Of a stretch of DNA of 64,000 bases, positions 1 to 64,000 are shown in pieces. The translations under genes were made by a program, and so were the position numbers. The DNA is taken from assembly GCF_900142435.1 (NCBI RefSeq), contig NZ_LT670846.1, positions 586,750-650,749 of the forward strand, written 5' to 3'. Under the pieces are notes generated by a model. The model saw only the letters and a program-made list of their open reading frames with translations. It made no database searches and was not told the DNA's origin. Source of the stretch: Thermocrinis minervae (GTDB lineage: Bacteria; Aquificota; Aquificia; Aquificales; Aquificaceae). How positions within the stretch are numbered: position 1 is the stretch's first letter; every line of letters begins with the position of its first letter.

Positions 1-283
1 TGTCTCTGCTGTAGGTCTTTATAACCTTTCTCTCTCCTGCCTCGTTCATCTTGCGTATCCTCATCCAAAGCTTAGGGTCAACCCAGGCCTTCTTGTTCAC
101 GAGTTTTCTGTATTCATTCCATACTTCGTTATACTTTTGGACTGCCTTTTCAAAGAGTTCAGGAGTATGCTGAACCTTTCTTACTCTTTTGTATATCCTT
201 TGGACTTTCTTGTAAAGCTTCAGGAATTTATCCAGATCCTCTATAAGCTTATTCCTTTTGTTCCACGCACCCCTAAAACTCAT
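1..283 (-). CDS. rpsS: 30S ribosomal protein S19, N-terminally extended (3' end cut by window)
   Basis: S19 binds the 16S rRNA head of the 30S subunit. Only the first 94 codons are inside the window. Residues about 64-94 (KKAWVDP, then [10 protein letters not shown]) match the usual S19 start, which reads like KKGPFVD and then KRVIKTWSR. In most bacteria that segment begins within the first 10 residues, so here about 58 extra, basic and helical residues precede it. The reading frame is open throughout, and its ATG overlaps the rplB stop as ATGA. That is the normal coupling in this operon and supports the long start. No internal ATG would give a standard-length S19. The identification is firm; the role of the extension is unknown. 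Confidence 0.88.
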
Positions 284-1146
284 TGCTTGAAGACCTCCTT
301 CCTCCTTGAGAGGATGAACTTATCTGAGTACTTCTTACCTCTTCTGGTCTTGTATCCTTTTGTCTTCCAACCCCAAGGGGATTCTGGATGTTTACCCTTA
401 GTCTTTCCTTCACCACCACCGTGTGGGTGGTCTACTGGGTTCATAGCTGTACCTCTGGTGATGGGACGTCTTCCTAACCACCTTGCCCTTCCTGCTTTAC
501 CAAGCTTTACAAGCTCGTGTTCCGCAAGACCAACAACTCCTACGGTTGCCATACACCTTTGGTGTACAAGCCTTACCTCTCCAGAGGGTAGCCTTATCTG
601 CACGTAATCTTTCACCTTACCAAGTATTTGTCCTGATGTACCTGCTGCTCTTATGAGCTGACCGCCTTTCCCAGGGTGAAGCTCCACATTGTGTACAAGA
701 GTACCCACAGGTATATACTTAAGGGGGAGTGCATTACCAGGTTTTATTTCGGGGAGGGGTTTACCTGCTTCCGCATCTTCGTAGGAGATGGACATAACTG
801 TATCTCCAACGGATAGACCTTCAGGCCAGAGTATGTACCTTTTTTCTCCGTCTGCATACTGCAGAAGGGCTATCCTTGCCGACCTGTTAGGATCGTACTC
901 TATGGCTACAACCTTTGCCGGTACGAGACTCTTATCTCTCTTAAAGTCTATGAGCCTGTATTTTCTCTTGTTTCCACCACCTCTTCCTCTGGTGGTTATT
1001 TTACCCTGTTGTCTGGATCTACCCTTTGCTCTGTGCCAGTATACTAATAATGACCTTTCGGGCTCTTCCTTTGTTACCTCAGCAAAGTCATAAAGAACTG
1101 CATGTCTCTGTCCGTTGGTTACTGGTTTAAGCTTTCTTACACCCAT
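280..1146 (-). CDS. rplB: 50S ribosomal protein L2
   Basis: L2 binds 23S rRNA near the peptidyl transferase centre and is needed for subunit association. The 288-residue product shows the L2 hallmarks: the basic segment [12 protein letters not shown] near residue 53, and the conserved [11 protein letters not shown] segment near the C-terminus that carries the essential histidine. It is about 12-15 residues longer than the common bacterial form. It lies between rplW and rpsS in the standard S10-operon order, with a 4-base overlap with rpsS. Identification is secure. Confidence 0.97.
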
Positions 1147-1157
1147 CCTTTCTCACC

Positions 1158-1454
1158 TCACAAACTAAGAAGATCTATCTCTTTATCAGGTGGTATAGTC
1201 ACTATAGCCTTCTTGTACTTCCTGGTATAACCGTAACGCCTTGTTATCTTACCAAATATCCTCTTTTTCTTTGGCTTTACTATCATGGTGTTTACCTTAA
1301 GAACGGGTACGGAGAAGAGCTTTTCTATGGCATACTTTATCTCGTGTTTTGTGGCATCTAAGGCTACCTCAAAGACATACTTCTTCTCTTCCATAAGCCT
1401 GTTTGTCTTCTCCGTTATGATAGGCCTTATGATGATTTCCTCAGGTCTTCTCAT
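1158..1454 (-). CDS. rplW: 50S ribosomal protein L23
   Basis: L23 sits at the exit of the ribosomal tunnel and is the docking site for trigger factor and SRP. The 98-residue product has the family start ([13 protein letters not shown]) and the basic loop [16 protein letters not shown] that inserts into rRNA. It overlaps the end of rplD by 4 bases (ATGA), so the two are probably translationally coupled. It is transcribed as part of the S10 gene series with no visible promoter of its own. Confidence 0.96.
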
Positions 1455-2050
1455 GCTTCCACCCTCTTATAGATTAGTTCTATGGCGGGTTTTTCTATGA
1501 TAAGCTTATCCGACCAGAGGATGTCATAGACGTTAAGACCTTCAACAGGGAGTACCTTAGCGTTAGGAAGGTTCCTGAAAGACTTTATCACCACTTCTCT
1601 TTTTTCAGGTAGCACCAACAAGACCTTTTCTTTATCCACACCCAGATTCTTCAAAAACTCAACAGCTTTCTTGGTCTTGGGTGCATCTCCTACGTTTACT
1701 TCATCCACAAAGATAAGGTTTCCAGTTTGAGCTTTATCAGAAAGGGCCATCTTCAGACCCAGCTTCCTTACTTTTTTAGGAAGTGTGTAAGAATAGTCTC
1801 TTGGTTTTGGTCCATGCGCGACACCGCCACCTACGAAAATGTTTGCTCCTCTCTCACCGTGTCTTGCATTTCCAGTTCCCTTTTGAGGTAGTAGCTTTCT
1901 GCCGCTGTAATTGACTTCTCCTCTTGTTTTGGTGCTGTGTGTTCCCTGTCTTCTGCATGCAAGTTGCCACTTTACCACTTCCCAAAGGATATGCTTTTTA
2001 ACTTTTACGTTGAAGACGTCATCCCGTAGTTCTACATCACCCACCTTCAT
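1451..2050 (-). CDS. rplD: 50S ribosomal protein L4
   Basis: L4 lines the nascent-chain exit tunnel. The 199-residue product contains the conserved tunnel-loop region ([21 protein letters not shown], shown here in part) and the [19 protein letters not shown] segment. In enterobacteria L4 autoregulates its operon; no such leader is visible here because rpsJ follows tuf after only 12 bases. The start overlaps rplC by 4 bases and the end overlaps rplW by 4 bases, so the block is tightly coupled. Confidence 0.96.
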
Positions 2051-2748
2051 GTCTCAACCCCTTTGAGTATGTTTTCAACAAGGTGCTTCTCTCTGTTTAG
2101 CTTCAACTTTTGGGATTTGCGGTTGGCTATGGTGCTTTTTTCCACCAGAACTATACCACCGTTTGGTCCTGGTATGGAACCTTTAACAAGGAGTAAGTCA
2201 TCATGTACATCCATCACAAGCAGACCTTGGACTCTGACCTTTTGAGCTCCGTAATGTCCTGCCATTCTTTTACCTTTCCATACTCTACCTGGATCTGTTC
2301 TTTGTCCGATGGAACCAACAGCTCTGTGGTACCTGTGCCCGTGAGATTTGGGAAAACCACCAAAGTCCCATCTTTTCATGGTACCGGTGAATCCTCTTCC
2401 TTTGCTTATACCTACTACGTCTATAAGTTCACCGGGAGAGAATACATCCTTTACTTTCAGTTCTTGTCCTACCTGGTAGTCGGTAGGGTTGTCCACTCTG
2501 AACTCTTTAAGCCTTCTGAGGAGAACTACACCAGCTTTTTTAAACATACCTATGAGTGGCTTGGTTAAGTGTTTTTCTTTTGCTTCAAAAGCTCCTACAA
2601 CTATAGCTTTATAACCGTCCTTATCTTCAGTTTTTATGGCCACTACGTAGTTTGTAGGTACCTTTATAGCGGTTACGGGTACAGCTATACCATCTTTCGT
2701 AAAAATCCTTGTCATACCAAGTTTTTTACCTATAACTCCTATACCCAT
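2047..2748 (-). CDS. rplC: 50S ribosomal protein L3
   Basis: L3 initiates 50S assembly and reaches the peptidyl transferase centre. The 233-residue product has the family start ([13 protein letters not shown]) and the conserved [12 protein letters not shown] and [15 protein letters not shown] motifs; this loop carries the glutamine often methylated by PrmB. The protein runs about 25 residues beyond the usual bacterial length because of a basic C-terminal tail. It overlaps rplD by 4 bases and begins 16 bases after rpsJ. Confidence 0.96.
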
Positions 2749-2764
2749 CTTCCACCTCTCACCT

Positions 2765-3070
2765 TTATGTTATCTCTACGTCTACACCTGCTGGTAGATT
2801 TAAAGACATCAAGGATTCTACCGTCTGTGGAGTTATCCTTACTATGTCTATTATCCTTTTGTGTTCTCTTATTTCAAAGTGTTCCCTTGATTGGTCAAAT
2901 TTATGAGGGGAGCGCAGGACCACCCAGCGTCTCACCCGGGTGGGTAGTGGTATGGGACCTCTGACGATACTACCTGTTCTTCTGGCCACTTCTATTATCT
3001 GTCTCGCGGACTGATCTAAGAGCCTGTGGTCGTAAGATCTTAGCTTTATGCGTATGTATTCCCGATCCAT
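2765..3070 (-). CDS. rpsJ: 30S ribosomal protein S10 / NusE
   Basis: S10 is a 30S head protein and, as NusE, partners NusB and NusG in transcription antitermination. The 101-residue product has the family features [17 protein letters not shown] near the start, and [16 protein letters not shown] in the rRNA-inserting loop. It follows tuf copy 1 after 12 bases. Its Shine-Dalgarno region and ATG form the end of the repeat shared with tuf copy 2, where the same 15 bases lead into rpmG's neighbour position. Confidence 0.97.
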
Positions 3071-4312
3071 CTTTCAACTCCTTTAGTCAAGTATTTTGGT
3101 GACCACGCCTGCGCCTACAGTTCTACCACCTTCTCTTATAGCAAACCTAAGACCTTCTTCCATAGCCACAGGCTTTATAAGCTCTATCTCAAGTTCCACA
3201 TTGTCACCAGGCATTACCATCTCCTGACCCTCTGGAAGCTTAACCACTGTACCAGTAACGTCCGCAGTCCTAAAGTAAAACTGTGGCCTGTAGTTCACAA
3301 AGAAAGGTGTATGCCTTCCTCCCTCTTCCTTGGAAAGCACGTACACCTGTGCCCTGAACCTCTTGTGAGGTTTCACTGTACCAGGCTTTGCCAACACCTG
3401 TCCCCTCTCCACATCGTCCTTACCTACTCCCCTCAACAGCACTCCTACGTTGTCACCAGGTAAAGCCTCATCAAGCACCTTCCTGAACATCTCTATAGAA
3501 GTGGCCACTGTCTTCAGAGGTTCTTCCCTAAGACCTACTATCTCAACTTCATCACCAGGTCTTAGTACACCTCTCTCGACCCTTCCAGTAACCACTGTTC
3601 CACGCCCAGATATGCTAAAGACGTCCTCTATAGGCATGAGGAAAGGTTTGTCCACATCCCTCTGAGGTGTGGGTATGTACTCGTCAAGGGCATTCAGAAG
3701 TTCTACTATAGCGTTGCACCATTTGTCTGGCTTTCCAGCCTCAAGCTCTTGAAGTGCTCCCAGAGCAGAACCCCTTATCACAGGTACTTCATCTCCAGGA
3801 TACTCATACTTAGACAGAAGTTCTCTAACTTCTAGCTCTACAAGGTCAAGGAGTTCTGGGTCATCTACCATATCACACTTGTTCATGAAGACTACTATGT
3901 ATGGGACGTTAACTTGTCTTGCAAGGAGGACGTGTTCTCTTGTTTGGGGCATGGGGCCATCTGCTGCTGATACGACGAGTATAGCTCCATCCATCTGAGC
4001 TGCGCCTGTGATCATGTTCTTTATGTAGTCTGCGTGGCCTGGGCAGTCTACGTGGGCGTAGTGTCTTTTAGGAGTTTCGTACTCTACGTGTGTGATGTTT
4101 ATGGTTATACCTCTTTCTCTTTCTTCTGGTGCTTTGTCGATCTCTTCGTATTTGTAGCATTTAGCTTTGCCGCCTGGCAGTATACCTGCAGCAAGCACGC
4201 ATGTTATGGCAGATGTAAGGGTGGACTTCCCATGGTCCACGTGCCCTATGGTTCCCACGTTTACGTGTTCTTTCTCTCTTACAAACTTCTCCTTCGCCAT
4301 AGCTTACCTCCT
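3067..4312 (-). repeat. tuf duplication, copy 1 (pairs with 19835-21080)
   Basis: This 1246-base stretch is nearly identical to 19835-21080 with a constant offset of 16768 and no gaps. By eye I count 7 mismatches. Six of them fall within the first about 135 bases of the gene (roughly 4178-4254) and one is at 3377. The identity includes the tuf Shine-Dalgarno region on one side and, on the other, the intergenic 12 bases plus the first bases of the following gene's start. The pattern is that of a gene pair kept alike by gene conversion. Confidence 0.95.
3083..4300 (-). CDS. tuf: Elongation factor Tu (copy 1)
   Basis: EF-Tu is the GTPase that delivers aminoacyl-tRNA to the ribosomal A site. The 405-residue product has the G1 motif GHVDHGKST (residues 19-27), DCPGH (G3) and NKCDM (G4), followed by the two beta-barrel domains. 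It differs from copy 2 at one residue, Leu41 here versus Met41, in the switch I region, where this lineage also has a short insert ([20 protein letters not shown] in part). It lies between fusA and rpsJ in the str-type order. A good Shine-Dalgarno sequence (GGAGG) precedes the ATG. Confidence 0.98.
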
Positions 4313-6400
4313 TTATCCTTTTGTTGCTGCCATACGCTCTCCTATAATCTGCTCGGCTATGCTTTGAGGAACTTCTTCGTAATGGGAATATTTCATTATA
4401 AAGGTTCCACGTCCTTGTGTCAAGCTTCTCAAGGTTGTGGCATAACCAAACATCTCAGCTAGAGGTACGTAAGCTTTTATAACTGTTATCACTCCTTTGT
4501 TTTCCATACCCACGATCTTTCCTCTCCTTGAGTTGAGGTCTCCTATAACATCTCCTACATACTCTTCTGGGGTTTCTACCTCTACTTCCATTATGGGTTC
4601 AAGTAGAACGGGATCTGCCTTCTTCATACCTTCCTTAAAGGCTATAGAAGCAGCTATTTTAAAGGCTAGTTCTGAGGAGTCCACTTCGTGGTAAGAACCG
4701 TCAAATAGCTTTACCTTCACGTCTACCACTGGATATCCTGCCAAGACTCCCGATTGCATAGCTTCCTTTATACCAGCTTCGACTGCAGGTATGAACTCTT
4801 TTGGAATTACACCACCCACTATGGCGTTTTCAAACACAAAACCTTGACCTCTTTCTAAAGGTTCTATTTCTATAACACAGTGTCCGTACTGACCTCTTCC
4901 ACCTGTCTGTCTGATGAACTTTCCTTCTGATACCACCTTCTTTCTTATGGTTTCCCTGTAGGCTACCTGAGGTTTTCCTACGTTGACTTCTATGTTGTAC
5001 TCTCTGCGCATTCTGTCTACCATAATCTCCAGGTGTAGCTCTCCCATTCCGTGTATGAGTATCTGGCCTGTTTCTGGGTCTGTGGTAGCCCTGAAGGTAG
5101 GGTCTTCCTTCATGTACTTGTTGAGAACTTGTGAAAGTTTTTCTTGATCCTTCTTAGTCTTTGGTTCTATAGCCATTGATATGACAGGTTCTGGGAATTC
5201 AAGTTTTTCAAGGACTATGGGATGCCTTTCATCACAGATGGTGTCACCTGTCGTAGCATCCATACCTACAACGGCTACTATTTCACCAGCTGCAGCTTCC
5301 TGTACATCTTCTCTTGAGTTAGCGTGCATAAGCAATAGTCTTCCTACTCTTTCCTTCTTGTCCTTTGTGGCGTTGTATACATAAGAACCAGCCGTAATCT
5401 TTCCTGAGAATACTCTTATGTACGTGAGCTGTCCTGCGTATGGATCGCTCATAACTTTGAAGGCGTACGCACAGAAAGGTTCATCGTCTAAGGGTCTTCT
5501 TATCTCTTCCTGCTCTGTTTTCGGGTTTATTCCTTTTACAGGAGGAAGATCCAGGGGTGAAGGTAGATAATCTATGACAGCATCAAGGAGTGGTTGTATT
5601 CCTTTGTTCTTGAAGGCAGAACCACACAGAACGGGTACTAGTTCTCTGTTTATGGTAGCCTTCCTGAGTACTCTCTTTAGATCTTCTACAGGGATATCCT
5701 CTCCCTCTAGGTATCTCATCATTAGCTCGTCATCCTTTTCCACTATGGTCTCTACCATCTTGGCACGCCACTCTTGGGCCTTTTCTACGTACTCTGGAGG
5801 TATGTCCACTATCTCGTACTTGGCACCGAGGGTTTCTTCCAACCATATGATGGCTTTCATGTTCATAAGGTCTATAACACCCTTAAACTGATCCTCGGCA
5901 CCTATGGGTATCTGTACGGCAACTGGTTTTATAGAAAGCTTATTTTCTATTTCCTTGAGAACTCTATAAAAATCTGCACCAAGTCTATCAAGTTTGTTTA
6001 TAAAAGCTATCCTTGGTACGTTAAACCTGTCTGCCCATCTCCAGTTTGCTTCAGACTGAGGCTGTACTCCCTCTACTGCTGAGAATATGAATATGATACC
6101 ATCCAAGACTTTCATAGAACGGACAACTTCCACGGAGAAGTCTACGTGTCCAGGAGTATCTATTATGTTTATCTGGTGGTCCTTCCAGTAACATGCTGTG
6201 GTAGCGGCGGTTATGGTTATTCCCCTTTCTTTTTCCTGTGGCATCCAGTCCATAGTAGCAGCGCCTTCATGCACCTCTCCTATCTTATAGGTCTTACCTG
6301 TGTAGTAGAGGATCCTTTCTGTGGTGGTAGTCTTTCCAGCATCTATGTGAGCTACTATACCTATGTTTCTTAGCTTCTCTATTGGGACCATTCTCGGCAT
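4313..6400 (-). CDS. fusA: Elongation factor G
   Basis: EF-G is the translocase GTPase and also acts with RRF in ribosome recycling. The 695-residue product has the G1 motif AHIDAGKT (residues 17-24), DTPGH (G3) and NKLD (G4), then domains II to V ending in the conserved [15 protein letters not shown]. The ATG at 6400 has an ideal GGAGG six bases upstream; an ATG three codons on is less well placed. It sits between rpsG and tuf copy 1, with 11- and 12-base gaps. Confidence 0.98.
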
Positions 6401-6411
6401 GGTTTACCTCC

Positions 6412-6894
6412 TTACCATCTAAAGTGGGCGAAGACTTTGTTAGCCTCTGCCATTTTATGGGTATCTTCTTTCTTCTTGATAGCTCCACCTTTCCCTTCAA
6501 GGGCATCTAGGAGTTCAGCTTTTAGTCTCTCTATCATGGTATAGCTACCCCTATGCCTTGGTCTGCTTCTGGCTGCTTCCACAAGCCATTTTAGAGCTAG
6601 GCTTATCTGCCTCCTAGGTGGAACTTCCACGGGTACCTGGTACGTGGCACCGCCTACCCTTCTGGGTCTTACTTCCCATTCTGGTTTTAGGTTATCTACT
6701 ACCTTATGGAGAAGCTCAACGGGATGCATCTTTGCAACCTTGGCAGCTTCCTCGAGAGCGGTGTAGACTATCCATTCTGCTACGCTTTTCTTACCATCTT
6801 TCATAACCCTGTTTATAAGCCTCTGTACAAGCTCATCTCCGTACTTGGGATCTGGTGGTATCTGTCTTGGAGGTACTGGGCCTTTCCTTGGCAT
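6412..6894 (-). CDS. rpsG: 30S ribosomal protein S7
   Basis: S7 initiates assembly of the 30S head and contacts mRNA at the exit side. The 160-residue product has the family start ([19 protein letters not shown]) and the [23 protein letters not shown] core (given in part). The start codon shares a base with the rpsL stop (TAATG), so the two are likely coupled. In enterobacteria S7 is the autoregulator of this operon; no separate regulatory spacer is present here. Confidence 0.97.
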
Positions 6895-7298
6895 TACTTT
6901 TTACCTCCTGCTTGAGTTTGACCTTGAGCTTTAGGTTTCTTGGTTCCGTACTTAGAACGTGATTGTCTCCTTGCTGCAACACCGGCGGCGTCAAGGACAC
7001 CTCTGATTATCTTGTACCTAACACCTGGTAGGTCCTTTACCCTTCCACCTCTAACGAGTACTATAGAGTGTTCCTGTAGGTTGTGCCCTTCACCGGGTAT
7101 GTATGCAGTTACCTCTATGCCGTTGGATAGTCTTACCCTGGCTACCTTCCTTAAGGCGGAGTTAGGCTTCTTAGGTGTTACTGTGTATACTCTTACACAT
7201 ACTCCCCTCTTTTGAGGGTTACCCTGTAGAGCAGGAGCCTTACTTTTCTTCTTTTTAACCTCTCTTCCATATCTTACAAGCTGGTTTATGGTGGGCAT
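6894..7298 (-). CDS. rpsL: 30S ribosomal protein S12
   Basis: S12 sits at the decoding centre and sets accuracy. The 134-residue product contains the streptomycin-related segments [20 protein letters not shown] and [10 protein letters not shown], and ends in a basic tail. Start codon context is strong: AAGGAGG lies six bases upstream. The gene follows rpoC after 28 bases, joining the rpoBC and str blocks, which are separate operons in many bacteria. An extended -10 motif overlaps the rpoC stop just upstream and may add transcription. Confidence 0.97.
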
Positions 7299-7325
7299 AA
7301 CCTACCTCCTTAAGCGTAAGCTATT

Positions 7326-7331
7326 ATTATA
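7326..7331 (-). promoter_or_regulatory. Possible extended -10 promoter for rpsL-fusA block
   Basis: On the minus strand TATAAT is preceded by TGC, giving the TGnTATAAT extended -10 form. It overlaps the rpoC stop codon and lies about 27 bases before the rpsL start. No good -35 is visible, as expected for the extended -10 class. It could boost S12-S7-EF-G-EF-Tu expression over RNA polymerase. Transcript-start data would decide. Confidence 0.45.
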
Positions 7332-10300
7332 GCACATCCTTTTGAACCTTGGCGAGTTCTTGAGAAACCTCTACATCTTCAGGGTTGTATCTACCAGTTC
7401 CTGCTGGTATGAGGTTACCTATTATTACGTTTTCCTTTATACCTCTGAGGGGATCTACTTTACCCTCGCAGGCTGCATCTGTAAGTACCCTGGTTGTTTC
7501 CTGGAAGGATGCTGCGGATATCCAGCTTTGGGATGTTAGGGCTGCTTTTGATATACCAACCAGTATAGGTTCTACCTTGGGTAGCTTACCACCTTCTGCT
7601 TTTATCCTCTCTATCTCTCTCTCAAGCTCTTCTATGTCTACCTCTTCGTTTACTAGGAACCTGCTGTCTCCTGGATCTATGACACGCCTCTTCCTGAGCA
7701 TCTGCCTGATGATTATCTCAAAGTGCTTGTCGTTTATGTCTACACCTTGAAGTCTGTAAACCATCTGTACTTCCTTGAGTATGAACTTCTGAACCTCTTC
7801 AACTCCTTTTATTCTCAGTATTTCCTGTGGATCTGGAGTACCATCTGTTAGAGGTTCTCCAGCTTTTACCGTATCTCCGTTCTTTACAAGGAGATGTTTA
7901 CCCTTAGGTATGTGGTACTCCTTCTGTAGGCCTGTTTCTTTGTTGTAGACTATGACTTTGTAGCCTTTACCCTTTATCCTAACCTGCCCGTCTATGTCAG
8001 CTACTATAGTATCTGTTATCTTTGTTCCCTTCTGTATGTACTGTCCGTGTGATACTAGTATGTACTCGTCCTTCTTTATATCGTACTTTTTGGTGGTCAT
8101 GGTTTTGGGGTTGAATATGAGTACTTCATCTGCATCTTCGTATATACGGACTATGCCATCTATTTCCGAAAGTACTGCTGGGTTCTTGGGTCTTCTTGCC
8201 TCAAAGAGTTCTTCCACTCTCGGGAGACCACCTACTATATCTCTGACTTTGGCCATTTCCTTGGGTATCCTTGCTAGCACATCTCCGGGTTGGGCGTAGA
8301 AATCCTTTACTACGTAGTACTTATGTTGAACTTCTGTACCTTCGGATTCTGTGCAGGTAGGGCATACGTACCACTCTAGGCTTACCTTTCCTTCTGGTAT
8401 GTTCAGTATGGAGTTTACTGGGAGGTCATAGACTACTTCTGTTCCATCCTCAGTGATTATAGATATACGTGGAGTGTGGAGCATTGCATCCTTTGGTCTT
8501 GTAAAGGAGACGACCGTGGAGCTTTTACCTGTTAGAGTGTCTCTTTCTTCTTTTACCGTTACGTCAAGGATGATGTCCTTGTACTCAACTTTTCCAGCTT
8601 TCTCAGCCAGTATGTATATGTTAAATGGATCCCACTCGGCCAGTATGGTACCTTCTTCTACACGCTTGCCTTCCTCTACTAAGATGTGGGCTCCGTAAGG
8701 TATTGAGTGTCTTTCTATGGTCCTACCGGATTCGTCCACTATGCCTATGGCTGCATCTTTTGAGATGTTTATCACTTCACCCTGTCTGTTGATTATGGTT
8801 TTCACGTTGTAGAACTTAACCCAACCTGCCTGTTCGTTTTGGAGGAAGTTCTGAACTTTTTCTGCTATAGCTGCACCACCTATGTGGAAGGTTCTCATGG
8901 TGAGCTGTGTTCCGGGCTCACCTATGGATTGGGCGGCTATGATACCAACAGCCTCTCCTATGTCGACGAGCTTCCTTTGAGAAAGGTCCCATCCGTAGCA
9001 CATAGCGCACACGCCAAACTTAGTCTGACAGGTGAGGGGTGACCTGACTATAACCTTTTCTATACCAGCATGGACTATCTTATCTGCAAGTTTTTCGTCC
9101 ACTATCTCGTTCCTTCTGGCTATTATCTCTCCTGTGTATGGATCTACCACATCTTCAGCTAAGGTTCTGCCTATTATCCTGTCCCTGAGGGGAACCTTCT
9201 CTTCACCACCTTCCACTATGGCTGTCATCTCTATTCCTTTTGTAGTACCACAATCGTGTTCAGTTATCATTATGTCCTGAGCTACATCTACGAGCCTTCT
9301 TGTTAGGTATCCAGCGAAGGCTGTCTTTAGAGCTGTATCGGCAAGTCCTTTACGTGCTCCGTAGGTGGATATAAAGTATTCAAGGACGGATAGGCCTTCT
9401 CTGAAGTTGGACGTGATGGGTGTTTCTATGAACTCACCCGTATGCTTTGCCATAAGACCACGCATTCCAGCCAACTGCCTTATCTGATCTCTGTTTCCTC
9501 TAGCTCCTGAATTGGCCATCATGTATATAGGGTTGAACACACCTTTTAGTACCTTGTTCCCTACAGTAATGGTTCCTTTTTCTATCTCTTCAAACATGGC
9601 CTTTGAGACTCTGTCGGTTATTTCAGACCAGAGGTCTATTATCCTGTTGTAGCGCTCTTTTGAAGTCAGCAAGCCTTTCATGTACTGGTCTGCTATTTCG
9701 TCAGACTGTTCAAAGGCTTTTTGAACTATCTCCTTCTTTGATTGAGGTACCTGCAGGTCTGTAATACCTATGGAGATGCCTGCCCTCGTACTGAGGTTGA
9801 AACCGAGGTCTTTAAGGTCATCTAGGAACTTGGCAGTCCTTTCAACTCCATATTTGACATACACATCCGTTATAAGTTTGGAGAGCTTTTTCTTGTCTAT
9901 TGGTTCGTTCACAAAGGGATAACCCTCTGGAAATACGGTGTTCACAAGTACCCTTCCGGGTGTGGTTTCTATTACCTTTCCGTCTTCAAGTCTTAGCTTT
10001 ATCTTGGCGTGTATGTCAACCACTCCGTTCTCTAGGGCAAGAAGCACGTCTTCCTTTGATAGGAATAGCTTTCCGTCACCCTTGGCTTTTACAGCCTCCT
10101 GCGTTGCGTAGTATATACCTAGTACTATGTCTTGGGATGGCATGGTTATTGGCTTTCCGTGTGCGGGAGAGAGGATATTCTGGGTAGAGAGCATAAGAAT
10201 GTAAGCTTCAAGCTGGGCTGTTATGCTGAGGGGTACGTGAACTGCCATCTGGTCACCGTCAAAGTCTGCGTTGAAGGGTGGGCATACAAGCGGGTGAAGC

Positions 10301-12024
10301 TGTATAGCCTTACCGTCTACTAGCACAGGTTCAAAGGCTTGTATGGACATCCTGTGGAGGGTTGGAGCCCTGTTTAGGAGTACGGGGTGCTGCTTTACCA
10401 CCTCTTCAAGGCATTCCCAGACCTCGGGTGTTTTCTGTTCTACTAGCTTTTTAGCACTCTTGATGGACGTGGCGTATCCCTTCTCTTCAAGTCTTCTGTA
10501 CACGAAAGGTTTGAAGAGCTCCAGAGCCATTATCCTCGGAAGCCCGCACTGGTGCATCTTAAGGTGTGGACCCACTACGATCACAGACCTTCCTGAGTAG
10601 TCTACTCTCTTACCTAGGAGGTTTTGTCTGAACCTACCCTGCTTACCTTTTAGATAGTCTGCCAGGGATTTGAGTGGTCTTCCATTCTGAGTTATTGCTT
10701 TCCCTCTTTTACCGTTGTCTATAAGAGCGCTTACTATCTCTTGGAGCATCCTCTTTTCGTTACGTACTATGATGTCTGGTGCGTCCAGTTCAAGCATACG
10801 CTTTAGTCTGTTATTCCTGTTAATTATCCTCCTGTAGAGGTCGTTAAGGTCAGAGGTGGCAAACCTTCCACCTTCTAGAGCAACAAGAGGCCTTAGCTCA
10901 GGGGGTAAAACAGGAAGTACCTCGAGCACCATCCACTCAGGTCTGTTTCCACTGTTTATGAAGTCTTCTACTATCTTCAACGTTCTAAGAAGCTTCTTTA
11001 TCTTGGATTCGGAAACTTCCTTTAGGACTGTTGATCTTACCTCTTCCTTGAGCCTTTCAAACACAGGCAGGTCTTTTATCTTTTGTCTTTGTTTCTCATA
11101 GAACTCCTTTATGGCATCCTTACCGGTCAAACACCCTTCACATTCTTCTTCTAAAACCTTTCCTGTATTAGGATCTATGTAGAGTTCCTCGTTGAACACA
11201 CCCAGTAGAACTTCTTCCAGTGTCTTACCTTCTGGTATTTCTAGGTTTAGACCGAAAGTTCTGAAGAAATCTGCTACCGTTTTTATCATTCGATGGTATA
11301 TCTTCTTATACTTGGGCGTTTCTATAGCTTTGCCCATATCTTCAAAGCCAAAGCTATAAGGTTTGATCTCAGCTCTTAGCTTCTTTGCGTAGGCTTCAAG
11401 GTCTAGGCTGGCAAGGACTCTTCTTATCATCTCCGAGCCCATGCCACCTTCGTACTTGTGTTCTAAGTCTGTAGCGTATTGGGCTTGGTATGTATCCTCG
11501 TCTACTACGTGAAGCTTTATGAACTTTGTGTATCCTAGCTCATCCTTGATGGGTATGGTGTCTTCAGCTTCTTCAAACTGTCTTTCTTCCTCTTCAGTGA
11601 GTGGATACTCTATGACCAGATATGAGTCGAAGTAGACTACCCTTTCGGCATCTTTCGAAGATATACCTAGCAGTGTTGCTATCTTGGACGGTGTACTCTT
11701 TAAGAACCAGATATGTGTAACTGGTGCTGCCAGTTCAATGTGTCCAAACCTTTGTCTTCTTACGTAGGACCTTGTGACTTCAACACCACAGCGGTCACAT
11801 ATGGTCCCTTCAAATCTCTTTCCTCTGTACTTACCGCACAGACATTCATAGTCTTTTATAGGACCGAATATCTTCGCACAGAAAAGTCCTTCTTTTTCAG
11901 GTTTGTGAGTTCTGTAGTTTATGGTTTCAGGCTTCTTAACTTCACCATAGCTCCAGCTTCTTATTTCATCTGGAGAAGCTATCATAAGTTTTATCTTGTT
12001 GAAGGGAAGGATACCCTTCTTCAT
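7327..12024 (-). CDS. rpoC: RNA polymerase beta' subunit
   Basis: Beta' carries the catalytic magnesium site of RNA polymerase. The 1565-residue product has the N-terminal zinc site Cys61, Cys63, Cys76 and Cys79. The absolutely conserved NADFDGDQM lies near residue 586, and its three aspartates bind the metal. A second Cys cluster (CGTTKG, then [13 protein letters not shown]) is present further on, followed by the bridge helix and trigger loop regions. The length is about 160 residues above E. coli, consistent with lineage-specific inserts in the C-terminal half. The start overlaps the rpoB end by 4 bases. Confidence 0.98.
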
Positions 12025-15000
12025 GTTTTATCCTCCTCTTCTATCTCTACTTGATCACAAGGCTTCTTTTCGCCATTTTCACAAACTACATTAAGGGCTA
12101 AGGCTTTAAGTTCTCTCACAAGTACTCTGAAGGACTCTGGTATACCTGGAGTATAGTGGTATTTTCCTTTGATGATAGAGTCGTAAACCTTTGTCCTTCC
12201 TTCTATGTCGTCTGACTTTACGGTGAGCATCTCCTGTAGTGTGTAGGCAGCACCGTGTGCTTCCAAGGCCCAAACTTCCATCTCTCCAAGCCTTTGACCA
12301 CCAAACTGGGCTCTTCCACCCAGAGGTTGTTGCGTGACCAAGGAGTAAGGGCCAGTGCTCCTTGCGTGTATCTTGTCATCTACCATATGGATGAGTTTGA
12401 GCATGTGCATATATCCAACTGTCACCTTCATGTCAAAAGGTTCACCAGTAAGCCCATCGTACAGGACCGTCTTACCGTCTTCAGGAAGTCCTGCCATTTT
12501 TAAGAGTGTTTTAACGTCTTCTTCTGTAGCTCCTTCAAAAACGGGAGTGGCCATGGGTATTCCTCTTTCTGCGTATTCTTTTATGAGCTCTCTGAATTCT
12601 TCCTCTGAGAGATCGTCAAGGTACTTCTTGAGCTCTTCTGCGTTACCTTTACCCACTGAGTAGATCTCCATCAGGTATTTGGTTATCTCTTCTCTAGTTC
12701 TTGCCTCTTCAAGGAGTTTACCCACTTTCTTGCCTAGTTCTTTGGCAGCCCACCCAAGGTGTGTTTCAAGTATTTGACCTACGTTCATACGGGATGGAAC
12801 ACCAAGAGGGTTGAGTACTATATCCACAGGTGTACCATCTTCAAGGAAGGGCATGTCCTCCACGGGTAAGACTACTGATATGACACCTTTGTTTCCGTGA
12901 CGACCTGCCATCTTGTCTCCAACCTTTATCTTTCTCTTCTGGGCTATGTAAACTTTGACCAGAGCTAACACTCCCGATGGAAGATCCGTACGCTTTCCTA
13001 CGTTTTCTATCTTTTCCTTGTAGATAGCTTCTATGGTTTCTACCTGGATCTTTGTTCTTTCTCTTAGCTCCTCTATGAGTTTTACAAGCTTTTCATCTTC
13101 AAAGAAGTTATCCGGTTTAGTGATTATGTGGTTTAGGTTATCGTTTAGGAACTTTTCGTCTATAACAGTACCAGCCTTGTAAGTCTTACGCTTTATGGTG
13201 ACATCCTTCTCAAGCTTCTTACCCAGCAGGAGTTCCTTTACTGTTTGGTCTCTACCTTCCACTATGATCCTCTTTTTGGTTTCCATCTCTTTTCTTAACT
13301 TTTCCTTTTCTTCTCGCTCTACGAGCTCTGCGAGTGGGCTCTTCTTTGGTCCTTCGTTTCTGATGAATATACGTACGTCTACAACCGTTCCTTCAATGCC
13401 TGGAGGACATCTCAAAGAGGTGTCTTTTACATCCCTTGCCTTTTCTCCAAAGATGGCTTGCAGTAACTTTTCCTCAGGGGTAAGCTGTTGTTCTGATTGA
13501 GGTGTTACCTTTCCTACGAGGATATCACCGGGCTTTACATATGTTCCTATCTTAACTATGCCAAACTCGTCGAGATGTGCCAGGAATCTTTCGTGAACAC
13601 CGGGGATATGCCTTGTTATCTCCTCAGCACCGAGCTTCGTTTCCCTTACCTCTACTTCCAACTCCTCTATGTGTATGGAGGTGTACACATCATCCTTGAC
13701 AAGCCTTTCGGAGATGACTATGGCATCTTCGAAGTTGTAACCTCTCCATGGCATAAAGGCCACCAGCACGTCCTTACCTAGAGCAAGCTCACCTTTATAA
13801 GTTGACTGACCATCGGCTATTAGCTCTCCTGCCTTTACTCTTTGACCTCTGTAAACCAGCGGTCTTTGATTTATACACGTGTTTTGATTGGTCCTTTCAA
13901 ACTTTACAAGCTTATAAACGTCTATGCCAACATCTGTGGGATCGTTTAGATCTATCTCCTCTGGGTTTACCCTTATGACTATCTTGCTGCTGTCTACCTC
14001 TTCTACTACTCCTCCTCTCCTAGCTACTACAACTGCTTCACTGTCACGAGCTACCTTACTCTCCATACCCGTACCTACTATGGGAGAGGAGGTAAATATG
14101 AGAGGTACAGCTTGCCTTTGCATGTTCGAACCCATCAAGGCTCTGTTAGCATCGTCGTGTTCCAAGAAGGGTATGAGTGAAGCTGAGACGGACACCACCT
14201 GCTTTGGAGATACATCCATATACTGGACCTTGTCAGGTTTTACTATCTGTATATCGTTCTTGTAACGTGCGTATACTCTGTCTGCAAGCAATCTACCCTC
14301 TTGGTCTGTAGGTGTGTACTGGGCTATTACGTAGTTCTCTTCCTCGTAAGCTGCAAGGTACTCTATCTGATCTGTAACCTTTCCGTTTACAACCTTCCTG
14401 TATGGTGTGGTTATAAAGCCAAGCTCGTTTACCCTTGCGTAAACTGTCAGGGAAGTAACAAGTCCTATATTTTGACCTTCTGGCGTCTCTATGGGGCATA
14501 TCCTTCCATAGTGGGATGGATGGACGTCCCTTATCTCAAACTTTGCACTCTCTCTCGTTAGTCCTCCGGGTCCTAAAGCTGAAAGTCTTCTCTTATGCGT
14601 TAGAGAAGACAGAGGGTTTGTATTGTCCAAATACTGGGACAACTGTCCACCCTTGAGGAATTCGTATATGGTACTTGTGAGGTACCTGGGGTTTAGAAGA
14701 TCCTGCGGCCTGAGGTTAGGGTCATCTGGGTTTACTGTAGTACACCTATCTCTGAAGAACTTCTCCATACGAGCTATGCCTATCCTAGCTTGGTTTTCTA
14801 GGAGTTCTCCTATGGCGCGCACTCTTCTGTTACCTAAGTGAGCCACGTCATCCTTCTTCTCCCTTCCATAACGGACGTCAATAAGGTACTTTATGATGTT
14901 TATTAGATCTATGGGTTGTAAAAGTCTTGACTCTCCTTCTGTATGTTCCTTTACTTTAACTTCACTCCTGCTTTTGAAGATATCCTCTAGAATCTCCCTT

Positions 15001-16418
15001 GTTAAAAGGGTGCCCTTCGTGTAGTTGTCTACATCTTCATCCAGAGCGAGGGGAGGTAGTTCATTGAGCAAGTCTATGTCTGTAGGTTTTAGGACCTTTG
15101 GAACCTTATGTACCTTTGCGTTTATCTTAACCCTTCCTACACCAGAAAGGTCGTATCTGGTTAAGTCTCTAAAGTAAAGTTCAAAGTAAGACCTTGCCCT
15201 TTGAATTAGGCTTTCCTGGTCCATAACGGTAGGTTCTATGGACCTTACCTTTTTATAGATATCCACTAGAGCTATGTCCCTGAGGGTGTACTTGGACTCT
15301 ATGACCATCTGACTTGTATGATCTCTCTTAAGGGTTTCTGCTATAAGTGTTTCTAGGATTATCCTTCCGTACTTACTTTGAGCTACGGCTTCTTTGGGAA
15401 CTATAGCTAGCATATCTATCTTTATACGTTCGTCCTTCAATATCCGATCAAGTTGACCTATGTCTTCTATGTATCTCTCTTCTATAACTTCTTCCTCTGT
15501 TTTCTTAGATTCTATGGAGGCATGATACCTTAGTAAGGCAAAAATGTAGTGGTTAGACAGGTCATCCAGAGAGTATTCTTCACCTGTAGTAGCATCAAAG
15601 ATGGATCCGCCTTTTACAAATAGCTTCTTTGTTTGAGGGTAGAAGTATCTGAGAATGTCATAGGCTGTTTCAAGGCCAAAGGCTCTTAGTATGTAAGTTC
15701 CGCCGGCCAGTTTCTTCTTGTCTATCCTGGCTGCAAGTATGTCTGAAGTGCTTGATATTTCAAACTCTATCCTTGAGCCCTTGTCAGATATTATGCTGGC
15801 TCTGTATAGTAACCTTACTACGGTGCTTTCTCTTTGTCTTTCATCCTTTTCTTCAAAGAAGACACCTGGAGTTCTGATAAGCTGGTTAACAACTACCCTT
15901 TCACTCCCGTTTATTATGAATGATCCAGTCGGCGTCATAAGAGGAATCTCACCGAAGGATATCTTTACGGGCTCTCCTACTCTTTCTCCCTTTTTGGTTT
16001 TAGTTCTCAACCTAACCAAAACTCTTAGAGGTATGCTGTAGGTAAAACCTTTTACCTTACACTCTTCGGGTGTATGCTTTTCTCTGTATATAAGCTTAGC
16101 ACCACACTTAGGGCAGTTTACACCATAGCCAGCCAGGAAGGATTTGTCCGTACTAGACTTATAACCACACTTTTTACACTCCCAATCACCTACCTCGTAA
16201 CCAAGGTACTCTATTATTATCTGCTCATCTGGATTCTTAAAAGGAAAAGACGTTCTAAATACGTATTCTAGGCCTACATTCTTACGTTCTTGCGGTTTCT
16301 TGTAAAATTGGATAAAATTTTCAAAGGACTCTTTTGGCAGAAAGAGAAGGTATGGTGGCGATAAAACAGATTCACTAGGGCCAAAATACTTTCTTAAAGG
16401 CGCTATGTTCCTCCTCAT
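12021..16418 (-). CDS. rpoB: RNA polymerase beta subunit, with zinc-ribbon-like insert
   Basis: Beta forms one pincer of RNA polymerase and binds rifampicin. The 1465-residue product contains the rifampicin region ([22 protein letters not shown], in part) and the conserved C-terminal [19 protein letters not shown]. Between the usual LGEP-like and [15 protein letters not shown] segments an extra stretch of about 30 residues holds Cys81, Cys84, Cys102 and Cys105 in a CxxC-x17-CxxC arrangement, typical of a zinc ribbon. A perfect consensus promoter lies 37 bases upstream and a GAGGG ribosome site precedes the ATG. rpoC follows with a 4-base overlap. Confidence 0.98.
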
Positions 16419-16454
16419 GCTGTAACCCTCATACGTTTAGTGTTGGAACAGGAT

Positions 16455-16483
16455 ATTATAAAAGAAGAAACGCGTCTTGTCAA
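16455..16483 (-). promoter_or_regulatory. Consensus sigma-70-type promoter for rpoBC
   Basis: Reading the minus strand, TTGACA (16483-16478), a 17-base spacer and TATAAT (16460-16455) form a perfect consensus housekeeping promoter. Transcription would start near 16448 and leave a leader of about 30 bases before rpoB. It lies just after the hairpin that follows rplL, so RNA polymerase subunit expression can be set apart from L7/L12. Confidence 0.85.
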
Positions 16484-16493
16484 GTAGATAAAG

Positions 16494-16510
16494 AGGGGCC
16501 AATGGCCCCT
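16494..16510 (-). terminator. Hairpin between rplL and rpoB (terminator or attenuator)
   Basis: The minus strand reads AGGGGCC-ATT-GGCCCCT, a perfect 7-base-pair GC-rich stem, followed by CTTTAT. The T tract is short, so termination is probably partial. It lies 30 bases after the rplL stop and just before the rpoB promoter. This is where E. coli has its rplL-rpoB attenuator. Confidence 0.65.
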
Positions 16511-16539
16511 GAAAAGCTGATGTAAAAGACCCATCAAGA

Positions 16540-16929
16540 TTACTTTATTTCTACTTCTGCACCAGCTTCCTCGAGTTTCTTCTTTATCTGTTCTGCTTCC
16601 TCCTTGGATACACCCTCCTTTATAGGTTTGGGAGCGCTTTCTACAAGATCCTTGGCTTCCTTTAGACCAAGACCGGTTATCTCCCTTACCACCTTGATGA
16701 CGTTTATCTTGTTGGCACCTGCACTCTTGAGTATTACATCAAACTCAGTCTTTTCTTCAGCTGGTGCTGCAGCAGGTGCTCCAGCTCCTGCAACAGCTAC
16801 GGGCGCTGCCATGACTGCAGAAGCAGAGACGCCGAACTTTTCTTCAAGCTTCTTGACAAGCTCGGCGATCTCCAAAAGGGTCATGTTGCCTATGGCTTCT
16901 ACGATCTCGTCAATGCTCAGCGTTGCCAT
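16540..16929 (-). CDS. rplL: 50S ribosomal protein L7/L12
   Basis: L7/L12 forms the multicopy stalk that recruits translational GTPases. The 129-residue product has the N-terminal dimerisation segment, an Ala-rich hinge (residues about 38-58) and the conserved C-terminal domain with [20 protein letters not shown]. The rplJ gene lies 12 bases upstream, and a hairpin and the rpoB promoter follow. Confidence 0.97.
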
Positions 16930-16941
16930 GGTTCAACCTCC

Positions 16942-17481
16942 TTAAGTTTGAGATTTTTTATCTTCTATGGCTTTCAAAGTGAGTACAAGTTTTTGTGGTG
17001 CACTCTTCAAAGCAAGTATAAAGTTTATCAGAGGAGCCTGGAGTGCACCCATAAGCTTTGCTACGAGTACCTCCTTTGGAGGGAGCTCTGCTATCATCTG
17101 CACATCGGAGGGCTTTAGGAATCTACCCTCCATATAACCACCGCGTATCCTAGCCAGTGGATTGTCTTTGTTGAGTTCTTTTGAAAATTCAAAGATCTTC
17201 TTAGCTACAGCTGCTGGGTCTTGGTAGGCAAAAACTAAAGCTGTAGGACCTACAAGCACCTCCCTATGATCTGCTATAACCGTGTCCATAAAGGCTCTGT
17301 AAAACAGGGTATTCTTACCTACAACTATCTCACCACCAAGATCTTTTATGTCAAGCCTAAGCTTACTGAGAGGATAGGCATCTACCTTGGTAAAGTCAAA
17401 GAAGATGACAAGCTTTGCCCTGTTTATCCTCTCTTTGTAGGACTCTATGAGCTTTCCTTTTATTTCCCAACTCCTTCTCAT
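16942..17481 (-). CDS. rplJ: 50S ribosomal protein L10
   Basis: L10 anchors the L7/L12 dimers to 23S rRNA. The 179-residue product has the family pattern: KLIESYKERINRAKLVIFFDF near the start (in part), LRLDIKDLGGEIVVGKNTLF, and a long C-terminal helix for stalk dimers. In many bacteria L10 represses its own operon through a long leader. Here only 11 bases separate it from rplA, so that control, if present, would work differently. Confidence 0.95.
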   Translation of the reverse strand: MRRSWEIKGKLIESYKERINRAKLVIFFDFTKVDAYPLSKLRLDIKDLGGEIVVGKNTLFYRAFMDTVIADHREVLVGPTALVFAYQDPAAVAKKIFEFSKELNKDNPLARIRGGYMEGRFLKPSDVQMIAELPPKEVLVAKLMGALQAPLINFILALKSAPQKLVLTLKAIEDKKSQT

Positions 17482-17492
17482 CTTCTGCCTCC

Positions 17493-18218
17493 TTATGCTA
17501 CCAGTTCTTGAAGCCTTCTAAGCGTCGATGGTATATCTATCTTTATACCTGGGCTCATTGTGGCGCTGAGGGTGATGTTCTTTATGTACTGTCCTTTTAC
17601 TCCAGGCGGTCTTGCCTTTACGACAGCATCTATAACTGCGTATATGTTATCTATAAGCTTCTTTTCGTCAAAGGAAATCTTTCCTACAGGCACATGCACA
17701 TTACCAGTCTTATCCACCTTAAACTCTACCCTACCCTTCTTTGCTTCCTCTACAGCTTGCTTTATGTTAGTAGTCACAGTTCCCGTCTTTGGGTTTGGCA
17801 TGAGACCTCTAGGACCTAGTATCCTACCTAGCTTGGCTACTTTGGGCATTATCTCGGGCGTAGCGATAACTACGTCATAATCAACCCATTCTTCTTTTAG
17901 TATCTTGTTTATGAGATCTTCACCACCTACGTAATCTGCACCAGCTTCCTGAGCTATCTTCTGAGCTTCGCCTTCTGCAAATACAAGAACCTTTATAGGT
18001 TTACCTAGGCCATGAGGAAGGACAACAGAACCCCTTACCATCTGGTCGGCATACTTGGGATCCACACCTAGTCTGAATGCTAGCTCCACCGTTTGGTCAA
18101 ATTTGGGACCAGCTACTTCGTGCATTTTCTTCAATATACTTACAGCTTCTTCTACCGTGTAAGCCTTGTCCTTATCGTACAAGGATAACATTTTTTGATA
18201 TCTTTTGCTCCTCTTCAT
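17493..18218 (-). CDS. rplA: 50S ribosomal protein L1
   Basis: L1 forms the mobile stalk by the E site and in many bacteria represses the L11-L1 mRNA. The 241-residue product carries the family signature near [20 protein letters not shown] and the segment [20 protein letters not shown] (each shown in part). It follows rplK after 4 bases and precedes rplJ after 11 bases. Confidence 0.97.
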
Positions 18219-18222
18219 GGCT

Positions 18223-18660
18223 TTACTCCTTATAACCTTCTATCTCTATACCCATGCTTCTTGCTGTGCCAGCTATCTGCCTCATGGCGGCGTTTATGTC
18301 TCTGGTGTTCATATCCTTAAGCTTTATCATGGCTATCTCCCTAAGCTGTTGAAGGGTTATCTTGCCCACTTTTTGCTTTTTAGGATCTCCAGAGCCACTT
18401 TTTACTTTTGCTGCCTTTTTGAGTAGGTACGAAACAGGGGGAGTTTTCATTATGAAAGAGAAGCTTCTGTCTGAGTATATGGTTATCACGACAGGGAGTA
18501 TTGTACCAGGTTCGTAATCCTTGCTAGCTGCATTAAACTGTTTGACAAACTCCATTATATTAACACCATGTTGACCAAGGGCCGGACCTACGGGAGGTGC
18601 CGGCGTTGCTTGCTGTGCAGGAAGCATCAATTCAACCACAGCTGTAACTTTCTTAGCCAT
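18223..18660 (-). CDS. rplK: 50S ribosomal protein L11
   Basis: L11 is part of the GTPase-associated centre and is the substrate of PrmA, a partial copy of whose gene lies at the far end of this window. The 145-residue product has the proline-rich N-terminal segment [19 protein letters not shown] and the rRNA-binding C-terminal domain ending [10 protein letters not shown]. It lies 12 bases after nusG. Confidence 0.97.
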
Positions 18661-18672
18661 ATTACCTCCTCC

Positions 18673-19398
18673 TTACAACCTCTCAACTTGGGAAAAGTCA
18701 AGTTCTACAGGCGTTAGCCTTCCAAATATGCTTATCAACACTGTAAGCTTTTCTTTTTGTGGATTTACCTCTTCTACAGTTCCTGTAAAGTTCATAAATG
18801 GGCCTTCTATAACTCTTACCTGATCGCCTTTTTCAAAGGGTACCTTGGTGGGCTTGACTCCCTTCTTTACAAAGTTGAGTATCCTCTCTACTTCCTTCTC
18901 CTCTATGGGTGCGATTCTTCCACCCACCAGCACTGGCCTGTATATATGCGGTGTCTTCTCTATGACTCTAAGCAGCTTGTCGTTCATCTTTGCCTTTATC
19001 AGTATGTATCCGGGAAACATCTTAGAATCTAGTATTATCTTTGCTTCTACTTTGTTCTCTTTACATACTATCTTTTGACCAGGTTTGGATATGGGTGGTG
19101 CTTCTATGCATGTATCACCCTCCGGTGCCTCTATCACTCTGACTGTGCCGTTTTCTATTCTAAAGGTGGTAACGCCTTTTCTGCCGAGTACGCTTATGTC
19201 TCTATTGTTGCCGTGCAAAGACAGTCTGTACTTTTCTTTACCCCCAGCCTTTATGACTACTCTTTCCTCTGCTGGGACTACCACTTCCTCTACAAGGTCC
19301 TCTAGCTCTTCTAAAGCTAGAACCTTTAGGAGGTTTTCTTTGGCAACTACTTCTTTACCTGCTTCTGTTTGTAAGGCGTACCACTTTGCCTCGTCCAT
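18673..19398 (-). CDS. nusG: Transcription elongation and antitermination factor NusG, with insert domain
   Basis: NusG binds RNA polymerase and couples it to the ribosome (via S10) or Rho. The 241-residue product has the NGN start ([12 protein letters not shown]), the core [10 protein letters not shown] and a C-terminal KOW motif ([19 protein letters not shown]). Between the halves of the NGN domain lies an insert of about 85 residues (roughly 40-125), which makes it much longer than the 180-residue E. coli form. Such an insert is known from Aquifex NusG. The ATG shares a base with the secE stop. Confidence 0.96.
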
Positions 19399-19592
19399 CA
19401 GCCACCCCTCAAAGTCAAAAGCATGTGTACCAACCTAACAAGGATAAGGTCCACAACCCACAAGTACAATCCTATAGCTAAAGAGAACATTATAACACCA
19501 AAAGTGGCCTTTAGAGCCAAGTCTCTATCAGGCCAGCTAACTCTCCTAAGTTCCTGCTTTACTTCACTCAGAAACTTTTTTATCTTTTCCAT
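19398..19592 (-). CDS. secE: Preprotein translocase subunit SecE
   Basis: SecE is the essential clamp of the SecYEG channel. The 64-residue product is a single-span form: [19 protein letters not shown], the conserved amphipathic cytoplasmic helix with its VSWP turn, followed by one transmembrane helix (about residues 27-50). I use the ATG at 19592 because GGAG lies just upstream and because the open frame further up runs into tRNA-Trp. The gene is coupled to nusG (TGATG). Confidence 0.92.
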
Positions 19593-19604
19593 GGGTTCTC
19601 CATA

Positions 19605-19677
19605 CGGGGCACGGAGGACTCGAACCCCCAACCGCGGGATTTGGAGTCCCGCGCTCTGCCAATTGAGCTAGTGCCCC
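19605..19677 (-). tRNA. trnW: tRNA-Trp (anticodon CCA)
   Basis: A complete cloverleaf can be folded: acceptor GGGGCAC/GTGCCCC, D arm GCTC/GAGC, anticodon stem CGGGA/TCCCG with loop CTCCAAA (anticodon CCA), and T arm GGGGG-TTCGAGT-CCTCC with one G-T pair. The discriminator base is G, as expected for Trp. The 3' CCA is not encoded (TAT follows). Its first base overlaps the last base of the rpmG stop codon, and the secE ribosome site follows the 3' end directly, so it is cut from the operon transcript. Confidence 0.96.
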
Positions 19678-19838
19678 TACTTGACCTCTCTATGTAATGT
19701 ATGCTTTTTGCACCATTTGCAATACTTCCTAAGCTCCAACCTCTGGGTGTGCTTTTTCTTGTTCTTGGTAGTGGAGTAGTTCCTCCTCTTACACTCCGTA
19801 CATGCTAAAACTATAACTTCCCTTGCCTTTGCAGCCAT
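19677..19838 (-). CDS. rpmG: 50S ribosomal protein L33
   Basis: L33 is a small 50S protein near the E site. The 53-residue product begins [20 protein letters not shown] and has two CxxC pairs (Cys13/Cys16 and Cys40/Cys43), the zinc-binding version of L33. The [18 protein letters not shown] centre is typical. The stop codon TAG shares one base with tRNA-Trp. The start region (GGAGTTGAAAGATGG) is the far edge of the tuf repeat and is also found before rpsJ. Confidence 0.95.
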
Positions 19839-21080
19839 CTTTCAACTCCTTTAGTCAAGTATTTTGGTGACCACGCCTGCGCCTACAGTTCTACCACCTT
19901 CTCTTATAGCAAACCTAAGACCTTCTTCCATAGCCACAGGCTTTATAAGCTCTATCTCAAGTTCCACATTGTCACCAGGCATTACCATCTCCTGACCCTC
20001 TGGAAGCTTAACCACTGTACCAGTAACGTCCGCAGTCCTAAAGTAAAACTGTGGCCTGTAGTTCACAAAGAAAGGTGTATGCCTTCCTCCCTCTTCCTTG
20101 GAAAGCACGTACACCTGTGCCCTGAACCTCTTGTGAGGTTTCACCGTACCAGGCTTTGCCAACACCTGTCCCCTCTCCACATCGTCCTTACCTACTCCCC
20201 TCAACAGCACTCCTACGTTGTCACCAGGTAAAGCCTCATCAAGCACCTTCCTGAACATCTCTATAGAAGTGGCCACTGTCTTCAGAGGTTCTTCCCTAAG
20301 ACCTACTATCTCAACTTCATCACCAGGTCTTAGTACACCTCTCTCGACCCTTCCAGTAACCACTGTTCCACGCCCAGATATGCTAAAGACGTCCTCTATA
20401 GGCATGAGGAAAGGTTTGTCCACATCCCTCTGAGGTGTGGGTATGTACTCGTCAAGGGCATTCAGAAGTTCTACTATAGCGTTGCACCATTTGTCTGGCT
20501 TTCCAGCCTCAAGCTCTTGAAGTGCTCCCAGAGCAGAACCCCTTATCACAGGTACTTCATCTCCAGGATACTCATACTTAGACAGAAGTTCTCTAACTTC
20601 TAGCTCTACAAGGTCAAGGAGTTCTGGGTCATCTACCATATCACACTTGTTCATGAAGACTACTATGTATGGGACGTTAACTTGTCTTGCAAGGAGGACG
20701 TGTTCTCTTGTTTGGGGCATGGGGCCATCTGCTGCTGATACGACGAGTATAGCTCCATCCATCTGAGCTGCGCCTGTGATCATGTTCTTTATGTAGTCTG
20801 CGTGGCCTGGGCAGTCTACGTGGGCGTAGTGTCTTTTAGGAGTTTCGTACTCTACGTGTGTGATGTTTATGGTTATACCTCTTTCTCTTTCTTCTGGTGC
20901 TTTGTCGATCTCTTCGTATTTGTAGCATTTAGCTTTGCCGCCTGGCATTATGCCAGCTGCAAGCACGCATGTTATGGCAGATGTAAGGGTGGACTTTCCA
21001 TGGTCCACGTGCCCTATGGTCCCCACGTTTACGTGTTCTTTCTCTCTTACAAACTTCTCCTTCGCCATAGCTTACCTCCT
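19835..21080 (-). repeat. tuf duplication, copy 2 (pairs with 3067-4312)
   Basis: This is the second copy of the 1246-base near-identical segment, with 7 mismatches against the first and no gaps. Outside these limits the flanks are unrelated: tRNA-Thr against fusA on one side, rpmG against rpsJ on the other. Four of the 7 differences fall in a run of 12 bases around codons 38-42 of the gene. Confidence 0.95.
19851..21068 (-). CDS. tuf: Elongation factor Tu (copy 2)
   Basis: This is the second EF-Tu, 405 residues and identical to copy 1 except Met41 in place of Leu41. All GTPase motifs are intact. It lies between tRNA-Thr and rpmG, the arrangement used in many bacteria for a tuf copy in the tRNA-tufB-secE-nusG-L11 block. 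It is the first protein gene of the long operon, 17 bases after the tRNA, and so is probably expressed very strongly. Confidence 0.98.
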
Positions 21081-21085
21081 GATAA

Positions 21086-21158
21086 AGCCCAGGACCGGAC
21101 TTGAACCGGCGACCTCACCCTTACCAAGGGTGTGCTCTGCCGACTGAGCTACCTGGGC
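21086..21158 (-). tRNA. trnT: tRNA-Thr (anticodon GGT)
   Basis: Cloverleaf: acceptor GCCCAGG/CCTGGGC, D arm GCTC/GAGC, anticodon stem CACCC/GGGTG with loop TTGGTAA (anticodon GGT), and T arm GCCGG-TTCAAGT-CCGGT. The discriminator base is T and CCA is not encoded. It is the first gene of the long ribosomal and RNA polymerase operon, about 10 bases after the predicted transcription start. Confidence 0.96.
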
Positions 21159-21174
21159 TAAGCTTTAAAGAGAA

Positions 21175-21180
21175 ATTATA
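21175..21180 (-). promoter_or_regulatory. -10 box of the tRNA-Thr-tuf-rpo-ribosomal operon
   Basis: TATAAT on the minus strand lies 16 bases before the tRNA 5' end. The -35 position (21203-21198) reads TATAAA, a poor match. This same stretch is the -10 box of the divergent ftsY promoter on the plus strand, so the two promoters interlock. Confidence 0.6.
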
Positions 21181-21199
21181 GCATAAAGTTAAGAGAGTT

Positions 21200-21205
21200 T
21201 ATAAT
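21200..21205 (+). promoter_or_regulatory. -10 box of ftsY (leaderless type)
   Basis: TATAAT ends 8 bases before the ftsY ATG and no Shine-Dalgarno sequence lies between. Transcription would start within about two bases of the start codon. The box overlaps the -35 position of the opposing tRNA-Thr promoter. Confidence 0.6.
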
Positions 21206-21213
21206 ATCAGACC

Positions 21214-22590
21214 ATGCTCTTTTGGAAAAAGTCAGAGGAGGAAAGAAAGGCAGAGGAAGGAGACAAGACTGCCATCCTTTCCCTCATAGAGAAAGGCAAG
21301 GTAAAGAAGGCTATACAGATACTTGAAAAGTTTAAAGACAACCCTCAATTAAGACCTATCCTGTTTGACCTCTACTTGAAGGAAGGTAAGTATTACTATG
21401 CCTATCAACTATTGGAGGGTTATGACCCGAACTTAGGGACAGCAAAGGAGAGGGCTTTAGTCTATGCAAAGGCAGGCCAATATAAAAAGGCTGTAGAAGA
21501 GTATCTCAAGGTAGGAGATTTTGAAAGCCTTATTCATGCGGGTGATCTTCTCTACAGTATGGGAGAAAAGGAAAAAGCTCTTGAAGTATATCAAAGAGCG
21601 CTCAAACTAGCTCCACTTTTGGAAAGGCAAACCCTAGAGGAAAAGATACAGAAGGTCAAGGTGGATCTTGGTCTGGTTGAAGTAAAAAAAGAAAGCTTTA
21701 TAGACAAGCTTAAAAAAGGTCTCAAGAAGACAAAGGAGGCTGTTGAGTTTGGTCTTCTCTTCAGGGGAAGGAAGGTAGATGAAGAGTTGTTTGAAGAGTT
21801 GGAAGAGAGACTTATAAGAGCAGACATAGGAGTCAAGTTGACGGTTAAGATAGTGGAGGAACTAAGAAAAGAAGCTATAAGGAGAAACATAAAACAAGCT
21901 GAAGAGTTAAAGGATCTTCTGAAAGGCATGCTCATATCGTACATAAAGGACTGTAAAGGTGAGATAAAACAGAAAGATGAACTTGTAGTTTACCTCTTTT
22001 TAGGCGTAAACGGTTCTGGAAAGACTACTACTATAGGAAAGCTTGCTTACCGCTTTGTAAAGGAAGGTAAAAAAACTCTACTATGTGCGGCAGACACCTT
22101 TAGAGCTGCGGCCATAGAGCAATTAGAAGTTTGGGCACAGAGGAGCGGAGCAGACATAGTAAAAAAGCAGGAAGGTTCTGACCCTGCAGCGGTAGTTTAC
22201 GAAGGTCTTCAAAAAGCTGTAAGTGAGGGTTATCAGAGGGTACTAATAGATACTGCTGGAAGATTGCATACCAAAGAACCTCTTATCAAGGAGCTCAGGA
22301 AGATAAAGCAGACAATATTGAGGTTTGTGAGTGAGGAAGATGTGGAAACACTACTGGTTCTTGATGCTACCATAGGTCAGAACTCCATATCCCAGGCAAA
22401 AGTGTTCAAAGAAGCCGTAGACATATCTGGTATAATCCTTACTAAGTTAGACGGTACATCCAAAGGGGGTACCGTAGTGCCTATCTGTCAGGAACTCAAG
22501 ATCCCTATAAAGCTTTTAGGTTTAGGAGAGGGCTTAGAAGACCTTCAGCCTTTTGAACCTGAAGCCTTCGTGGAAGAACTTTTAAGCTGA
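21214..22590 (+). CDS. ftsY: SRP receptor FtsY with TPR-like N-terminal region
   Basis: FtsY is the membrane-associated GTPase that receives SRP-ribosome complexes at the Sec translocon. The 458-residue product has the NG domain in residues about 165-458: P-loop GVNGSGKTT (264-272), DTFRAAA (294-300), DTAGR (346-350) and TKLDG (410-414). In place of the usual acidic A domain, residues about 20-150 look like three or four TPR-type helix pairs, for example [33 protein letters not shown] and [19 protein letters not shown]. The gene starts a plus-strand pair with lon, 10 bases apart. Confidence 0.95.
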
Positions 22591-22600
22591 GGAGGTAAGG

Positions 22601-24979
22601 ATGTTCTTTGAAGAACAGCTTGCAAAGGAACCACCTATACCTGAGGGTATAGTTGAGCTACCTGCAATGCCTTTGAGAGACATAGTGGTCTTCCCTTCTA
22701 TGGTGGTTCCCCTCTTCGTAGGAAGAGATTTGTCTGTAAGGTCTGTGGAGCTGGCTCTAAGAAGGGATAGGCTCATATTCTTGGTACTGCAAAAGGACAA
22801 ACATGAAGAGAATCCAAAGAGAGAGGATCTATACGACTTTGGAGTAATAGCTCAGATCCTTCGGAGTGCCACTATAGAAGAAGGTAGATTGAAAGCATTA
22901 GTTCAGGGCGTTCAAAGGGCAAGGCTTATAGATTTTGTGCAAAAGGAAGATCATTGGGTAGCAACCGTAGAGCCTATAAAGGAGATAGAAGTACCTATAG
23001 AGTCACTCACGCAAGAAGATAAGGGTTACATAGCTTCTACGAAGGAACTTTTGGATAGGGCTTTGGCGTTAGGTAAGCAGGTACTTCCAGACTTGGTAAT
23101 GCTCATAAAAGACCTAGAAGATCCTGGAAAGATAGCAGACCTTACGGCCTCCTTGCTTGACATAAAGTCCTCCGAAGCTCAGAAGATACTAGAGACCTTG
23201 GATCCCATAAAGAGACTAAGGCTAGTCCATAATCATTTGCTAAACGAGGTGGGTCTTCTGGAGATCCAAAACAGGATAAGGTCGATAGCCAGAGAGAGGA
23301 TGGAGAAGGAACAGAGGGAGTACTTTCTCCGCCAGCAGCTAAAAGCTATACAAGAAGAACTTGGGGAAGAGGATCAGAGGAAGGTAGAAGCCAACGAGTA
23401 CAGGAAAAAACTCCAAAAGCTCAAGCTCAGTAAAGAGATAAGGGAGGAGATAAAAAAACAGATAGATAGGTTTGAAAGGTTACACCCCGATTCGGCAGAA
23501 GCTGGTGTTATAAGGACTTGGTTAGACTGGGTGCTTGACCTTCCTTGGAACAAGAAGACTAAGGACAACTACGATCTGGAGAGGGCAAAGAGTATCCTAG
23601 ACAAAGACCATTACAACCTTGAGAAGGTCAAGGAAAGGATAATAGAGTACCTTGCTGTAAAGAAGCTTACAAAGGGTAAAAGTTCCAACGTCCAGATACT
23701 ATGCTTTGTAGGGCCTCCAGGTGTGGGTAAAACCTCTCTAGGGAAGTCCATAGCCGAGTCTTTAGGTAGGAAGTTCGTAAGGATAGCTTTGGGTGGAATA
23801 AGAGATGAGGCTGAGATAAGAGGTCACAGGAGAACTTATGTAGGAGCCATGCCTGGTAGGATAATACAGGCCATAAAGCAAGCAGGAACCAGTAATCCTC
23901 TTATCATGCTTGACGAAATAGACAAGATAGCCATATCCTATCAAGGAGATCCGGCTGCAGCACTTCTTGAAGTACTAGACCCAGAGCAGAACAAGAACTT
24001 CGTAGATCTTTACATAGGTTTACCCTTTGACCTATCCAACGTTTTCTTCATATGCACCGCTAACAGGATAGATACTATACCAAGGCCACTGCTCGACAGG
24101 ATGGAGGTGTTGCATCTATCAGGTTACTCAGAAGAAGAAAAGGTCTTCATAGCAAAAAACCACCTTATACCCAAGCTGCTCACAGATCATGGGTTTGAGC
24201 CTTCAGAGGTCCGTTTTACGGATGAAGCCATCCTTGAAATAATAAGGGGTTACACAAGGGAGTCTGGAGTTAGAAACCTTCAAAGGCAGATAAGCGCAGT
24301 GCTGCGCAAGATAGCCCTTAAAAAGCTAAAAGGAGAAACCGGTCCCTTTACCGTAGACATCAAGGATGTTAGGGAGTTCTTAGGAGTTCCTAGGAGGTAC
24401 GAGCAGAAGGAAGAAACACCTATGGTGGGCATAGCTACCGGTTTGGCATGGACAGAGGTAGGTGGTGAGATAATGCTCATAGAAGCTACCAAGTTCAAGG
24501 GTAAGGGAGGTCTTATCCTCACCGGCTCTTTAGGAGATGTGATGAAGGAATCTGCTCAAGCAGCTCTCTCCTACATAAAGTCAAAGGCAGAAGAGTACCA
24601 TATAGATCCAGACATCTTCTCACAGATAGACATACATGTACATGTTCCTGAAGGAGCTGTACCAAAGGATGGACCATCTGCGGGCGTGGCGTTGGCAACG
24701 GCTATGCTTTCCCTTCTTACAGAGATCCCGGTCAGAATGGATGTAGCCATGACAGGCGAAATAACTCTGAGAGGTAGGGTTCTACCCGTGGGCGGTCTTA
24801 AGGAAAAGATACTGGCAGCTAAAAGGGCGGGCATATACGAGGTAATCCTGCCGGAGAAGAACAAGGATGAGGTGCTGGAGGAACTACCTGAATATGTCAG
24901 AGACAAGATGAAGCTTCACTTTGTAAGCAGGTTGGAAGAAGTTTTTGATATAGCTCTTTACAAACCTACAACCTCATAG
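22601..24979 (+). CDS. lon: ATP-dependent protease La (Lon)
   Basis: Lon degrades misfolded and regulatory proteins in the cytoplasm. The 792-residue product has the N-terminal LON domain ([15 protein letters not shown]), a coiled-coil linker, an AAA+ domain with Walker [10 protein letters not shown] near residue 370 and Walker [10 protein letters not shown], and the protease domain with the Ser-Lys dyad (KDGPSAG near residue 690 and [14 protein letters not shown] near 735). A GGAGG site precedes the ATG, 10 bases after ftsY. Its 3' end overlaps dnaN on the other strand by 14 bases. Confidence 0.97.
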
Positions 24980-26051
24980 GCATTATTACGCATCTGTATG
25001 GGTCTCTTTCGTAATCCTCTGCTTCTATGACTACAGGACTGTCCGCATCTACCACTTTTATGTATACCTTGTCCACGTCAAAGCTGTCCAGGGCTTCAAG
25101 CAGGTGTTTGCCGTTAAAGCCAAGCTCTATGCTAGGGCCATCGTAGTCTATCTCTATCTCCTCCGTACCCTCACCGTATTCAGGTTCTGATATCTCAAGG
25201 AGCATAGCCCCCGAGAGGAAAGATACCTTTACAGGAAATGCAGACCCTTCAGCTATGCTAGATAGCCTTTTTATAGCACCACGTAAAAGCTCAGCATCAG
25301 CAAGCACTATAGCGTTAAAATCCTGAGGTATGACACTTAGGTAGTCTGGATACTCGCCTTCCAGCAACCTTACCGATAGGACAAAACCCTCACCCCCTAT
25401 GTGTAAGAAGCTCTCATCCTTCCCTACAGAAAGGTCATGTATCTGGTCCTTTACAAGATTCTTTAGTACTTTAAGACTCTTCCTTGGTATTATTACATCA
25501 ACAGTAGACTCAATAGGTCCTTCGTACAGAGCAAGCCTGGTACCATCTGAGCCAACAAAGTGAGTTTTATCTCCAACGCCTCTTATGAGCATCCCCTGCA
25601 ATGCATACCTTGAGTCTTCCTTAGATATAGCGTATTCAACCTTATCTATTGCCCTATTTATTATCTCGGGAGGCAGGGAGCTATCCATAATAGGTTGTGG
25701 AAACTCCGGAAAATCCTCTGGATTCAACACCGCAAGTTTAAACGTACTTCTACCAGCCTGTATAATTACCTTTTCGTCTTTTAGCTCAAGGCTTGCCTCA
25801 ACACCTACAAGGTTTTTGAAAATGGCTGTAAGCTTATCTGCAGGTAAGGCTACAGAACCTTCCTCTAGTACTCTAGCTTTAACCTCGTAGACCAGATAGT
25901 TTTCTAGATCGGTGGCCTTGAGCATTACCTTTCCAGAGGTTGCTTGAATGAGAACGTTTCTTAGCATAGGTAAAGCTGACTTTTTCTCCGTAGCAGACTT
26001 TACCTTCCCAAGAGCTTCGTAGAACTCCTCCCTATCTACTATGAGTTTCAT
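24966..26051 (-). CDS. dnaN: DNA polymerase III beta subunit (sliding clamp)
   Basis: The beta clamp tethers polymerases to DNA. The 361-residue product begins [20 protein letters not shown] and contains the three repeated clamp domains, ending in the conserved PMRL tail, where family members end PMRL or similar. A start 9 codons further up is possible, but [10 protein letters not shown] matches the family start. A -10 box (TAAAAT) ends 8 bases before this ATG with no ribosome site. It is not next to dnaA, so the window shows no origin. Confidence 0.95.
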
Positions 26052-26059
26052 AAGCATAT

Positions 26060-26065
26060 ATTTTA
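26060..26065 (-). promoter_or_regulatory. -10 box of dnaN (leaderless type)
   Basis: TAAAAT on the minus strand ends 8 bases before the chosen dnaN ATG, and no Shine-Dalgarno sequence lies between. No convincing -35 is visible. The spacing equals that at ftsY, thrC and kup, which supports both the promoter and the choice of start. Confidence 0.45.
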
Positions 26066-26112
26066 CACAAACCCGCACTGGGTCGTTTGTAAGGTCTTCC
26101 GGTCACATGTAA

Positions 26113-26118
26113 TATAAT
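26113..26118 (+). promoter_or_regulatory. -10 box of thrC (leaderless type)
   Basis: TATAAT ends 8 bases before the GTG start of thrC. There is no ribosome site between them, so the mRNA would begin at or within two bases of the start codon. The -35 is weak. Confidence 0.6.
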
Positions 26119-26126
26119 TAGAAAAG

Positions 26127-27185
26127 GTGTTAGGTTGGCGAGGAATAATACACCATTACAGAGAGTTTTTACCTGTAACTGATAAAACTCCAATCATAAC
26201 CCTTTACGAGGGTAATACTCCACTCATCCGCGCTGAGAACTTAGCCAGAGAGATAGGCTTTAAGGGTGAAATATTCCTGAAGTACGAAGGATTAAATCCT
26301 ACTGGTTCTTTCAAGGATAGAGGGATGACTATGGCCATTTCCAAAGCAGTGGAGATGGGAAAAAAGGCTGTAATATGTGCATCCACGGGCAACACTTCAG
26401 CTTCAGCGGCCGCTTATGCAGCCAAGGCTGGGTTAAAGGCCTTTGTAATACTGCCAAAGGGTGCAGTGGCCCTAGGAAAGCTATCCCAGGCTGTTATATA
26501 CGGTTCTAAGGTTATAGCCATACAAGGTAACTTCGACGATGCTTTATCCATAGTAAGGAAGATAGGACAGATGTTCCCTGTGGAGGTGGTCAACTCGGTA
26601 AACCCATACAGAATAGAGGGACAGAAGACGGCTGCTTTTGAGGTGTGCGATGCTTTAGGAGAAGCTCCTGACTATCACTTTATACCCGTGGGTAACGCAG
26701 GAAACATAACCGCCTATTGGAAAGGCTATAAGGAGTACTACCAATATGGGAAGATAAAAAAGCTTCCTAAGATGATGGGATGGCAAGCCGAAGGTGCTGC
26801 ACCAATAGTAAAAGGCTACGTGATAAAGAACCCTCAGACTATAGCCACAGCCATAAAAATAGGTAACCCCTACAGTTGGCAATCCGCCCTAGAAGCAGCA
26901 AAGGAATCAGGTGGTAGGATAGACGCAGTAAGTGATGAGGAAATCCTATATGCCTATAAGCTTGTGGCATCAAAGGAAGGCATATTTTGTGAGCCTGCTT
27001 CTGCTGCAAGCGTGGCAGGTCTTATAAAGCTCATAAGGGAAGGATTCTTTAAACAAGGAGATGTGGTGGTGTGTACTCTAACAGGTAATGGCCTCAAGGA
27101 TCCGGATACAGCTATGAAGGTGTGCAACGAAATCATAACCCTCCCACCAGACATCAACGAAGTGATAAAACATCTGGACATTTAG
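26127..27185 (+). CDS. thrC: Threonine synthase
   Basis: ThrC is a PLP enzyme that converts O-phosphohomoserine to threonine. The 352-residue product begins at GTG ([16 protein letters not shown]), which fits the family start; no ATG is available nearby. It shows [12 protein letters not shown], the PLP-lysine motif GSFKDRGM near residue 63, [17 protein letters not shown], and the phosphate-binding PVGNAGN. At 352 residues it is the short, single-domain-type enzyme. Its 3' end overlaps the LptE-like gene on the other strand by 4 bases. Confidence 0.95.
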
Positions 27186-27604
27186 AAGTACACTTTGAGG
27201 TCTTGAAGAAGATCCAGGTAGATTATGTTCAAGAGGTCTTCTAAAGCTTTTCTTTTTGGTAGATTTCCGTAAGCTCCAGATGGTAAAAAGTAGTTAATGG
27301 TTCTGCTGTAAGTTTTGCTCTTGTCACCGGAGCGAAGCTCAAGGCTTAAAGTCAAATTATAAGCGTTCACCCGCTTAAAAGGTGTGTAGGCTGTAGGTTC
27401 CTCCTTAAGCCTTGTTACTTTCAGGTAAAAATCCTGAGCATCTTTATCACAGTTCAGTTTCCTGCCAGACTCTTGAAGTGCCTTTTCCAAAGTTTTAACA
27501 AGAAGATAGTCGAGGTAAGGATCTTGGTAAGGGTTATCCACAGACCTTATGCACGCATCAAGAGCAAAGGACAGACCAAACATAAGGAAGGTTATAAACC
27601 ACAT
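27182..27604 (-). CDS. LptE-like lipoprotein (LPS assembly), tentative
   Basis: The product has 140 residues with a signal sequence and a lipobox-like LDAC (Cys18), so it is probably a lipoprotein. The rest ([14 protein letters not shown], then [19 protein letters not shown]) has the alternating pattern of LptE, the plug of the LptD pore that inserts LPS in the outer membrane. LptE is poorly conserved in sequence, so this rests on size, lipobox and pattern. A TATAAT box overlaps the stop of the upstream gene and ends 8 bases before this ATG. Confidence 0.55.
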
Positions 27605-27612
27605 GGGATGTA

Positions 27613-27618
27613 ATTATA
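27613..27618 (-). promoter_or_regulatory. -10 box of LptE-like gene, overlapping upstream stop codon
   Basis: TATAAT on the minus strand includes the TAA stop of the DedA-like gene and ends 8 bases before the next ATG. No ribosome site is present in the 9-base gap between the genes, so a leaderless transcript is plausible. Confidence 0.5.
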
Positions 27619-28081
27619 GGCCTATGTACTTCTTTAAGACATCTCCAAAGATAACAAAGACACCTATGCGCACAGCTCTAGCTATGATGGAAGCTATCAG
27701 AAAAGAGACAAAGGACATGTTAAAGAGGCCTGCACCCCAACAGACCAGCTTGTAAGGTTCTCCTATAATTACAGCAAAAAATCCGTACCTGTTAAAAAGT
27801 GCTTGGCCTTTAAGGTAAAGCTTTTCTCCTAAAACCCTTTTTACAAAAGTCTCACCCAAGAATCTTGCAAGAAAGAAGGCAACTATTGCACCTAGGATGT
27901 TCCCAAGAAAGGCCACAAGACCGGCCAGGTAGGGATTGAGCTTAAAGAGAGAAGCACCCACTATGAAAGGATACGGTGGTATAGGTTGGAATAGAGACTC
28001 TGTAAAGGACAGTACAAAGAGAGCTGTATAACCGTGTTCAAAGACAAAGTTTTCCGCCTGCTCTCTTAAAGCTTCAAACAT
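27614..28081 (-). CDS. YqaA/DedA-type membrane protein (VTT domain)
   Basis: The product has 155 residues and four or five predicted membrane segments. The pattern matches the VTT (SNARE-associated) family: ESLFQPIPPYPFIVGASLF near residue 30, the Gly-rich GNILGAIVAFFLARFLG, and a re-entrant-type GFFAVIIGEPYKLVCWGAG. DedA relatives are linked to lipid flipping and membrane homeostasis; YqaA-type members have no firm role. It shares one base with the metallo-hydrolase gene upstream, so they are one transcription unit. Confidence 0.8.
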   Translation of the reverse strand: MFEALREQAENFVFEHGYTALFVLSFTESLFQPIPPYPFIVGASLFKLNPYLAGLVAFLGNILGAIVAFFLARFLGETFVKRVLGEKLYLKGQALFNRYGFFAVIIGEPYKLVCWGAGLFNMSFVSFLIASIIARAVRIGVFVIFGDVLKKYIGL

Positions 28082-28842
28082 CAGAGAAGGACCTCCATAC
28101 CATCCTCCGCGCTTATGGTTTTCACTCCTGTGTACTCCTCTACTTCTCTAGCAACTTTCCTTGGATCATGATGGGTGAGGAACTCCCAGCCGAAATGCGT
28201 AAGTATTGCTAGCTTGGGCCTTAGGTTCTTTATGAGCACCTTTGCATCATCTACAGAAAGGTGGTCTATGGGCTTTGTCTTCTTGTAGAGGGTAGTGTTT
28301 ATTATCATAACGTCTACTTCTTTCGGGTACTTAGCTAGCATCCTATCCTCATACAGAGCACAGGAAACGTAAAGGATCCTTTTGTTGAACAGAAGAGCAT
28401 ACGTGTCAGCACCGTGATGGGTATGTTTCATGACTGGCAAAATCTCTACACCCTTGTAGTACAATGGCTCACCCTCCTGGAAGTAGCCCTTTACCCGGAG
28501 CCTTTCTACCAAGAAGGGAAGTATTACCCTGTTCTTACCTTCAAATGCCTCTTTGGGAGCGAACACTCCCACATGGTTAAGTTTACCGCCGTCTGTAGAA
28601 GATTCAAGCACCGCGTTTATGTCTGAAGAGTGATCCAGATGGACATGAGAAAGAACAACAAGGTCTAAGTTCCTTAGATCGAAGTTCATCTGATGCAGGT
28701 ATACGAAAGCCCCAGGACCTGGATCTACATGCATCCAGGTGTTTGACAGGTAAATAAGAAAGCCCCCAGACCTTCTCAGGAGTCTAAAGACACTACCTCT
28801 TCCACCGGCCGTACCTATGAAGATTATCCTATTCAAACTCAA
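28081..28842 (-). CDS. Metallo-beta-lactamase-fold hydrolase
   Basis: The 253-residue product contains the metal-binding HVHLDHSSD motif (residues about 65-73), a further conserved His in MKHTHHGADTY, an Asp in the position before SVDDAK, and a C-terminal LTHFGWEF. This layout resembles RNase Z-like and cyclic-phosphodiesterase-like members rather than lactamases. The substrate is not known. It overlaps the second ferredoxin gene by 14 bases and the DedA-like gene by one base, and is probably cotranscribed with both ferredoxins. Confidence 0.85.
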   Translation of the reverse strand: MSLNRIIFIGTAGGRGSVFRLLRRSGGFLIYLSNTWMHVDPGPGAFVYLHQMNFDLRNLDLVVLSHVHLDHSSDINAVLESSTDGGKLNHVGVFAPKEAFEGKNRVILPFLVERLRVKGYFQEGEPLYYKGVEILPVMKHTHHGADTYALLFNKRILYVSCALYEDRMLAKYPKEVDVMIINTTLYKKTKPIDHLSVDDAKVLIKNLRPKLAILTHFGWEFLTHHDPRKVAREVEEYTGVKTISAEDGMEVLL

Positions 28843-29026
28843 GGATTATGGAACCGCTAGGACAGTCTTCGGCGATCTCTATTATCTCTATTTTTAAACG
28901 GTCATCTATGGGTGATCTGAGCACTGCTATAGGAATGCCATCCCCTCTGTCGGAGAAGACAGAGGGGAGACGATCATAACACAGCTCGCAAGCTGTGCAG
29001 GTATATTCTTCTATCCGGATCTTCAT
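28829..29026 (-). CDS. [4Fe-4S] ferredoxin (second of tandem pair)
   Basis: The 65-residue product carries one cluster-binding set: CTACELC (Cys10, Cys13, Cys16) and a fourth Cys in DCPSGS near residue 54. It is clearly a duplicate of the upstream ferredoxin (CTACELCYDR and RGDGI in both). Its start overlaps the upstream stop as ATGA. In Hydrogenobacter, tandem ferredoxins of this type serve 2-oxoacid:ferredoxin oxidoreductases of the reductive TCA cycle. The same role is inferred here from sequence and from the sucCD genes nearby. Confidence 0.93.
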   Translation of the reverse strand: MKIRIEEYTCTACELCYDRLPSVFSDRGDGIPIAVLRSPIDDRLKIEIIEIAEDCPSGSIILEFE

Positions 29027-29241
29027 CCTTCCTCTATTAGGATAGATCCGCTAGGACACTCGTCAGCTACTTCCTTCACATCTTTTTCTAGCTCTGAGGG
29101 TACCACCATCCACCCGTCTGGCCCAGGATTCACCACCGTAGCTATGCCATCACCCCTGTTCTTGTAGACCTCTGGCACCCTGTCATAGCATAGCTCGCAG
29201 GCTGTGCAGGTATCAAAGTCTATCTTGGTCTTTATGGCCAT
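29023..29241 (-). CDS. [4Fe-4S] ferredoxin (first of tandem pair)
   Basis: The 72-residue product has CTACELCYDR near residue 11 and the fourth ligand in ECPSGS, giving a single [4Fe-4S] cluster. Compared with its downstream sister it has an extra loop (NPGPDGWMVVP). A good ribosome site (GGAGGTG) precedes the ATG, and an extended -10 lies 28 bases upstream. It is likely a low-potential electron donor for reductive carboxylation. Confidence 0.94.
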   Translation of the reverse strand: MAIKTKIDFDTCTACELCYDRVPEVYKNRGDGIATVVNPGPDGWMVVPSELEKDVKEVADECPSGSILIEEG

Positions 29242-29268
29242 AGTAGCACCTCCAAAGAGATTTTTTAA

Positions 29269-29274
29269 AGTATA
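29269..29274 (-). promoter_or_regulatory. Extended -10 promoter of the ferredoxin operon
   Basis: The minus strand reads TGATATACT, a TGn extended -10, 27 bases before the first ferredoxin ATG. A GGAGG site lies between, so this is a normal leadered transcript. The 64-base gap after sucD holds no clear terminator. Confidence 0.5.
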
Positions 29275-29305
29275 TCATGCTTTTAGTAATTTGCTATAAG
29301 CTTAA

Positions 29306-30187
29306 TCATAATTTCTGCAGGACTTCCCACACCGTTTTCCCTATAAAAGCTGGGTTTTCTATCACGTGTACACCTGCTTCTGATAGAGCCTTCATTTTGG
29401 CTTGAGCCGTTCCCTTACCTCCCATGATTATGGCTCCTGCATGTCCCATACGCCTGCCTGGTGGAGCAGTTATACCTGCTATGTAAGCGAATACAGGTTT
29501 TTTGACCTCAGCCTTTATGTACTCCGCGGCCTCTTCTTCAGCTGTGCCACCTATCTCCCCTATCATGAGTATGGCCTTGGTTTCTGGGTCTTGGTTGAAC
29601 ATAGCTATCACATCCTTGTGTGAGAGTCCATGAACAGGGTCCCCACCTATACCTACAGCTGTAGATTGTCCTAGGCCGTACTTGGTAAGTTGGTAAGCTG
29701 CTTCGTACGTAAGAGTACCACTCCTTGAAACTATGCCTATGTTTCCCTTCTTAAAGATGTGCCCCGGCATTATGCCTACTTTGGCCTCACCAGGAGTTAT
29801 AACACCAGGACAGTTAGGACCTATTAGTTTGGCGTTTGGGTAGTTGTTCTTCATGTAGTACTTTACTTGCATCATATCCCTTACGGGTATGCCTTCCGTT
29901 ATGCATACCACGAGTTCTATACCAGCGTCCAAGGCTTCCACTATGGCATCTGCGGCGAAAGCTGGTGGTACAAAGATAAGACTGCAGTTGGCTCCCGTTT
30001 CTTTGACTGCCTCCTTCACTGTGTTGAATACTGGTATGTCCTCCACCTTTTGGCCACCCTTGCCAGGCGTGACCCCAGCCACCACCTGTGTACCATAGGC
30101 TTTACACTGGAGGGCATGGAAGGAACCTTCCTTACCAGTTATTCCCTGAACTACCACTTTAGTATCTTTGTTAACCAGTATAGCCAT
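29306..30187 (-). CDS. sucD: Succinyl-CoA synthetase alpha subunit
   Basis: This is the alpha subunit of the ligase that interconverts succinate, CoA and ATP with succinyl-CoA; in the reductive TCA cycle it runs towards succinyl-CoA. The 293-residue product has the CoA-binding [13 protein letters not shown] start, the active-site His in GHAGAI, and [20 protein letters not shown] (in part). I take the ATG at 30187, which overlaps the sucC stop (TGATG) and lies 6 bases after AAGGGGGG. A GTG one codon upstream is possible. Confidence 0.96.
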
Positions 30188-31344
30188 CACATTCCCCCCT
30201 TAGCAAGTTCTACAGCCTTCTTGGCTCCATCCCACATATCTTCGGCGTTTATAAATCTCAAACCGGACTCAGCTAGTATCCTTCTTCCCTCTTCCACGTT
30301 GGTACCTTCCATCCTTACGACTACAGGTACTTTTATGTCTACCATCTTTGCAGCTTGTATGAGGCCTTCTGCAAGCCTGTCACATCTTAGGATTCCGCCA
30401 AAGATGTTTATGAAAACGGCTTTCACGTTAGGGTCTGCCATGAGTATCCTGAAGGCGTTGGCTATCTGTTCCACGTTGGCACCTCCACCCACGTCCAGGA
30501 AGTTGGCTGGTTCACCACCCGCCAGCTTTATTATGTCCATGGTAGTCATAGCAAGACCTGCTCCGTTTACCATACAGCCTATGTTCCCATCAAGCTTTAT
30601 GTAGTTGAGGCTATACTTCTTAGCCTCTACCTCGAGGGGATCAAGCTGGGAAAGGTCTTCAAGCTCTTCAACATCCTTATGTCTCAGAAGAGCGTTGTCA
30701 TCTATCTCCATCTTGGCATCCAGAAGTACTATCCTTCCTTCTTCATCCAAGACAAGGGGGTTTATCTCAAGGAGGGAGCAGTCGTAATCCATGTAAACCT
30801 TGTATAGGGTTGTAAGGATTTTTACAAACTCGTTTACAGGAAGACCAAGCCTAAAGGCTAGCTCCCTGGCTTGATAGGGCATAAGTCCAAGGGCTGGGTC
30901 TACGTGGAAGGTTATTATGGCCTCAGGTTTTTCCTTGGCCACCTCTTCTATCTCCATACCACCTTCTGCGGATGCTATGACCACAGGTTTGGAAACAGCT
31001 CTGTCCAAGGTGATACTAAGGTAGTACTCTTTCTTTATCTTCGTAGCCTTCTCTATCCAAACCCTGCTTACCGGTTTTCCGTCTGGACACTGGAAGGTCT
31101 TTAGGACTTTACCCAGCATGCCTTCAACGGCCTTAAGAAGCTCGTCCATGTCCTTGACTACCTTCACGCCGCCAGCCTTACCCCTTCCACCGCAGTGAAC
31201 TTGTGCCTTGACTACTAGGGGAAAGGTACCTAGCTCTTGGGCTACTTCTTCGGCTTCTTTTAAGCTGTATGCAACTTTACCCTCTGGAACTGGCAATGAA
31301 TACTTTGAAAGTATCTCTTTAGCTTGATGCTCATGTAGCTTCAT
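30187..31344 (-). CDS. sucC: Succinyl-CoA synthetase beta subunit
   Basis: This is the beta subunit, with an N-terminal ATP-grasp domain ([20 protein letters not shown], then [18 protein letters not shown]) and a C-terminal domain with FLDVGGGAN and [15 protein letters not shown]. Its 385 residues are the usual length. It is the first gene of the sucCD pair, with a TATAAT box ending 9 bases before the ATG and no ribosome site between. Confidence 0.96.
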
Positions 31345-31353
31345 GGCAAAAAT

Positions 31354-31359
31354 ATTATA
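31354..31359 (-). promoter_or_regulatory. -10 box of sucCD (leaderless type)
   Basis: TATAAT on the minus strand ends 9 bases before the sucC ATG. The interval is T-rich with no Shine-Dalgarno sequence. This points to a 5' end at or very near the start codon. Confidence 0.55.
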
Positions 31360-31401
31360 AGAGAGATCATAAGGTTTTAACTGTCTTGTTTACTAAGGTA
31401 A

Positions 31402-31680
31402 ATGGTGGTAGTAAAATTTATGCTGATGCATTTCCTTGTAGGTTTATTGGTGGGCATACTGTACGCAGAGGTCCTATACCTTTGGACGAGGTTAAGTTCA
31501 AAAACGGTACATTTTGGCATGCCCTTAAGGGTTGTAATATTTTCTATTCTGCTTTATTACATGCATACTGGTCTAGGATGGGATGGATTAACATTCTCTG
31601 TTGGTGGTTTTGTGTGTGGTCTTGTGCTCCAAACCTATTTGAGGAGTACTGTCTTCAATGGACTTGTTAAAAAGTGTTGA
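31402..31680 (+). CDS. Small membrane protein, AtpR-like (tentative)
   Basis: The product has 92 residues with three hydrophobic segments (about 5-27, 41-58 and 63-80). The order LLVGILYAEVLYLWTRL, then a loop, then two more helices resembles AtpR or AtpI-type small proteins found near some F-type ATP synthase operons. The similarity is only in pattern, and no ATP synthase gene is in this window. AAGG lies six bases before the ATG. It overlaps the next gene by 23 bases, so the two are probably made together. A 94-residue frame over the same bases is the less likely reading. Confidence 0.55.
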   Translation: MVVVKFMLMHFLVGLLVGILYAEVLYLWTRLSSKTVHFGMPLRVVIFSILLYYMHTGLGWDGLTFSVGGFVCGLVLQTYLRSTVFNGLVKKC

Positions 31681-32035
31681 GCTTCTGTTTGCAGACCAGC
31701 TTGTTAGTTTTTTCGTCTGGATGGCGTTGTTACATATACTAGCACAAGTGTTTGTAGACAGAAGGGTAGCCTTTTGGATATCTTCTTTGGCCACTACTTA
31801 TTTATGGATTAAGAACTTTGATCTTCTAACACCTACAAAGGCCTGGGCCATAATATTCCTTTTCTTTGCCTTTTACTTTATTCTAAAGCTTACTCTTCAT
31901 ATAAACCTCTTCCTGCTGCTTAAGGGCAAAAAAAGGTGTCCTGAATGTTATTCCGAAGTACACCTTAAAGCTAAGGTCTGTCCTTTTTGTAGGTACAGCT
32001 TTAAGAATCATCAAAGCGTGAGCCAAGAAGTTTAA
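31658..32035 (+). CDS. Membrane protein with C-terminal zinc ribbon, unknown
   Basis: The 125-residue product has three predicted membrane helices in residues about 15-90, followed by a cytoplasmic CPEC-x12-CPFC zinc-ribbon motif near residues 95-112. I do not recognise the family. It overlaps the AtpR-like gene by 23 bases and ends 4 bases into the converging kup gene. The pairing suggests that the two small proteins act together, possibly in assembly of a membrane complex, but this is inference only. Confidence 0.7.
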   Translation: MDLLKSVELLFADQLVSFFVWMALLHILAQVFVDRRVAFWISSLATTYLWIKNFDLLTPTKAWAIIFLFFAFYFILKLTLHINLFLLLKGKKRCPECYSEVHLKAKVCPFCRYSFKNHQSVSQEV

Positions 32036-33843
32036 AGCTCAACCCTTACTGTAACACCATGTAGCTTATCTTCTGGAAATCTGTAAAACTCCACAAAGCT
32101 AGGACTTACGCGCTTTATAAGACCGAATATCTTCCATACAAACTTTTCTGTATAGACCTGCTCCATACCATAGAAGATAACCCTCTCTTTTATACCCAGT
32201 TTTCTAAGTTCTTCCTCCACGTTTGGTATTTCCATGTATCCGTATCTTATTTCTGCCAGCCTTAGGCCTTTTGTTATGCTACCCTTAATAAAGCCTTCTA
32301 CACCAAAGGGTTTATCATCTTTAATCAGAGAGAGGAATACGTTATCTTCGTAAACTATACCATGTTCAAACATAGTATTTATCACGTAAGGGGGTATGAA
32401 CTTTAGATCCCTTATGAGGAATATGGCTGTACCTGGTATGGGTTCTGTGCTCCTGTAGGCATTTTCAAACTTAAGTACAAAATCTTTAAAAGGCATAAAC
32501 TCCATGTTCTTGTAAAGTCTTTCCTGGCCTTTCATGTACAGGATGAACATCCACATGGGAAACATGGCAAAGACTACGGACCAGTAACCTCCGTGCTGTA
32601 GCTTGTTCATAGACGACATAAGGAACAGAATGTCCACAAGGAAGAGTAATAAAGATCCAATAGTGTAGAAGATCTCCCTTCTCAGGAAGTGTATAAGGGT
32701 AAGAAGGAAGCCTGTTATAACCATGACTACGTTTACAGAAAAACCGTAAGCTGCGGCCATAGAATCAGAAGTTTTAAAGTTTATGTACATGAATATGACA
32801 CCTGCAAAAAGTAGCCAATTTGCAAATGGTACGTAAATTTGTGTGCTTATCTCTGTAGAGGTGTGTTTTATTCTAAGTAGTGGAGCTATTCTTATGTTGA
32901 TAGCTTGGAATATGATAGAAAAAACACCGGAGATAAGTGCTTGTGCAGCTATTACGCTAGCCAGTATTACAAGTATTAGGAATGGTATATATAATGTTTC
33001 TCCAAGAAGCTGTCTTGCAGTCTCAAAAAAGGGATTGTTTTTATAGTCTGCAGTGTTTAACATTAAGAAGGCTCCTTGACCCATGTAGTTGAGTACTAAC
33101 ATCGGGAATACATACATCCAGGCTCTTCTTATAGCTACCCTTCCGAGATGCCCCATGTCGGCGTAAAGAGCCTCACCACCAGTAGCTGCCAATATGACCT
33201 CTGACAAAACTAGAAACCCCTTGAGTGGGTTTTCTAAGAGAAACTCCACTCCATAGTGAGGACTAAGAGCAAGCAGTATTTGAGGTGCTTTTAAAACATA
33301 GTAAAGACCTATAAGACCTATTGAGGTAAACCAAACAAGCATTATAGGCCCAAAGTATTCCCCGAGTTTACCAGTTCCTTTACTCTGTACTGAGAACAGG
33401 AGAATAGTGATGATAATGGCTAGAATAAGTACATCTTGTTGGGGAGTGTTTTCAAATCCTGGTATAAACCTAATACCTTCTGAAGCGCTAAGGATGGTTA
33501 TAGCTGGAGTTATTATCCCGTCCCCTATAAGAAAGGCAAGACCGATTACTACTAGGTACCTTATGAAGGATCTTAATTTCTTGCTGTTTGAGAGGGACTT
33601 GGCTATCTCTCCAAGGACTACAGTACCACCCTCTCCCCTTATGCTTAGATTCATAGCGAACCAAGCGTATTGAACGGTGACCAATATTATCATCGTCCAG
33701 ATTATCAGAGAAACTATGCCAAATATCTGATCTTTCTGCGGTTTAGTGAGAAGTGCTATAACCGCTAGAGTGTACAGAGGGCTCGTACCTATGTCACCAA
33801 AGACAGCCCCCATTGCCCTAATGATGTTCATCAAAGAACCCAT
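32032..33843 (-). CDS. kup: KUP/HAK-type potassium uptake transporter
   Basis: Kup is a proton-coupled potassium importer. The 603-residue product begins with the family signature GAVFGDIGTSPLYTL and has about 12 membrane helices (residues 5-430), including GDGIITPAITILSASEG. A C-terminal cytoplasmic domain of about 170 residues follows. The ATG at 33843 lies 8 bases after a TATAAT that is shared, in overlapping form, with the divergent rimI promoter. It converges with the zinc-ribbon membrane gene with a 4-base overlap. Confidence 0.95.
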   Translation of the reverse strand: MGSLMNIIRAMGAVFGDIGTSPLYTLAVIALLTKPQKDQIFGIVSLIIWTMIILVTVQYAWFAMNLSIRGEGGTVVLGEIAKSLSNSKKLRSFIRYLVVIGLAFLIGDGIITPAITILSASEGIRFIPGFENTPQQDVLILAIIITILLFSVQSKGTGKLGEYFGPIMLVWFTSIGLIGLYYVLKAPQILLALSPHYGVEFLLENPLKGFLVLSEVILAATGGEALYADMGHLGRVAIRRAWMYVFPMLVLNYMGQGAFLMLNTADYKNNPFFETARQLLGETLYIPFLILVILASVIAAQALISGVFSIIFQAINIRIAPLLRIKHTSTEISTQIYVPFANWLLFAGVIFMYINFKTSDSMAAAYGFSVNVVMVITGFLLTLIHFLRREIFYTIGSLLLFLVDILFLMSSMNKLQHGGYWSVVFAMFPMWMFILYMKGQERLYKNMEFMPFKDFVLKFENAYRSTEPIPGTAIFLIRDLKFIPPYVINTMFEHGIVYEDNVFLSLIKDDKPFGVEGFIKGSITKGLRLAEIRYGYMEIPNVEEELRKLGIKERVIFYGMEQVYTEKFVWKIFGLIKRVSPSFVEFYRFPEDKLHGVTVRVEL

Positions 33844-33847
33844 GGCT

Positions 33848-33857
33848 TAGAATTATA
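33848..33857. promoter_or_regulatory. Overlapping divergent -10 boxes of rimI and kup
   Basis: Only 19 bases separate the kup ATG (minus strand) and the rimI GTG (plus strand). The minus strand has TATAAT at 33857-33852, 8 bases before kup. The plus strand has TAGAAT at 33848-33853, 9 bases before rimI. Neither gene has a Shine-Dalgarno sequence. The two -10 boxes share two bases around a TTATAA palindrome, so only one polymerase could load at a time. Confidence 0.5.
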
Positions 33858-33862
33858 ACGAC

Positions 33863-34297
33863 GTGGTAAGAAGGCTCAGAGAAGAAGACCTACAGGCAGT
33901 CTACAGGATAAACTCGGAGAACTTCACCACAGACGCCTGGCCTCTGCAAGCCTTTGAAAGGGAGCTAAGCTTGGACTATTCTCATGCCTTAGTATGGGAA
34001 GAGGATGGTAAGGTGATAGGCTACGCTATAGCTTGGGTGGTTTACGATGAAGCTAGCATAATGAGCTTCGCCATAGACAAAGAGTGGCAGGGTAAAGGAT
34101 ACGGTAAGAAGCTTTTGCAGCACCTCATAGAACACTTTAGGAAAATGGGTGGTATAAGAAGGATCACTCTGGACGTGAGGAAGTCAAACATACAGGCCAT
34201 AAACCTTTACAGATCATTGGGCTTTAGGATCGAAGCCGAGAGGAAGAGCTACTACTCGGATGGTGAGAACGCCTATTTTATGGTCTTAGACCTCTGA
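33863..34297 (+). CDS. rimI: GNAT acetyltransferase, RimI-like
   Basis: RimI acetylates the N-terminal alanine of ribosomal protein S18. The 144-residue product has the GNAT fold motifs: acetyl-CoA-binding KEWQGKGYGKKLLQHL (residues about 72-87) and the C-terminal DVRKSNIQAINLYRSLGF, followed by a Tyr-rich tail ending DGENAYFMVLDL, all typical of RimI and related enzymes. It starts at GTG with no ribosome site. RimI fits better than other GNATs, but substrate choice within the family cannot be read from sequence. Confidence 0.8.
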   Translation: MVRRLREEDLQAVYRINSENFTTDAWPLQAFERELSLDYSHALVWEEDGKVIGYAIAWVVYDEASIMSFAIDKEWQGKGYGKKLLQHLIEHFRKMGGIRRITLDVRKSNIQAINLYRSLGFRIEAERKSYYSDGENAYFMVLDL

Positions 34298-34314
34298 TTA
34301 AGGTCATATAAATC

Positions 34315-34343
34315 TTGACTGGTAACCTTCAGAGTTGGATAAT
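34315..34343 (+). promoter_or_regulatory. Promoter of fumarase-trxB operon (start codon at +1)
   Basis: TTGACT (34315-34320), a 17-base spacer and GATAAT (34338-34343) make a strong sigma-70-type promoter. The transcription start would fall at about 34350, which is exactly the A of the ATG. There is no ribosome site. This is the clearest single example of the leaderless arrangement in the window because both boxes are good. Confidence 0.75.
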
Positions 34344-34349
34344 TTTCCC

Positions 34350-34907
34350 ATGGAGAAGAGGATTCAAACGCCACTCACAGATGAGGTAGTGGAAAGCTTA
34401 AGGGCTGGTGACAAGGTTCTCATATCTGGTTACATATACACGGCTAGAGACGCCGCCCACAAGAGGATGGTGGAAGCCCTTGAAAGAGGAGAACCTTTAC
34501 CCTTTGACGTAAAAGGACAGATAATCTACTACGTGGGGCCTACTCCTCCGAAGCCCGGACAGGTAATAGGCTCAGCAGGTCCAACCACTGCCATAAGGAT
34601 GGACAAGTATGTGGAACCACTTTTAAAGCTTGGCCTTAAGGGTATGATAGGAAAGGGTTACAGGTCACCCCAGGTTAAGGAGCTCCTTCAAAAGTACAAG
34701 GCCGTCTACTTTGCTGCCGTCGGTGGTGTGGCAGTTTTGCTTTCCAAGTGTATAAAGTCTTCTGAAGTCATAGCCTACGAAGACCTTGGTACTGAGGCGA
34801 TAAGAAGGCTTTACGTGGAGGACTTTCCTGTTATAGTTGCCAACGACATCTACGGCGGTGATATCTTTGAAGAGGGAAGAAAGAGGTTTGCTAAGATAGT
34901 CATATGA
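34350..34907 (+). CDS. Class I fumarate hydratase, beta (C-terminal) subunit
   Basis: Class I fumarases are oxygen-sensitive [4Fe-4S] enzymes that interconvert fumarate and malate. In many thermophiles and archaea they are split into two subunits. The 185-residue product is the C-terminal type subunit: KVLISGYIYTARDAAHKRM, YVGPTPPKPGQVIGSAGPTT and GKGYRSPQVKELL. The N-terminal cluster-binding subunit is not in this window. I use the ATG at 34350 rather than a TTG five codons earlier because of the promoter position. It overlaps trxB by 4 bases. The related tartrate dehydratase subunit is the main alternative. Confidence 0.85.
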   Translation: MEKRIQTPLTDEVVESLRAGDKVLISGYIYTARDAAHKRMVEALERGEPLPFDVKGQIIYYVGPTPPKPGQVIGSAGPTTAIRMDKYVEPLLKLGLKGMIGKGYRSPQVKELLQKYKAVYFAAVGGVAVLLSKCIKSSEVIAYEDLGTEAIRRLYVEDFPVIVANDIYGGDIFEEGRKRFAKIVI

Positions 34908-35836
34908 GGAAGAAATTGATAATACTTGGTGGAGGTCCAGCCGGCATATCTGCCTCCATATACGCATCAAGGAAGAAGATAGACTTTGCCCTCATAACCA
35001 AAGAGTTAGGTGGACAGGTGATAAAGGCAGGCGAGATAGAAAACTACTTGGGTTATACCTTGGTTGACGGTATATCCCTCGTGGAGAAGATGATAGAACA
35101 TCTAAAAAGGCTTGGTGTAGAGCCCATACTGGATGAGATAGTTGATGCAAGGAAAGATGGAGAGGTTTTTAGGCTTGTGGGTCTTTCTGGACAGGAGTAT
35201 CAGTGTGAATACCTTCTTTTATGCACAGGCTCTGAACACAGAAGGTTAAACATCCCGGGCGAGAAGGAATACACGGGAAGAGGAGTTTCTTATTGCTACA
35301 CTTGCGACGCTCCCTTCTTTAAGGGTAAGGATGTCGTGGTGGTGGGCGGAGGGAATTCAGGCTTTGAAGCCGCAGAGCAGCTTATAAACTACGCCAACAG
35401 GATATACCTGGTGGAGATATCGGACAGCTTTAGGGCTGATGAAGTCTTAAAGGAAAAGGTTTTGACAAATCCGAAGGTGGTTCCCTTGCTCAAACATAGG
35501 GTCTTGGAGATAAGAGGAGATGGAAAGCTCCTTAACGAAGTCCTTGTTGAGGATTTAAGCTCTAACAGAGTATACACACTCAGAGTGGAGGGGGTTTTCG
35601 TAGAGGTAGGACTCACACCTAACACGGATTTGGCCAAAAAACTCGGCGTTATCCTCAACTCAAGGGGCGAGATAGTTATAGACTGTAACAACAGGACATC
35701 GGAGCCTAGGATATATGCAGCTGGCGACTGCACTAGCGTGTTTGCCAAGCAGATAATCACGGCGGCCGGTGAAGGAGCCAAGGCCCTTCTATCCATCTAC
35801 CACGATATGACCTATGGGGTAAGCTCCTGGCTCTAA
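34904..35836 (+). CDS. trxB: Thioredoxin reductase-like flavoprotein
   Basis: The enzyme transfers electrons from NAD(P)H through FAD to a redox-active disulfide. The 310-residue product has the FAD motif [13 protein letters not shown] at the N-terminus, the active-site Cys pair in [10 protein letters not shown] near residue 134, the NAD(P)-binding [11 protein letters not shown] near 148, and the C-terminal YAAGDCTS. Length and motifs are standard for low-molecular-weight thioredoxin reductase. The start overlaps the fumarase gene as ATGA. Its 3' end overlaps selD on the other strand by 48 bases. Confidence 0.92.
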
Positions 35837-36814
35837 TACCCTGCCTATTTTCCATAGTTCAACGCAGAGCTCTTTTGCCCTTTCAAGCATCTCCCTCTCT
35901 GAGCTTTCTGGGACTGTAAACAGCAATCCACCGGAAGTTACAGGGTCAGAGAGGAGGATAAGCTTGTAAACATCAACTCCATCAGCCTTAAGATGATCTT
36001 TCACAAAGTTTAGGTTTTCCGTAGCTCCCTTCGGGAAGATCTTTTCCTTTACCAAGTGTTCAGACTCCTCGTACTTAGGAACTGAGGAGTAATTTATATA
36101 GATGGCGACACCTGACTTTCTTGCTATGTTGTAAGCGTGGCCTAGAAGGCCAAAACCCGTCACATCAGTACAGGCAGTAGCAAACTCCCAGGCTATACTT
36201 CCTACCAAGTCGTTGAGTTTTAGCATCCAACTTAAAGCTTCCTCCATATCCCCCTGGCTTATCCTACCTTCCTTTAGGGCTTTCACTAGCACTCCGGTAC
36301 CTATGGGCTTGCTTACGTAAAGCAGATTTCCTGCTCTAGCTCCAGACTGGGTTAGAAACTTACCTCCTGGAGCAATACCAGTCACAGCAAGACCAAACTT
36401 AGGTTCCTTATCGTCTATAGTATGCCCTCCCAACAGTACAGTTTTGGCCTCTCTGAGTTTATCCGAGCAACCTCTGAGAACCTCTTTTAAAACGTCAACA
36501 GAAAGGTCACAGCTGTTGAAACCAACCACAGCAAGGGCAGTCAACGGAATCCCACCCATAGCGTATATATCGCTTAGAGAGTTAACCGTAGATATGGCTC
36601 CCCAGAGGTACGGATCGTTTACCACAGGAGTGATAAAGTCTACCGTCTGTAAAAGGATAGACTCCCCCACTTTGTAAGCACCCGCATCATCCCCTACCCC
36701 CACCAGGGTGTTTGGGTCCTTGTAAAGGTTCAGTCCCTCAACCAGTTTTTCCAGGTCCGCCGGACCCACCTTCGCCGCTCAACCAGAAGCCCTGACGAGT
36801 CTGAGCAGCTCCAT
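35789..36814 (-). CDS. selD: Selenophosphate synthetase, itself a selenoprotein (in-frame UGA at codon 12)
   Basis: SelD makes selenophosphate from selenide and ATP. The frame begins at ATG 36814 and reads [11 protein letters not shown], then TGA (36781-36779), then [16 protein letters not shown], and continues open to TAG at 35789 (341 residues). The TGA falls exactly where SelD has its catalytic Cys or Sec, followed three residues later by the essential Lys (U12, K15: S-G-U-x-x-K). Aquifex SelD has the same layout. GDDAGAY and the GGHTIDD-type ATP site follow. Starting at a GTG after the TGA (36769) would delete the active site, so Sec decoding is strongly favoured. A hairpin sits 12 bases after the UGA. 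Confidence 0.92.
36752..36781 (-). promoter_or_regulatory. SECIS-like hairpin downstream of selD UGA
   Basis: Bacterial selenocysteine insertion needs a stem-loop just 3' of the UGA for SelB. On the minus strand, after TGA and 12 bases, GGTCC-GGC-GGACC forms a perfect 5-base-pair stem (36766-36754), extendable by two G-U pairs, with a GGC loop 18-20 bases after the UGA. Position and Gly-rich apical loop fit the bacterial SECIS type. The pairing is seen; the function is inferred. Confidence 0.7.
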
Positions 36815-36896
36815 AAAAAAAAATCATAGAATAATCCTACAGACACACGTTTCTAAATTTCAGAAAACATGTTAAAATTTCCTTTTAAAATTTCGC

Positions 36897-38096
36897 ATGA
36901 CAGACCAGCAGAGTAATCAGCTATTTTTCTTTGTTTGGGAAAGTAAAGAGCACTGGAAGATCAAGTCAGTATCTCCAAACGTTACACAGCTTACAGGCTA
37001 CAGCCCAGAGGATTTTTCAGAAGGTAGGGTAAACTACAGAGATCTAATACATCCAGAAGACCTACCAAGGGTTGAAAGGGAAGTTAAAGAGCGCATCCTT
37101 TCGGGCAGGGATGGCTGGGTTCATCAGGACTACAGGATAATAACAAAAGAAGGTTTAGTGAAATGGGTGCTTGATATAACCACGTGTGTCTTTTGCGAAG
37201 AGAAAAAAACTTCAGTGTACTACAGCTATCTGATTGATACAACAGATAGACACGAAAGAGAAGAGATCTTTAACACTTTGGTTGAGCTTTCCCCTGTGGG
37301 CATGTTCCTAAGGCAAGGGGACAAGCTGGTATACGTAAACAGGGCGCTTGAGAGGATCACAGGCTACACAAAGGAAGAACTGATAAGTTTACCCGTCCTT
37401 GAGCTGATCCATCCTAAGGATAAAGAGAAGGTAAAGACGGTCATGGCGTTGAGGGACGTAGGTGAGAAAACACCCATTACATATGAGGTAAGGCTTAGGA
37501 AAAAAGGCGGGAAGTATATCTACGTTCGTATAAGCTCATCCGCGGCGCTTTACAGAGGTAAGCCTGCCGGTGTGGGTGTGGTTATAGACATAACCTCTAT
37601 GAAAAAAACGGAGGAGAGGCTCAGATACCTTTCTACACATGATTACCTTACTGAACTCTACAACAGGAGAGCAATGGAGGAGTTTTTACAGAAGGAGCTA
37701 GAGAGATCTAAAAGGTATGGAACACCCTTCAGTATAATCCTTGTAGATGTAGATGACTTTAAGAAGATAAACGACACCTTAGGGCATCAGGTGGGTGATG
37801 CTGTACTAAAGGATCTTTCTAAGCTTATACTGAGGAACCTAAGGAAGTCAGACGTGATAGGTCGTTGGGGTGGTGAAGAGTTTCTGGTGATATTACCCAT
37901 GGTAAAGGACCCTATACCCATCGCCGAAAAGCTAAGGAGCAAAGTCCAGGAGTCCTTTAGGGGGATGGTTAGCATATCTGCAGGGTCTACTAGCTACAAA
38001 GAAGGAGATTCTATGGATACTATGCTCTTAAGGGCTGATAAGGCTCTCTATTTGGCTAAATCAAAAGGTAAAAACAGAGTAGAGTACTTGGAATAG
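36897..38096 (+). CDS. PAS-PAS-GGDEF diguanylate cyclase
   Basis: The product makes the second messenger cyclic di-GMP. Its 399 residues comprise a PAS domain (about 10-115, with VTQLTGYSPEDF), a second PAS plus PAC motif (about 125-235, with LERITGYTKEEL), and a GGDEF domain (about 240-399). The active site is RWGGEEFLVILP, and an inhibitory RxxD site (RKSD) lies five residues earlier, so product inhibition is likely. There are no membrane segments, so it is a soluble sensor with an unknown ligand. A TAAAAT box ends 5 bases before the ATG. Confidence 0.93.
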   Translation: MTDQQSNQLFFFVWESKEHWKIKSVSPNVTQLTGYSPEDFSEGRVNYRDLIHPEDLPRVEREVKERILSGRDGWVHQDYRIITKEGLVKWVLDITTCVFCEEKKTSVYYSYLIDTTDRHEREEIFNTLVELSPVGMFLRQGDKLVYVNRALERITGYTKEELISLPVLELIHPKDKEKVKTVMALRDVGEKTPITYEVRLRKKGGKYIYVRISSSAALYRGKPAGVGVVIDITSMKKTEERLRYLSTHDYLTELYNRRAMEEFLQKELERSKRYGTPFSIILVDVDDFKKINDTLGHQVGDAVLKDLSKLILRNLRKSDVIGRWGGEEFLVILPMVKDPIPIAEKLRSKVQESFRGMVSISAGSTSYKEGDSMDTMLLRADKALYLAKSKGKNRVEYLE

Positions 38097-38107
38097 ATTA
38101 TCTGTTT

Positions 38108-38539
38108 ATGAGGTCGTGGAACTACCTTATAGCACTTGAGGGTATAACCAAAGACGGAAAGAAGCTAGAGGAATCAGCTCTTTACATAGTTGCCATACCA
38201 GCGGAGGATATCTTGAAAGCCGTTGAGATGGAATGCTATGCAAGTAATTACCTGCCTGCAGATGCAGTGCTCAAGTACGGACAAGCTTACGCCATAGGTG
38301 TAGACCAGGACATAAAAGATTTAGATCGTTACTATATCTCCCACTACAGAGAAGACTTAGGTCTTTACGTGTTCAAGGAGGGTGTAAACTTTACCGACGG
38401 TCTTACTAACGTTTTTAGATTGCTCTTGGACATGATGAAAGCAAGAGAATCTGTGGATATGGTAAGACCGGTGGTGGATGTGGGAAGCCCACCGGAGGAG
38501 ATAATGCTCATGTGTTTAGAGAGGTCTCTATCAACTTAG
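38108..38539 (+). CDS. Conserved-looking protein of unknown function
   Basis: The product has 143 residues with no signal sequence, membrane segment or motif that I recognise. It has a mixed alpha/beta pattern (YLIALEGITKDGKKLEESALY at the start, in part) and a Met-rich C-terminal helix. It begins 11 bases after the diguanylate cyclase stop and is probably cotranscribed with it, so a link to c-di-GMP output is possible but unproven. Its last 9 bases overlap the converging nuclease gene. Confidence 0.7.
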   Translation: MRSWNYLIALEGITKDGKKLEESALYIVAIPAEDILKAVEMECYASNYLPADAVLKYGQAYAIGVDQDIKDLDRYYISHYREDLGLYVFKEGVNFTDGLTNVFRLLLDMMKARESVDMVRPVVDVGSPPEEIMLMCLERSLST

Positions 38540-39022
38540 ACCCTTTTCAAAGTCTTCTGGTCTTAGATTTTCAAGCCATTCTCTTAGTTTTTTCTTTTCT
38601 TCCTCTTCCTCCTCTGGTTCAGGCTTTGGTACATGCGATTTTTCTAAGACTTCAGGGTTTACAAAGATGGGAGCTCCAAATCTAAGGGCTAGGTTTATAG
38701 CATCGCTAGGTCTTGAGTCTATAACTAAGGTGTTTGTTCCTTGAGTTATGTAGATCTCAGCATAGTATGTACTGTCTTTTAGGTCGCTTATGACTACCTT
38801 TTCAAGTCTTCCGCCAAGCTGCTGTATGATGTTTTTGGTAAGCTCGTAGGTCATGGGTCTTGGGGGTTGGACACCCTGCAGTTCCCTTAGTATGCTCTCC
38901 GCCTCAAATCCACCTATCCATATGGGGAGGATTGTCTCCTCGTCATCCTTAGCCCTTAGGAGTACTATGGGCATCTGAGACACTGGATCAAGACTTATAC
39001 CCTGCACGAACATCTCTATCAT
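38531..39022 (-). CDS. Bifunctional nuclease family protein (BFN / DUF151)
   Basis: The 163-residue product has the BFN domain in residues about 1-135: QMPIVLLRAKDDEETILPIW, IGGFEAESI, and VIDSRPSDAINLALRFGAPI, the diagnostic Ser-Arg-Pro-Ser-Asp-Ala motif. A Glu-rich stretch and a helical tail follow. Family members have been reported as DNase/RNase or as stress-related proteins; the exact role is unsettled. GGAGG precedes the ATG. It lies between miaB (upstream in the same direction) and the unknown gene. Confidence 0.88.
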   Translation of the reverse strand: MIEMFVQGISLDPVSQMPIVLLRAKDDEETILPIWIGGFEAESILRELQGVQPPRPMTYELTKNIIQQLGGRLEKVVISDLKDSTYYAEIYITQGTNTLVIDSRPSDAINLALRFGAPIFVNPEVLEKSHVPKPEPEEEEEEKKKLREWLENLRPEDFEKGLS

Positions 39023-39063
39023 GATGAAGTACCTCCACCTCTATAAATTTATACCGGTTAAGT

Positions 39064-40362
39064 TTATACTAGTACTCCCTCCATGCTGTAGGGCTTTGAT
39101 GCAGTCACCTTTACCAGAGCAGTCTTTCCCAAAAGTTCCTCGGGGCCAACCACCGAGACCCACCTGTTGGTCCTAGTCCTCCCTATAAGTATGCCGTCCT
39201 TGTAATCTTCAAAAAGTACCTCTTGAACAGTGCCCTCATAGCTCTTGGCTATTTGCGAGAGTATAGACTTTTGGAGTTCTATCAGTCTTGACATCCTTTC
39301 CGTCTTGACTTCATCCGGCACTTGTCCATGCATGGTGGAGGCTGGTGTACCAGGTCTTGGAGAGAACTTGAAAGAAAATACTTGTTCAAACTTCACCTTT
39401 CTAAGGACATCCAAGGTTTCTTCAAAGTCCTCCTCTGTTTCCGTAGGGAAGCCCACGATCACATCGGTGGAGAAGGTTATGCCCTTTACGTAGTGCCTGA
39501 GCATGTCTATCTTCTCCAGGTACTCTTCCTTTGTGTACCCTCTGTCCATGAGCTTTAGTATCCTGTTGGAACCAGCTTGGAAGGGCAGGTGAAGGTGTTC
39601 GCAGACCTGCGGTATCTCACCCATGGCCTTAGCTATACTCTCCGTGAGATCTTTCGGGTGGCCTGTGGTGAACCTTATTCTCTCCACACCCTCTACGCTT
39701 GCAACCTGGTATAGGAGTTCCTCAAAGGGTATACCTAAGTCTTGACCCCATGCGGTCACGTTTTGGCCAAGTAGGTGAATTTCTTTCACACCATCGTCCA
39801 CTAGAGCCTTGACCTCTTTTAGTATGCTTTCTAAAGATCTAGACCTTTGCCTACCCCTTGTGGAAGGTACCACGCAGTAAGTGCAGTTCTTATCGCAACC
39901 TTTCATAACAGTCACGTAGGCACAGTATTGGTTATCTCTAACTAGAGGGTATTCCCAAAGCTTGTCCTCGTCCTCTGGGGGGTTTTCAAGTATGGCTATA
40001 GCTTTGTAGCCAGCCTGTACTTGGTTTATCAGTTCAGGAAGCTGATGCATGTTAAAGCTAGAGAACATAAGGTCTACATCTGGAGCTTTTTTGAGGAGCT
40101 CTTCTCCCATCCTTTGAGCAAGACAACCGCAAACTCCTATTATGGCCTTAGGGTTTTTCTCCTTTATCTTCCTGTACTCTCCTAGGTGAGAGTATACCTT
40201 TTGGTCTGGCTTTTCCCTTATGGTGCATGTGTTTATAAGGATTATGTCTGCTTCTTGCCAATCTTCTGCCTGTTCGTAACCCAGGGTCTGTAAAATACCC
40301 CTTATCCTCTCAGAGTCGTTAAAGTTCATCTGACAGCCAAAAGTTTTTATGTAGTACTTCAT
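39064..40362 (-). CDS. miaB: tRNA-2-methylthio-N6-dimethylallyladenosine synthase
   Basis: MiaB is a radical-SAM methylthiotransferase that modifies A37 of tRNAs reading UNN codons. The 432-residue product has the UPF0004 domain with cluster Cys residues (FGCQMNFNDSE with Cys10, NTCTIREKP, GVCGCLAQ), the radical-SAM motif GCDKNCTYC near residue 157, and a C-terminal TRAM domain. Length is typical. The NTCT and MNxxDS motifs favour MiaB over RimO or MtaB. Confidence 0.94.
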   Translation of the reverse strand: MKYYIKTFGCQMNFNDSERIRGILQTLGYEQAEDWQEADIILINTCTIREKPDQKVYSHLGEYRKIKEKNPKAIIGVCGCLAQRMGEELLKKAPDVDLMFSSFNMHQLPELINQVQAGYKAIAILENPPEDEDKLWEYPLVRDNQYCAYVTVMKGCDKNCTYCVVPSTRGRQRSRSLESILKEVKALVDDGVKEIHLLGQNVTAWGQDLGIPFEELLYQVASVEGVERIRFTTGHPKDLTESIAKAMGEIPQVCEHLHLPFQAGSNRILKLMDRGYTKEEYLEKIDMLRHYVKGITFSTDVIVGFPTETEEDFEETLDVLRKVKFEQVFSFKFSPRPGTPASTMHGQVPDEVKTERMSRLIELQKSILSQIAKSYEGTVQEVLFEDYKDGILIGRTRTNRWVSVVGPEELLGKTALVKVTASKPYSMEGVLV

Positions 40363-40403
40363 GAGTATTTAATTTATTGCAAAAGAAGTAAAGGGGAGGA
40401 GGC

Positions 40404-40688
40404 TTACTGCCTCACTCCGTAAAAATTCGTAAGGTACTCCACTATGGCTGGAATGTCTTTTTCGTCCACGGGTGCCTTAAAGGTCTTAACCATCTTGTTT
40501 ACAGTGGCTTCCCACTGCTTCTTATTCATGAAGACTGAGTTCATCTGGATGTAGTCAAGACTGTGACAGGTAGCGCAACTGTTCATCACCAGCTCTTTAC
40601 CTGGACCGTCCTTTAGCCTTATGCTCTCCTCTCCGGAGAAGCATACTACGGAAATGGCCATAAGACCGAGCCATATAAGCTTCCTCAT
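40404..40688 (-). CDS. Periplasmic c-type cytochrome, probable sulfite dehydrogenase subunit (SorB-like)
   Basis: The product has 94 residues with a signal peptide (about 1-18), one heme-binding CATCH (residues 38-42) and Met residues downstream as candidate axial ligands. It is small and monoheme, and follows the molybdopterin sulfite dehydrogenase gene by 14 bases, as SorB follows SorA. It would pass electrons from sulfite oxidation to the respiratory chain, ultimately to an oxidase such as that encoded at 57823-61707. Confidence 0.82.
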   Translation of the reverse strand: MRKLIWLGLMAISVVCFSGEESIRLKDGPGKELVMNSCATCHSLDYIQMNSVFMNKKQWEATVNKMVKTFKAPVDEKDIPAIVEYLTNFYGVRQ

Positions 40689-40702
40689 GTTCTACCCTCC
40701 TT

Positions 40703-41935
40703 TCATACCACGTTTATCTCTACTCTTTGAACTACGTTGTGATGATAACCGGCAGGGTTCCATATGAGTTCAAAGGTCTGCGTTTGACCTATGCGGTTGG
40801 TGGCCTTAGCCATTATGACGTACTTGCCCTTCTTGTCTGCTTTGAAGGTGTACTTCCATTGTCTCCAAGAGAACCTACCGTAGTCTTTTCCGAGCTCGGC
40901 CTCTCTCCATGTCTTACCGCCATCTATGGATACTTCTACCATCTTTATACCGTAGCCTGCGTCCCAAGCCAAGCCCTTTACCTCTATGACCTGGCCCCTT
41001 CTGAATATCTGTTTGTCTCTAGGATGTAGCATAAGGGAGTTCACCACTATCTCAGTTATGGGTGTGTTGACGGCAGTCTCTTGGGAGGTAAACCTTTCCA
41101 CCATAGGGAACTTGCCCAAAGGCAGACGGTAAGCTGTAGCCATCCAAAAGCCTTTGTATGGTTGGGATACTACGTCTATGGACACTATGTGTTTTATCCA
41201 GTATGTGGCAGTCCAACCAGGAACTACTACCCTTACTGGAAAACCGTTCCAATGTGGCAGCGGCTGGTCGTTCATCTCGTAAGCAAGTATCACGTTTTCA
41301 TCCAGAGCCTTCCAGATAGGTATACTTTTGACAAAGTCAGGCTCGTTGAGTACGGGTCCATCTGCACCGTTTAGCACCACCTCAAGGGCGTTGGCCTTTA
41401 TACCAGCCTTGTTTAAGATGTCTTTTAGCCTTACACCTTTCCATTTGGCGTTACCCATAGCTCCATAACCCCACTGTACACCCGGTACGTGAGGTTTCAT
41501 CAGACCTCTTCTGTTGCCAGAACATTGGCAAAGTGCTACTATCTCCACCTGTTCAAAGTTCTTCTTTAGATCATCCAGCGACAGCTCCAAAGGTCTTTCT
41601 ACAGCATCTCCACCTATCCTCAACCTCCAGGTCTTTTCATCTACCATGGGTATGTTTGAAAGGTGATACCTCACAAAAAAGGCCTCGTTGGGAGTAAAGA
41701 TCTCTTCAAAATAGGTGACAGGGGTCTCGTAGTTTGGTGCTCTGTAGGTTTTCTTTATGAGGGGTTTCTTACCGGGTAGAGCCTCTAACACCTGCTCTTC
41801 AAGTACACCAGAAGGCAGTTCCTTTTCCGCACCTCCCAGGAGCCTCGGGTCTACCGCAGATAGGGCCATCTTAGGTAAAAGTATTCCACCTGCGGTAGCA
41901 ACCAGCGAGTTTCTTAGAAAGCTTCTCCTGTCCAT
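40703..41935 (-). CDS. Sulfite dehydrogenase, molybdopterin subunit (SorA/SoxC-like)
   Basis: The product oxidises sulfite (or a sulfane intermediate) in the periplasm. Its 410 residues begin with a Tat signal (MDRRSFLRNSLVATAGGILL). The sulfite-oxidase Moco domain follows, with the molybdenum-ligand Cys138 in CQCSGNRRG, HWNGFPVRVVVPGW and WIKHI. A C-terminal dimerisation domain (about 300-410) has the SIDGGKTWREAEL repeat. The strong promoter and GGAGG upstream suggest high expression. SorA is favoured by the adjacent small cytochrome; SoxC is the alternative, but no other sox genes are nearby. Confidence 0.86.
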   Translation of the reverse strand: MDRRSFLRNSLVATAGGILLPKMALSAVDPRLLGGAEKELPSGVLEEQVLEALPGKKPLIKKTYRAPNYETPVTYFEEIFTPNEAFFVRYHLSNIPMVDEKTWRLRIGGDAVERPLELSLDDLKKNFEQVEIVALCQCSGNRRGLMKPHVPGVQWGYGAMGNAKWKGVRLKDILNKAGIKANALEVVLNGADGPVLNEPDFVKSIPIWKALDENVILAYEMNDQPLPHWNGFPVRVVVPGWTATYWIKHIVSIDVVSQPYKGFWMATAYRLPLGKFPMVERFTSQETAVNTPITEIVVNSLMLHPRDKQIFRRGQVIEVKGLAWDAGYGIKMVEVSIDGGKTWREAELGKDYGRFSWRQWKYTFKADKKGKYVIMAKATNRIGQTQTFELIWNPAGYHHNVVQRVEINVV

Positions 41936-41969
41936 GCTTTTACCTCCAAACTTTTCTACAAAGTAACAC

Positions 41970-41997
41970 AGTATAACAGCTAATTACTCTATGTCAA
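41970..41997 (-). promoter_or_regulatory. Promoter of the sulfite dehydrogenase operon
   Basis: On the minus strand TTGACA (41997-41992), a 16-base spacer and TATACT (41975-41970) form a strong promoter. The predicted leader is about 28 bases and includes a GGAGG site 7 bases before the ATG, so this is a leadered gene. Confidence 0.75.
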
Positions 41998-42032
41998 TAA
42001 AACCTTTTAATAGAATGCATAAACTAAGCTTA

Positions 42033-42038
42033 TATAAT
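42033..42038 (+). promoter_or_regulatory. -10 box of kinase operon (leaderless type)
   Basis: TATAAT ends 9 bases before the chosen kinase ATG (42048). No ribosome site is present. No clear -35 is visible. The position supports the shorter kinase start. Confidence 0.5.
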
Positions 42039-42047
42039 TTTGCATCT

Positions 42048-42860
42048 ATGAGAGAGATATCGGAGGGTAGTATACTTTTTGAAACTTACAAAGTACTTTC
42101 CTTTCTTGGAGAAGGTATCTTTGGAAAGGTTTACAAAGTTTTAGTGCTAAAGGGGAGGTATAAGGGTAAAGTTTTAGCTATGAAGATAGCAAAAGATCCT
42201 AACACGGTGCATTATCTTATGAAAGAAGCTCAAACTCTGTTGCTCTTTAACCATCCTCATATAGTGTCTCTTATAAGCTACATACATAAGAAGGATACAC
42301 ACGAGCTTTTTGTATTGTATGAGCTTATGGATACAGACCTTAAGACCCATGTGTTATCAAGGGGAACTCTCTCTGAGGAAGAAGCTTTAAGGGTGTTGTT
42401 TCATGTTTCACAAGGGCTGGACTACATACACAGAAGGGGTTACATTCACGGAGATATAAAACCTGAAAACATATTTGGTAAAAAAGTGCTCAGGGATGTC
42501 CTCTGGAAGCTTGGTGATTTTAGCCTAGTGCGTATCAGAGGATCGGGTGCTTTGGTGGATGTAAAGGGTACTGTGGGCTACATAGCACCCGAAGTTTTTA
42601 AGGGTGAGGTTCATAGAAGTAGCGACGTGTACTCTCTAGGATGTGTTCTTTACTTTATGCTAACAGGTAGGCACCCTTTCTATTCTGAGAATCCGTCGGA
42701 ATCTTTAAAGAAAAACAAGGAAGGCTTGTTAACCTTTCCAGAGGGTCTTTCTCCTCAGATGGAACATCTTCTGGAAAGGATGCTTTCCAAGGATCATACA
42801 AGAAGGTTTAAGAATGCAGGGGAACTGTTGGATTATCTTATAAAAAACAGGTTATCATGA
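42048..42860 (+). CDS. Serine/threonine protein kinase (Hanks type), cytoplasmic
   Basis: The 270-residue product is a single kinase domain with no membrane anchor or sensor domain. It has the Gly-rich loop GEGIFGKVYK (21-30), the ATP Lys46 in AMKIAK, Glu60, the catalytic loop HGDIKPEN (134-141, Gly in place of the usual Arg, so a non-RD kinase), DFS (157-159) in place of DFG, and APE (180-182). All catalytic residues are present. An earlier ATG at 41991 would place the start before the promoter. It overlaps the next gene by 4 bases, in a three-gene unit with a deacetylase and a glycosyltransferase. Confidence 0.9.
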   Translation: MREISEGSILFETYKVLSFLGEGIFGKVYKVLVLKGRYKGKVLAMKIAKDPNTVHYLMKEAQTLLLFNHPHIVSLISYIHKKDTHELFVLYELMDTDLKTHVLSRGTLSEEEALRVLFHVSQGLDYIHRRGYIHGDIKPENIFGKKVLRDVLWKLGDFSLVRIRGSGALVDVKGTVGYIAPEVFKGEVHRSSDVYSLGCVLYFMLTGRHPFYSENPSESLKKNKEGLLTFPEGLSPQMEHLLERMLSKDHTRRFKNAGELLDYLIKNRLS

Positions 42861-43534
42861 AGGTCCTGACGTACCACAGCATAGGCATACCACCAAAGGA
42901 GGCAAGGCTGAAAACCCTTTACGTTAACCCAAAAGCCTTTGAAAGACAGATCTGGCTTTTGAAAACTCTGGGCTTTAGGTTTCTCAGACTATCAGAGGTA
43001 CTTTCTGGGAACTTTTCCGGGAAGTCTGTCCTTCTAACCTTTGACGATGCATACTCGGACTTCTTTGAAAATGCTTATCCTGTGTTAAAAAGGTACAATA
43101 TACCCGCCGTAGTGTTTGTTCCTGTGATGTGCGTAGGCAAGTTTAACCTGTGGGACTGGAAAGAGCTTAGAGTAAAGAAGCCTATAATGAGTTGGGATCA
43201 AATAAAAATGCTCGTGGAAGAAGGCTTTGAAATAGGCTCTCACACTCTTACACATCCATTCCTCTCGCGTATTCCACCGGAACAGGCAGCTAGGGAGATA
43301 GAGGATTCTAAAAAGATCCTTGAGGACAAACTGGGGGTTGAAGTAGTCTCCTTTTGCTATCCGTACGGAGATTATAACAACATGGTGAGGGATATGGTAG
43401 CTAGGGCAGGCTACAGGATAGCTTTTACTACCAAAAAAGGATCTTTTGAAGACAGCCCAAACATCTATGAGGTAAGAAGGATAACCATCTTTGGAAACGA
43501 CTTATTACCAAAGTTTTTTCTGAAATGCTTATAG
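42857..43534 (+). CDS. Polysaccharide deacetylase (NodB fold)
   Basis: The 225-residue product removes acyl groups from an amino sugar. It has LLTFDDAYSD (catalytic and metal-binding Asp-Asp), GSHTLTHP (two metal-binding His) and FCYPYGDYN, all in NodB order. There is no signal peptide, so it acts in the cytoplasm or at the inner face of the membrane, on a sugar or lipid-linked intermediate rather than on finished cell wall. It overlaps the kinase gene by 4 bases and the glycosyltransferase gene by 10 bases. Confidence 0.9.
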   Translation: MKVLTYHSIGIPPKEARLKTLYVNPKAFERQIWLLKTLGFRFLRLSEVLSGNFSGKSVLLTFDDAYSDFFENAYPVLKRYNIPAVVFVPVMCVGKFNLWDWKELRVKKPIMSWDQIKMLVEEGFEIGSHTLTHPFLSRIPPEQAAREIEDSKKILEDKLGVEVVSFCYPYGDYNNMVRDMVARAGYRIAFTTKKGSFEDSPNIYEVRRITIFGNDLLPKFFLKCL

Positions 43535-44577
43535 CGTGGTTAAACGCCAATCCAAACCCCAACTTTGGTGGGACAGAACTCCACACATTGCAGATGATAA
43601 AAGAGCTCAGCAAGAGAAAGGTGCCCCTAGTTCTCCTGTGTGCTGAGGGATCTTATGTAGACAGAAACGCACCCAAAGGTATAGAAAAGTTCTACCTAAC
43701 CATAGGAAATAGCCTTGCTCTCTACAACACTCTAAAGCTGTATCAACTCCTTAAGCACATAAAGCCTTATGTCCTTGTAGCTAACAACGGCAAGGAGTAT
43801 CCCAACGCTCTTTTGGCTGGAAAGTTAGCTAGTGTAAGGGTTGCCTTCTTTAGACACATGGAGAGGATGAAAAATCCCCTTGTAAGAAGGTTTGTCTTTC
43901 CCTATGTGGACATGTTCTTCGCAGTGAGTGATCACGTAAGACAAAAGCTTATACAGGAGGGTGTAAAACCAGACAAGGTTAGGGTGATCTACAACCCTGT
44001 TGACGAGGAGAGGTTTTACTACAAGCCAAAGGAGGAAAACTCTATAAGAATACTCTTTGTAGGAAAGCTCGACGAAGGGAAAGGTATCTTTGACCTTCTT
44101 GAAGCCTTCAGACTTCTCATGACCGAAAGGAAAGATGTAACCCTTGTTTACGTAGGTGATGGTAAGCATAAAGAATCACTCTTCCAACGCATTCATTCCC
44201 TCGGGCTTACCCAAAAGGTAAAGCTTGTAGGATACACTCACAACGTGGAAGATTATTACAGAAATGCCCATGTAGTTGTAATACCTTCCAAGTACACAGA
44301 AGCTTTTCCAAGAGTAGCCCTTGAGGCATTGGCATGTGGATGTACCCTGGTAGCTTCTGACGTAGGTGGAACAAAGGAGGCAATAATAGAAGGTAAGAAT
44401 GGCTTTGTCTTCAGAGCCGGAGACATAGAAGACCTTTTGTTAAAGTTAAAGCTTGCCATAGAAAACTGGAAAAGCTTCTCACAAGCATCCCTTGAGCTCT
44501 ACAGGAATAAATTTTCCACAGATAGGGTGATAGACAATTTCCTCGGGGCTTTACAATCTCTCTCAAAAGTAATATAA
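43525..44577 (+). CDS. Glycosyltransferase family 4
   Basis: The 350-residue product has a GT-B fold. The N-terminal domain begins NANPNFGGTELHTL. The C-terminal donor site has RILFVGKLDEGKGIFDLLEAF and the family motif EAFPRVALEALACGCTLVASDVGG (in part), with the conserved Glu pair. The likely role is LPS or exopolysaccharide synthesis. It is translationally coupled to the deacetylase gene. The tRNA-Val promoter lies inside its 3' end. Confidence 0.9.
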   Translation: MLIAWLNANPNPNFGGTELHTLQMIKELSKRKVPLVLLCAEGSYVDRNAPKGIEKFYLTIGNSLALYNTLKLYQLLKHIKPYVLVANNGKEYPNALLAGKLASVRVAFFRHMERMKNPLVRRFVFPYVDMFFAVSDHVRQKLIQEGVKPDKVRVIYNPVDEERFYYKPKEENSIRILFVGKLDEGKGIFDLLEAFRLLMTERKDVTLVYVGDGKHKESLFQRIHSLGLTQKVKLVGYTHNVEDYYRNAHVVVIPSKYTEAFPRVALEALACGCTLVASDVGGTKEAIIEGKNGFVFRAGDIEDLLLKLKLAIENWKSFSQASLELYRNKFSTDRVIDNFLGALQSLSKVI

Positions 44578-44578
44578 T
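44550..44578 (+). promoter_or_regulatory. Promoter of tRNA-Val
   Basis: TTTACA (44550-44555), a 17-base spacer and TATAAT (44573-44578) lie inside the end of the glycosyltransferase gene. The predicted start near 44585 is about 8 bases before the mature tRNA. Confidence 0.75.
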
Positions 44579-44592
44579 GAAATGAGATCTGA

Positions 44593-44668
44593 AGGCGCGT
44601 AGCTCAGTTGGGAGAGCGCCGCCCTTACAAGGCGGAGGTCGGGGGTTCGAGTCCCCCCGTGCCTACCA
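44593..44668 (+). tRNA. trnV: tRNA-Val (anticodon TAC), CCA encoded
   Basis: Cloverleaf: acceptor AGGCGCG/CGTGCCT with one G-T pair, D arm GCTC/GAGC, anticodon loop CTTACAA (anticodon TAC), and T arm GGGGG-TTCGAGT-CCCCC. The discriminator is A, followed by an encoded CCA. The other two tRNAs in the window do not encode CCA. Confidence 0.96.
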
Positions 44669-44740
44669 TAACACTGTTCATACTCCGTTAATCCTTTTTA
44701 CGTATCTTAATCCTCAGGAAATCCCATCAGGAGGTGTGTC

Positions 44741-45037
44741 ATGAAGAAAGTGCTAGGACTCATGCTCGTTCTACCCTTTGTAGCCCTTTCCAATCCTATG
44801 ATGATGCATCATAGGATGGAGATGTGGTGCCAGCAGAACTTTGATAAGTGCAAGGCCCACAAGTTGGAAGCCATACGTATAAGAGAAAAGTATCTCCCAA
44901 AGGAGAAGGAATGCGTTGAAAAATCAAAGACCTTTGAGGAGATGAGGGCATGTCTGAAAGATGTGAGAGCTCATATGAGGGAAGAATTTTCTCAGATGCG
45001 TCAAAGGATGATGGAGGAGGTTAAACCATCGCCCTGA
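44741..45037 (+). CDS. Small periplasmic helical protein with paired cysteines (CpxP/Spy-like context)
   Basis: The product has 98 residues with a signal peptide (about 1-17). The mature part is Met- and His-rich at its start (MMMHHRMEMW), then helical, with Cys pairs spaced Cx6C and Cx12C. AGGAGG precedes the ATG. The gene directly overlaps a response regulator-histidine kinase pair, the setting in which CpxP-, Spy- or metal-binding accessory proteins are found. The sequence itself shows no clear family signature, so the name reflects context. Confidence 0.7.
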   Translation: MKKVLGLMLVLPFVALSNPMMMHHRMEMWCQQNFDKCKAHKLEAIRIREKYLPKEKECVEKSKTFEEMRACLKDVRAHMREEFSQMRQRMMEEVKPSP

Positions 45038-45690
45038 GGATACTCCTCATAGAGGATGATCCCACGTTAGCGAGGACTTTAAAATCTCTTCTAGAAAAGC
45101 TGGGCTTTGAGGTCCTAATTTCCTTTGATGGAAAGAGAGGTTACGAGCTTGCTACAACTGAGGAGTTTGACCTCATACTGCTGGACTTTCTCCTACCTTC
45201 CATGGACGGTGAAAGCTTACTTAAGTCTTTAAGACAGGCGGGGGTAAACACCCCCGTCCTTGTACTTACCGTCGTCTCGGACGTGTCCAAAAAGGTAGAC
45301 CTGTTAAGCATAGGAGCTGATGACTACCTTACCAAACCTTTCCATTTGGAAGAACTGCTTGCAAGGATAAAGGCCTTAATAAGAAGAAGTTATAAGAAGA
45401 GTTCAGACCTGTTGAAAGCAGGACCAGTGCTAGTGGATACATCAAAGAAGAAGGTTTACGTTAACGACAGGGAAGTGATGTTAACAGCCAGTGAATACTC
45501 CATACTAGAATATCTACTCCTAAACAGGGGTAAGTTTGTGAGCAGAGACGAGATACTTTTAAAGGCACTATCTTCCAGGAGCCAACCTGAGAGTAACAGC
45601 GTGGAGGTGCTCATATCCCGACTTAGAAAGAAGCTTGGGATCAGAGATTTCATAAAATCCGCCAGAGGTTTCGGATACATAGTGGAATGA
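45028..45690 (+). CDS. OmpR-type response regulator with non-canonical start codon
   Basis: The product has a receiver domain (RILLIEDDP at the start, phospho-acceptor near Asp53 in LLDFLLPS, LTKPF with the conserved Lys) and a winged-helix DNA-binding domain ending GFGYIVE. Between the in-frame stop TAA (45022-45024) and RILLIEDD there is no ATG, GTG or TTG. The codons are ACC ATC GCC CTG. GGAGG at 45016-45020 lies 7 bases before ATC (45028), so ATC, or less likely CTG (45034), is the start. The first ATG, at 45202, would delete half the receiver. The product is about 220 residues from ATC and is coupled to the kinase by ATGA. Confidence 0.82.
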   Translation: MALRILLIEDDPTLARTLKSLLEKLGFEVLISFDGKRGYELATTEEFDLILLDFLLPSMDGESLLKSLRQAGVNTPVLVLTVVSDVSKKVDLLSIGADDYLTKPFHLEELLARIKALIRRSYKKSSDLLKAGPVLVDTSKKKVYVNDREVMLTASEYSILEYLLLNRGKFVSRDEILLKALSSRSQPESNSVEVLISRLRKKLGIRDFIKSARGFGYIVE

Positions 45691-46931
45691 TAAGATCTCT
45701 CACTACAAGGTTTAGGCTATTAGGTTTCACGTTCTTTATACTCATCACCTTACTTCACCTTGTTCTTTACTACATGGTAAGCTATGCCCTATTTTCATCG
45801 ATAGACAAACACCTTTTAGAGGATACTCAGACGTTTGAATCTTCTTATCTCTCTGGAAGCCAACCGGAAAGGAGTAGTATTGAAGTTTACACAGTGAGAA
45901 CACCGCAAGGATACGTGCTTGACAGCTCAGAGGATATTTTACTTCCACCACCATCTTCTGTGAAAGAGCTTCCACAGATTAGCACCGTGAAGGTTAACGA
46001 CAATTACTATAGGATGATAAGCTACAGGATGAACAACAACTTCATAGCACAGTACGCTATAAACATCTCCTCAGAAATATCCTTTCTACATACGTTTAAA
46101 AAGCTTCTTTTTTTATCTTGGTTTTTCTTTGTATGCTTACTTATCTTACTTTACTTATTCATTCTGACACCTATACAGAGGTCTATAGTCCACCTTGGAG
46201 AAGCTATAACCAGGGAAGAATTAAACCGCGTGTATACCTACAAAGAGTTTGAACCTCTAGTTAGCAAGTTTAGAGAGTACACAGAAAAGCTAAAAGAGCT
46301 ATCCTTAAGACAGAAAAACTTACTTCTTGCGTTAGTTCATTCTGTAAAAACTCCTCTCTCTGTAGCCATACTCATGATAGAGGATGCTATACTTTCGGGA
46401 AGAAAGGATTTAGACCCTCTAAAGGAAGAGCTTTGGAGACTTGAGAACAACATCAACCTCTTCCTCAGGATGGCAAAGCTTGAGGAAAGTAAGGCGATCG
46501 TAAGCTTGGAAAGACTAGACATTCTTTCCCTTATCATGGACAGCCTAAGGCTGTACGACAGAAGTAGGCTTAAACTAAAAGGTAAAAGCTGTTACGTTTT
46601 CTCTGACAGGCAAATACTGCTGGAAATACTTAACATACTTTTGGACAATGCCTTTAGACACGGTGTGAACAACTGTAAGGTGAGGGTTTTGATAAAAGAC
46701 AAGCCTTCTTACGCGGAAGTCCTCATAAGCAACCTATCTGAAAAGCCAATACAACCTGATAAGATGTTTAAACCCTTTGAGGGCAAGTATACAGGTATAG
46801 GTCTATACGTGGCTAAAAACCTAGCACAGGTAGTAGGAGCCGACATAACCATAAGACAGAAACAGATTTCTAGAGGTATCTACCTAATAGTCGTAAAGCT
46901 AACCGTTCCTAAACAAGCATCCCATCCCTGA
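45687..46931 (+). CDS. Sensor histidine kinase
   Basis: This is the partner of the response regulator just upstream. The 414-residue product has membrane helices at about 11-35 and 148-168 enclosing a periplasmic sensor region of about 110 residues. A linker and the H-box VHSVKTPLS follow (His218, with Ser in place of the usual Glu after His), then the N-box NILLDNAFRHG and a shortened G-box region (GKYTGIGLYVAKNLAQ). The periplasmic protein encoded ahead may be its ligand or sensor aid. The 3' end overlaps the ABC ATPase gene on the other strand by 23 bases. Confidence 0.9.
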   Translation: MIRSLTTRFRLLGFTFFILITLLHLVLYYMVSYALFSSIDKHLLEDTQTFESSYLSGSQPERSSIEVYTVRTPQGYVLDSSEDILLPPPSSVKELPQISTVKVNDNYYRMISYRMNNNFIAQYAINISSEISFLHTFKKLLFLSWFFFVCLLILLYLFILTPIQRSIVHLGEAITREELNRVYTYKEFEPLVSKFREYTEKLKELSLRQKNLLLALVHSVKTPLSVAILMIEDAILSGRKDLDPLKEELWRLENNINLFLRMAKLEESKAIVSLERLDILSLIMDSLRLYDRSRLKLKGKSCYVFSDRQILLEILNILLDNAFRHGVNNCKVRVLIKDKPSYAEVLISNLSEKPIQPDKMFKPFEGKYTGIGLYVAKNLAQVVGADITIRQKQISRGIYLIVVKLTVPKQASHP

Positions 46932-47559
46932 GTCTTACGATCCTACCAAAGTAGCTTGTGAGCTCCACGTTATGTGTAGCTATCAGAAAGGTTATTCCCT
47001 TCTCCTCGTTTAGACTCTTAAACAGATTAAAGATGCGCAAACTGTCTTCCATGTCTAGGTTTCCCGTAGGTTCGTCCGCCAGTATTATCTTAGGCTCTAA
47101 CATAAGAGCCCTACCTATTGCCACCCTCTGCTGTTCACCACCGGACAGTTGATTAGGTTTATGGTTCTTTCTGTGGGAAAGTCTAAGGTAATCCAAAAGC
47201 TCCAAGGCTTTCTTTTTAGGCTCTTTTACCCTCGCAAGTTCACCTACTATGGTAAGGTTTTCAAGTACGTTGAAGTCTTCCAGAAGGTAGTAAAACTGAA
47301 ACACAAAGGCCATGTTGTTCTTACGAAACTCCGAAAGTTGGTCTTCTTTCATGCTCGTGACATCAGTACCAAGCACCTCTATGCTGCCGCTCGTTGGCTT
47401 TTCCAAACCAGCTATGAGGTACAGGAGAGTACTCTTGCCAGAACCAGAAGGACCCATGATACCCACAAATTCCCCACTCATTATCTCCAGGTTTATACTC
47501 TTTAGAGCCTTTACGTTACCGTATTCTTTGCTCACATCCCGTAAAGTAATAGCTTTCAT
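46909..47559 (-). CDS. ABC transporter ATP-binding protein (LolD/MacB type)
   Basis: The 216-residue product has Walker A GPSGSGKSTL (near residue 36), signature LSGGEQQRVAIGRAL, Walker B IILADEPTGNLD and the H-loop ATHN. The SGGEQQR and EPTGNLD forms place it in the LolD/MacB/FtsE group, which act on lipoproteins, efflux or division. No partner permease gene is adjacent. It overlaps the amidotransferase gene by 4 bases. Partner and substrate are unknown. Confidence 0.88.
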   Translation of the reverse strand: MKAITLRDVSKEYGNVKALKSINLEIMSGEFVGIMGPSGSGKSTLLYLIAGLEKPTSGSIEVLGTDVTSMKEDQLSEFRKNNMAFVFQFYYLLEDFNVLENLTIVGELARVKEPKKKALELLDYLRLSHRKNHKPNQLSGGEQQRVAIGRALMLEPKIILADEPTGNLDMEDSLRIFNLFKSLNEEKGITFLIATHNVELTSYFGRIVRLRDGMLV

Positions 47560-48242
47560 GCGAACAGTAGTTTAGATAGCAAACTTTCCGAAAGGTTCTT
47601 CAACATGTGCACGTGCTCGTCTCCAATGTTAAGGATCTCCGTAGGCTCTATACCTTCCTGCTTTAACTCATCCGTGTACACTTCTATCCATCTTTGTAGC
47701 GATAGTTTGTCCACCTCTAAATGGAACTGCAGACCAACAGCCTTCCCATAAACAAAGGCTTGATTAGAATACTTTCTTGAGGAGTAAACTCTAACTGCTC
47801 CCGCTGGAAGGTCAAAAGTATCCCCATGCCATTGGAAAACTAAGAGCTTTTCTGGAAAAGCTTCAAAGTAAGGATGTTCTGAAACCTTGTAAACTTCCAT
47901 CCAACCTATTTCTTTACCCTCTTCTCCTTTGTATACTCTTGCACCCAACATCTTGGCAAGCATCTGAGCTCCCAAACATACTCCCAAAACAGCTATGTCT
48001 TTCTTTATGGCTTCTTCCATTACCCTGAACTCGTAAGACAGGAAAGGGTATAGATTTTCCTCGTAGGCACCCATGTAGCCCCCAAGGACAACAAGCAGGC
48101 TGTAATCTTCAAGAGGTCTTAAAAGCCTTTGACCTTGTGCAGTATCTAGATAATCCACATCAAAGCCCAAGTTTCTTAGTATACTTTCCCACATACCAAG
48201 GTCTTCAATAAAAACGTGTCTTATAGCCAATACTCTTTTCAT
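47556..48242 (-). CDS. Class I glutamine amidotransferase-like protein
   Basis: The 228-residue product has the triad of class I amidotransferases: the nucleophile in GVCLGAQMLA, His in GLQFHLEVD, and an acidic residue near it. It is a stand-alone domain of the GMP-synthase-like type, so it probably acts on a small glutamyl compound or serves a separate synthase. It lies 1 base after a response regulator gene and overlaps the ABC ATPase gene by 4 bases. The substrate is unknown. Confidence 0.85.
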   Translation of the reverse strand: MKRVLAIRHVFIEDLGMWESILRNLGFDVDYLDTAQGQRLLRPLEDYSLLVVLGGYMGAYEENLYPFLSYEFRVMEEAIKKDIAVLGVCLGAQMLAKMLGARVYKGEEGKEIGWMEVYKVSEHPYFEAFPEKLLVFQWHGDTFDLPAGAVRVYSSRKYSNQAFVYGKAVGLQFHLEVDKLSLQRWIEVYTDELKQEGIEPTEILNIGDEHVHMLKNLSESLLSKLLFA

Positions 48243-48243
48243 G

Positions 48244-48909
48244 CTAGTCCTCCTGTTTCTTTATCATGTAGCCTACTCCCGGATAGCTTAGGATAGTATA
48301 TCCATAGCTTTTTAAAATTTTTCTAAGATTGTACACGTGAGTTCTTAAACTTTCAAGGGAAATTTCTTCATTGCTATCCCAAGCGTATCGGAGTAAGATC
48401 TGATATGGTATTACCTTTTCTGCGTTTTCTAACAGTTTAATAAGTATCATAGCCTGTTTCTTAGGAAGAAAGAGCTTGTGATTTCCTGCCTTAACCTCTA
48501 AAGAAGAGAAGTCTACTTCTAAATCATAGTACTTTATCACGTTATCTCTTAACCCAAGCCTTCTCCTTAGTACCGCCTCTATCCTCGCTATGAGTTCTTC
48601 AGGATAGAAAGGCTTTGTGAGGTAATCATCGGCGCCTGCCCTTAGACACTCTACCTTCTCCTTTGGATCATCTATGACAGTGAGCACTATGGTGGGTATG
48701 CCCATATGCTTTAGCACTGGTAGAATCTTCTTACCTAAGTCCCTACCCAATATGAGGTCAAGTATACAAATATCAAAAATTTCTTTTTCCAGAAGTTCGA
48801 AAGCTCTTTCTACACTCCTAGCTATGGAACACTCCCAACCTTTACTAGAAAGTAGGTTGTTTATAGATAATGCGAGGTCTAATTCATCTTCTATTAGAAG
48901 GATCTTCAT
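48244..48909 (-). CDS. OmpR-type response regulator (no kinase adjacent)
   Basis: The 221-residue product has a receiver domain (KILLIEDELDLALSI start, phospho-Asp near residue 53 in CILDLILGRDLG, LTKPF) and a winged-helix DNA-binding domain ending GVGYMIKK. It overlaps the upstream GNAT-like gene by 26 bases and is followed by the amidotransferase and ABC ATPase genes. No histidine kinase is adjacent; the kinase at 55923-57041 also lacks a regulator and is a candidate partner. Confidence 0.92.
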   Translation of the reverse strand: MKILLIEDELDLALSINNLLSSKGWECSIARSVERAFELLEKEIFDICILDLILGRDLGKKILPVLKHMGIPTIVLTVIDDPKEKVECLRAGADDYLTKPFYPEELIARIEAVLRRRLGLRDNVIKYYDLEVDFSSLEVKAGNHKLFLPKKQAMILIKLLENAEKVIPYQILLRYAWDSNEEISLESLRTHVYNLRKILKSYGYTILSYPGVGYMIKKQED

Positions 48910-49324
48910 AGCTTAGCATAACATAATAACATTCTTCGTTAAATATTCTAAATTTCCTTGTTTTTCTTAATCTATAACCAGTGTTTTTTAGTACACGGTT
49001 CACAATCCTATCGGAAAATAACCATTCAAAATGCTTTTCCACGAGGGCTACTATGTGGTGAGGTGCAAAGGCCCTATCTATAAACCTAAGAATCTCTATA
49101 AAATTGGATGGACTGTTTACTACAAGATCTTCTATGTACACCCTATCCTTTTTGTAAGAATATACAATATAACCTACCTCCCTATCACCTTCTATAAAGA
49201 TGTAGGCATTTCTTCTTCCACTGAACTCAGAGAAGCTGTAGTAACTTATACTTCGCCAAACTTTTAACTCCAGGTGTTTTAATCTTTCAAATAATTCACC
49301 GGACTCTACTTTTGCTACTTTCAC
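48884..49324 (-). CDS. GNAT-like acetyltransferase domain protein, uncertain
   Basis: The 146-residue product starts at GTG. The strand-helix order fits a GNAT fold (ESGELFERLKHLELKVW, then GDREVGYIVYSYKKDRVYIE, then a C-terminal KNTGYRLRKTRKF), but the acetyl-CoA loop (Q/RxxGxG/A) is not visible, so activity is doubtful. It overlaps the response regulator gene by 26 bases and may be part of the same regulatory unit. The function is not known. Confidence 0.55.
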   Translation of the reverse strand: MKVAKVESGELFERLKHLELKVWRSISYYSFSEFSGRRNAYIFIEGDREVGYIVYSYKKDRVYIEDLVVNSPSNFIEILRFIDRAFAPHHIVALVEKHFEWLFSDRIVNRVLKNTGYRLRKTRKFRIFNEECYYVMLSYEDPSNRR

Positions 49325-49365
49325 GGATAATACTATTAAGGCAGCTGTATAAAGTTTTTATAAAG

Positions 49366-49599
49366 TCAGAATCTTATTGAAAACCAAAGGATATACTTGT
49401 TAAACACCTTATCCTTGTTGGTTACCCTTTCTATGTCGTCTGGTGAGGAGATACCTACGTTTATAGAAGACCTTTGGTCTAGGTCATAGCTTAGCTTGAG
49501 GTCTGGTGAGAAGTACAATGGAACAGGTTCATCATCGTTGTTTAGTAACAAGCTAAGAACAAATAAAGATGAAGCTAAAAGTTTACTCTTCATCCGCAT
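49366..49599 (-). CDS. Small exported protein with beta-barrel-like C-terminus, unknown
   Basis: The product has 77 residues with a signal-like start (LLASSLFVLSLLL). The mature part has alternating residues and ends YILWFSIRF, the terminal Phe pattern recognised by the outer-membrane assembly machinery. It overlaps the RND pump gene by 17 bases and closes that operon. It may be a small outer-membrane or periplasmic accessory, or the remnant of a larger barrel protein. Confidence 0.5.
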   Translation of the reverse strand: MRMKSKLLASSLFVLSLLLNNDDEPVPLYFSPDLKLSYDLDQRSSINVGISSPDDIERVTNKDKVFNKYILWFSIRF

Positions 49600-52500
49600 G
49601 GCTATACCTCAATGCATGTGGGAATAGAAGGAGCATAAGCATACCGGATGTAAGCATACCACCCACCACAACTACGGCCAGAGGTTTTTGTACCTGAGTA
49701 CCAACCCCTTGTGCTAGGGCGCTTGGTAATAGGCCAAAGGCTGCAACGACGGAGCTCATAAACGTTGCTCCAAACCTATCATGAAGTGTAGTCCTAATGG
49801 CTTCTTCCCTAGACAATCCACGCAAAATAGCTTTCTTGTAAACTTCCAACATAATGGATGCATTGAGCATGTTTATACCTAATATGGATACAAATCCAAC
49901 GAAAGCGGATAAACTAAAAGGCATACCTGTGATATATAAGCTCAGGGCACCGCCAAAAAAGGAAAAGACAACAGCACTCAGAACTATTAATGCATTCCTT
50001 ACAGAACGGTTTACAGCGTACAACAGTATAAGAAGTATGAGAAAAGTTAAGCTGCCCGTGATAAGTAGTCTGTGTATTGCTTCCTGAAGGCTGTTGTATT
50101 GCCCACTCCATTGTAGATAATAACCCTCAGGCAATTTTATATCCTTTACTGCTTGCTGTGCCTTCTTTATAGTTCCTGAAAGATCTCTGGAGCTTACTGA
50201 GAACTTTACGGCCACATACCTCTTGTAGTTTTCCCTGTATATGTAGTACAGGCCTTCTCTTATGTACACCTTTGCTACGGATGACAGCGGTATGACAGAA
50301 CCATCGGGTAAGACTAAGGGTATATTCTGAAGCTCTGATATACTGCTTCTCACACTGTCTGGAAACTTCACTACTATAGGAAAGCTTTTGTCACCTTCTA
50401 TTACCTGCCCTGCTTCCTTCACACCTAAGGCTGCACTTATAGTATCCATCAAGTTCTGGACAGTAAGTCCGTACAGAAGTAGCTTCTTCCTGTCAGGCTC
50501 TATTACCAGCTCTGGCTGACCAACCTCCTTAACTATTCCTACATCGGTGATACCCTCTACCTTCTCTAGCCTTTCTTTTATCTGTTTAGCTATCTTGTCA
50601 AGGGCGTATACATCGTCTCCGAATATCTTAACGGCGTTTTCCCCTTTTACACCCGTTAACACTTCTTGTAGGTTGTCATACATGTACTGAGAAACGTCTA
50701 TATCTGCATAGGGGAACATCTGTCTTAGTCCTTCCCTGACGTACTCTTCAAGCTCTTCCTTATTTCTAAAGTTCTTCCATTCCTTGTAAGGCTTCAAGTC
50801 TACAAAGTACTCAGAGTTGTACGGACCTACAGTGTCAGTCCCATCTTCTGGTCTACCCACTTGAAACTCTACAGTCTTAATCTCAGGGATTTTTAGGAGA
50901 AAATCCCTTATCTTCTTGGCATTTTCATACGTGCTAGACAAAGAAGAGTCGTAGTTAAAAATAACCCTTATGTAAAGATTACCTTCGTCCATCTTTGGTA
51001 TAAATTCCATGCCGTTTCTGCTAATAAAAAATACGGATAAGCCGAGTATCAGCAATATTATCAAAAGAAAACTTTTGGGACCTAAAGGTCTATAACCATA
51101 CAGAAAAGCTACGTAGCGTCTTTCTAGTAGCCTTATTATGGGATTCTCTTTGGGTGTTTTTCTTTCAAAAAGGTAGATCACGGCTATAAGAAAGCTGAAA
51201 GTTAATGCTACGACAGAAGATATTGCATATATGTACGTTTTAACCATGGGAGAGAAGATACGCTTTTCCGCACCTTCCATAAGGAGTACAGGCAGAAAGG
51301 ATACGCTTATGAAGAGTATAGAGAGTATTAAGTTTTTACCTACCTCTTCCGAAGAGCCTAAAAATGCTCGCCTTGAAAGTCCTAATTGTCTTGCGTTCCT
51401 GTAATAACTTTCAACGAGGATAAGAGGGATATCGGTAAGTATACCAAAGTCTATTGCAGAAATAGAAAGAAAGCTCGCAGACTCGCCTCTAACTGACATT
51501 ACAGCCAGAGAAATAAGCATGGCTAGGATCATAACAACAGATACGGCTATGGCTCCAGTTAAACTACCCAAAAACAGAAAAACGAATAAAAACACCAAAA
51601 ATACTCCAACAGTAGCTGCCTCCGTGGTTTTTTCTATTACTCTGAATATCAGATTCCCCCTTTCATAAAAAGGTACAACCTTAACATCTTTCGGGAGTAT
51701 GTAAGAGTTTAACTCTTCTATCTTTTGTCTTATAGACCTTATGGCTGGTAGGCTTGGAAAATCTCTGCGCAGTATTACTATGCCCATAACCACGTCGTCT
51801 TTATTGTTAACACCTACTATACCTGTGCGCGGCAGGTTACCCACCTTCACATCCGCGATATCTCCAACCCTGATGGGATGGCCATCCTTGTACAGCACTA
51901 TGCTGTCCTTTATATCCTCCTCGGAGGAGATTAAACCCATGCCCCTCCCCATGTAATACTGAGAACCTGAATCTATGGGAAATAGGTTAGCTGTAGCACT
52001 CGCATTGGACAAAGCATTTACTACATCGCTCACAGATAGTCCATACCTGGCAAGCTTATCAGGGATAACTTCAACCGTATACGCTTTGATATAGCCTCCG
52101 TAGCTACCTACGTCTTCTACACCTTCAGCCGTTTTAATGTATCTAATAACTATCCAATCCTGTATCGTCCTAAGGTCCATTAGATTCCTGTTTCCAACGA
52201 GCATATAACGCATTACTTCACCGGTGGGGTTTGGTATTATCTGAGGAGTGACTTGGTCCGGTAGGCTTAGCATGGATATGCGGTTTATAACTTCTTGTCT
52301 GGCTTGTTGATAAGTTACTTCGTAAGAAAACTTACATTTTATGTCTGAAAGCCCGTACGTGGATATTGAGTTTATGACTTTAAGGCCAGGCATACCAGAG
52401 AGTGCAATCTCTAGAGGTATAGTTATTCGCTTTTCCACATCGTGTGCAGATTTCCCTGGATACAGTGCTACGATTTCTATCACCGGTGGTGATGGATCGG

Positions 52501-52615
52501 GAAAGGCCTCTATGTTCAATCCTCTAATCAAGAAAACCGACGCTATAAACAGTAATACTCCCAGTATGACGAACAATTTCGCGTTGTCCAAAACAAAGTT
52601 TATCCATCGTTTCAT
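49583..52615 (-). CDS. Heavy-metal-type RND efflux pump (CzcA/CusA family)
   Basis: This is the inner-membrane, proton-driven pump of a tripartite exporter. The 1010-residue product has the RND duplicated layout: helix 1 (about 10-30), large periplasmic loop, helices 2-6 (about 335-480), helix 7, second loop and helices 8-12. In helix 4 the segment DFGILTDIPLILVE holds Asp389, Asp395 and Glu402, the same spacing as the proton-relay Asp-Asp-Glu of CzcA. This favours divalent cations such as zinc, cobalt or cadmium over copper. It overlaps the adaptor gene by 4 bases. Confidence 0.92.
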   Translation of the reverse strand: MKRWINFVLDNAKLFVILGVLLFIASVFLIRGLNIEAFPDPSPPVIEIVALYPGKSAHDVEKRITIPLEIALSGMPGLKVINSISTYGLSDIKCKFSYEVTYQQARQEVINRISMLSLPDQVTPQIIPNPTGEVMRYMLVGNRNLMDLRTIQDWIVIRYIKTAEGVEDVGSYGGYIKAYTVEVIPDKLARYGLSVSDVVNALSNASATANLFPIDSGSQYYMGRGMGLISSEEDIKDSIVLYKDGHPIRVGDIADVKVGNLPRTGIVGVNNKDDVVMGIVILRRDFPSLPAIRSIRQKIEELNSYILPKDVKVVPFYERGNLIFRVIEKTTEAATVGVFLVFLFVFLFLGSLTGAIAVSVVMILAMLISLAVMSVRGESASFLSISAIDFGILTDIPLILVESYYRNARQLGLSRRAFLGSSEEVGKNLILSILFISVSFLPVLLMEGAEKRIFSPMVKTYIYAISSVVALTFSFLIAVIYLFERKTPKENPIIRLLERRYVAFLYGYRPLGPKSFLLIILLILGLSVFFISRNGMEFIPKMDEGNLYIRVIFNYDSSLSSTYENAKKIRDFLLKIPEIKTVEFQVGRPEDGTDTVGPYNSEYFVDLKPYKEWKNFRNKEELEEYVREGLRQMFPYADIDVSQYMYDNLQEVLTGVKGENAVKIFGDDVYALDKIAKQIKERLEKVEGITDVGIVKEVGQPELVIEPDRKKLLLYGLTVQNLMDTISAALGVKEAGQVIEGDKSFPIVVKFPDSVRSSISELQNIPLVLPDGSVIPLSSVAKVYIREGLYYIYRENYKRYVAVKFSVSSRDLSGTIKKAQQAVKDIKLPEGYYLQWSGQYNSLQEAIHRLLITGSLTFLILLILLYAVNRSVRNALIVLSAVVFSFFGGALSLYITGMPFSLSAFVGFVSILGINMLNASIMLEVYKKAILRGLSREEAIRTTLHDRFGATFMSSVVAAFGLLPSALAQGVGTQVQKPLAVVVVGGMLTSGMLMLLLFPHALRYSHADEE

Positions 52616-53628
52616 AAAGATCCCTCCACCACTGGGTTGGTGATGACCTCTTTCCCTTCTTCTAGACCTGACACGGCCACGTTGCCATCACCCAGGTCCT
52701 CTATCATCTGCACCTCTACCTTTTTGGGTTTGTTGTTCTCAAGAACGTACACGTAGTATTTACCCTCTCTGTACACTAGGCTGCTCTTAGGTATTACCTG
52801 GTACTTTCTAGTTCCTAAGATCAACCTTACACTCAGAAAGGACCCTATCTTGATATCAGATACCTCTAGTGGTTTCATGTACACTTTAACAGACTTAGTG
52901 CTTGGGTCCACTACATCGCTTACGTACAGTACTGTAGCCTCGTATGTTCTCTGATCATCCACCAGAACCTTTACCGTTTGGTGTTCCTTAAGCAAGTATG
53001 CTTTTTCAGGTGGCAGGTATGCAACAAAAAGAGTCTTACCAGGTTTTACAATACTTATCATATCGGTAGAAGTATCAACCGTGTCACCTACGTTGATGTT
53101 TATCTGATAAACAACTCCATCTATTGGTGAGTAGATGCTTGCATAACCAAAACCACCACCTAAAAGCTTTAGCTTGCGTCTTACAGCTTCAAGCTGTGAT
53201 TCAAGTACCTTTAGGTTAGTTTCTGCATCCAACAGCTCTGTTTTAGGAATAGCACCAAGTTCATACAGTTCCTTTTTAAGTCTGTATATTCTCTCTGCAT
53301 TGGCAGTTTGTATACGTAGAGAGACTTCTTGAGAATAGAGATCAGTGGTATCTGGAGCTTTGACAATCGCAAGTAAACTACCACGTTCTACTCTATCTCC
53401 TACTTGTACCTTTATGCTCTGTACTGTACCTTGTATCTTTGATCTAACCCGAACTATGCTGTCCTTATCAGGTACCACGCTAAGGGTTGACCACAAGGAG
53501 AAAGGTACTTCTTTTGTAAGTACTTTTGCTGTATTTATAGGTACCTCCACCCTAGGTTTTGGTGGTTCTGACTTGTTACAAGATACAAGTACAAATAGCA
53601 AAGGTAGACATACTAAAAGGCGTTTCAT
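52612..53628 (-). CDS. RND membrane fusion protein (adaptor), lipoprotein
   Basis: The 338-residue periplasmic adaptor joins pump and outer-membrane channel. It has a lipoprotein signal with lipobox LVSC (Cys17), then a lipoyl half-domain (RSKIQGTVQSIKVQVGDRVE), a coiled-coil hairpin (about 95-155, LRIQTANAERIYRLKKELYE), the second lipoyl half (GFGYASIYSPIDGVVYQINI) and beta domains. It overlaps both neighbours by 4 bases, in the order outer channel, adaptor, pump. Confidence 0.92.
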   Translation of the reverse strand: MKRLLVCLPLLFVLVSCNKSEPPKPRVEVPINTAKVLTKEVPFSLWSTLSVVPDKDSIVRVRSKIQGTVQSIKVQVGDRVERGSLLAIVKAPDTTDLYSQEVSLRIQTANAERIYRLKKELYELGAIPKTELLDAETNLKVLESQLEAVRRKLKLLGGGFGYASIYSPIDGVVYQININVGDTVDTSTDMISIVKPGKTLFVAYLPPEKAYLLKEHQTVKVLVDDQRTYEATVLYVSDVVDPSTKSVKVYMKPLEVSDIKIGSFLSVRLILGTRKYQVIPKSSLVYREGKYYVYVLENNKPKKVEVQMIEDLGDGNVAVSGLEEGKEVITNPVVEGSL

Positions 53629-54836
53629 GGTTCCTCTCCAGAAAGTAGTAACAATGTGTGTAAAGAGTTAAGATAGTTGTACTTTGCTTGCAAAAACGAA
53701 TTCATAAAAGCTCTGTAAGTTCTGAGCGTGTCAAGAAAGTCCAACACGCTTATACCACCTATGATGTACGACTTCTTTGTTTTATCCAACAGTGCATCCA
53801 TCTGCTCTTTGTATCTTAAATAAGCTTTATAGGTGTTTAAGCTTGACATGTAATCTTCGTAGGCTTGTTCTATCTGAGTCCTTATGTATAACTCTAACTT
53901 CTTCAAGTTAACCATAGATTGTTCCTTTGAGGCTATAGCCGTCAGTAGGTCTCCCTCTTTCCTATCAAGCACAGGTATGTTGAGTGCAAAACCAAAGCCC
54001 ATTGCGTGGGTATGTCTAACACCAAAGGAATCGTACTCAACCCCTAAAGATATGTCAGGGACAGAGTATGCTTTAAGTAACTTAATGTTGTAATCTGCAG
54101 ACTTTATTTGTTCTTTTATAGCTTTTACATCTTCCCTTTTTTCCATTGCAGACGCCGTTAGTCTTTCCAGGTTAAGGGGTTTAAGTTCTATTTCTACTTC
54201 TTCTGCTTTTGGTTCGTAGTTCAGACCACCGAGCATATAACTGAGCTGTTTAAGATCTTTCTTATAAGATGCTTCAGCTTTAGCTATTGCATTCTCCAAA
54301 TCCAACTTGTAAAGGTTTAGTTTTAGATAGTCAAGGTAGCTTATGAATCCCCTATTGTACTTTTCCCTTTGCACTTCAAGGATTTTTGTAAAGTCTTCCA
54401 AATCCTGTCTTAGGTAGTTGTAAAAATCCCTATCGGATAGAGTTTGGAAATATACTTGTGTTAGATCTAAACAAACTAACCTTTTAACGCTCAAAGCTTG
54501 CAGTTTAGTAGAAAGTAGTTGATGGTAAGCCCCTTTGATTCTGTACTCTCTTTTACCTCCAAGCTCTATAGGCTGGTCTACCCTGACCGTAACTTGGGAA
54601 TTGCTAGTGTCAGTAGGATAACCCTTGCTAAAATCAAGACCTGTGTAGTTAATAGAAAACGTAGGATTCTGAAAAGCCTTTGACTGAATGTACGAACCTT
54701 CAGACTTTAGAACCTCAAACTCCGAAGCCTTTATATCATAATTCCTCTGTTCTGCAAGGTCACAGAGTTCTCCGATATACCTATCTTTAGGGAGAGCTAC
54801 AGAAAAGAAAATTAAAAGGCAAAGAATCAAAATCAT
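53625..54836 (-). CDS. Outer-membrane efflux channel (TolC/CzcC family)
   Basis: The 403-residue product has a signal peptide (about 1-16) and two long helical repeats typical of the outer-membrane efflux protein family (for example EVLKSEGSYIQSKAFQNPTF and VKAIKEQIKSADYNIKLLKA). It forms the exit duct of the tripartite pump. It is the first gene of the operon, with a TATACT box 7 bases before the ATG and no ribosome site. Confidence 0.9.
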   Translation of the reverse strand: MILILCLLIFFSVALPKDRYIGELCDLAEQRNYDIKASEFEVLKSEGSYIQSKAFQNPTFSINYTGLDFSKGYPTDTSNSQVTVRVDQPIELGGKREYRIKGAYHQLLSTKLQALSVKRLVCLDLTQVYFQTLSDRDFYNYLRQDLEDFTKILEVQREKYNRGFISYLDYLKLNLYKLDLENAIAKAEASYKKDLKQLSYMLGGLNYEPKAEEVEIELKPLNLERLTASAMEKREDVKAIKEQIKSADYNIKLLKAYSVPDISLGVEYDSFGVRHTHAMGFGFALNIPVLDRKEGDLLTAIASKEQSMVNLKKLELYIRTQIEQAYEDYMSSLNTYKAYLRYKEQMDALLDKTKKSYIIGGISVLDFLDTLRTYRAFMNSFLQAKYNYLNSLHTLLLLSGEEP

Positions 54837-54843
54837 ACGAAGG

Positions 54844-54849
54844 AGTATA
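54844..54849 (-). promoter_or_regulatory. -10 box of the RND operon (leaderless type)
   Basis: TATACT on the minus strand ends 7 bases before the ATG of the efflux channel gene. No Shine-Dalgarno sequence or clear -35 is seen. A regulator could supply the missing -35 contact. Confidence 0.45.
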
Positions 54850-54879
54850 CGTAAGGTTTATAAAGAAAATATAAAGTGC

Positions 54880-55926
54880 CTAAATTCTTAACCTTAAGAT
54901 AAAAGGTAACCATACTATACATACGATAGAAGCCACGATGTATAGGGCTATTACATGGGAGTGTACTATGGTAAGCATACTTGAGTAAAGCAGTGTACCA
55001 CCTGCATGTGAAGCTATGTAGAAGAAAAAGAACCTGCTTACATAGTCTTCATCTTTGTATTTAACGTACAAATATACGCGCAAGAAAAACCAAAAAAGAG
55101 ATACACTTACGCCGAGGATAAGGGCTATTACGTAATAGGAGGTTCCTAAACTGAACATTATTGGTATACTTACACTGAATGTAACAAGTAAAATGGAAAA
55201 TCTTTTAATTTTCAGCAAGCTAAATAGAGCATCGGAAAGTAGAGAAACCACAAAAGCAGAAGCTAGAGCCACAGATATAAGAACTTTAGCATGAGCATCT
55301 GTAAAACCTGATTGATCTCTGACTATATAGTAGCCCAGAGAAGATAGGATTTCAATATACTCTCCGAGGACCAGTATAGCAGTAAACTCTATTAAAAACT
55401 CTTTTGAAAAAAGATGACTTGCAGTAAAGTTTACATTTCTTATCTTTTTAGTGAACATCAAGCCATACAAAGAAAAAGCAAACAACAAAGACATAAGCTT
55501 TAAGTTAAACTCTTCTAAGACAAGTACTATTGCTAAAGCCAGAAAACCAAAGGCATAAGACAAACCTACTACAGTTTCAAATCTTTCGTACTCTATGGCT
55601 GAAACCTCGTACCAAAATAACAATGGTATATGTAAAGCTAGAAAGGCTAAGTAGAGAACTAAAAGAAATGCAGTATTGTTAACAACTGTTATGGATAATG
55701 AAACAAGTATAAGAAGCCATATAAACATTGTGTATGCTTTTTCCTTATTCACGTATAAGCTGATCCACAACAAACACAATCCTATGATATCTATTAGGAA
55801 TATAAGAGTCCCGTAAGCTTCTACCCTATAGTTGGAGTATAGGAAGGAAGGTAGATGTACATAGTGAATATAAACAGCTATTAGGCTATCTAAAAAAGCA
55901 AAAAGCACGTACAAAATAGTACTCAT
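54880..55926 (-). CDS. Multi-pass membrane protein of unknown function
   Basis: The 348-residue product is strongly hydrophobic, with about ten predicted membrane helices and short charged loops. I see no transporter signature; the two-half layout with a central basic loop (MFTKKIRNVNF) loosely recalls the MFS fold. It overlaps the histidine kinase gene by 4 bases, which suggests that the two form a sensing unit, with the membrane protein as sensor or kinase partner. The RND operon follows after 43 bases. Confidence 0.7.
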   Translation of the reverse strand: MSTILYVLFAFLDSLIAVYIHYVHLPSFLYSNYRVEAYGTLIFLIDIIGLCLLWISLYVNKEKAYTMFIWLLILVSLSITVVNNTAFLLVLYLAFLALHIPLLFWYEVSAIEYERFETVVGLSYAFGFLALAIVLVLEEFNLKLMSLLFAFSLYGLMFTKKIRNVNFTASHLFSKEFLIEFTAILVLGEYIEILSSLGYYIVRDQSGFTDAHAKVLISVALASAFVVSLLSDALFSLLKIKRFSILLVTFSVSIPIMFSLGTSYYVIALILGVSVSLFWFFLRVYLYVKYKDEDYVSRFFFFYIASHAGGTLLYSSMLTIVHSHVIALYIVASIVCIVWLPFILRLRI

Positions 55927-57041
55927 GTGTAGGGTATCTTAATTACAGATACAAATTTGTCGTTGCTTTTGTGAAAGTTCACAAGTATACCTAGGTTTTT
56001 TGCAACTTCTCTTACTATAGAGAGTCCCACGCCATATGATAACTCTTCCATCAGGTTGCTATCTTCTCCTATTACGTTTGTTATGCTTAGGTTTACATAC
56101 TTTTCTCCTTTTTCTAATCTTAGAACTATATGAGTATTCTCTTTGGCATACTTAACAGCATTATCTATTAAGTTTGTAATAAGAGAGTACAGTAGTTCAT
56201 AGTCAGTTTGCACCTCCACGTGGTTTAGACCCTCAGTTTTAAGAATTAAGTTCTTAATCTGCAAACCATGCTGATAGAAATCCACTATATCCTTTATTAA
56301 TTGCATCAAATTAAATCTAGAAATATTCGTGGGTTTTATGTCTATGTTAGCTATAATCTTGAGCTTTGCAGTCAACTTTATTATTCTGTTTATTGCTTTT
56401 TGTATAACAATTTTTGTGTTTTCATCAACATTAACGTTTTGAAGGTTTAAAAGCAAAATGCTAAGTGGAGTCTTTATCTCGTGAGATATATACACGGCCA
56501 TCTTTTTTAGCCTTTCCGAATAAAGTTTATACCACCTGACTTGACCTAGTACGTTCATAATCGAGAGTATTGCTATAACAAAGCTTGTAAAAACAGAGGA
56601 AATAAGTGCAGAAAAGAGTAGGATCATCTTTCTCCTTATTATCCTTTCTTTTGGTAAAGCTAGAAGAATTCTGCACTTTGATTTATTACACAAAAAAGAT
56701 TTGGTATATATCAAATATTTTGAACTTTCTTTTAAACCATCCGATGTCTCTTCCAGCATACTTTTAAACGTGTTAAAATCCGAGTTCTTTACATTTACAG
56801 CCCCTATTATTGACCTATCTTTAATTAACATCATAATATATGTGCTTGTGATGTACTGATTATTTAATAAATCCTCATCTGCTGAGAGAAGTTTTATCAT
56901 ATTATTAGTGGCTTCTGTCAGGTATTCTTCTTCTAGTTTAACCATCTCCTGGTTAAATATAAACCAGAGCATTACAAAAAAGAAGCTTGTAGGTATAAAA
57001 AACTTAAAGAAATTTAAAAAGAATAATTTAAGTACACTCAT
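55923..57041 (-). CDS. Sensor histidine kinase (no regulator adjacent)
   Basis: The 372-residue product has membrane helices near 8-28 and 140-162 with a periplasmic region of about 110 residues. The cytoplasmic kinase part shows H-box YISHEIKTPLS (His187), N-box NLIDNAVKYAKE and G-box YGVGLSIVREVAKNLG. All motifs are intact. It is coupled to the unknown membrane protein. The base composition is more A+T-rich than the neighbours (many AAT, ATT and TTT codons). Confidence 0.9.
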   Translation of the reverse strand: MSVLKLFFLNFFKFFIPTSFFFVMLWFIFNQEMVKLEEEYLTEATNNMIKLLSADEDLLNNQYITSTYIMMLIKDRSIIGAVNVKNSDFNTFKSMLEETSDGLKESSKYLIYTKSFLCNKSKCRILLALPKERIIRRKMILLFSALISSVFTSFVIAILSIMNVLGQVRWYKLYSERLKKMAVYISHEIKTPLSILLLNLQNVNVDENTKIVIQKAINRIIKLTAKLKIIANIDIKPTNISRFNLMQLIKDIVDFYQHGLQIKNLILKTEGLNHVEVQTDYELLYSLITNLIDNAVKYAKENTHIVLRLEKGEKYVNLSITNVIGEDSNLMEELSYGVGLSIVREVAKNLGILVNFHKSNDKFVSVIKIPYT

Positions 57042-57059
57042 TGTTTACCATTCAAAGAT

Positions 57060-57778
57060 ATTTTACCTTAGCCGTTGGGGTTAATTGAGGAAAATACTTA
57101 AATATTTCAATCAGTTGTTCCTTGCAAAGTATTTTCTGCTTTCTAGTAGCTTTAAAGCTTCTCTAAAGATGTTTTCCGACATATGCTTCCTTATGCGTAG
57201 CAGGGCATGTAGCACTTCTTCCTCCCAACATTCCACCTTAGTGTATTCCTCAAGTATGTTTTTTTATCCTTGCGTGTATATCTGCTGTAAATTTTCTATA
57301 AAGATGCCCTCTTCTTTTCTTTTCCAGAAAGCATCTGCTTTCATAGAGCAGTGAATCAAACATCTTTTGAGAAACATAGTCCTTTGTTCCGAGTTTGCCA
57401 ATGGTATACCTTCCCTCTTCAATCCTCTCAACATCTTTGTTTTACCTTTACCTGTCTTGTCTGTAAGCACCAGAAGAGTTGGTTCTTCTAACCTTCTCTC
57501 CAGGTCTTTGAGTATATACTCCCTGTATGCTCTATAGCCACCTTTAAGTCTTAGAACTTCAATGCCAAAATAGTTAAGAGTTTTACTCTGTAGACTAAGC
57601 CTATAAGCTTCTTCTCCTGGTATTCAAAAAGGGGATGTTTATAGCATTCGGTATATGAAACTCCCTGTATTCAGATGGGTTCCTTAGATAATTTTTATAA
57701 AAAAGACTCTGTTTTTCTTTAATACGATATAAATCATTAATACAACTATTAGCTAATTTTATTGCCTGCTGATGCACT
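57060..57778 (-). pseudogene. mnmH: Decayed mnmH (selU), tRNA 2-selenouridine synthase
   Basis: MnmH uses selenophosphate to turn 2-thiouridine into 2-selenouridine at the tRNA wobble position. On the minus strand, remnants lie in order but in broken frames. NPSEYREFHIPNAINIPF (about 57693-57628) matches the rhodanese start and then ends at TAG (57603-57601). After a +1 shift, GIEVLRLKGGYRAYREYIL (about 57570-57512) matches the conserved rhodanese-to-P-loop junction. The P-loop TGKGKT follows (about 57449-57432), then a TAA (57266-57264), a deletion and a last helical piece up to a TGA near 57108. Total size is about 65% of a normal gene. Confidence 0.78.
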
Positions 57779-57790
57779 TAACTCTATACT
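57762..57790 (+). promoter_or_regulatory. Promoter of the cytochrome c oxidase operon
   Basis: TTGCCT (57762-57767), a 17-base spacer and TATACT (57785-57790) lie upstream of subunit III. The predicted leader is about 26 bases and includes GGAGG before the ATG. It sits within the 5' remnant of the opposing mnmH pseudogene. Confidence 0.65.
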
Positions 57791-57822
57791 GATATAGCTA
57801 GTAAATAAAACGGAGGTTGAGC

Positions 57823-58602
57823 ATGGCTCACCAGGAGATGCATCACCATCATTTGGGTCATCATGAGACTAGCTTCTGGCCTTTCCCGGTAGGTATGGGT
57901 ATATTGCTCGTTCCCATTGGTGTAGTTTCCTACTTCGCATGGCACAAAGAGATGCTAGGTTTAGTGCTGGGTGGTGTAGCCTTCTTGCTCATAATATTTG
58001 GTCTAATAGGTTGGGCTAACGAGTTCTTCAGCAAGGGACACGAGGAAGGGTTTGGTGGTCTGGCCATATCCTTGTTCATAGCTACGGAAGTTATTATCTT
58101 CGGTACGCTCTTTGCTGCCTTTTGGACTGCAAGGGTCACACATGCAGATGTATGGCCTCAGTGGGTGCCACATATGAATCTTGTCATACCAGCTATACTC
58201 ACCCTTATACTTTGGTCTTCTAGTATAAGCATACTTTTCTCGGAAAAAGCCTTAGAGGCCGGCAATAGAGGTATGTCTATAATCTTACTTCTCCTAACTA
58301 TAGCTTTAGGTACAGCCTTCGTAATCATACACTTTCAAGAGTGGGCACACCTGTGGCATTCAGGTTTTACTCTTTCTTCTAATATGTACGGTACCGGTTT
58401 CTACTCTCTCACAGGTGTCCACACCTCCCACGTAATAGTTGGTTTGATATCTCAACTTTACGTTCTATACCTTGTGGCAACTGGTAAGATGAGCTCCCAC
58501 AGGACTACTCTCTTCAAAGCTGTTAGCCTGTACTGGCACTTTGTAGACCTTATGTGGCTTTTAGTAGCTGGAAGCGTTTATCTGATAGGTAGCCTGGTAT
58601 GA
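57823..58602 (+). CDS. coxC: Cytochrome c oxidase subunit III
   Basis: Subunit III stabilises the heme-copper oxidase core. The 259-residue product has about seven membrane helices, with the family segments FIATEVIIFGTLFAAFW and LTGVHTSHVIVGL near the fifth and sixth helices. The N-terminus is unusually His-rich (MAHQEMHHHHLGHHE). I start at ATG 57823, after GGAGG, rather than a TTG two codons earlier. It overlaps the SCO gene by 4 bases. The order III, SCO, II, I is not the common II, I, III order. Confidence 0.92.
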   Translation: MAHQEMHHHHLGHHETSFWPFPVGMGILLVPIGVVSYFAWHKEMLGLVLGGVAFLLIIFGLIGWANEFFSKGHEEGFGGLAISLFIATEVIIFGTLFAAFWTARVTHADVWPQWVPHMNLVIPAILTLILWSSSISILFSEKALEAGNRGMSIILLLLTIALGTAFVIIHFQEWAHLWHSGFTLSSNMYGTGFYSLTGVHTSHVIVGLISQLYVLYLVATGKMSSHRTTLFKAVSLYWHFVDLMWLLVAGSVYLIGSLV

Positions 58603-59375
58603 AGGGAAGGTATTTACTCGGTCTTCTTGCGGCCTTTGCCCTTTCTTTTGCTTCTTACAACACAGCTACCGATAAGATGGGTGTGTTCGATCCATCGGTT
58701 TTGCAGATAGACCAAGAGATGTACCTAGGTAAAAAATTAGGTAACTACACCGTGCTTACAGAGAGAGGATGGAAGGACATAAAGACCATAATAGGAAACA
58801 AACCTACCATACTTCAGCTTGCATACTACACATGTGATGCTTCTTGTCCCATACTCACTCAGAATCTGTTGAGGGCCGTAAAGGACATAGATCCTAAAGA
58901 TTTTAACGTGTTGATTCTATCCTTTGACAGAAAGGATACTATAGACACGCTGAAAGCTTTTAAGAAAAAGCTTGGGAACGTTCCTCCTAACTGGACCTTT
59001 GGTCTTCTTCAGGAAGATGACATAAAAAAGTTGACTAAAGAGATAGGCTTTAAATTCTTCTACTCGGAGAAGGATAGGACGTTTGTCCACCCCAACGTGC
59101 TAATATTCCTTTCCCCAGAAGGTAAGGTGATGAGATACCTATTTGGTACTTTTCCTCAAACAAAGGACGTAAAGCTGGCTCTGTTGGACGCTCAAAAGGA
59201 AAATCCATCTGTAACCAATCTGCTAGACCTTTCCCTACTGGTTTGCTATAGGTATGACCCTACTAGGAGTCGGTACGTGTTCGACCCATTTGTTATCTTT
59301 CCCCTTGCGGGTATTGCCTTGTTTACAGGTGTGCTAGCCTTGAGCTTTTTCTATAAAAAACCTAAGGAGGTTTAA
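58599..59375 (+). CDS. SCO1/SenC-type copper chaperone
   Basis: SCO proteins deliver copper to the CuA site of oxidase subunit II. The 258-residue product has a signal peptide, a thioredoxin-like domain with Cys79 and Cys83 in YYTCDASCPI, the conserved His in FVHPNVLIFL, and an extra C-terminal membrane helix (about 228-250) that anchors it from the other end. Its place between subunit III and subunit II fits this job. Confidence 0.9.
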   Translation: MKGRYLLGLLAAFALSFASYNTATDKMGVFDPSVLQIDQEMYLGKKLGNYTVLTERGWKDIKTIIGNKPTILQLAYYTCDASCPILTQNLLRAVKDIDPKDFNVLILSFDRKDTIDTLKAFKKKLGNVPPNWTFGLLQEDDIKKLTKEIGFKFFYSEKDRTFVHPNVLIFLSPEGKVMRYLFGTFPQTKDVKLALLDAQKENPSVTNLLDLSLLVCYRYDPTRSRYVFDPFVIFPLAGIALFTGVLALSFFYKKPKEV

Positions 59376-59376
59376 G

Positions 59377-60096
59377 ATGCGTGTAAGTCGCTTTCTGTTA
59401 TTGTCACTTCTTGTGGTAGGCTTTGCATCTGCAGAACCTTTGGCCTATCCTGCCAACCTCTTTGACAACATATACTACATATGGCTTCTGGTGTCTGTGA
59501 TCATCTACCTTATAGTGGCCATACCTATGCTCTACTTCATGATAAAGTACAGGTACAAGAAGGGAGAAAACGAGGAAGGTGTACCCATACATGGTAATCA
59601 TGCACTGGAGATTACTTGGACAGTTATACCTCTCATAATCGTCATATACTTGGCTACTCAATCTTTTGCCTTTTACAAAAAGCAAAGAACTGCTCCACCG
59701 GATTCTATGGAGCTAAAGGTCACAGGTTTTATGTGGGGTTGGGAAGTAGATTACCCTAACGGTAAGAAAGTATTCGCTTTCTTCAACGATAAGTACCAAA
59801 TACCTGAAGAGCAAAAAATAGTTATACCAGCAGGCAAACCAGTAAAGGTACTTTTAACCTCCAGAGATGTTATTCATTCCTTCTACGTACGTCCTGCTAA
59901 GGTCATGGAAGATGCTGTTCCTGGTAGGATAACACACCTCTGGTTCCAGATAAACAAACCTGGCGAATACTGGGTTTTCTGTAGAGAATACTGCGGGACA
60001 CAACATTCTAGAATGGTTGCTATACTCAAGGTTGTTCCACAAGCAGAGTTTGATAAATGGGTAAATCAAGGTGTTAGTAATCAAAAATCTTTATAG
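59377..60096 (+). CDS. coxB: Cytochrome c oxidase subunit II (CuA)
   Basis: Subunit II receives electrons from cytochrome c at a dinuclear copper site. The 239-residue product has a signal peptide (about 1-19), two membrane helices (about 27-52 and 70-92) and a cupredoxin domain. The CuA ligands are all present: His in VIHSFYVRP and the set CREYCGTQHSRM (Cys, Glu carbonyl, Cys, His, Met). It lies 1 base after the SCO gene and 12 bases before coxA. Confidence 0.95.
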   Translation: MRVSRFLLLSLLVVGFASAEPLAYPANLFDNIYYIWLLVSVIIYLIVAIPMLYFMIKYRYKKGENEEGVPIHGNHALEITWTVIPLIIVIYLATQSFAFYKKQRTAPPDSMELKVTGFMWGWEVDYPNGKKVFAFFNDKYQIPEEQKIVIPAGKPVKVLLTSRDVIHSFYVRPAKVMEDAVPGRITHLWFQINKPGEYWVFCREYCGTQHSRMVAILKVVPQAEFDKWVNQGVSNQKSL

Positions 60097-60108
60097 AGGA
60101 GGTGTGCC

Positions 60109-61707
60109 ATGGCGGCAGTAGCTTATAGACCGTGGTACAGCGCGAGCATAAAAGAGTGGCTGTTTACCACGGATCACAAGAAGATAGCTCTTTTCTATGG
60201 GGTAACCACTCTACTGTTCCTTTCAATAGCTGGTCTTGCAGCTCTAGGGATCAGGTTAGAGCTTTGGGAACCTGGCATGCAGTTTATGTCTCCAGAGACT
60301 TATAACTACCTGCTTACAGTGCACGGTATTGTTGCATTGCTTTGGTGGGCGATCGGTGTATGGTCAGCATTTGCCAACTTCCTTATACCCCTTATGATCG
60401 GTGCTAGGGACGTAGCCTTTCCCAGGCTTAACGCCCTAAGCTGGTGGGCTTTCTTTGCAGCAAGCGTTTTGGCAATACTTACAATGCTCCCAGGCAACCA
60501 CATTAAGATGATGTGGACTGGATATCCACCCTACTCACTGAACGACGATGCTGGTGTAACTGCCCTGTACGTCATGATCGTACACATACTCGGAGTTTCC
60601 TCCATAATGGGTGCTGTAAACTTTCTTGTAACCACCCTGAGGATGAGGGCTCCAGGTATAACCTTCTCAAACATGAACCTCTTGCTTCATGGTATAGCTG
60701 CTGCTAACGTCATACAGTTGCTGGGTGTTCCATCCTTTGCGGGTGCAGTTACCATGCTTTTCCTAGACAAATATCTCGGTACAAACTTCTTTAAACCTGA
60801 GCTTGGTGGAGACCCGCTTATATACCAAAACGTTTTCTGGTTCTACTCACACCCCGCAGTTTACGTTATGGTACTTCCAGCCTTTGGTGTTTTCTCTGAA
60901 GTAATAGCTACCTTCAGCAGAAAGCCCATATTTGGTCAAAAGGCTATGGCACTAGCCATATGGGCTATAGCCGTTGTAGGTTTCATGGTATGGGCTCACC
61001 ATATGTTTACCTCTGGTATACCAGACTGGATGAGGATAGTATTCTCCTACACGACTGTGCTTATAGGTGTTCCAACCGGTATAAAGATATTCAACTGGGT
61101 AGCTACCCTGTACAAGGGATCCATAAGGTACACAACACCGATGATGTTCACACTGGGTGGTATATTCATGTTCCTCATAGGTGGTCTTACAGGTATACCT
61201 CTTGCATTACCAGCCTTTGACATAAACGTGCAAGACTCTCACTTTGTGGTTGCACACTTCCACTATGTTCTGGGTATGGCTGTTACTCTAGCAGCCTTCA
61301 GTGGTATATACTACTGGTTCCCCAAGCTTACGGGTAAGATGTACAACGAAACCCTTGGAAAGATATCCTTCTGGCTCATAATGATAGGTTCCAACCTCTT
61401 CTACTTCCTACAGTTCATAGTTGGTCTAGAGGGTATGCCAAGGAGGTACGCAGACTATCCACCTATACCTGAGTTTGTGCAGCTACACCACTGGCAAACC
61501 ATAGGCGCCTTTATCCTGGCCTTCGGAATACTTTTGACCTTCATAAACTGGATTTACTCTGCAGTAGCTGGTCAGAAAGCTGGAAACAATCCATGGGGTT
61601 CAAGCTCTTTGGAATGGAGCATACCTTCTCCACCACCACCTCATAACTTTGATAAGACTCCAGAACTTCCACCAAATTGGACTCCATACCAGTATGGGCA
61701 TCACTAG
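60109..61707 (+). CDS. coxA: Cytochrome c oxidase subunit I (A2-type heme-copper oxidase)
   Basis: Subunit I is the catalytic core that reduces oxygen and pumps protons. The 532-residue product has about 12 helices. Visible ligands are His in TVHGIVALLWW (low-spin heme), FYSHPAVYV with the CuB His and cross-linked Tyr, the CuB pair in WAHHMFTSG, and His residues in VVAHFHYVLGM. The YSHPAV form, in place of GHPEV, marks the A2 subtype, which uses Tyr-Ser instead of the Glu in the D-type proton path, as in Thermus caa3. A GGAGG site precedes the ATG. A hairpin terminator follows the stop. Confidence 0.95.
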   Translation: MAAVAYRPWYSASIKEWLFTTDHKKIALFYGVTTLLFLSIAGLAALGIRLELWEPGMQFMSPETYNYLLTVHGIVALLWWAIGVWSAFANFLIPLMIGARDVAFPRLNALSWWAFFAASVLAILTMLPGNHIKMMWTGYPPYSLNDDAGVTALYVMIVHILGVSSIMGAVNFLVTTLRMRAPGITFSNMNLLLHGIAAANVIQLLGVPSFAGAVTMLFLDKYLGTNFFKPELGGDPLIYQNVFWFYSHPAVYVMVLPAFGVFSEVIATFSRKPIFGQKAMALAIWAIAVVGFMVWAHHMFTSGIPDWMRIVFSYTTVLIGVPTGIKIFNWVATLYKGSIRYTTPMMFTLGGIFMFLIGGLTGIPLALPAFDINVQDSHFVVAHFHYVLGMAVTLAAFSGIYYWFPKLTGKMYNETLGKISFWLIMIGSNLFYFLQFIVGLEGMPRRYADYPPIPEFVQLHHWQTIGAFILAFGILLTFINWIYSAVAGQKAGNNPWGSSSLEWSIPSPPPPHNFDKTPELPPNWTPYQYGHH

Positions 61708-61717
61708 TGATCACTGT

Positions 61718-61737
61718 GGGGGCTCTGCCCCCTCTTT
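61718..61737 (+). terminator. Rho-independent terminator after coxA
   Basis: GGGGGC-TCT-GCCCCC is a perfect 6-base-pair GC stem with a 3-base loop, followed by TCTTT. It lies 11 bases after the coxA stop. A small open frame starts just after it, so readthrough may be used. Confidence 0.7.
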
Positions 61738-61743
61738 CAAAGG

Positions 61744-61902
61744 ATGAAAAAGTGGCTCTTCCTCCTGCTCTCTTTAGCCTTTTTATCTTATCTTTTTGGC
61801 ATATACGTTTACTCTTCCAAAGAAGCAAGACAGAAGAAGATTAAGGAGCTCCAGGAAGAATACGAGAGTAGAGTAAAAAGAAGGTTAAAGACGTTTAATT
61901 AG
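61744..61902 (+). CDS. 52-residue single-span membrane protein, unknown
   Basis: The frame codes for one N-terminal hydrophobic helix (LFLLLSLAFLSYLFGIYVY, residues 5-23) followed by a highly charged helical tail (KEARQKKIKELQEEYESRVK). This layout is common in small accessory subunits of terminal oxidases. It starts 36 bases after coxA, directly behind the terminator hairpin, with AAGG immediately before the ATG and so a poor ribosome site. Its 3' end overlaps bioW on the other strand by 18 bases. It could be an oxidase-associated peptide or a chance frame. Confidence 0.5.
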   Translation: MKKWLFLLLSLAFLSYLFGIYVYSSKEARQKKIKELQEEYESRVKRRLKTFN

Positions 61903-62619
61903 AAAAACTTTCCTTTCTAAACATTCTATCAAGGTTTGAATATCGGTGTTTTTTATAAAGTAAACTCTACCACCTACAGGAATACCTTCATACTTCATAG
62001 GTTTTATGCGTACGTACCCTATGTTCTTACCGGCTACGTACCCAGTGGTGTAGTCGGGATCGTCACTCCAGCATAGTTCTGCAATAACACCGCAGTGTAT
62101 GTTCTTGGTTGCTATGGCTAGTGCATCCATCAATCTATTCAAGTAATGTTTTTTTATACCACGCCTCTTTAGCTCTTCCCTTATCTTACTCCTATCCTCC
62201 CAATCCACTCTAACGGTTCTTATACCTCTTTCCATATCAGGTTCTAACCTCTGACCTGTTTCTACGTCAAGGAGAACGGCTCCCCTCATATTGCCACCCT
62301 TTGGGTTAGGTCCTTTTTTGAGAAGTTCTATGCCAAGCCTACCTATCTCTTCCGGAATACCTTCTTCCTTCAGCTTCATTACAGCGAAAGAGTGGGCTTC
62401 CTCTGGACTTTTAAAGTCGTAGCTGTAGATAGGCAAGGCCTTATTAATAACCCTGTATACTTGTACTTTCTCTACCGTTAAAACCATCTTGTCATATACC
62501 TTTGGCCTTCTTATTAGCTCCTGAAGGGTTTTACGTATATCTTTTTCCTCCTTTACAAGCCTTTCGGCTCCAGATACATGCTTTCCTTCAAGTTCTGCCC
62601 TCATCCTTACGCTCCACAT
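61885..62619 (-). CDS. bioW: 6-carboxyhexanoate-CoA ligase (pimeloyl-CoA synthetase)
   Basis: BioW activates pimelate to pimeloyl-CoA, an entry step of biotin synthesis. The 244-residue product has the family start (SVRMRAELEGKHVSGAERLV), the Gly-rich GPNPKGGNMRGAVLLD and the C-terminal GGRVYFIKN. Length is normal. The start at 62619 overlaps the glycosyltransferase gene by 32 bases; an ATG five codons later is possible. No other bio genes are nearby. Confidence 0.9.
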   Translation of the reverse strand: MWSVRMRAELEGKHVSGAERLVKEEKDIRKTLQELIRRPKVYDKMVLTVEKVQVYRVINKALPIYSYDFKSPEEAHSFAVMKLKEEGIPEEIGRLGIELLKKGPNPKGGNMRGAVLLDVETGQRLEPDMERGIRTVRVDWEDRSKIREELKRRGIKKHYLNRLMDALAIATKNIHCGVIAELCWSDDPDYTTGYVAGKNIGYVRIKPMKYEGIPVGGRVYFIKNTDIQTLIECLERKVFLIKRL

Positions 62620-63346
62620 GTTCCATCTCCCACAGGAAGAGATACTTTAGAAAAACGTATACCAAGGCGGAGAAGGCCACCGATAAGCCTCTTATACCGT
62701 CCAAAAAGCCAAGTTGAAGAAAGTATACTTTTATAAAAGCCCATACGGGATTAAGAAGGAGGTTGTAAAGCCGGAACTTTCTACCCTTCTTCCTCAACTC
62801 TTGAGCCACTATTCTAGCGTACTCCAGAGTTTTTATATATTGATATCTTAGGTCTTTGAAAGAGTAATGAAATATATCTCCCTTTAGCTTGCCAGCCCTA
62901 CCGTTAAATATGGCTCTCTCGTGTAAAGCACCTTCAAACTTTACAGTTCCTTTTTTAAAGAGCCGTAGCCTCCATTCGGGATACCAGGCATGTTTGAGAA
63001 AGGCTCCCAGGTAAAAGGTACGCCTGGAGATGTAATAAGCGTCGTACCTGGGTTTTTTTAGCTCTTTTCTTATGGAATCTCTCAATTCTGCGGATACTTC
63101 TTCATCTGCGTCCAAGACGAGTATCCAGGGGCCCTGACATAGGGTAAGTCCATAGTTTAGTTGTTGAGAGTAACCTTCCCACTCTTTGAAAAAAACCTTA
63201 GCACCTAGAGATTTAGCTATCTGCACCGTTCTGTCTGTGGAACCAGAATCGACAACCACTACCTCATCGGCAATATCTAACACGCTCTTTATAGCTCTAG
63301 CTATATTCTCTTCCTCGTTTTTTGTCCTTATCAACACTGAAAGCAT
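62588..63346 (-). CDS. Glycosyltransferase family 2 (WaaE/KdtX-like)
   Basis: The 252-residue product has the GT-A nucleotide-sugar site (RTKNEEENIARAIKSV, VVVDSGSTDRT, then the metal-binding ILVLDADEEV) and the WYPEWRLRLFKKG segment typical of LPS-core beta-glucosyltransferases of the WaaE/KdtX group. A hydrophobic C-terminal region (about 205-240) would associate with the membrane. The likely role is in LPS core synthesis. It lies 3 bases after prmA. Confidence 0.88.
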   Translation of the reverse strand: MLSVLIRTKNEEENIARAIKSVLDIADEVVVVDSGSTDRTVQIAKSLGAKVFFKEWEGYSQQLNYGLTLCQGPWILVLDADEEVSAELRDSIRKELKKPRYDAYYISRRTFYLGAFLKHAWYPEWRLRLFKKGTVKFEGALHERAIFNGRAGKLKGDIFHYSFKDLRYQYIKTLEYARIVAQELRKKGRKFRLYNLLLNPVWAFIKVYFLQLGFLDGIRGLSVAFSALVYVFLKYLFLWEMEHVERKDEGRT

Positions 63347-63349
63347 GGT

Positions 63350-64000
63350 CTATCCCTTCTTTAGAAAGGCTACACCGTACCAACCTTTTAAACTTTTTAC
63401 CTTTACAGGTTTAAAACCTTCTACCATACTTATTATCCTTTTTGCTTCATCTTTTCCGTATAAGCCTGCAAGTATGAGAATGCGCAGACTTAGTGGAAGT
63501 ATGTCCTTTAGGACCTTTTCAAATATAGAAAACTCGAGGTTTGCTATTACTAGGTGAAACTGATCCTTTATATCCTTGGGTTCTGCCACTCTAAAGCTTA
63601 TCTTAAGGCCGTTTAACCTAGCGTTCTTTTTTGCCTCCTTTACGGATACTCTGTCTATGTCTATGCCAAGGATCTCAGAAGCTCCAAGTTTACCTGCGGC
63701 TATGGATAGTATGCCACTACCACAGCCTACATCCAACACTCTATAACCTTTCTTTAAGAATCTTTCGAGGAGTAGGAGGCTTACCTGTGTAGAAGGATGA
63801 TAGCCTGTACCAAAGGCACTACCTGGATGCAAGATTAGCGGCTTTAGCCAAGAGGGGACGATCAGAAAGCTACCCACCTTTTTAGGTAGGAATACAGAGT
63901 TTTTGGACTTTACCTCATAGGTTTCAACTGGATCTAAACCTTCCAACGGTTCCTGGTAGACTGCAAACCTTACTTTGCCTTGATCTCTTGAGATGACCTC
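63350..64000 (-). CDS. prmA: Ribosomal protein L11 methyltransferase (5' end outside window)
   Basis: PrmA trimethylates ribosomal protein L11 using S-adenosylmethionine. The visible 216 residues run in frame to the window edge (VRFAVYQEPLEGLDPVETYE), so the N-terminal substrate-recognition domain is partly missing. The core shows HPGSAFGTGYHPSTQ, the SAM motif VLDVGCGSGILSIAA, GIDIDRVSVKEAKKNA, and the catalytic-type VIANLEFSIFEKV in place of the usual NI/NL motif. A TTG at 63946 is only an internal codon. Confidence 0.9.
   Translation of the reverse strand, partial: EVISRDQGKVRFAVYQEPLEGLDPVETYEVKSKNSVFLPKKVGSFLIVPSWLKPLILHPGSAFGTGYHPSTQVSLLLLERFLKKGYRVLDVGCGSGILSIAAGKLGASEILGIDIDRVSVKEAKKNARLNGLKISFRVAEPKDIKDQFHLVIANLEFSIFEKVLKDILPLSLRILILAGLYGKDEAKRIISMVEGFKPVKVKSLKGWYGVAFLKKG

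What the first reader, a model, noticed from the sequence alone, without database searches (positions are those of the whole stretch)
57060..57778. Decayed tRNA 2-selenouridine synthase gene (mnmH) in a genome that still makes selenophosphate
Three conserved MnmH blocks (rhodanese NPSEYREFHIPNAINIPF, the GIEVLRLKGGYRAYREYIL junction and a P-loop) lie in the right order on the minus strand. They are split by a frameshift, stop codons and deletions. SelD normally feeds both Sec synthesis and MnmH. Loss of MnmH would leave Sec as the main use of selenophosphate here, so this is selenium-pathway reduction caught in progress.
Basis: partly seen in the sequence, partly recalled or inferred. Interest (0 to 1): 0.6.

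Follow-up and report, generated by a model that had tools for sequence, protein, structure and literature searches.

The report
Dead selenium pathway with stranded selD
The broken tRNA-selenium gene is real, but it is one of four broken selenium genes in this small Aquificaceae genome, which seems to have lost selenium use altogether and keeps only a selenophosphate synthetase gene whose own UGA codon it can no longer read, plus the matching tRNA.

Summary
Window 57126-57687 (-) is a wrecked mnmH: HMM/BLAST-supported pieces in several frames, with a stop, at least three deletions (one removes the catalytic-Cys motif CWRGG), a damaged P-loop and a missing C-terminus. No intact mnmH exists in the single-contig genome.

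It said that selenophosphate is still made and that Sec is its remaining use. In this genome selA is cut to codons 1-72. selB has lost about 385 of 576 codons and is joined out of frame. The Sec formate dehydrogenase survives only as scraps beside tRNA-Sec. What remains intact is tRNA-Sec and selD. But selD itself carries an in-frame UGA at its catalytic position plus a SECIS hairpin, so it needs the machinery that is gone. No YqeB or SenB is present that would give SelD another known job.

This is a near-complete collapse of selenium use, with mnmH more eroded than selA/selB. Losses of this kind are known (Yersinia pestis selB, insects, orphan SelD bacteria). The distinctive point is a UGA-dependent selD and tRNA-Sec left intact after everything they depend on or serve was lost. 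Simple lag is the likeliest reason. A retained readthrough function is not excluded.

The parts
57126..57687 (-). mnmH pseudogene (whole remnant)
   Evidence: HMM E 7.5e-13, tblastn pieces in three frames
57604..57687 (-). rhodanese N-terminal piece LRNPSEYREFHIPNAINIP, then frame change near 57634
57587..57634 (-). PLFEYQEKKLIGLVYR in the next frame; then ~51 codons incl. catalytic CWRGG missing
   Evidence: compare intact sequences
57384..57584 (-). GIEVLRLKGGYRAYREYIL junction and damaged P-loop DKTGKGKT (GKTGVGKT or close variants in intact homologues)
57343..57435 (-). VSQKMFDSLLY piece in another frame after a small deletion
57129..57330 (-). C-terminal-half piece with internal TAA; last ~54 residues absent
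   Evidence: 1 TAA inside
35789..36814 (-). selD, intact except for the Sec UGA
   Evidence: TIGR00476 300.8 bits, 1 TGA; 341 aa [16 protein letters not shown]...; 1 of 95 invariant sites changed, T to S
36779..36781 (-). in-frame TGA of selD at the Sec position
   Evidence: aligned with TGA in the Sec-encoding relatives and with TGT (Cys) in G001 and G011
36754..36766 (-). SECIS hairpin ggtccggcggacc of selD
   Evidence: near-identical at the same place in Sec-encoding relatives

Best explanation
The interval is a mnmH pseudogene, and it is one part of a near-complete extinction of selenium use in this lineage. mnmH and the Sec formate dehydrogenase (users of selenophosphate and of Sec) are gone, and the machinery genes selA and selB have been removed by large rearrangements or deletions. 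selD and tRNA-Sec still look intact but are stranded: selD cannot be translated to full length without SelA and SelB, and no known user of selenophosphate is left. Shown by sequence: the four relics, the intact selD with UGA and SECIS, the intact tRNA-Sec, and no second copies. Inferred: that SelD is not made, that selenium use is therefore nil, and that mnmH decayed before selA/selB, leaving a loop in which SelD and the Sec machinery served only each other until that loop broke too.
For: mnmH. selA: no HMM hit; only residues 1-72 at C1:1095295-1095510, abutting an unrelated multi-gene segment. selB: N-terminal 69-75 aa joined out of frame to the C-terminal ~120 aa, C1:433721-434289. Sec FDH: about 90 codons in scraps directly 5' of tRNA-Sec, Sec codon region deleted; relatives have a ~1030-codon gene with one TGA. 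selD with UGA and SECIS. tRNA-Sec 73.6 bits, within the relatives' range 68.9-77.7. No YqeB or SenB over cut-off. Erosion at family-invariant sites: mnmH 11/48 against selA+selB 4/75 (p 0.009) and SelD 1/95 (p 2e-5). Genome is one contig, 100% complete.
Against: selD and tRNA-Sec show no disabling damage, so some use cannot be excluded. No expression or read data were available. No second genome of this genus was held to date the losses. An unassembled plasmid could in principle carry selA/selB.
Confidence: 0.87

Rival explanations
1. One reading: only the selenouridine branch is lost; Sec synthesis continues and is the main use of selenophosphate.
For: selD and tRNA-Sec are intact; relatives G002 and G016 show exactly this state.
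Against: selA, selB and the Sec FDH are relics.
Confidence: 0.04
2. Assembly or sequencing errors create the apparent lesions.
For: The frame change near 57634 lies in a CCCCTTTTT run, where a one-base error is easy.
Against: The 51-codon gap, stop, further deletions, missing C-terminus and mutated P-loop cannot be one-base errors; three other selenium loci are independently broken by large deletions; adjacent genes are open.
Confidence: 0.02
3. selD and tRNA-Sec are kept by selection for a job outside known selenium use, e.g. UGA readthrough giving a SelD with another residue, as proposed for hymenopteran SPS1-UGA.
For: SelD is open apart from the UGA, with 1/95 invariant sites changed; tRNA-Sec D-stem keeps pairing through a G-C to A-T change; precedent of SPS1-UGA kept after selenoprotein loss in insects (PMC4561486).
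Against: The selA and selB remnants are also barely eroded at invariant sites (4/75), so recent loss explains the intactness; the bacterial SECIS is still there; no partner gene is known.
Confidence: 0.07

Closest known systems
MnmH / YbbB / SelU tRNA 2-selenouridine synthase
   Same: Order of rhodanese, junction and P-loop blocks; roughly 40-75% identity per piece to Aquificaceae MnmH
   Different: Catalytic-Cys motif deleted, P-loop mutated, several frames, stop, no C-terminus: not a functional member
Recent Sec loss in Yersinia pestis CO92/Mediaevalis (selB frameshift pseudogene; PMC1273633)
   Same: selB broken while other Sec genes persist; a UGA gene is stranded
   Different: Here selA and the Sec FDH are also destroyed and the stranded UGA gene is selD itself
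Orphan selD bacteria (26 listed in PMC5029168)
   Same: selD without any other intact selenium-use protein gene
   Different: This selD is UGA-encoded, relics of the lost partners are still present, and tRNA-Sec remains
Hymenopteran SPS1-UGA (PMC4561486)
   Same: Selenophosphate synthetase gene with UGA kept after Sec loss
   Different: Bacterial, not a duplicate, SECIS still present, no evidence of readthrough

Membership tests
MnmH (TIGR03167) | full-length score over the curated cut-off | tested here: not met
   48.1 bits vs 219.75; 19 of the 61 genomes searched pass
MnmH (TIGR03167) | catalytic Cys in rhodanese domain (CWRGG) | tested here: not met
   segment absent between 57587 and 57584; present in intact homologues
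MnmH (TIGR03167) | Walker A P-loop GKTGVGK[ST] or close variant | tested here: not met
   DKTGKGKT, two invariant positions changed
MnmH (TIGR03167) | descent from MnmH | tested here: met
   collinear tblastn pieces, E to 2e-38
Bacterial Sec-decoding trait | SelA | tested here: not met
   only residues 1-72 remain
Bacterial Sec-decoding trait | SelB | tested here: not met
   N- and C-terminal scraps joined out of frame
Bacterial Sec-decoding trait | tRNA-Sec (selC) | tested here: met
   73.6 bits, anticodon TCA
Bacterial Sec-decoding trait | SelD | tested here: inconclusive
   gene complete but needs Sec insertion at its own UGA
Orphan SelD | SelD with no intact SelA/SelB, MnmH or Se-cofactor gene | tested here: met
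   YqeC not searched separately
SPS1-UGA-like readthrough | full-length product made without Sec machinery | not testable with these tools
   needs proteomics

The most novel reading that the evidence does not exclude
The UGA-containing selD, perhaps with orphan tRNA-Sec (charged with Ser), is still expressed by non-Sec readthrough and kept for a role outside selenium metabolism: a bacterial counterpart of insect SPS1-UGA.
Probability: 0.07. Interest if true: 0.8.

Novelty: new member of a known kind. Interest (0 to 1): 0.42.

Why it matters
It catches a bacterium at the last stage of losing an expanded genetic code: relics of selA, selB, the Sec enzyme and mnmH are all still readable, and the only intact UGA gene found is selD, which both feeds and depends on the lost machinery. 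That gives a testable order of loss and a case of orphan selD that may need no unknown selenium trait, which bears on how other orphan SelDs are read.

Tried and rejected
Looked for an intact second mnmH, selA or selB: none. Considered other uses of SelD: YqeB gives a 23-bit partial hit and SenB only sub-threshold partial hits, both rejected. Considered assembly error: one frame change could be one, the rest cannot. A CoxC scan of genome contigs meant to find sister species returned two Aquificaceae MAG loci without mnmH beside coxC; no conserved mnmH neighbourhood was seen among the relatives looked at. An FDH erosion count (12/49) is inflated by deletion junctions and was not used for ordering. 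In the mnmH erosion count (11/48) a few sites lie at piece edges (D173N, G125R) and may be misaligned; dropping them leaves 9/46. The script stopped with an index error after printing the results used here.

Full report
The observation. The minus strand of window 57126-57687 carries fragments of mnmH. The NCBIfam model TIGR03167 finds this as the only place in the 1,367,821-base, single-contig genome (E 7.5e-13, 48.1 bits, cut-off 219.75). Translated pieces match MnmH models on their own. Against intact MnmH proteins of Aquificaceae, tblastn gives collinear pieces in three frames: 57687-57604, 57634-57587, 57584-57384, 57435-57343 and about 57330-57129, the last with an in-frame TAA. About 51 codons with the catalytic motif CWRGG are missing, as are shorter stretches near 57400 and 57340 and the last ~54 residues. 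The P-loop reads DKTGKGKT. The neighbouring genes, a sensor kinase (55923-57041, -) and cox subunit III (57817-58602, +), are open, so general sequencing failure is not the cause. One frame change lies in a homopolymer run near 57634 and could be an error; the rest cannot.

What the rest of the genome shows. I searched for the other parts. SelA: no HMM match, and tblastn finds only residues 1-72 at C1:1095295-1095510, cut off where an unrelated multi-gene segment begins. SelB: no match over the cut-off; residues 1-75 and 457-574 of the 576-residue relative survive side by side at C1:433721-434289 in different frames. Sec formate dehydrogenase: relatives have a ~1030-codon gene with one TGA, often a few kilobases from tRNA-Sec; here about 90 codons in scraps lie directly 5' of tRNA-Sec, with the Sec codon region deleted. 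tRNA-Sec itself scores 73.6 bits, like those of relatives; its D-stem differs from theirs by a pair change that keeps pairing. selD (window 35789-36814) is complete, but its catalytic position is TGA, followed by the SECIS hairpin shared with relatives. No YqeB or SenB over cut-off is present.

Interpretation. Without SelA and SelB the UGA in selD is a stop codon, so the gene very probably gives an 11-residue peptide. A downstream GTG would give a protein lacking both the Sec and the conserved Lys that follows it; that both are needed for catalysis is from general knowledge of SelD, not tested here. The genome has therefore, by inference, lost selenocysteine, selenouridine and selenophosphate together. 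This was not shown biochemically.

Order of loss. At positions invariant among intact relatives, the mnmH pieces have 11 of 48 changed (9 of 46 if two doubtful edge sites are dropped), selB 3 of 66, selA 1 of 9 and SelD 1 of 95. mnmH differs from selA+selB at p 0.009. This fits mnmH decaying before selA and selB, after which SelD and the Sec machinery would have served little but each other. The counts are small and no sister species was held, so this order is a proposal. The intact state of selD is not strong evidence of function, because the surviving parts of selA and selB are also little eroded.

Family context. Among the first 37 genomes of the family, 17 have SelB, all of them with a strong tRNA-Sec and a UGA-selD. 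G001, G011 and G019 have mnmH with full or partial selD lacking the TGA (Cys codon seen in G001 and G011) and no Sec. Many have nothing. Among 64 family genomes only G000 shows recognisable mnmH relics. Selenium use has thus been lost repeatedly here, and this window's genome is one loss caught before the traces vanished.

Comparison with the literature. Recent Sec loss by a selB pseudogene is described for Yersinia pestis (PMC1273633). Orphan selD genes are listed in 26 bacteria, with pseudogenes named as one possible reason (PMC5029168). An SPS gene kept with its UGA after selenoprotein loss is known in Hymenoptera (PMC4561486). SelD as sole selenoprotein supporting YbbB is described in PMC1794560. 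The present case combines these: an orphan, UGA-dependent selD with the wreckage of its partners still in place. I found no report of it in Aquificaceae in the searches made, which cover open-licence papers only.

Noticed in passing
G005 (draft, 60 contigs): Has intact SelA, UGA-selD, tRNA-Sec and a Sec-type FDH gene with TGA, but no SelB and no mnmH at all; assembly gap or a second loss in progress.
   Followed up: partly
window 35789-35836: The 3' ends of selD (-) and a thioredoxin-reductase-like gene (34904-35836, +) overlap by 48 bases.
   Followed up: no
L149, C1:1095250-1095290: The selA relic abuts a cut-off ORF whose start resembles that of an intact ORF at C1:1092370, suggesting a duplicated or inserted gene island caused the truncation.
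   Followed up: partly
G015:C8:7211-8002 and C108:1000-2040: Two mnmH matches in one genome, one ending after about 264 residues.
   Followed up: no
L050 (G022 selD) and L048 (G005 selD): A second in-frame TGA close to the C-terminal end of selD in these two genomes; probably the true stop codon.
   Followed up: no
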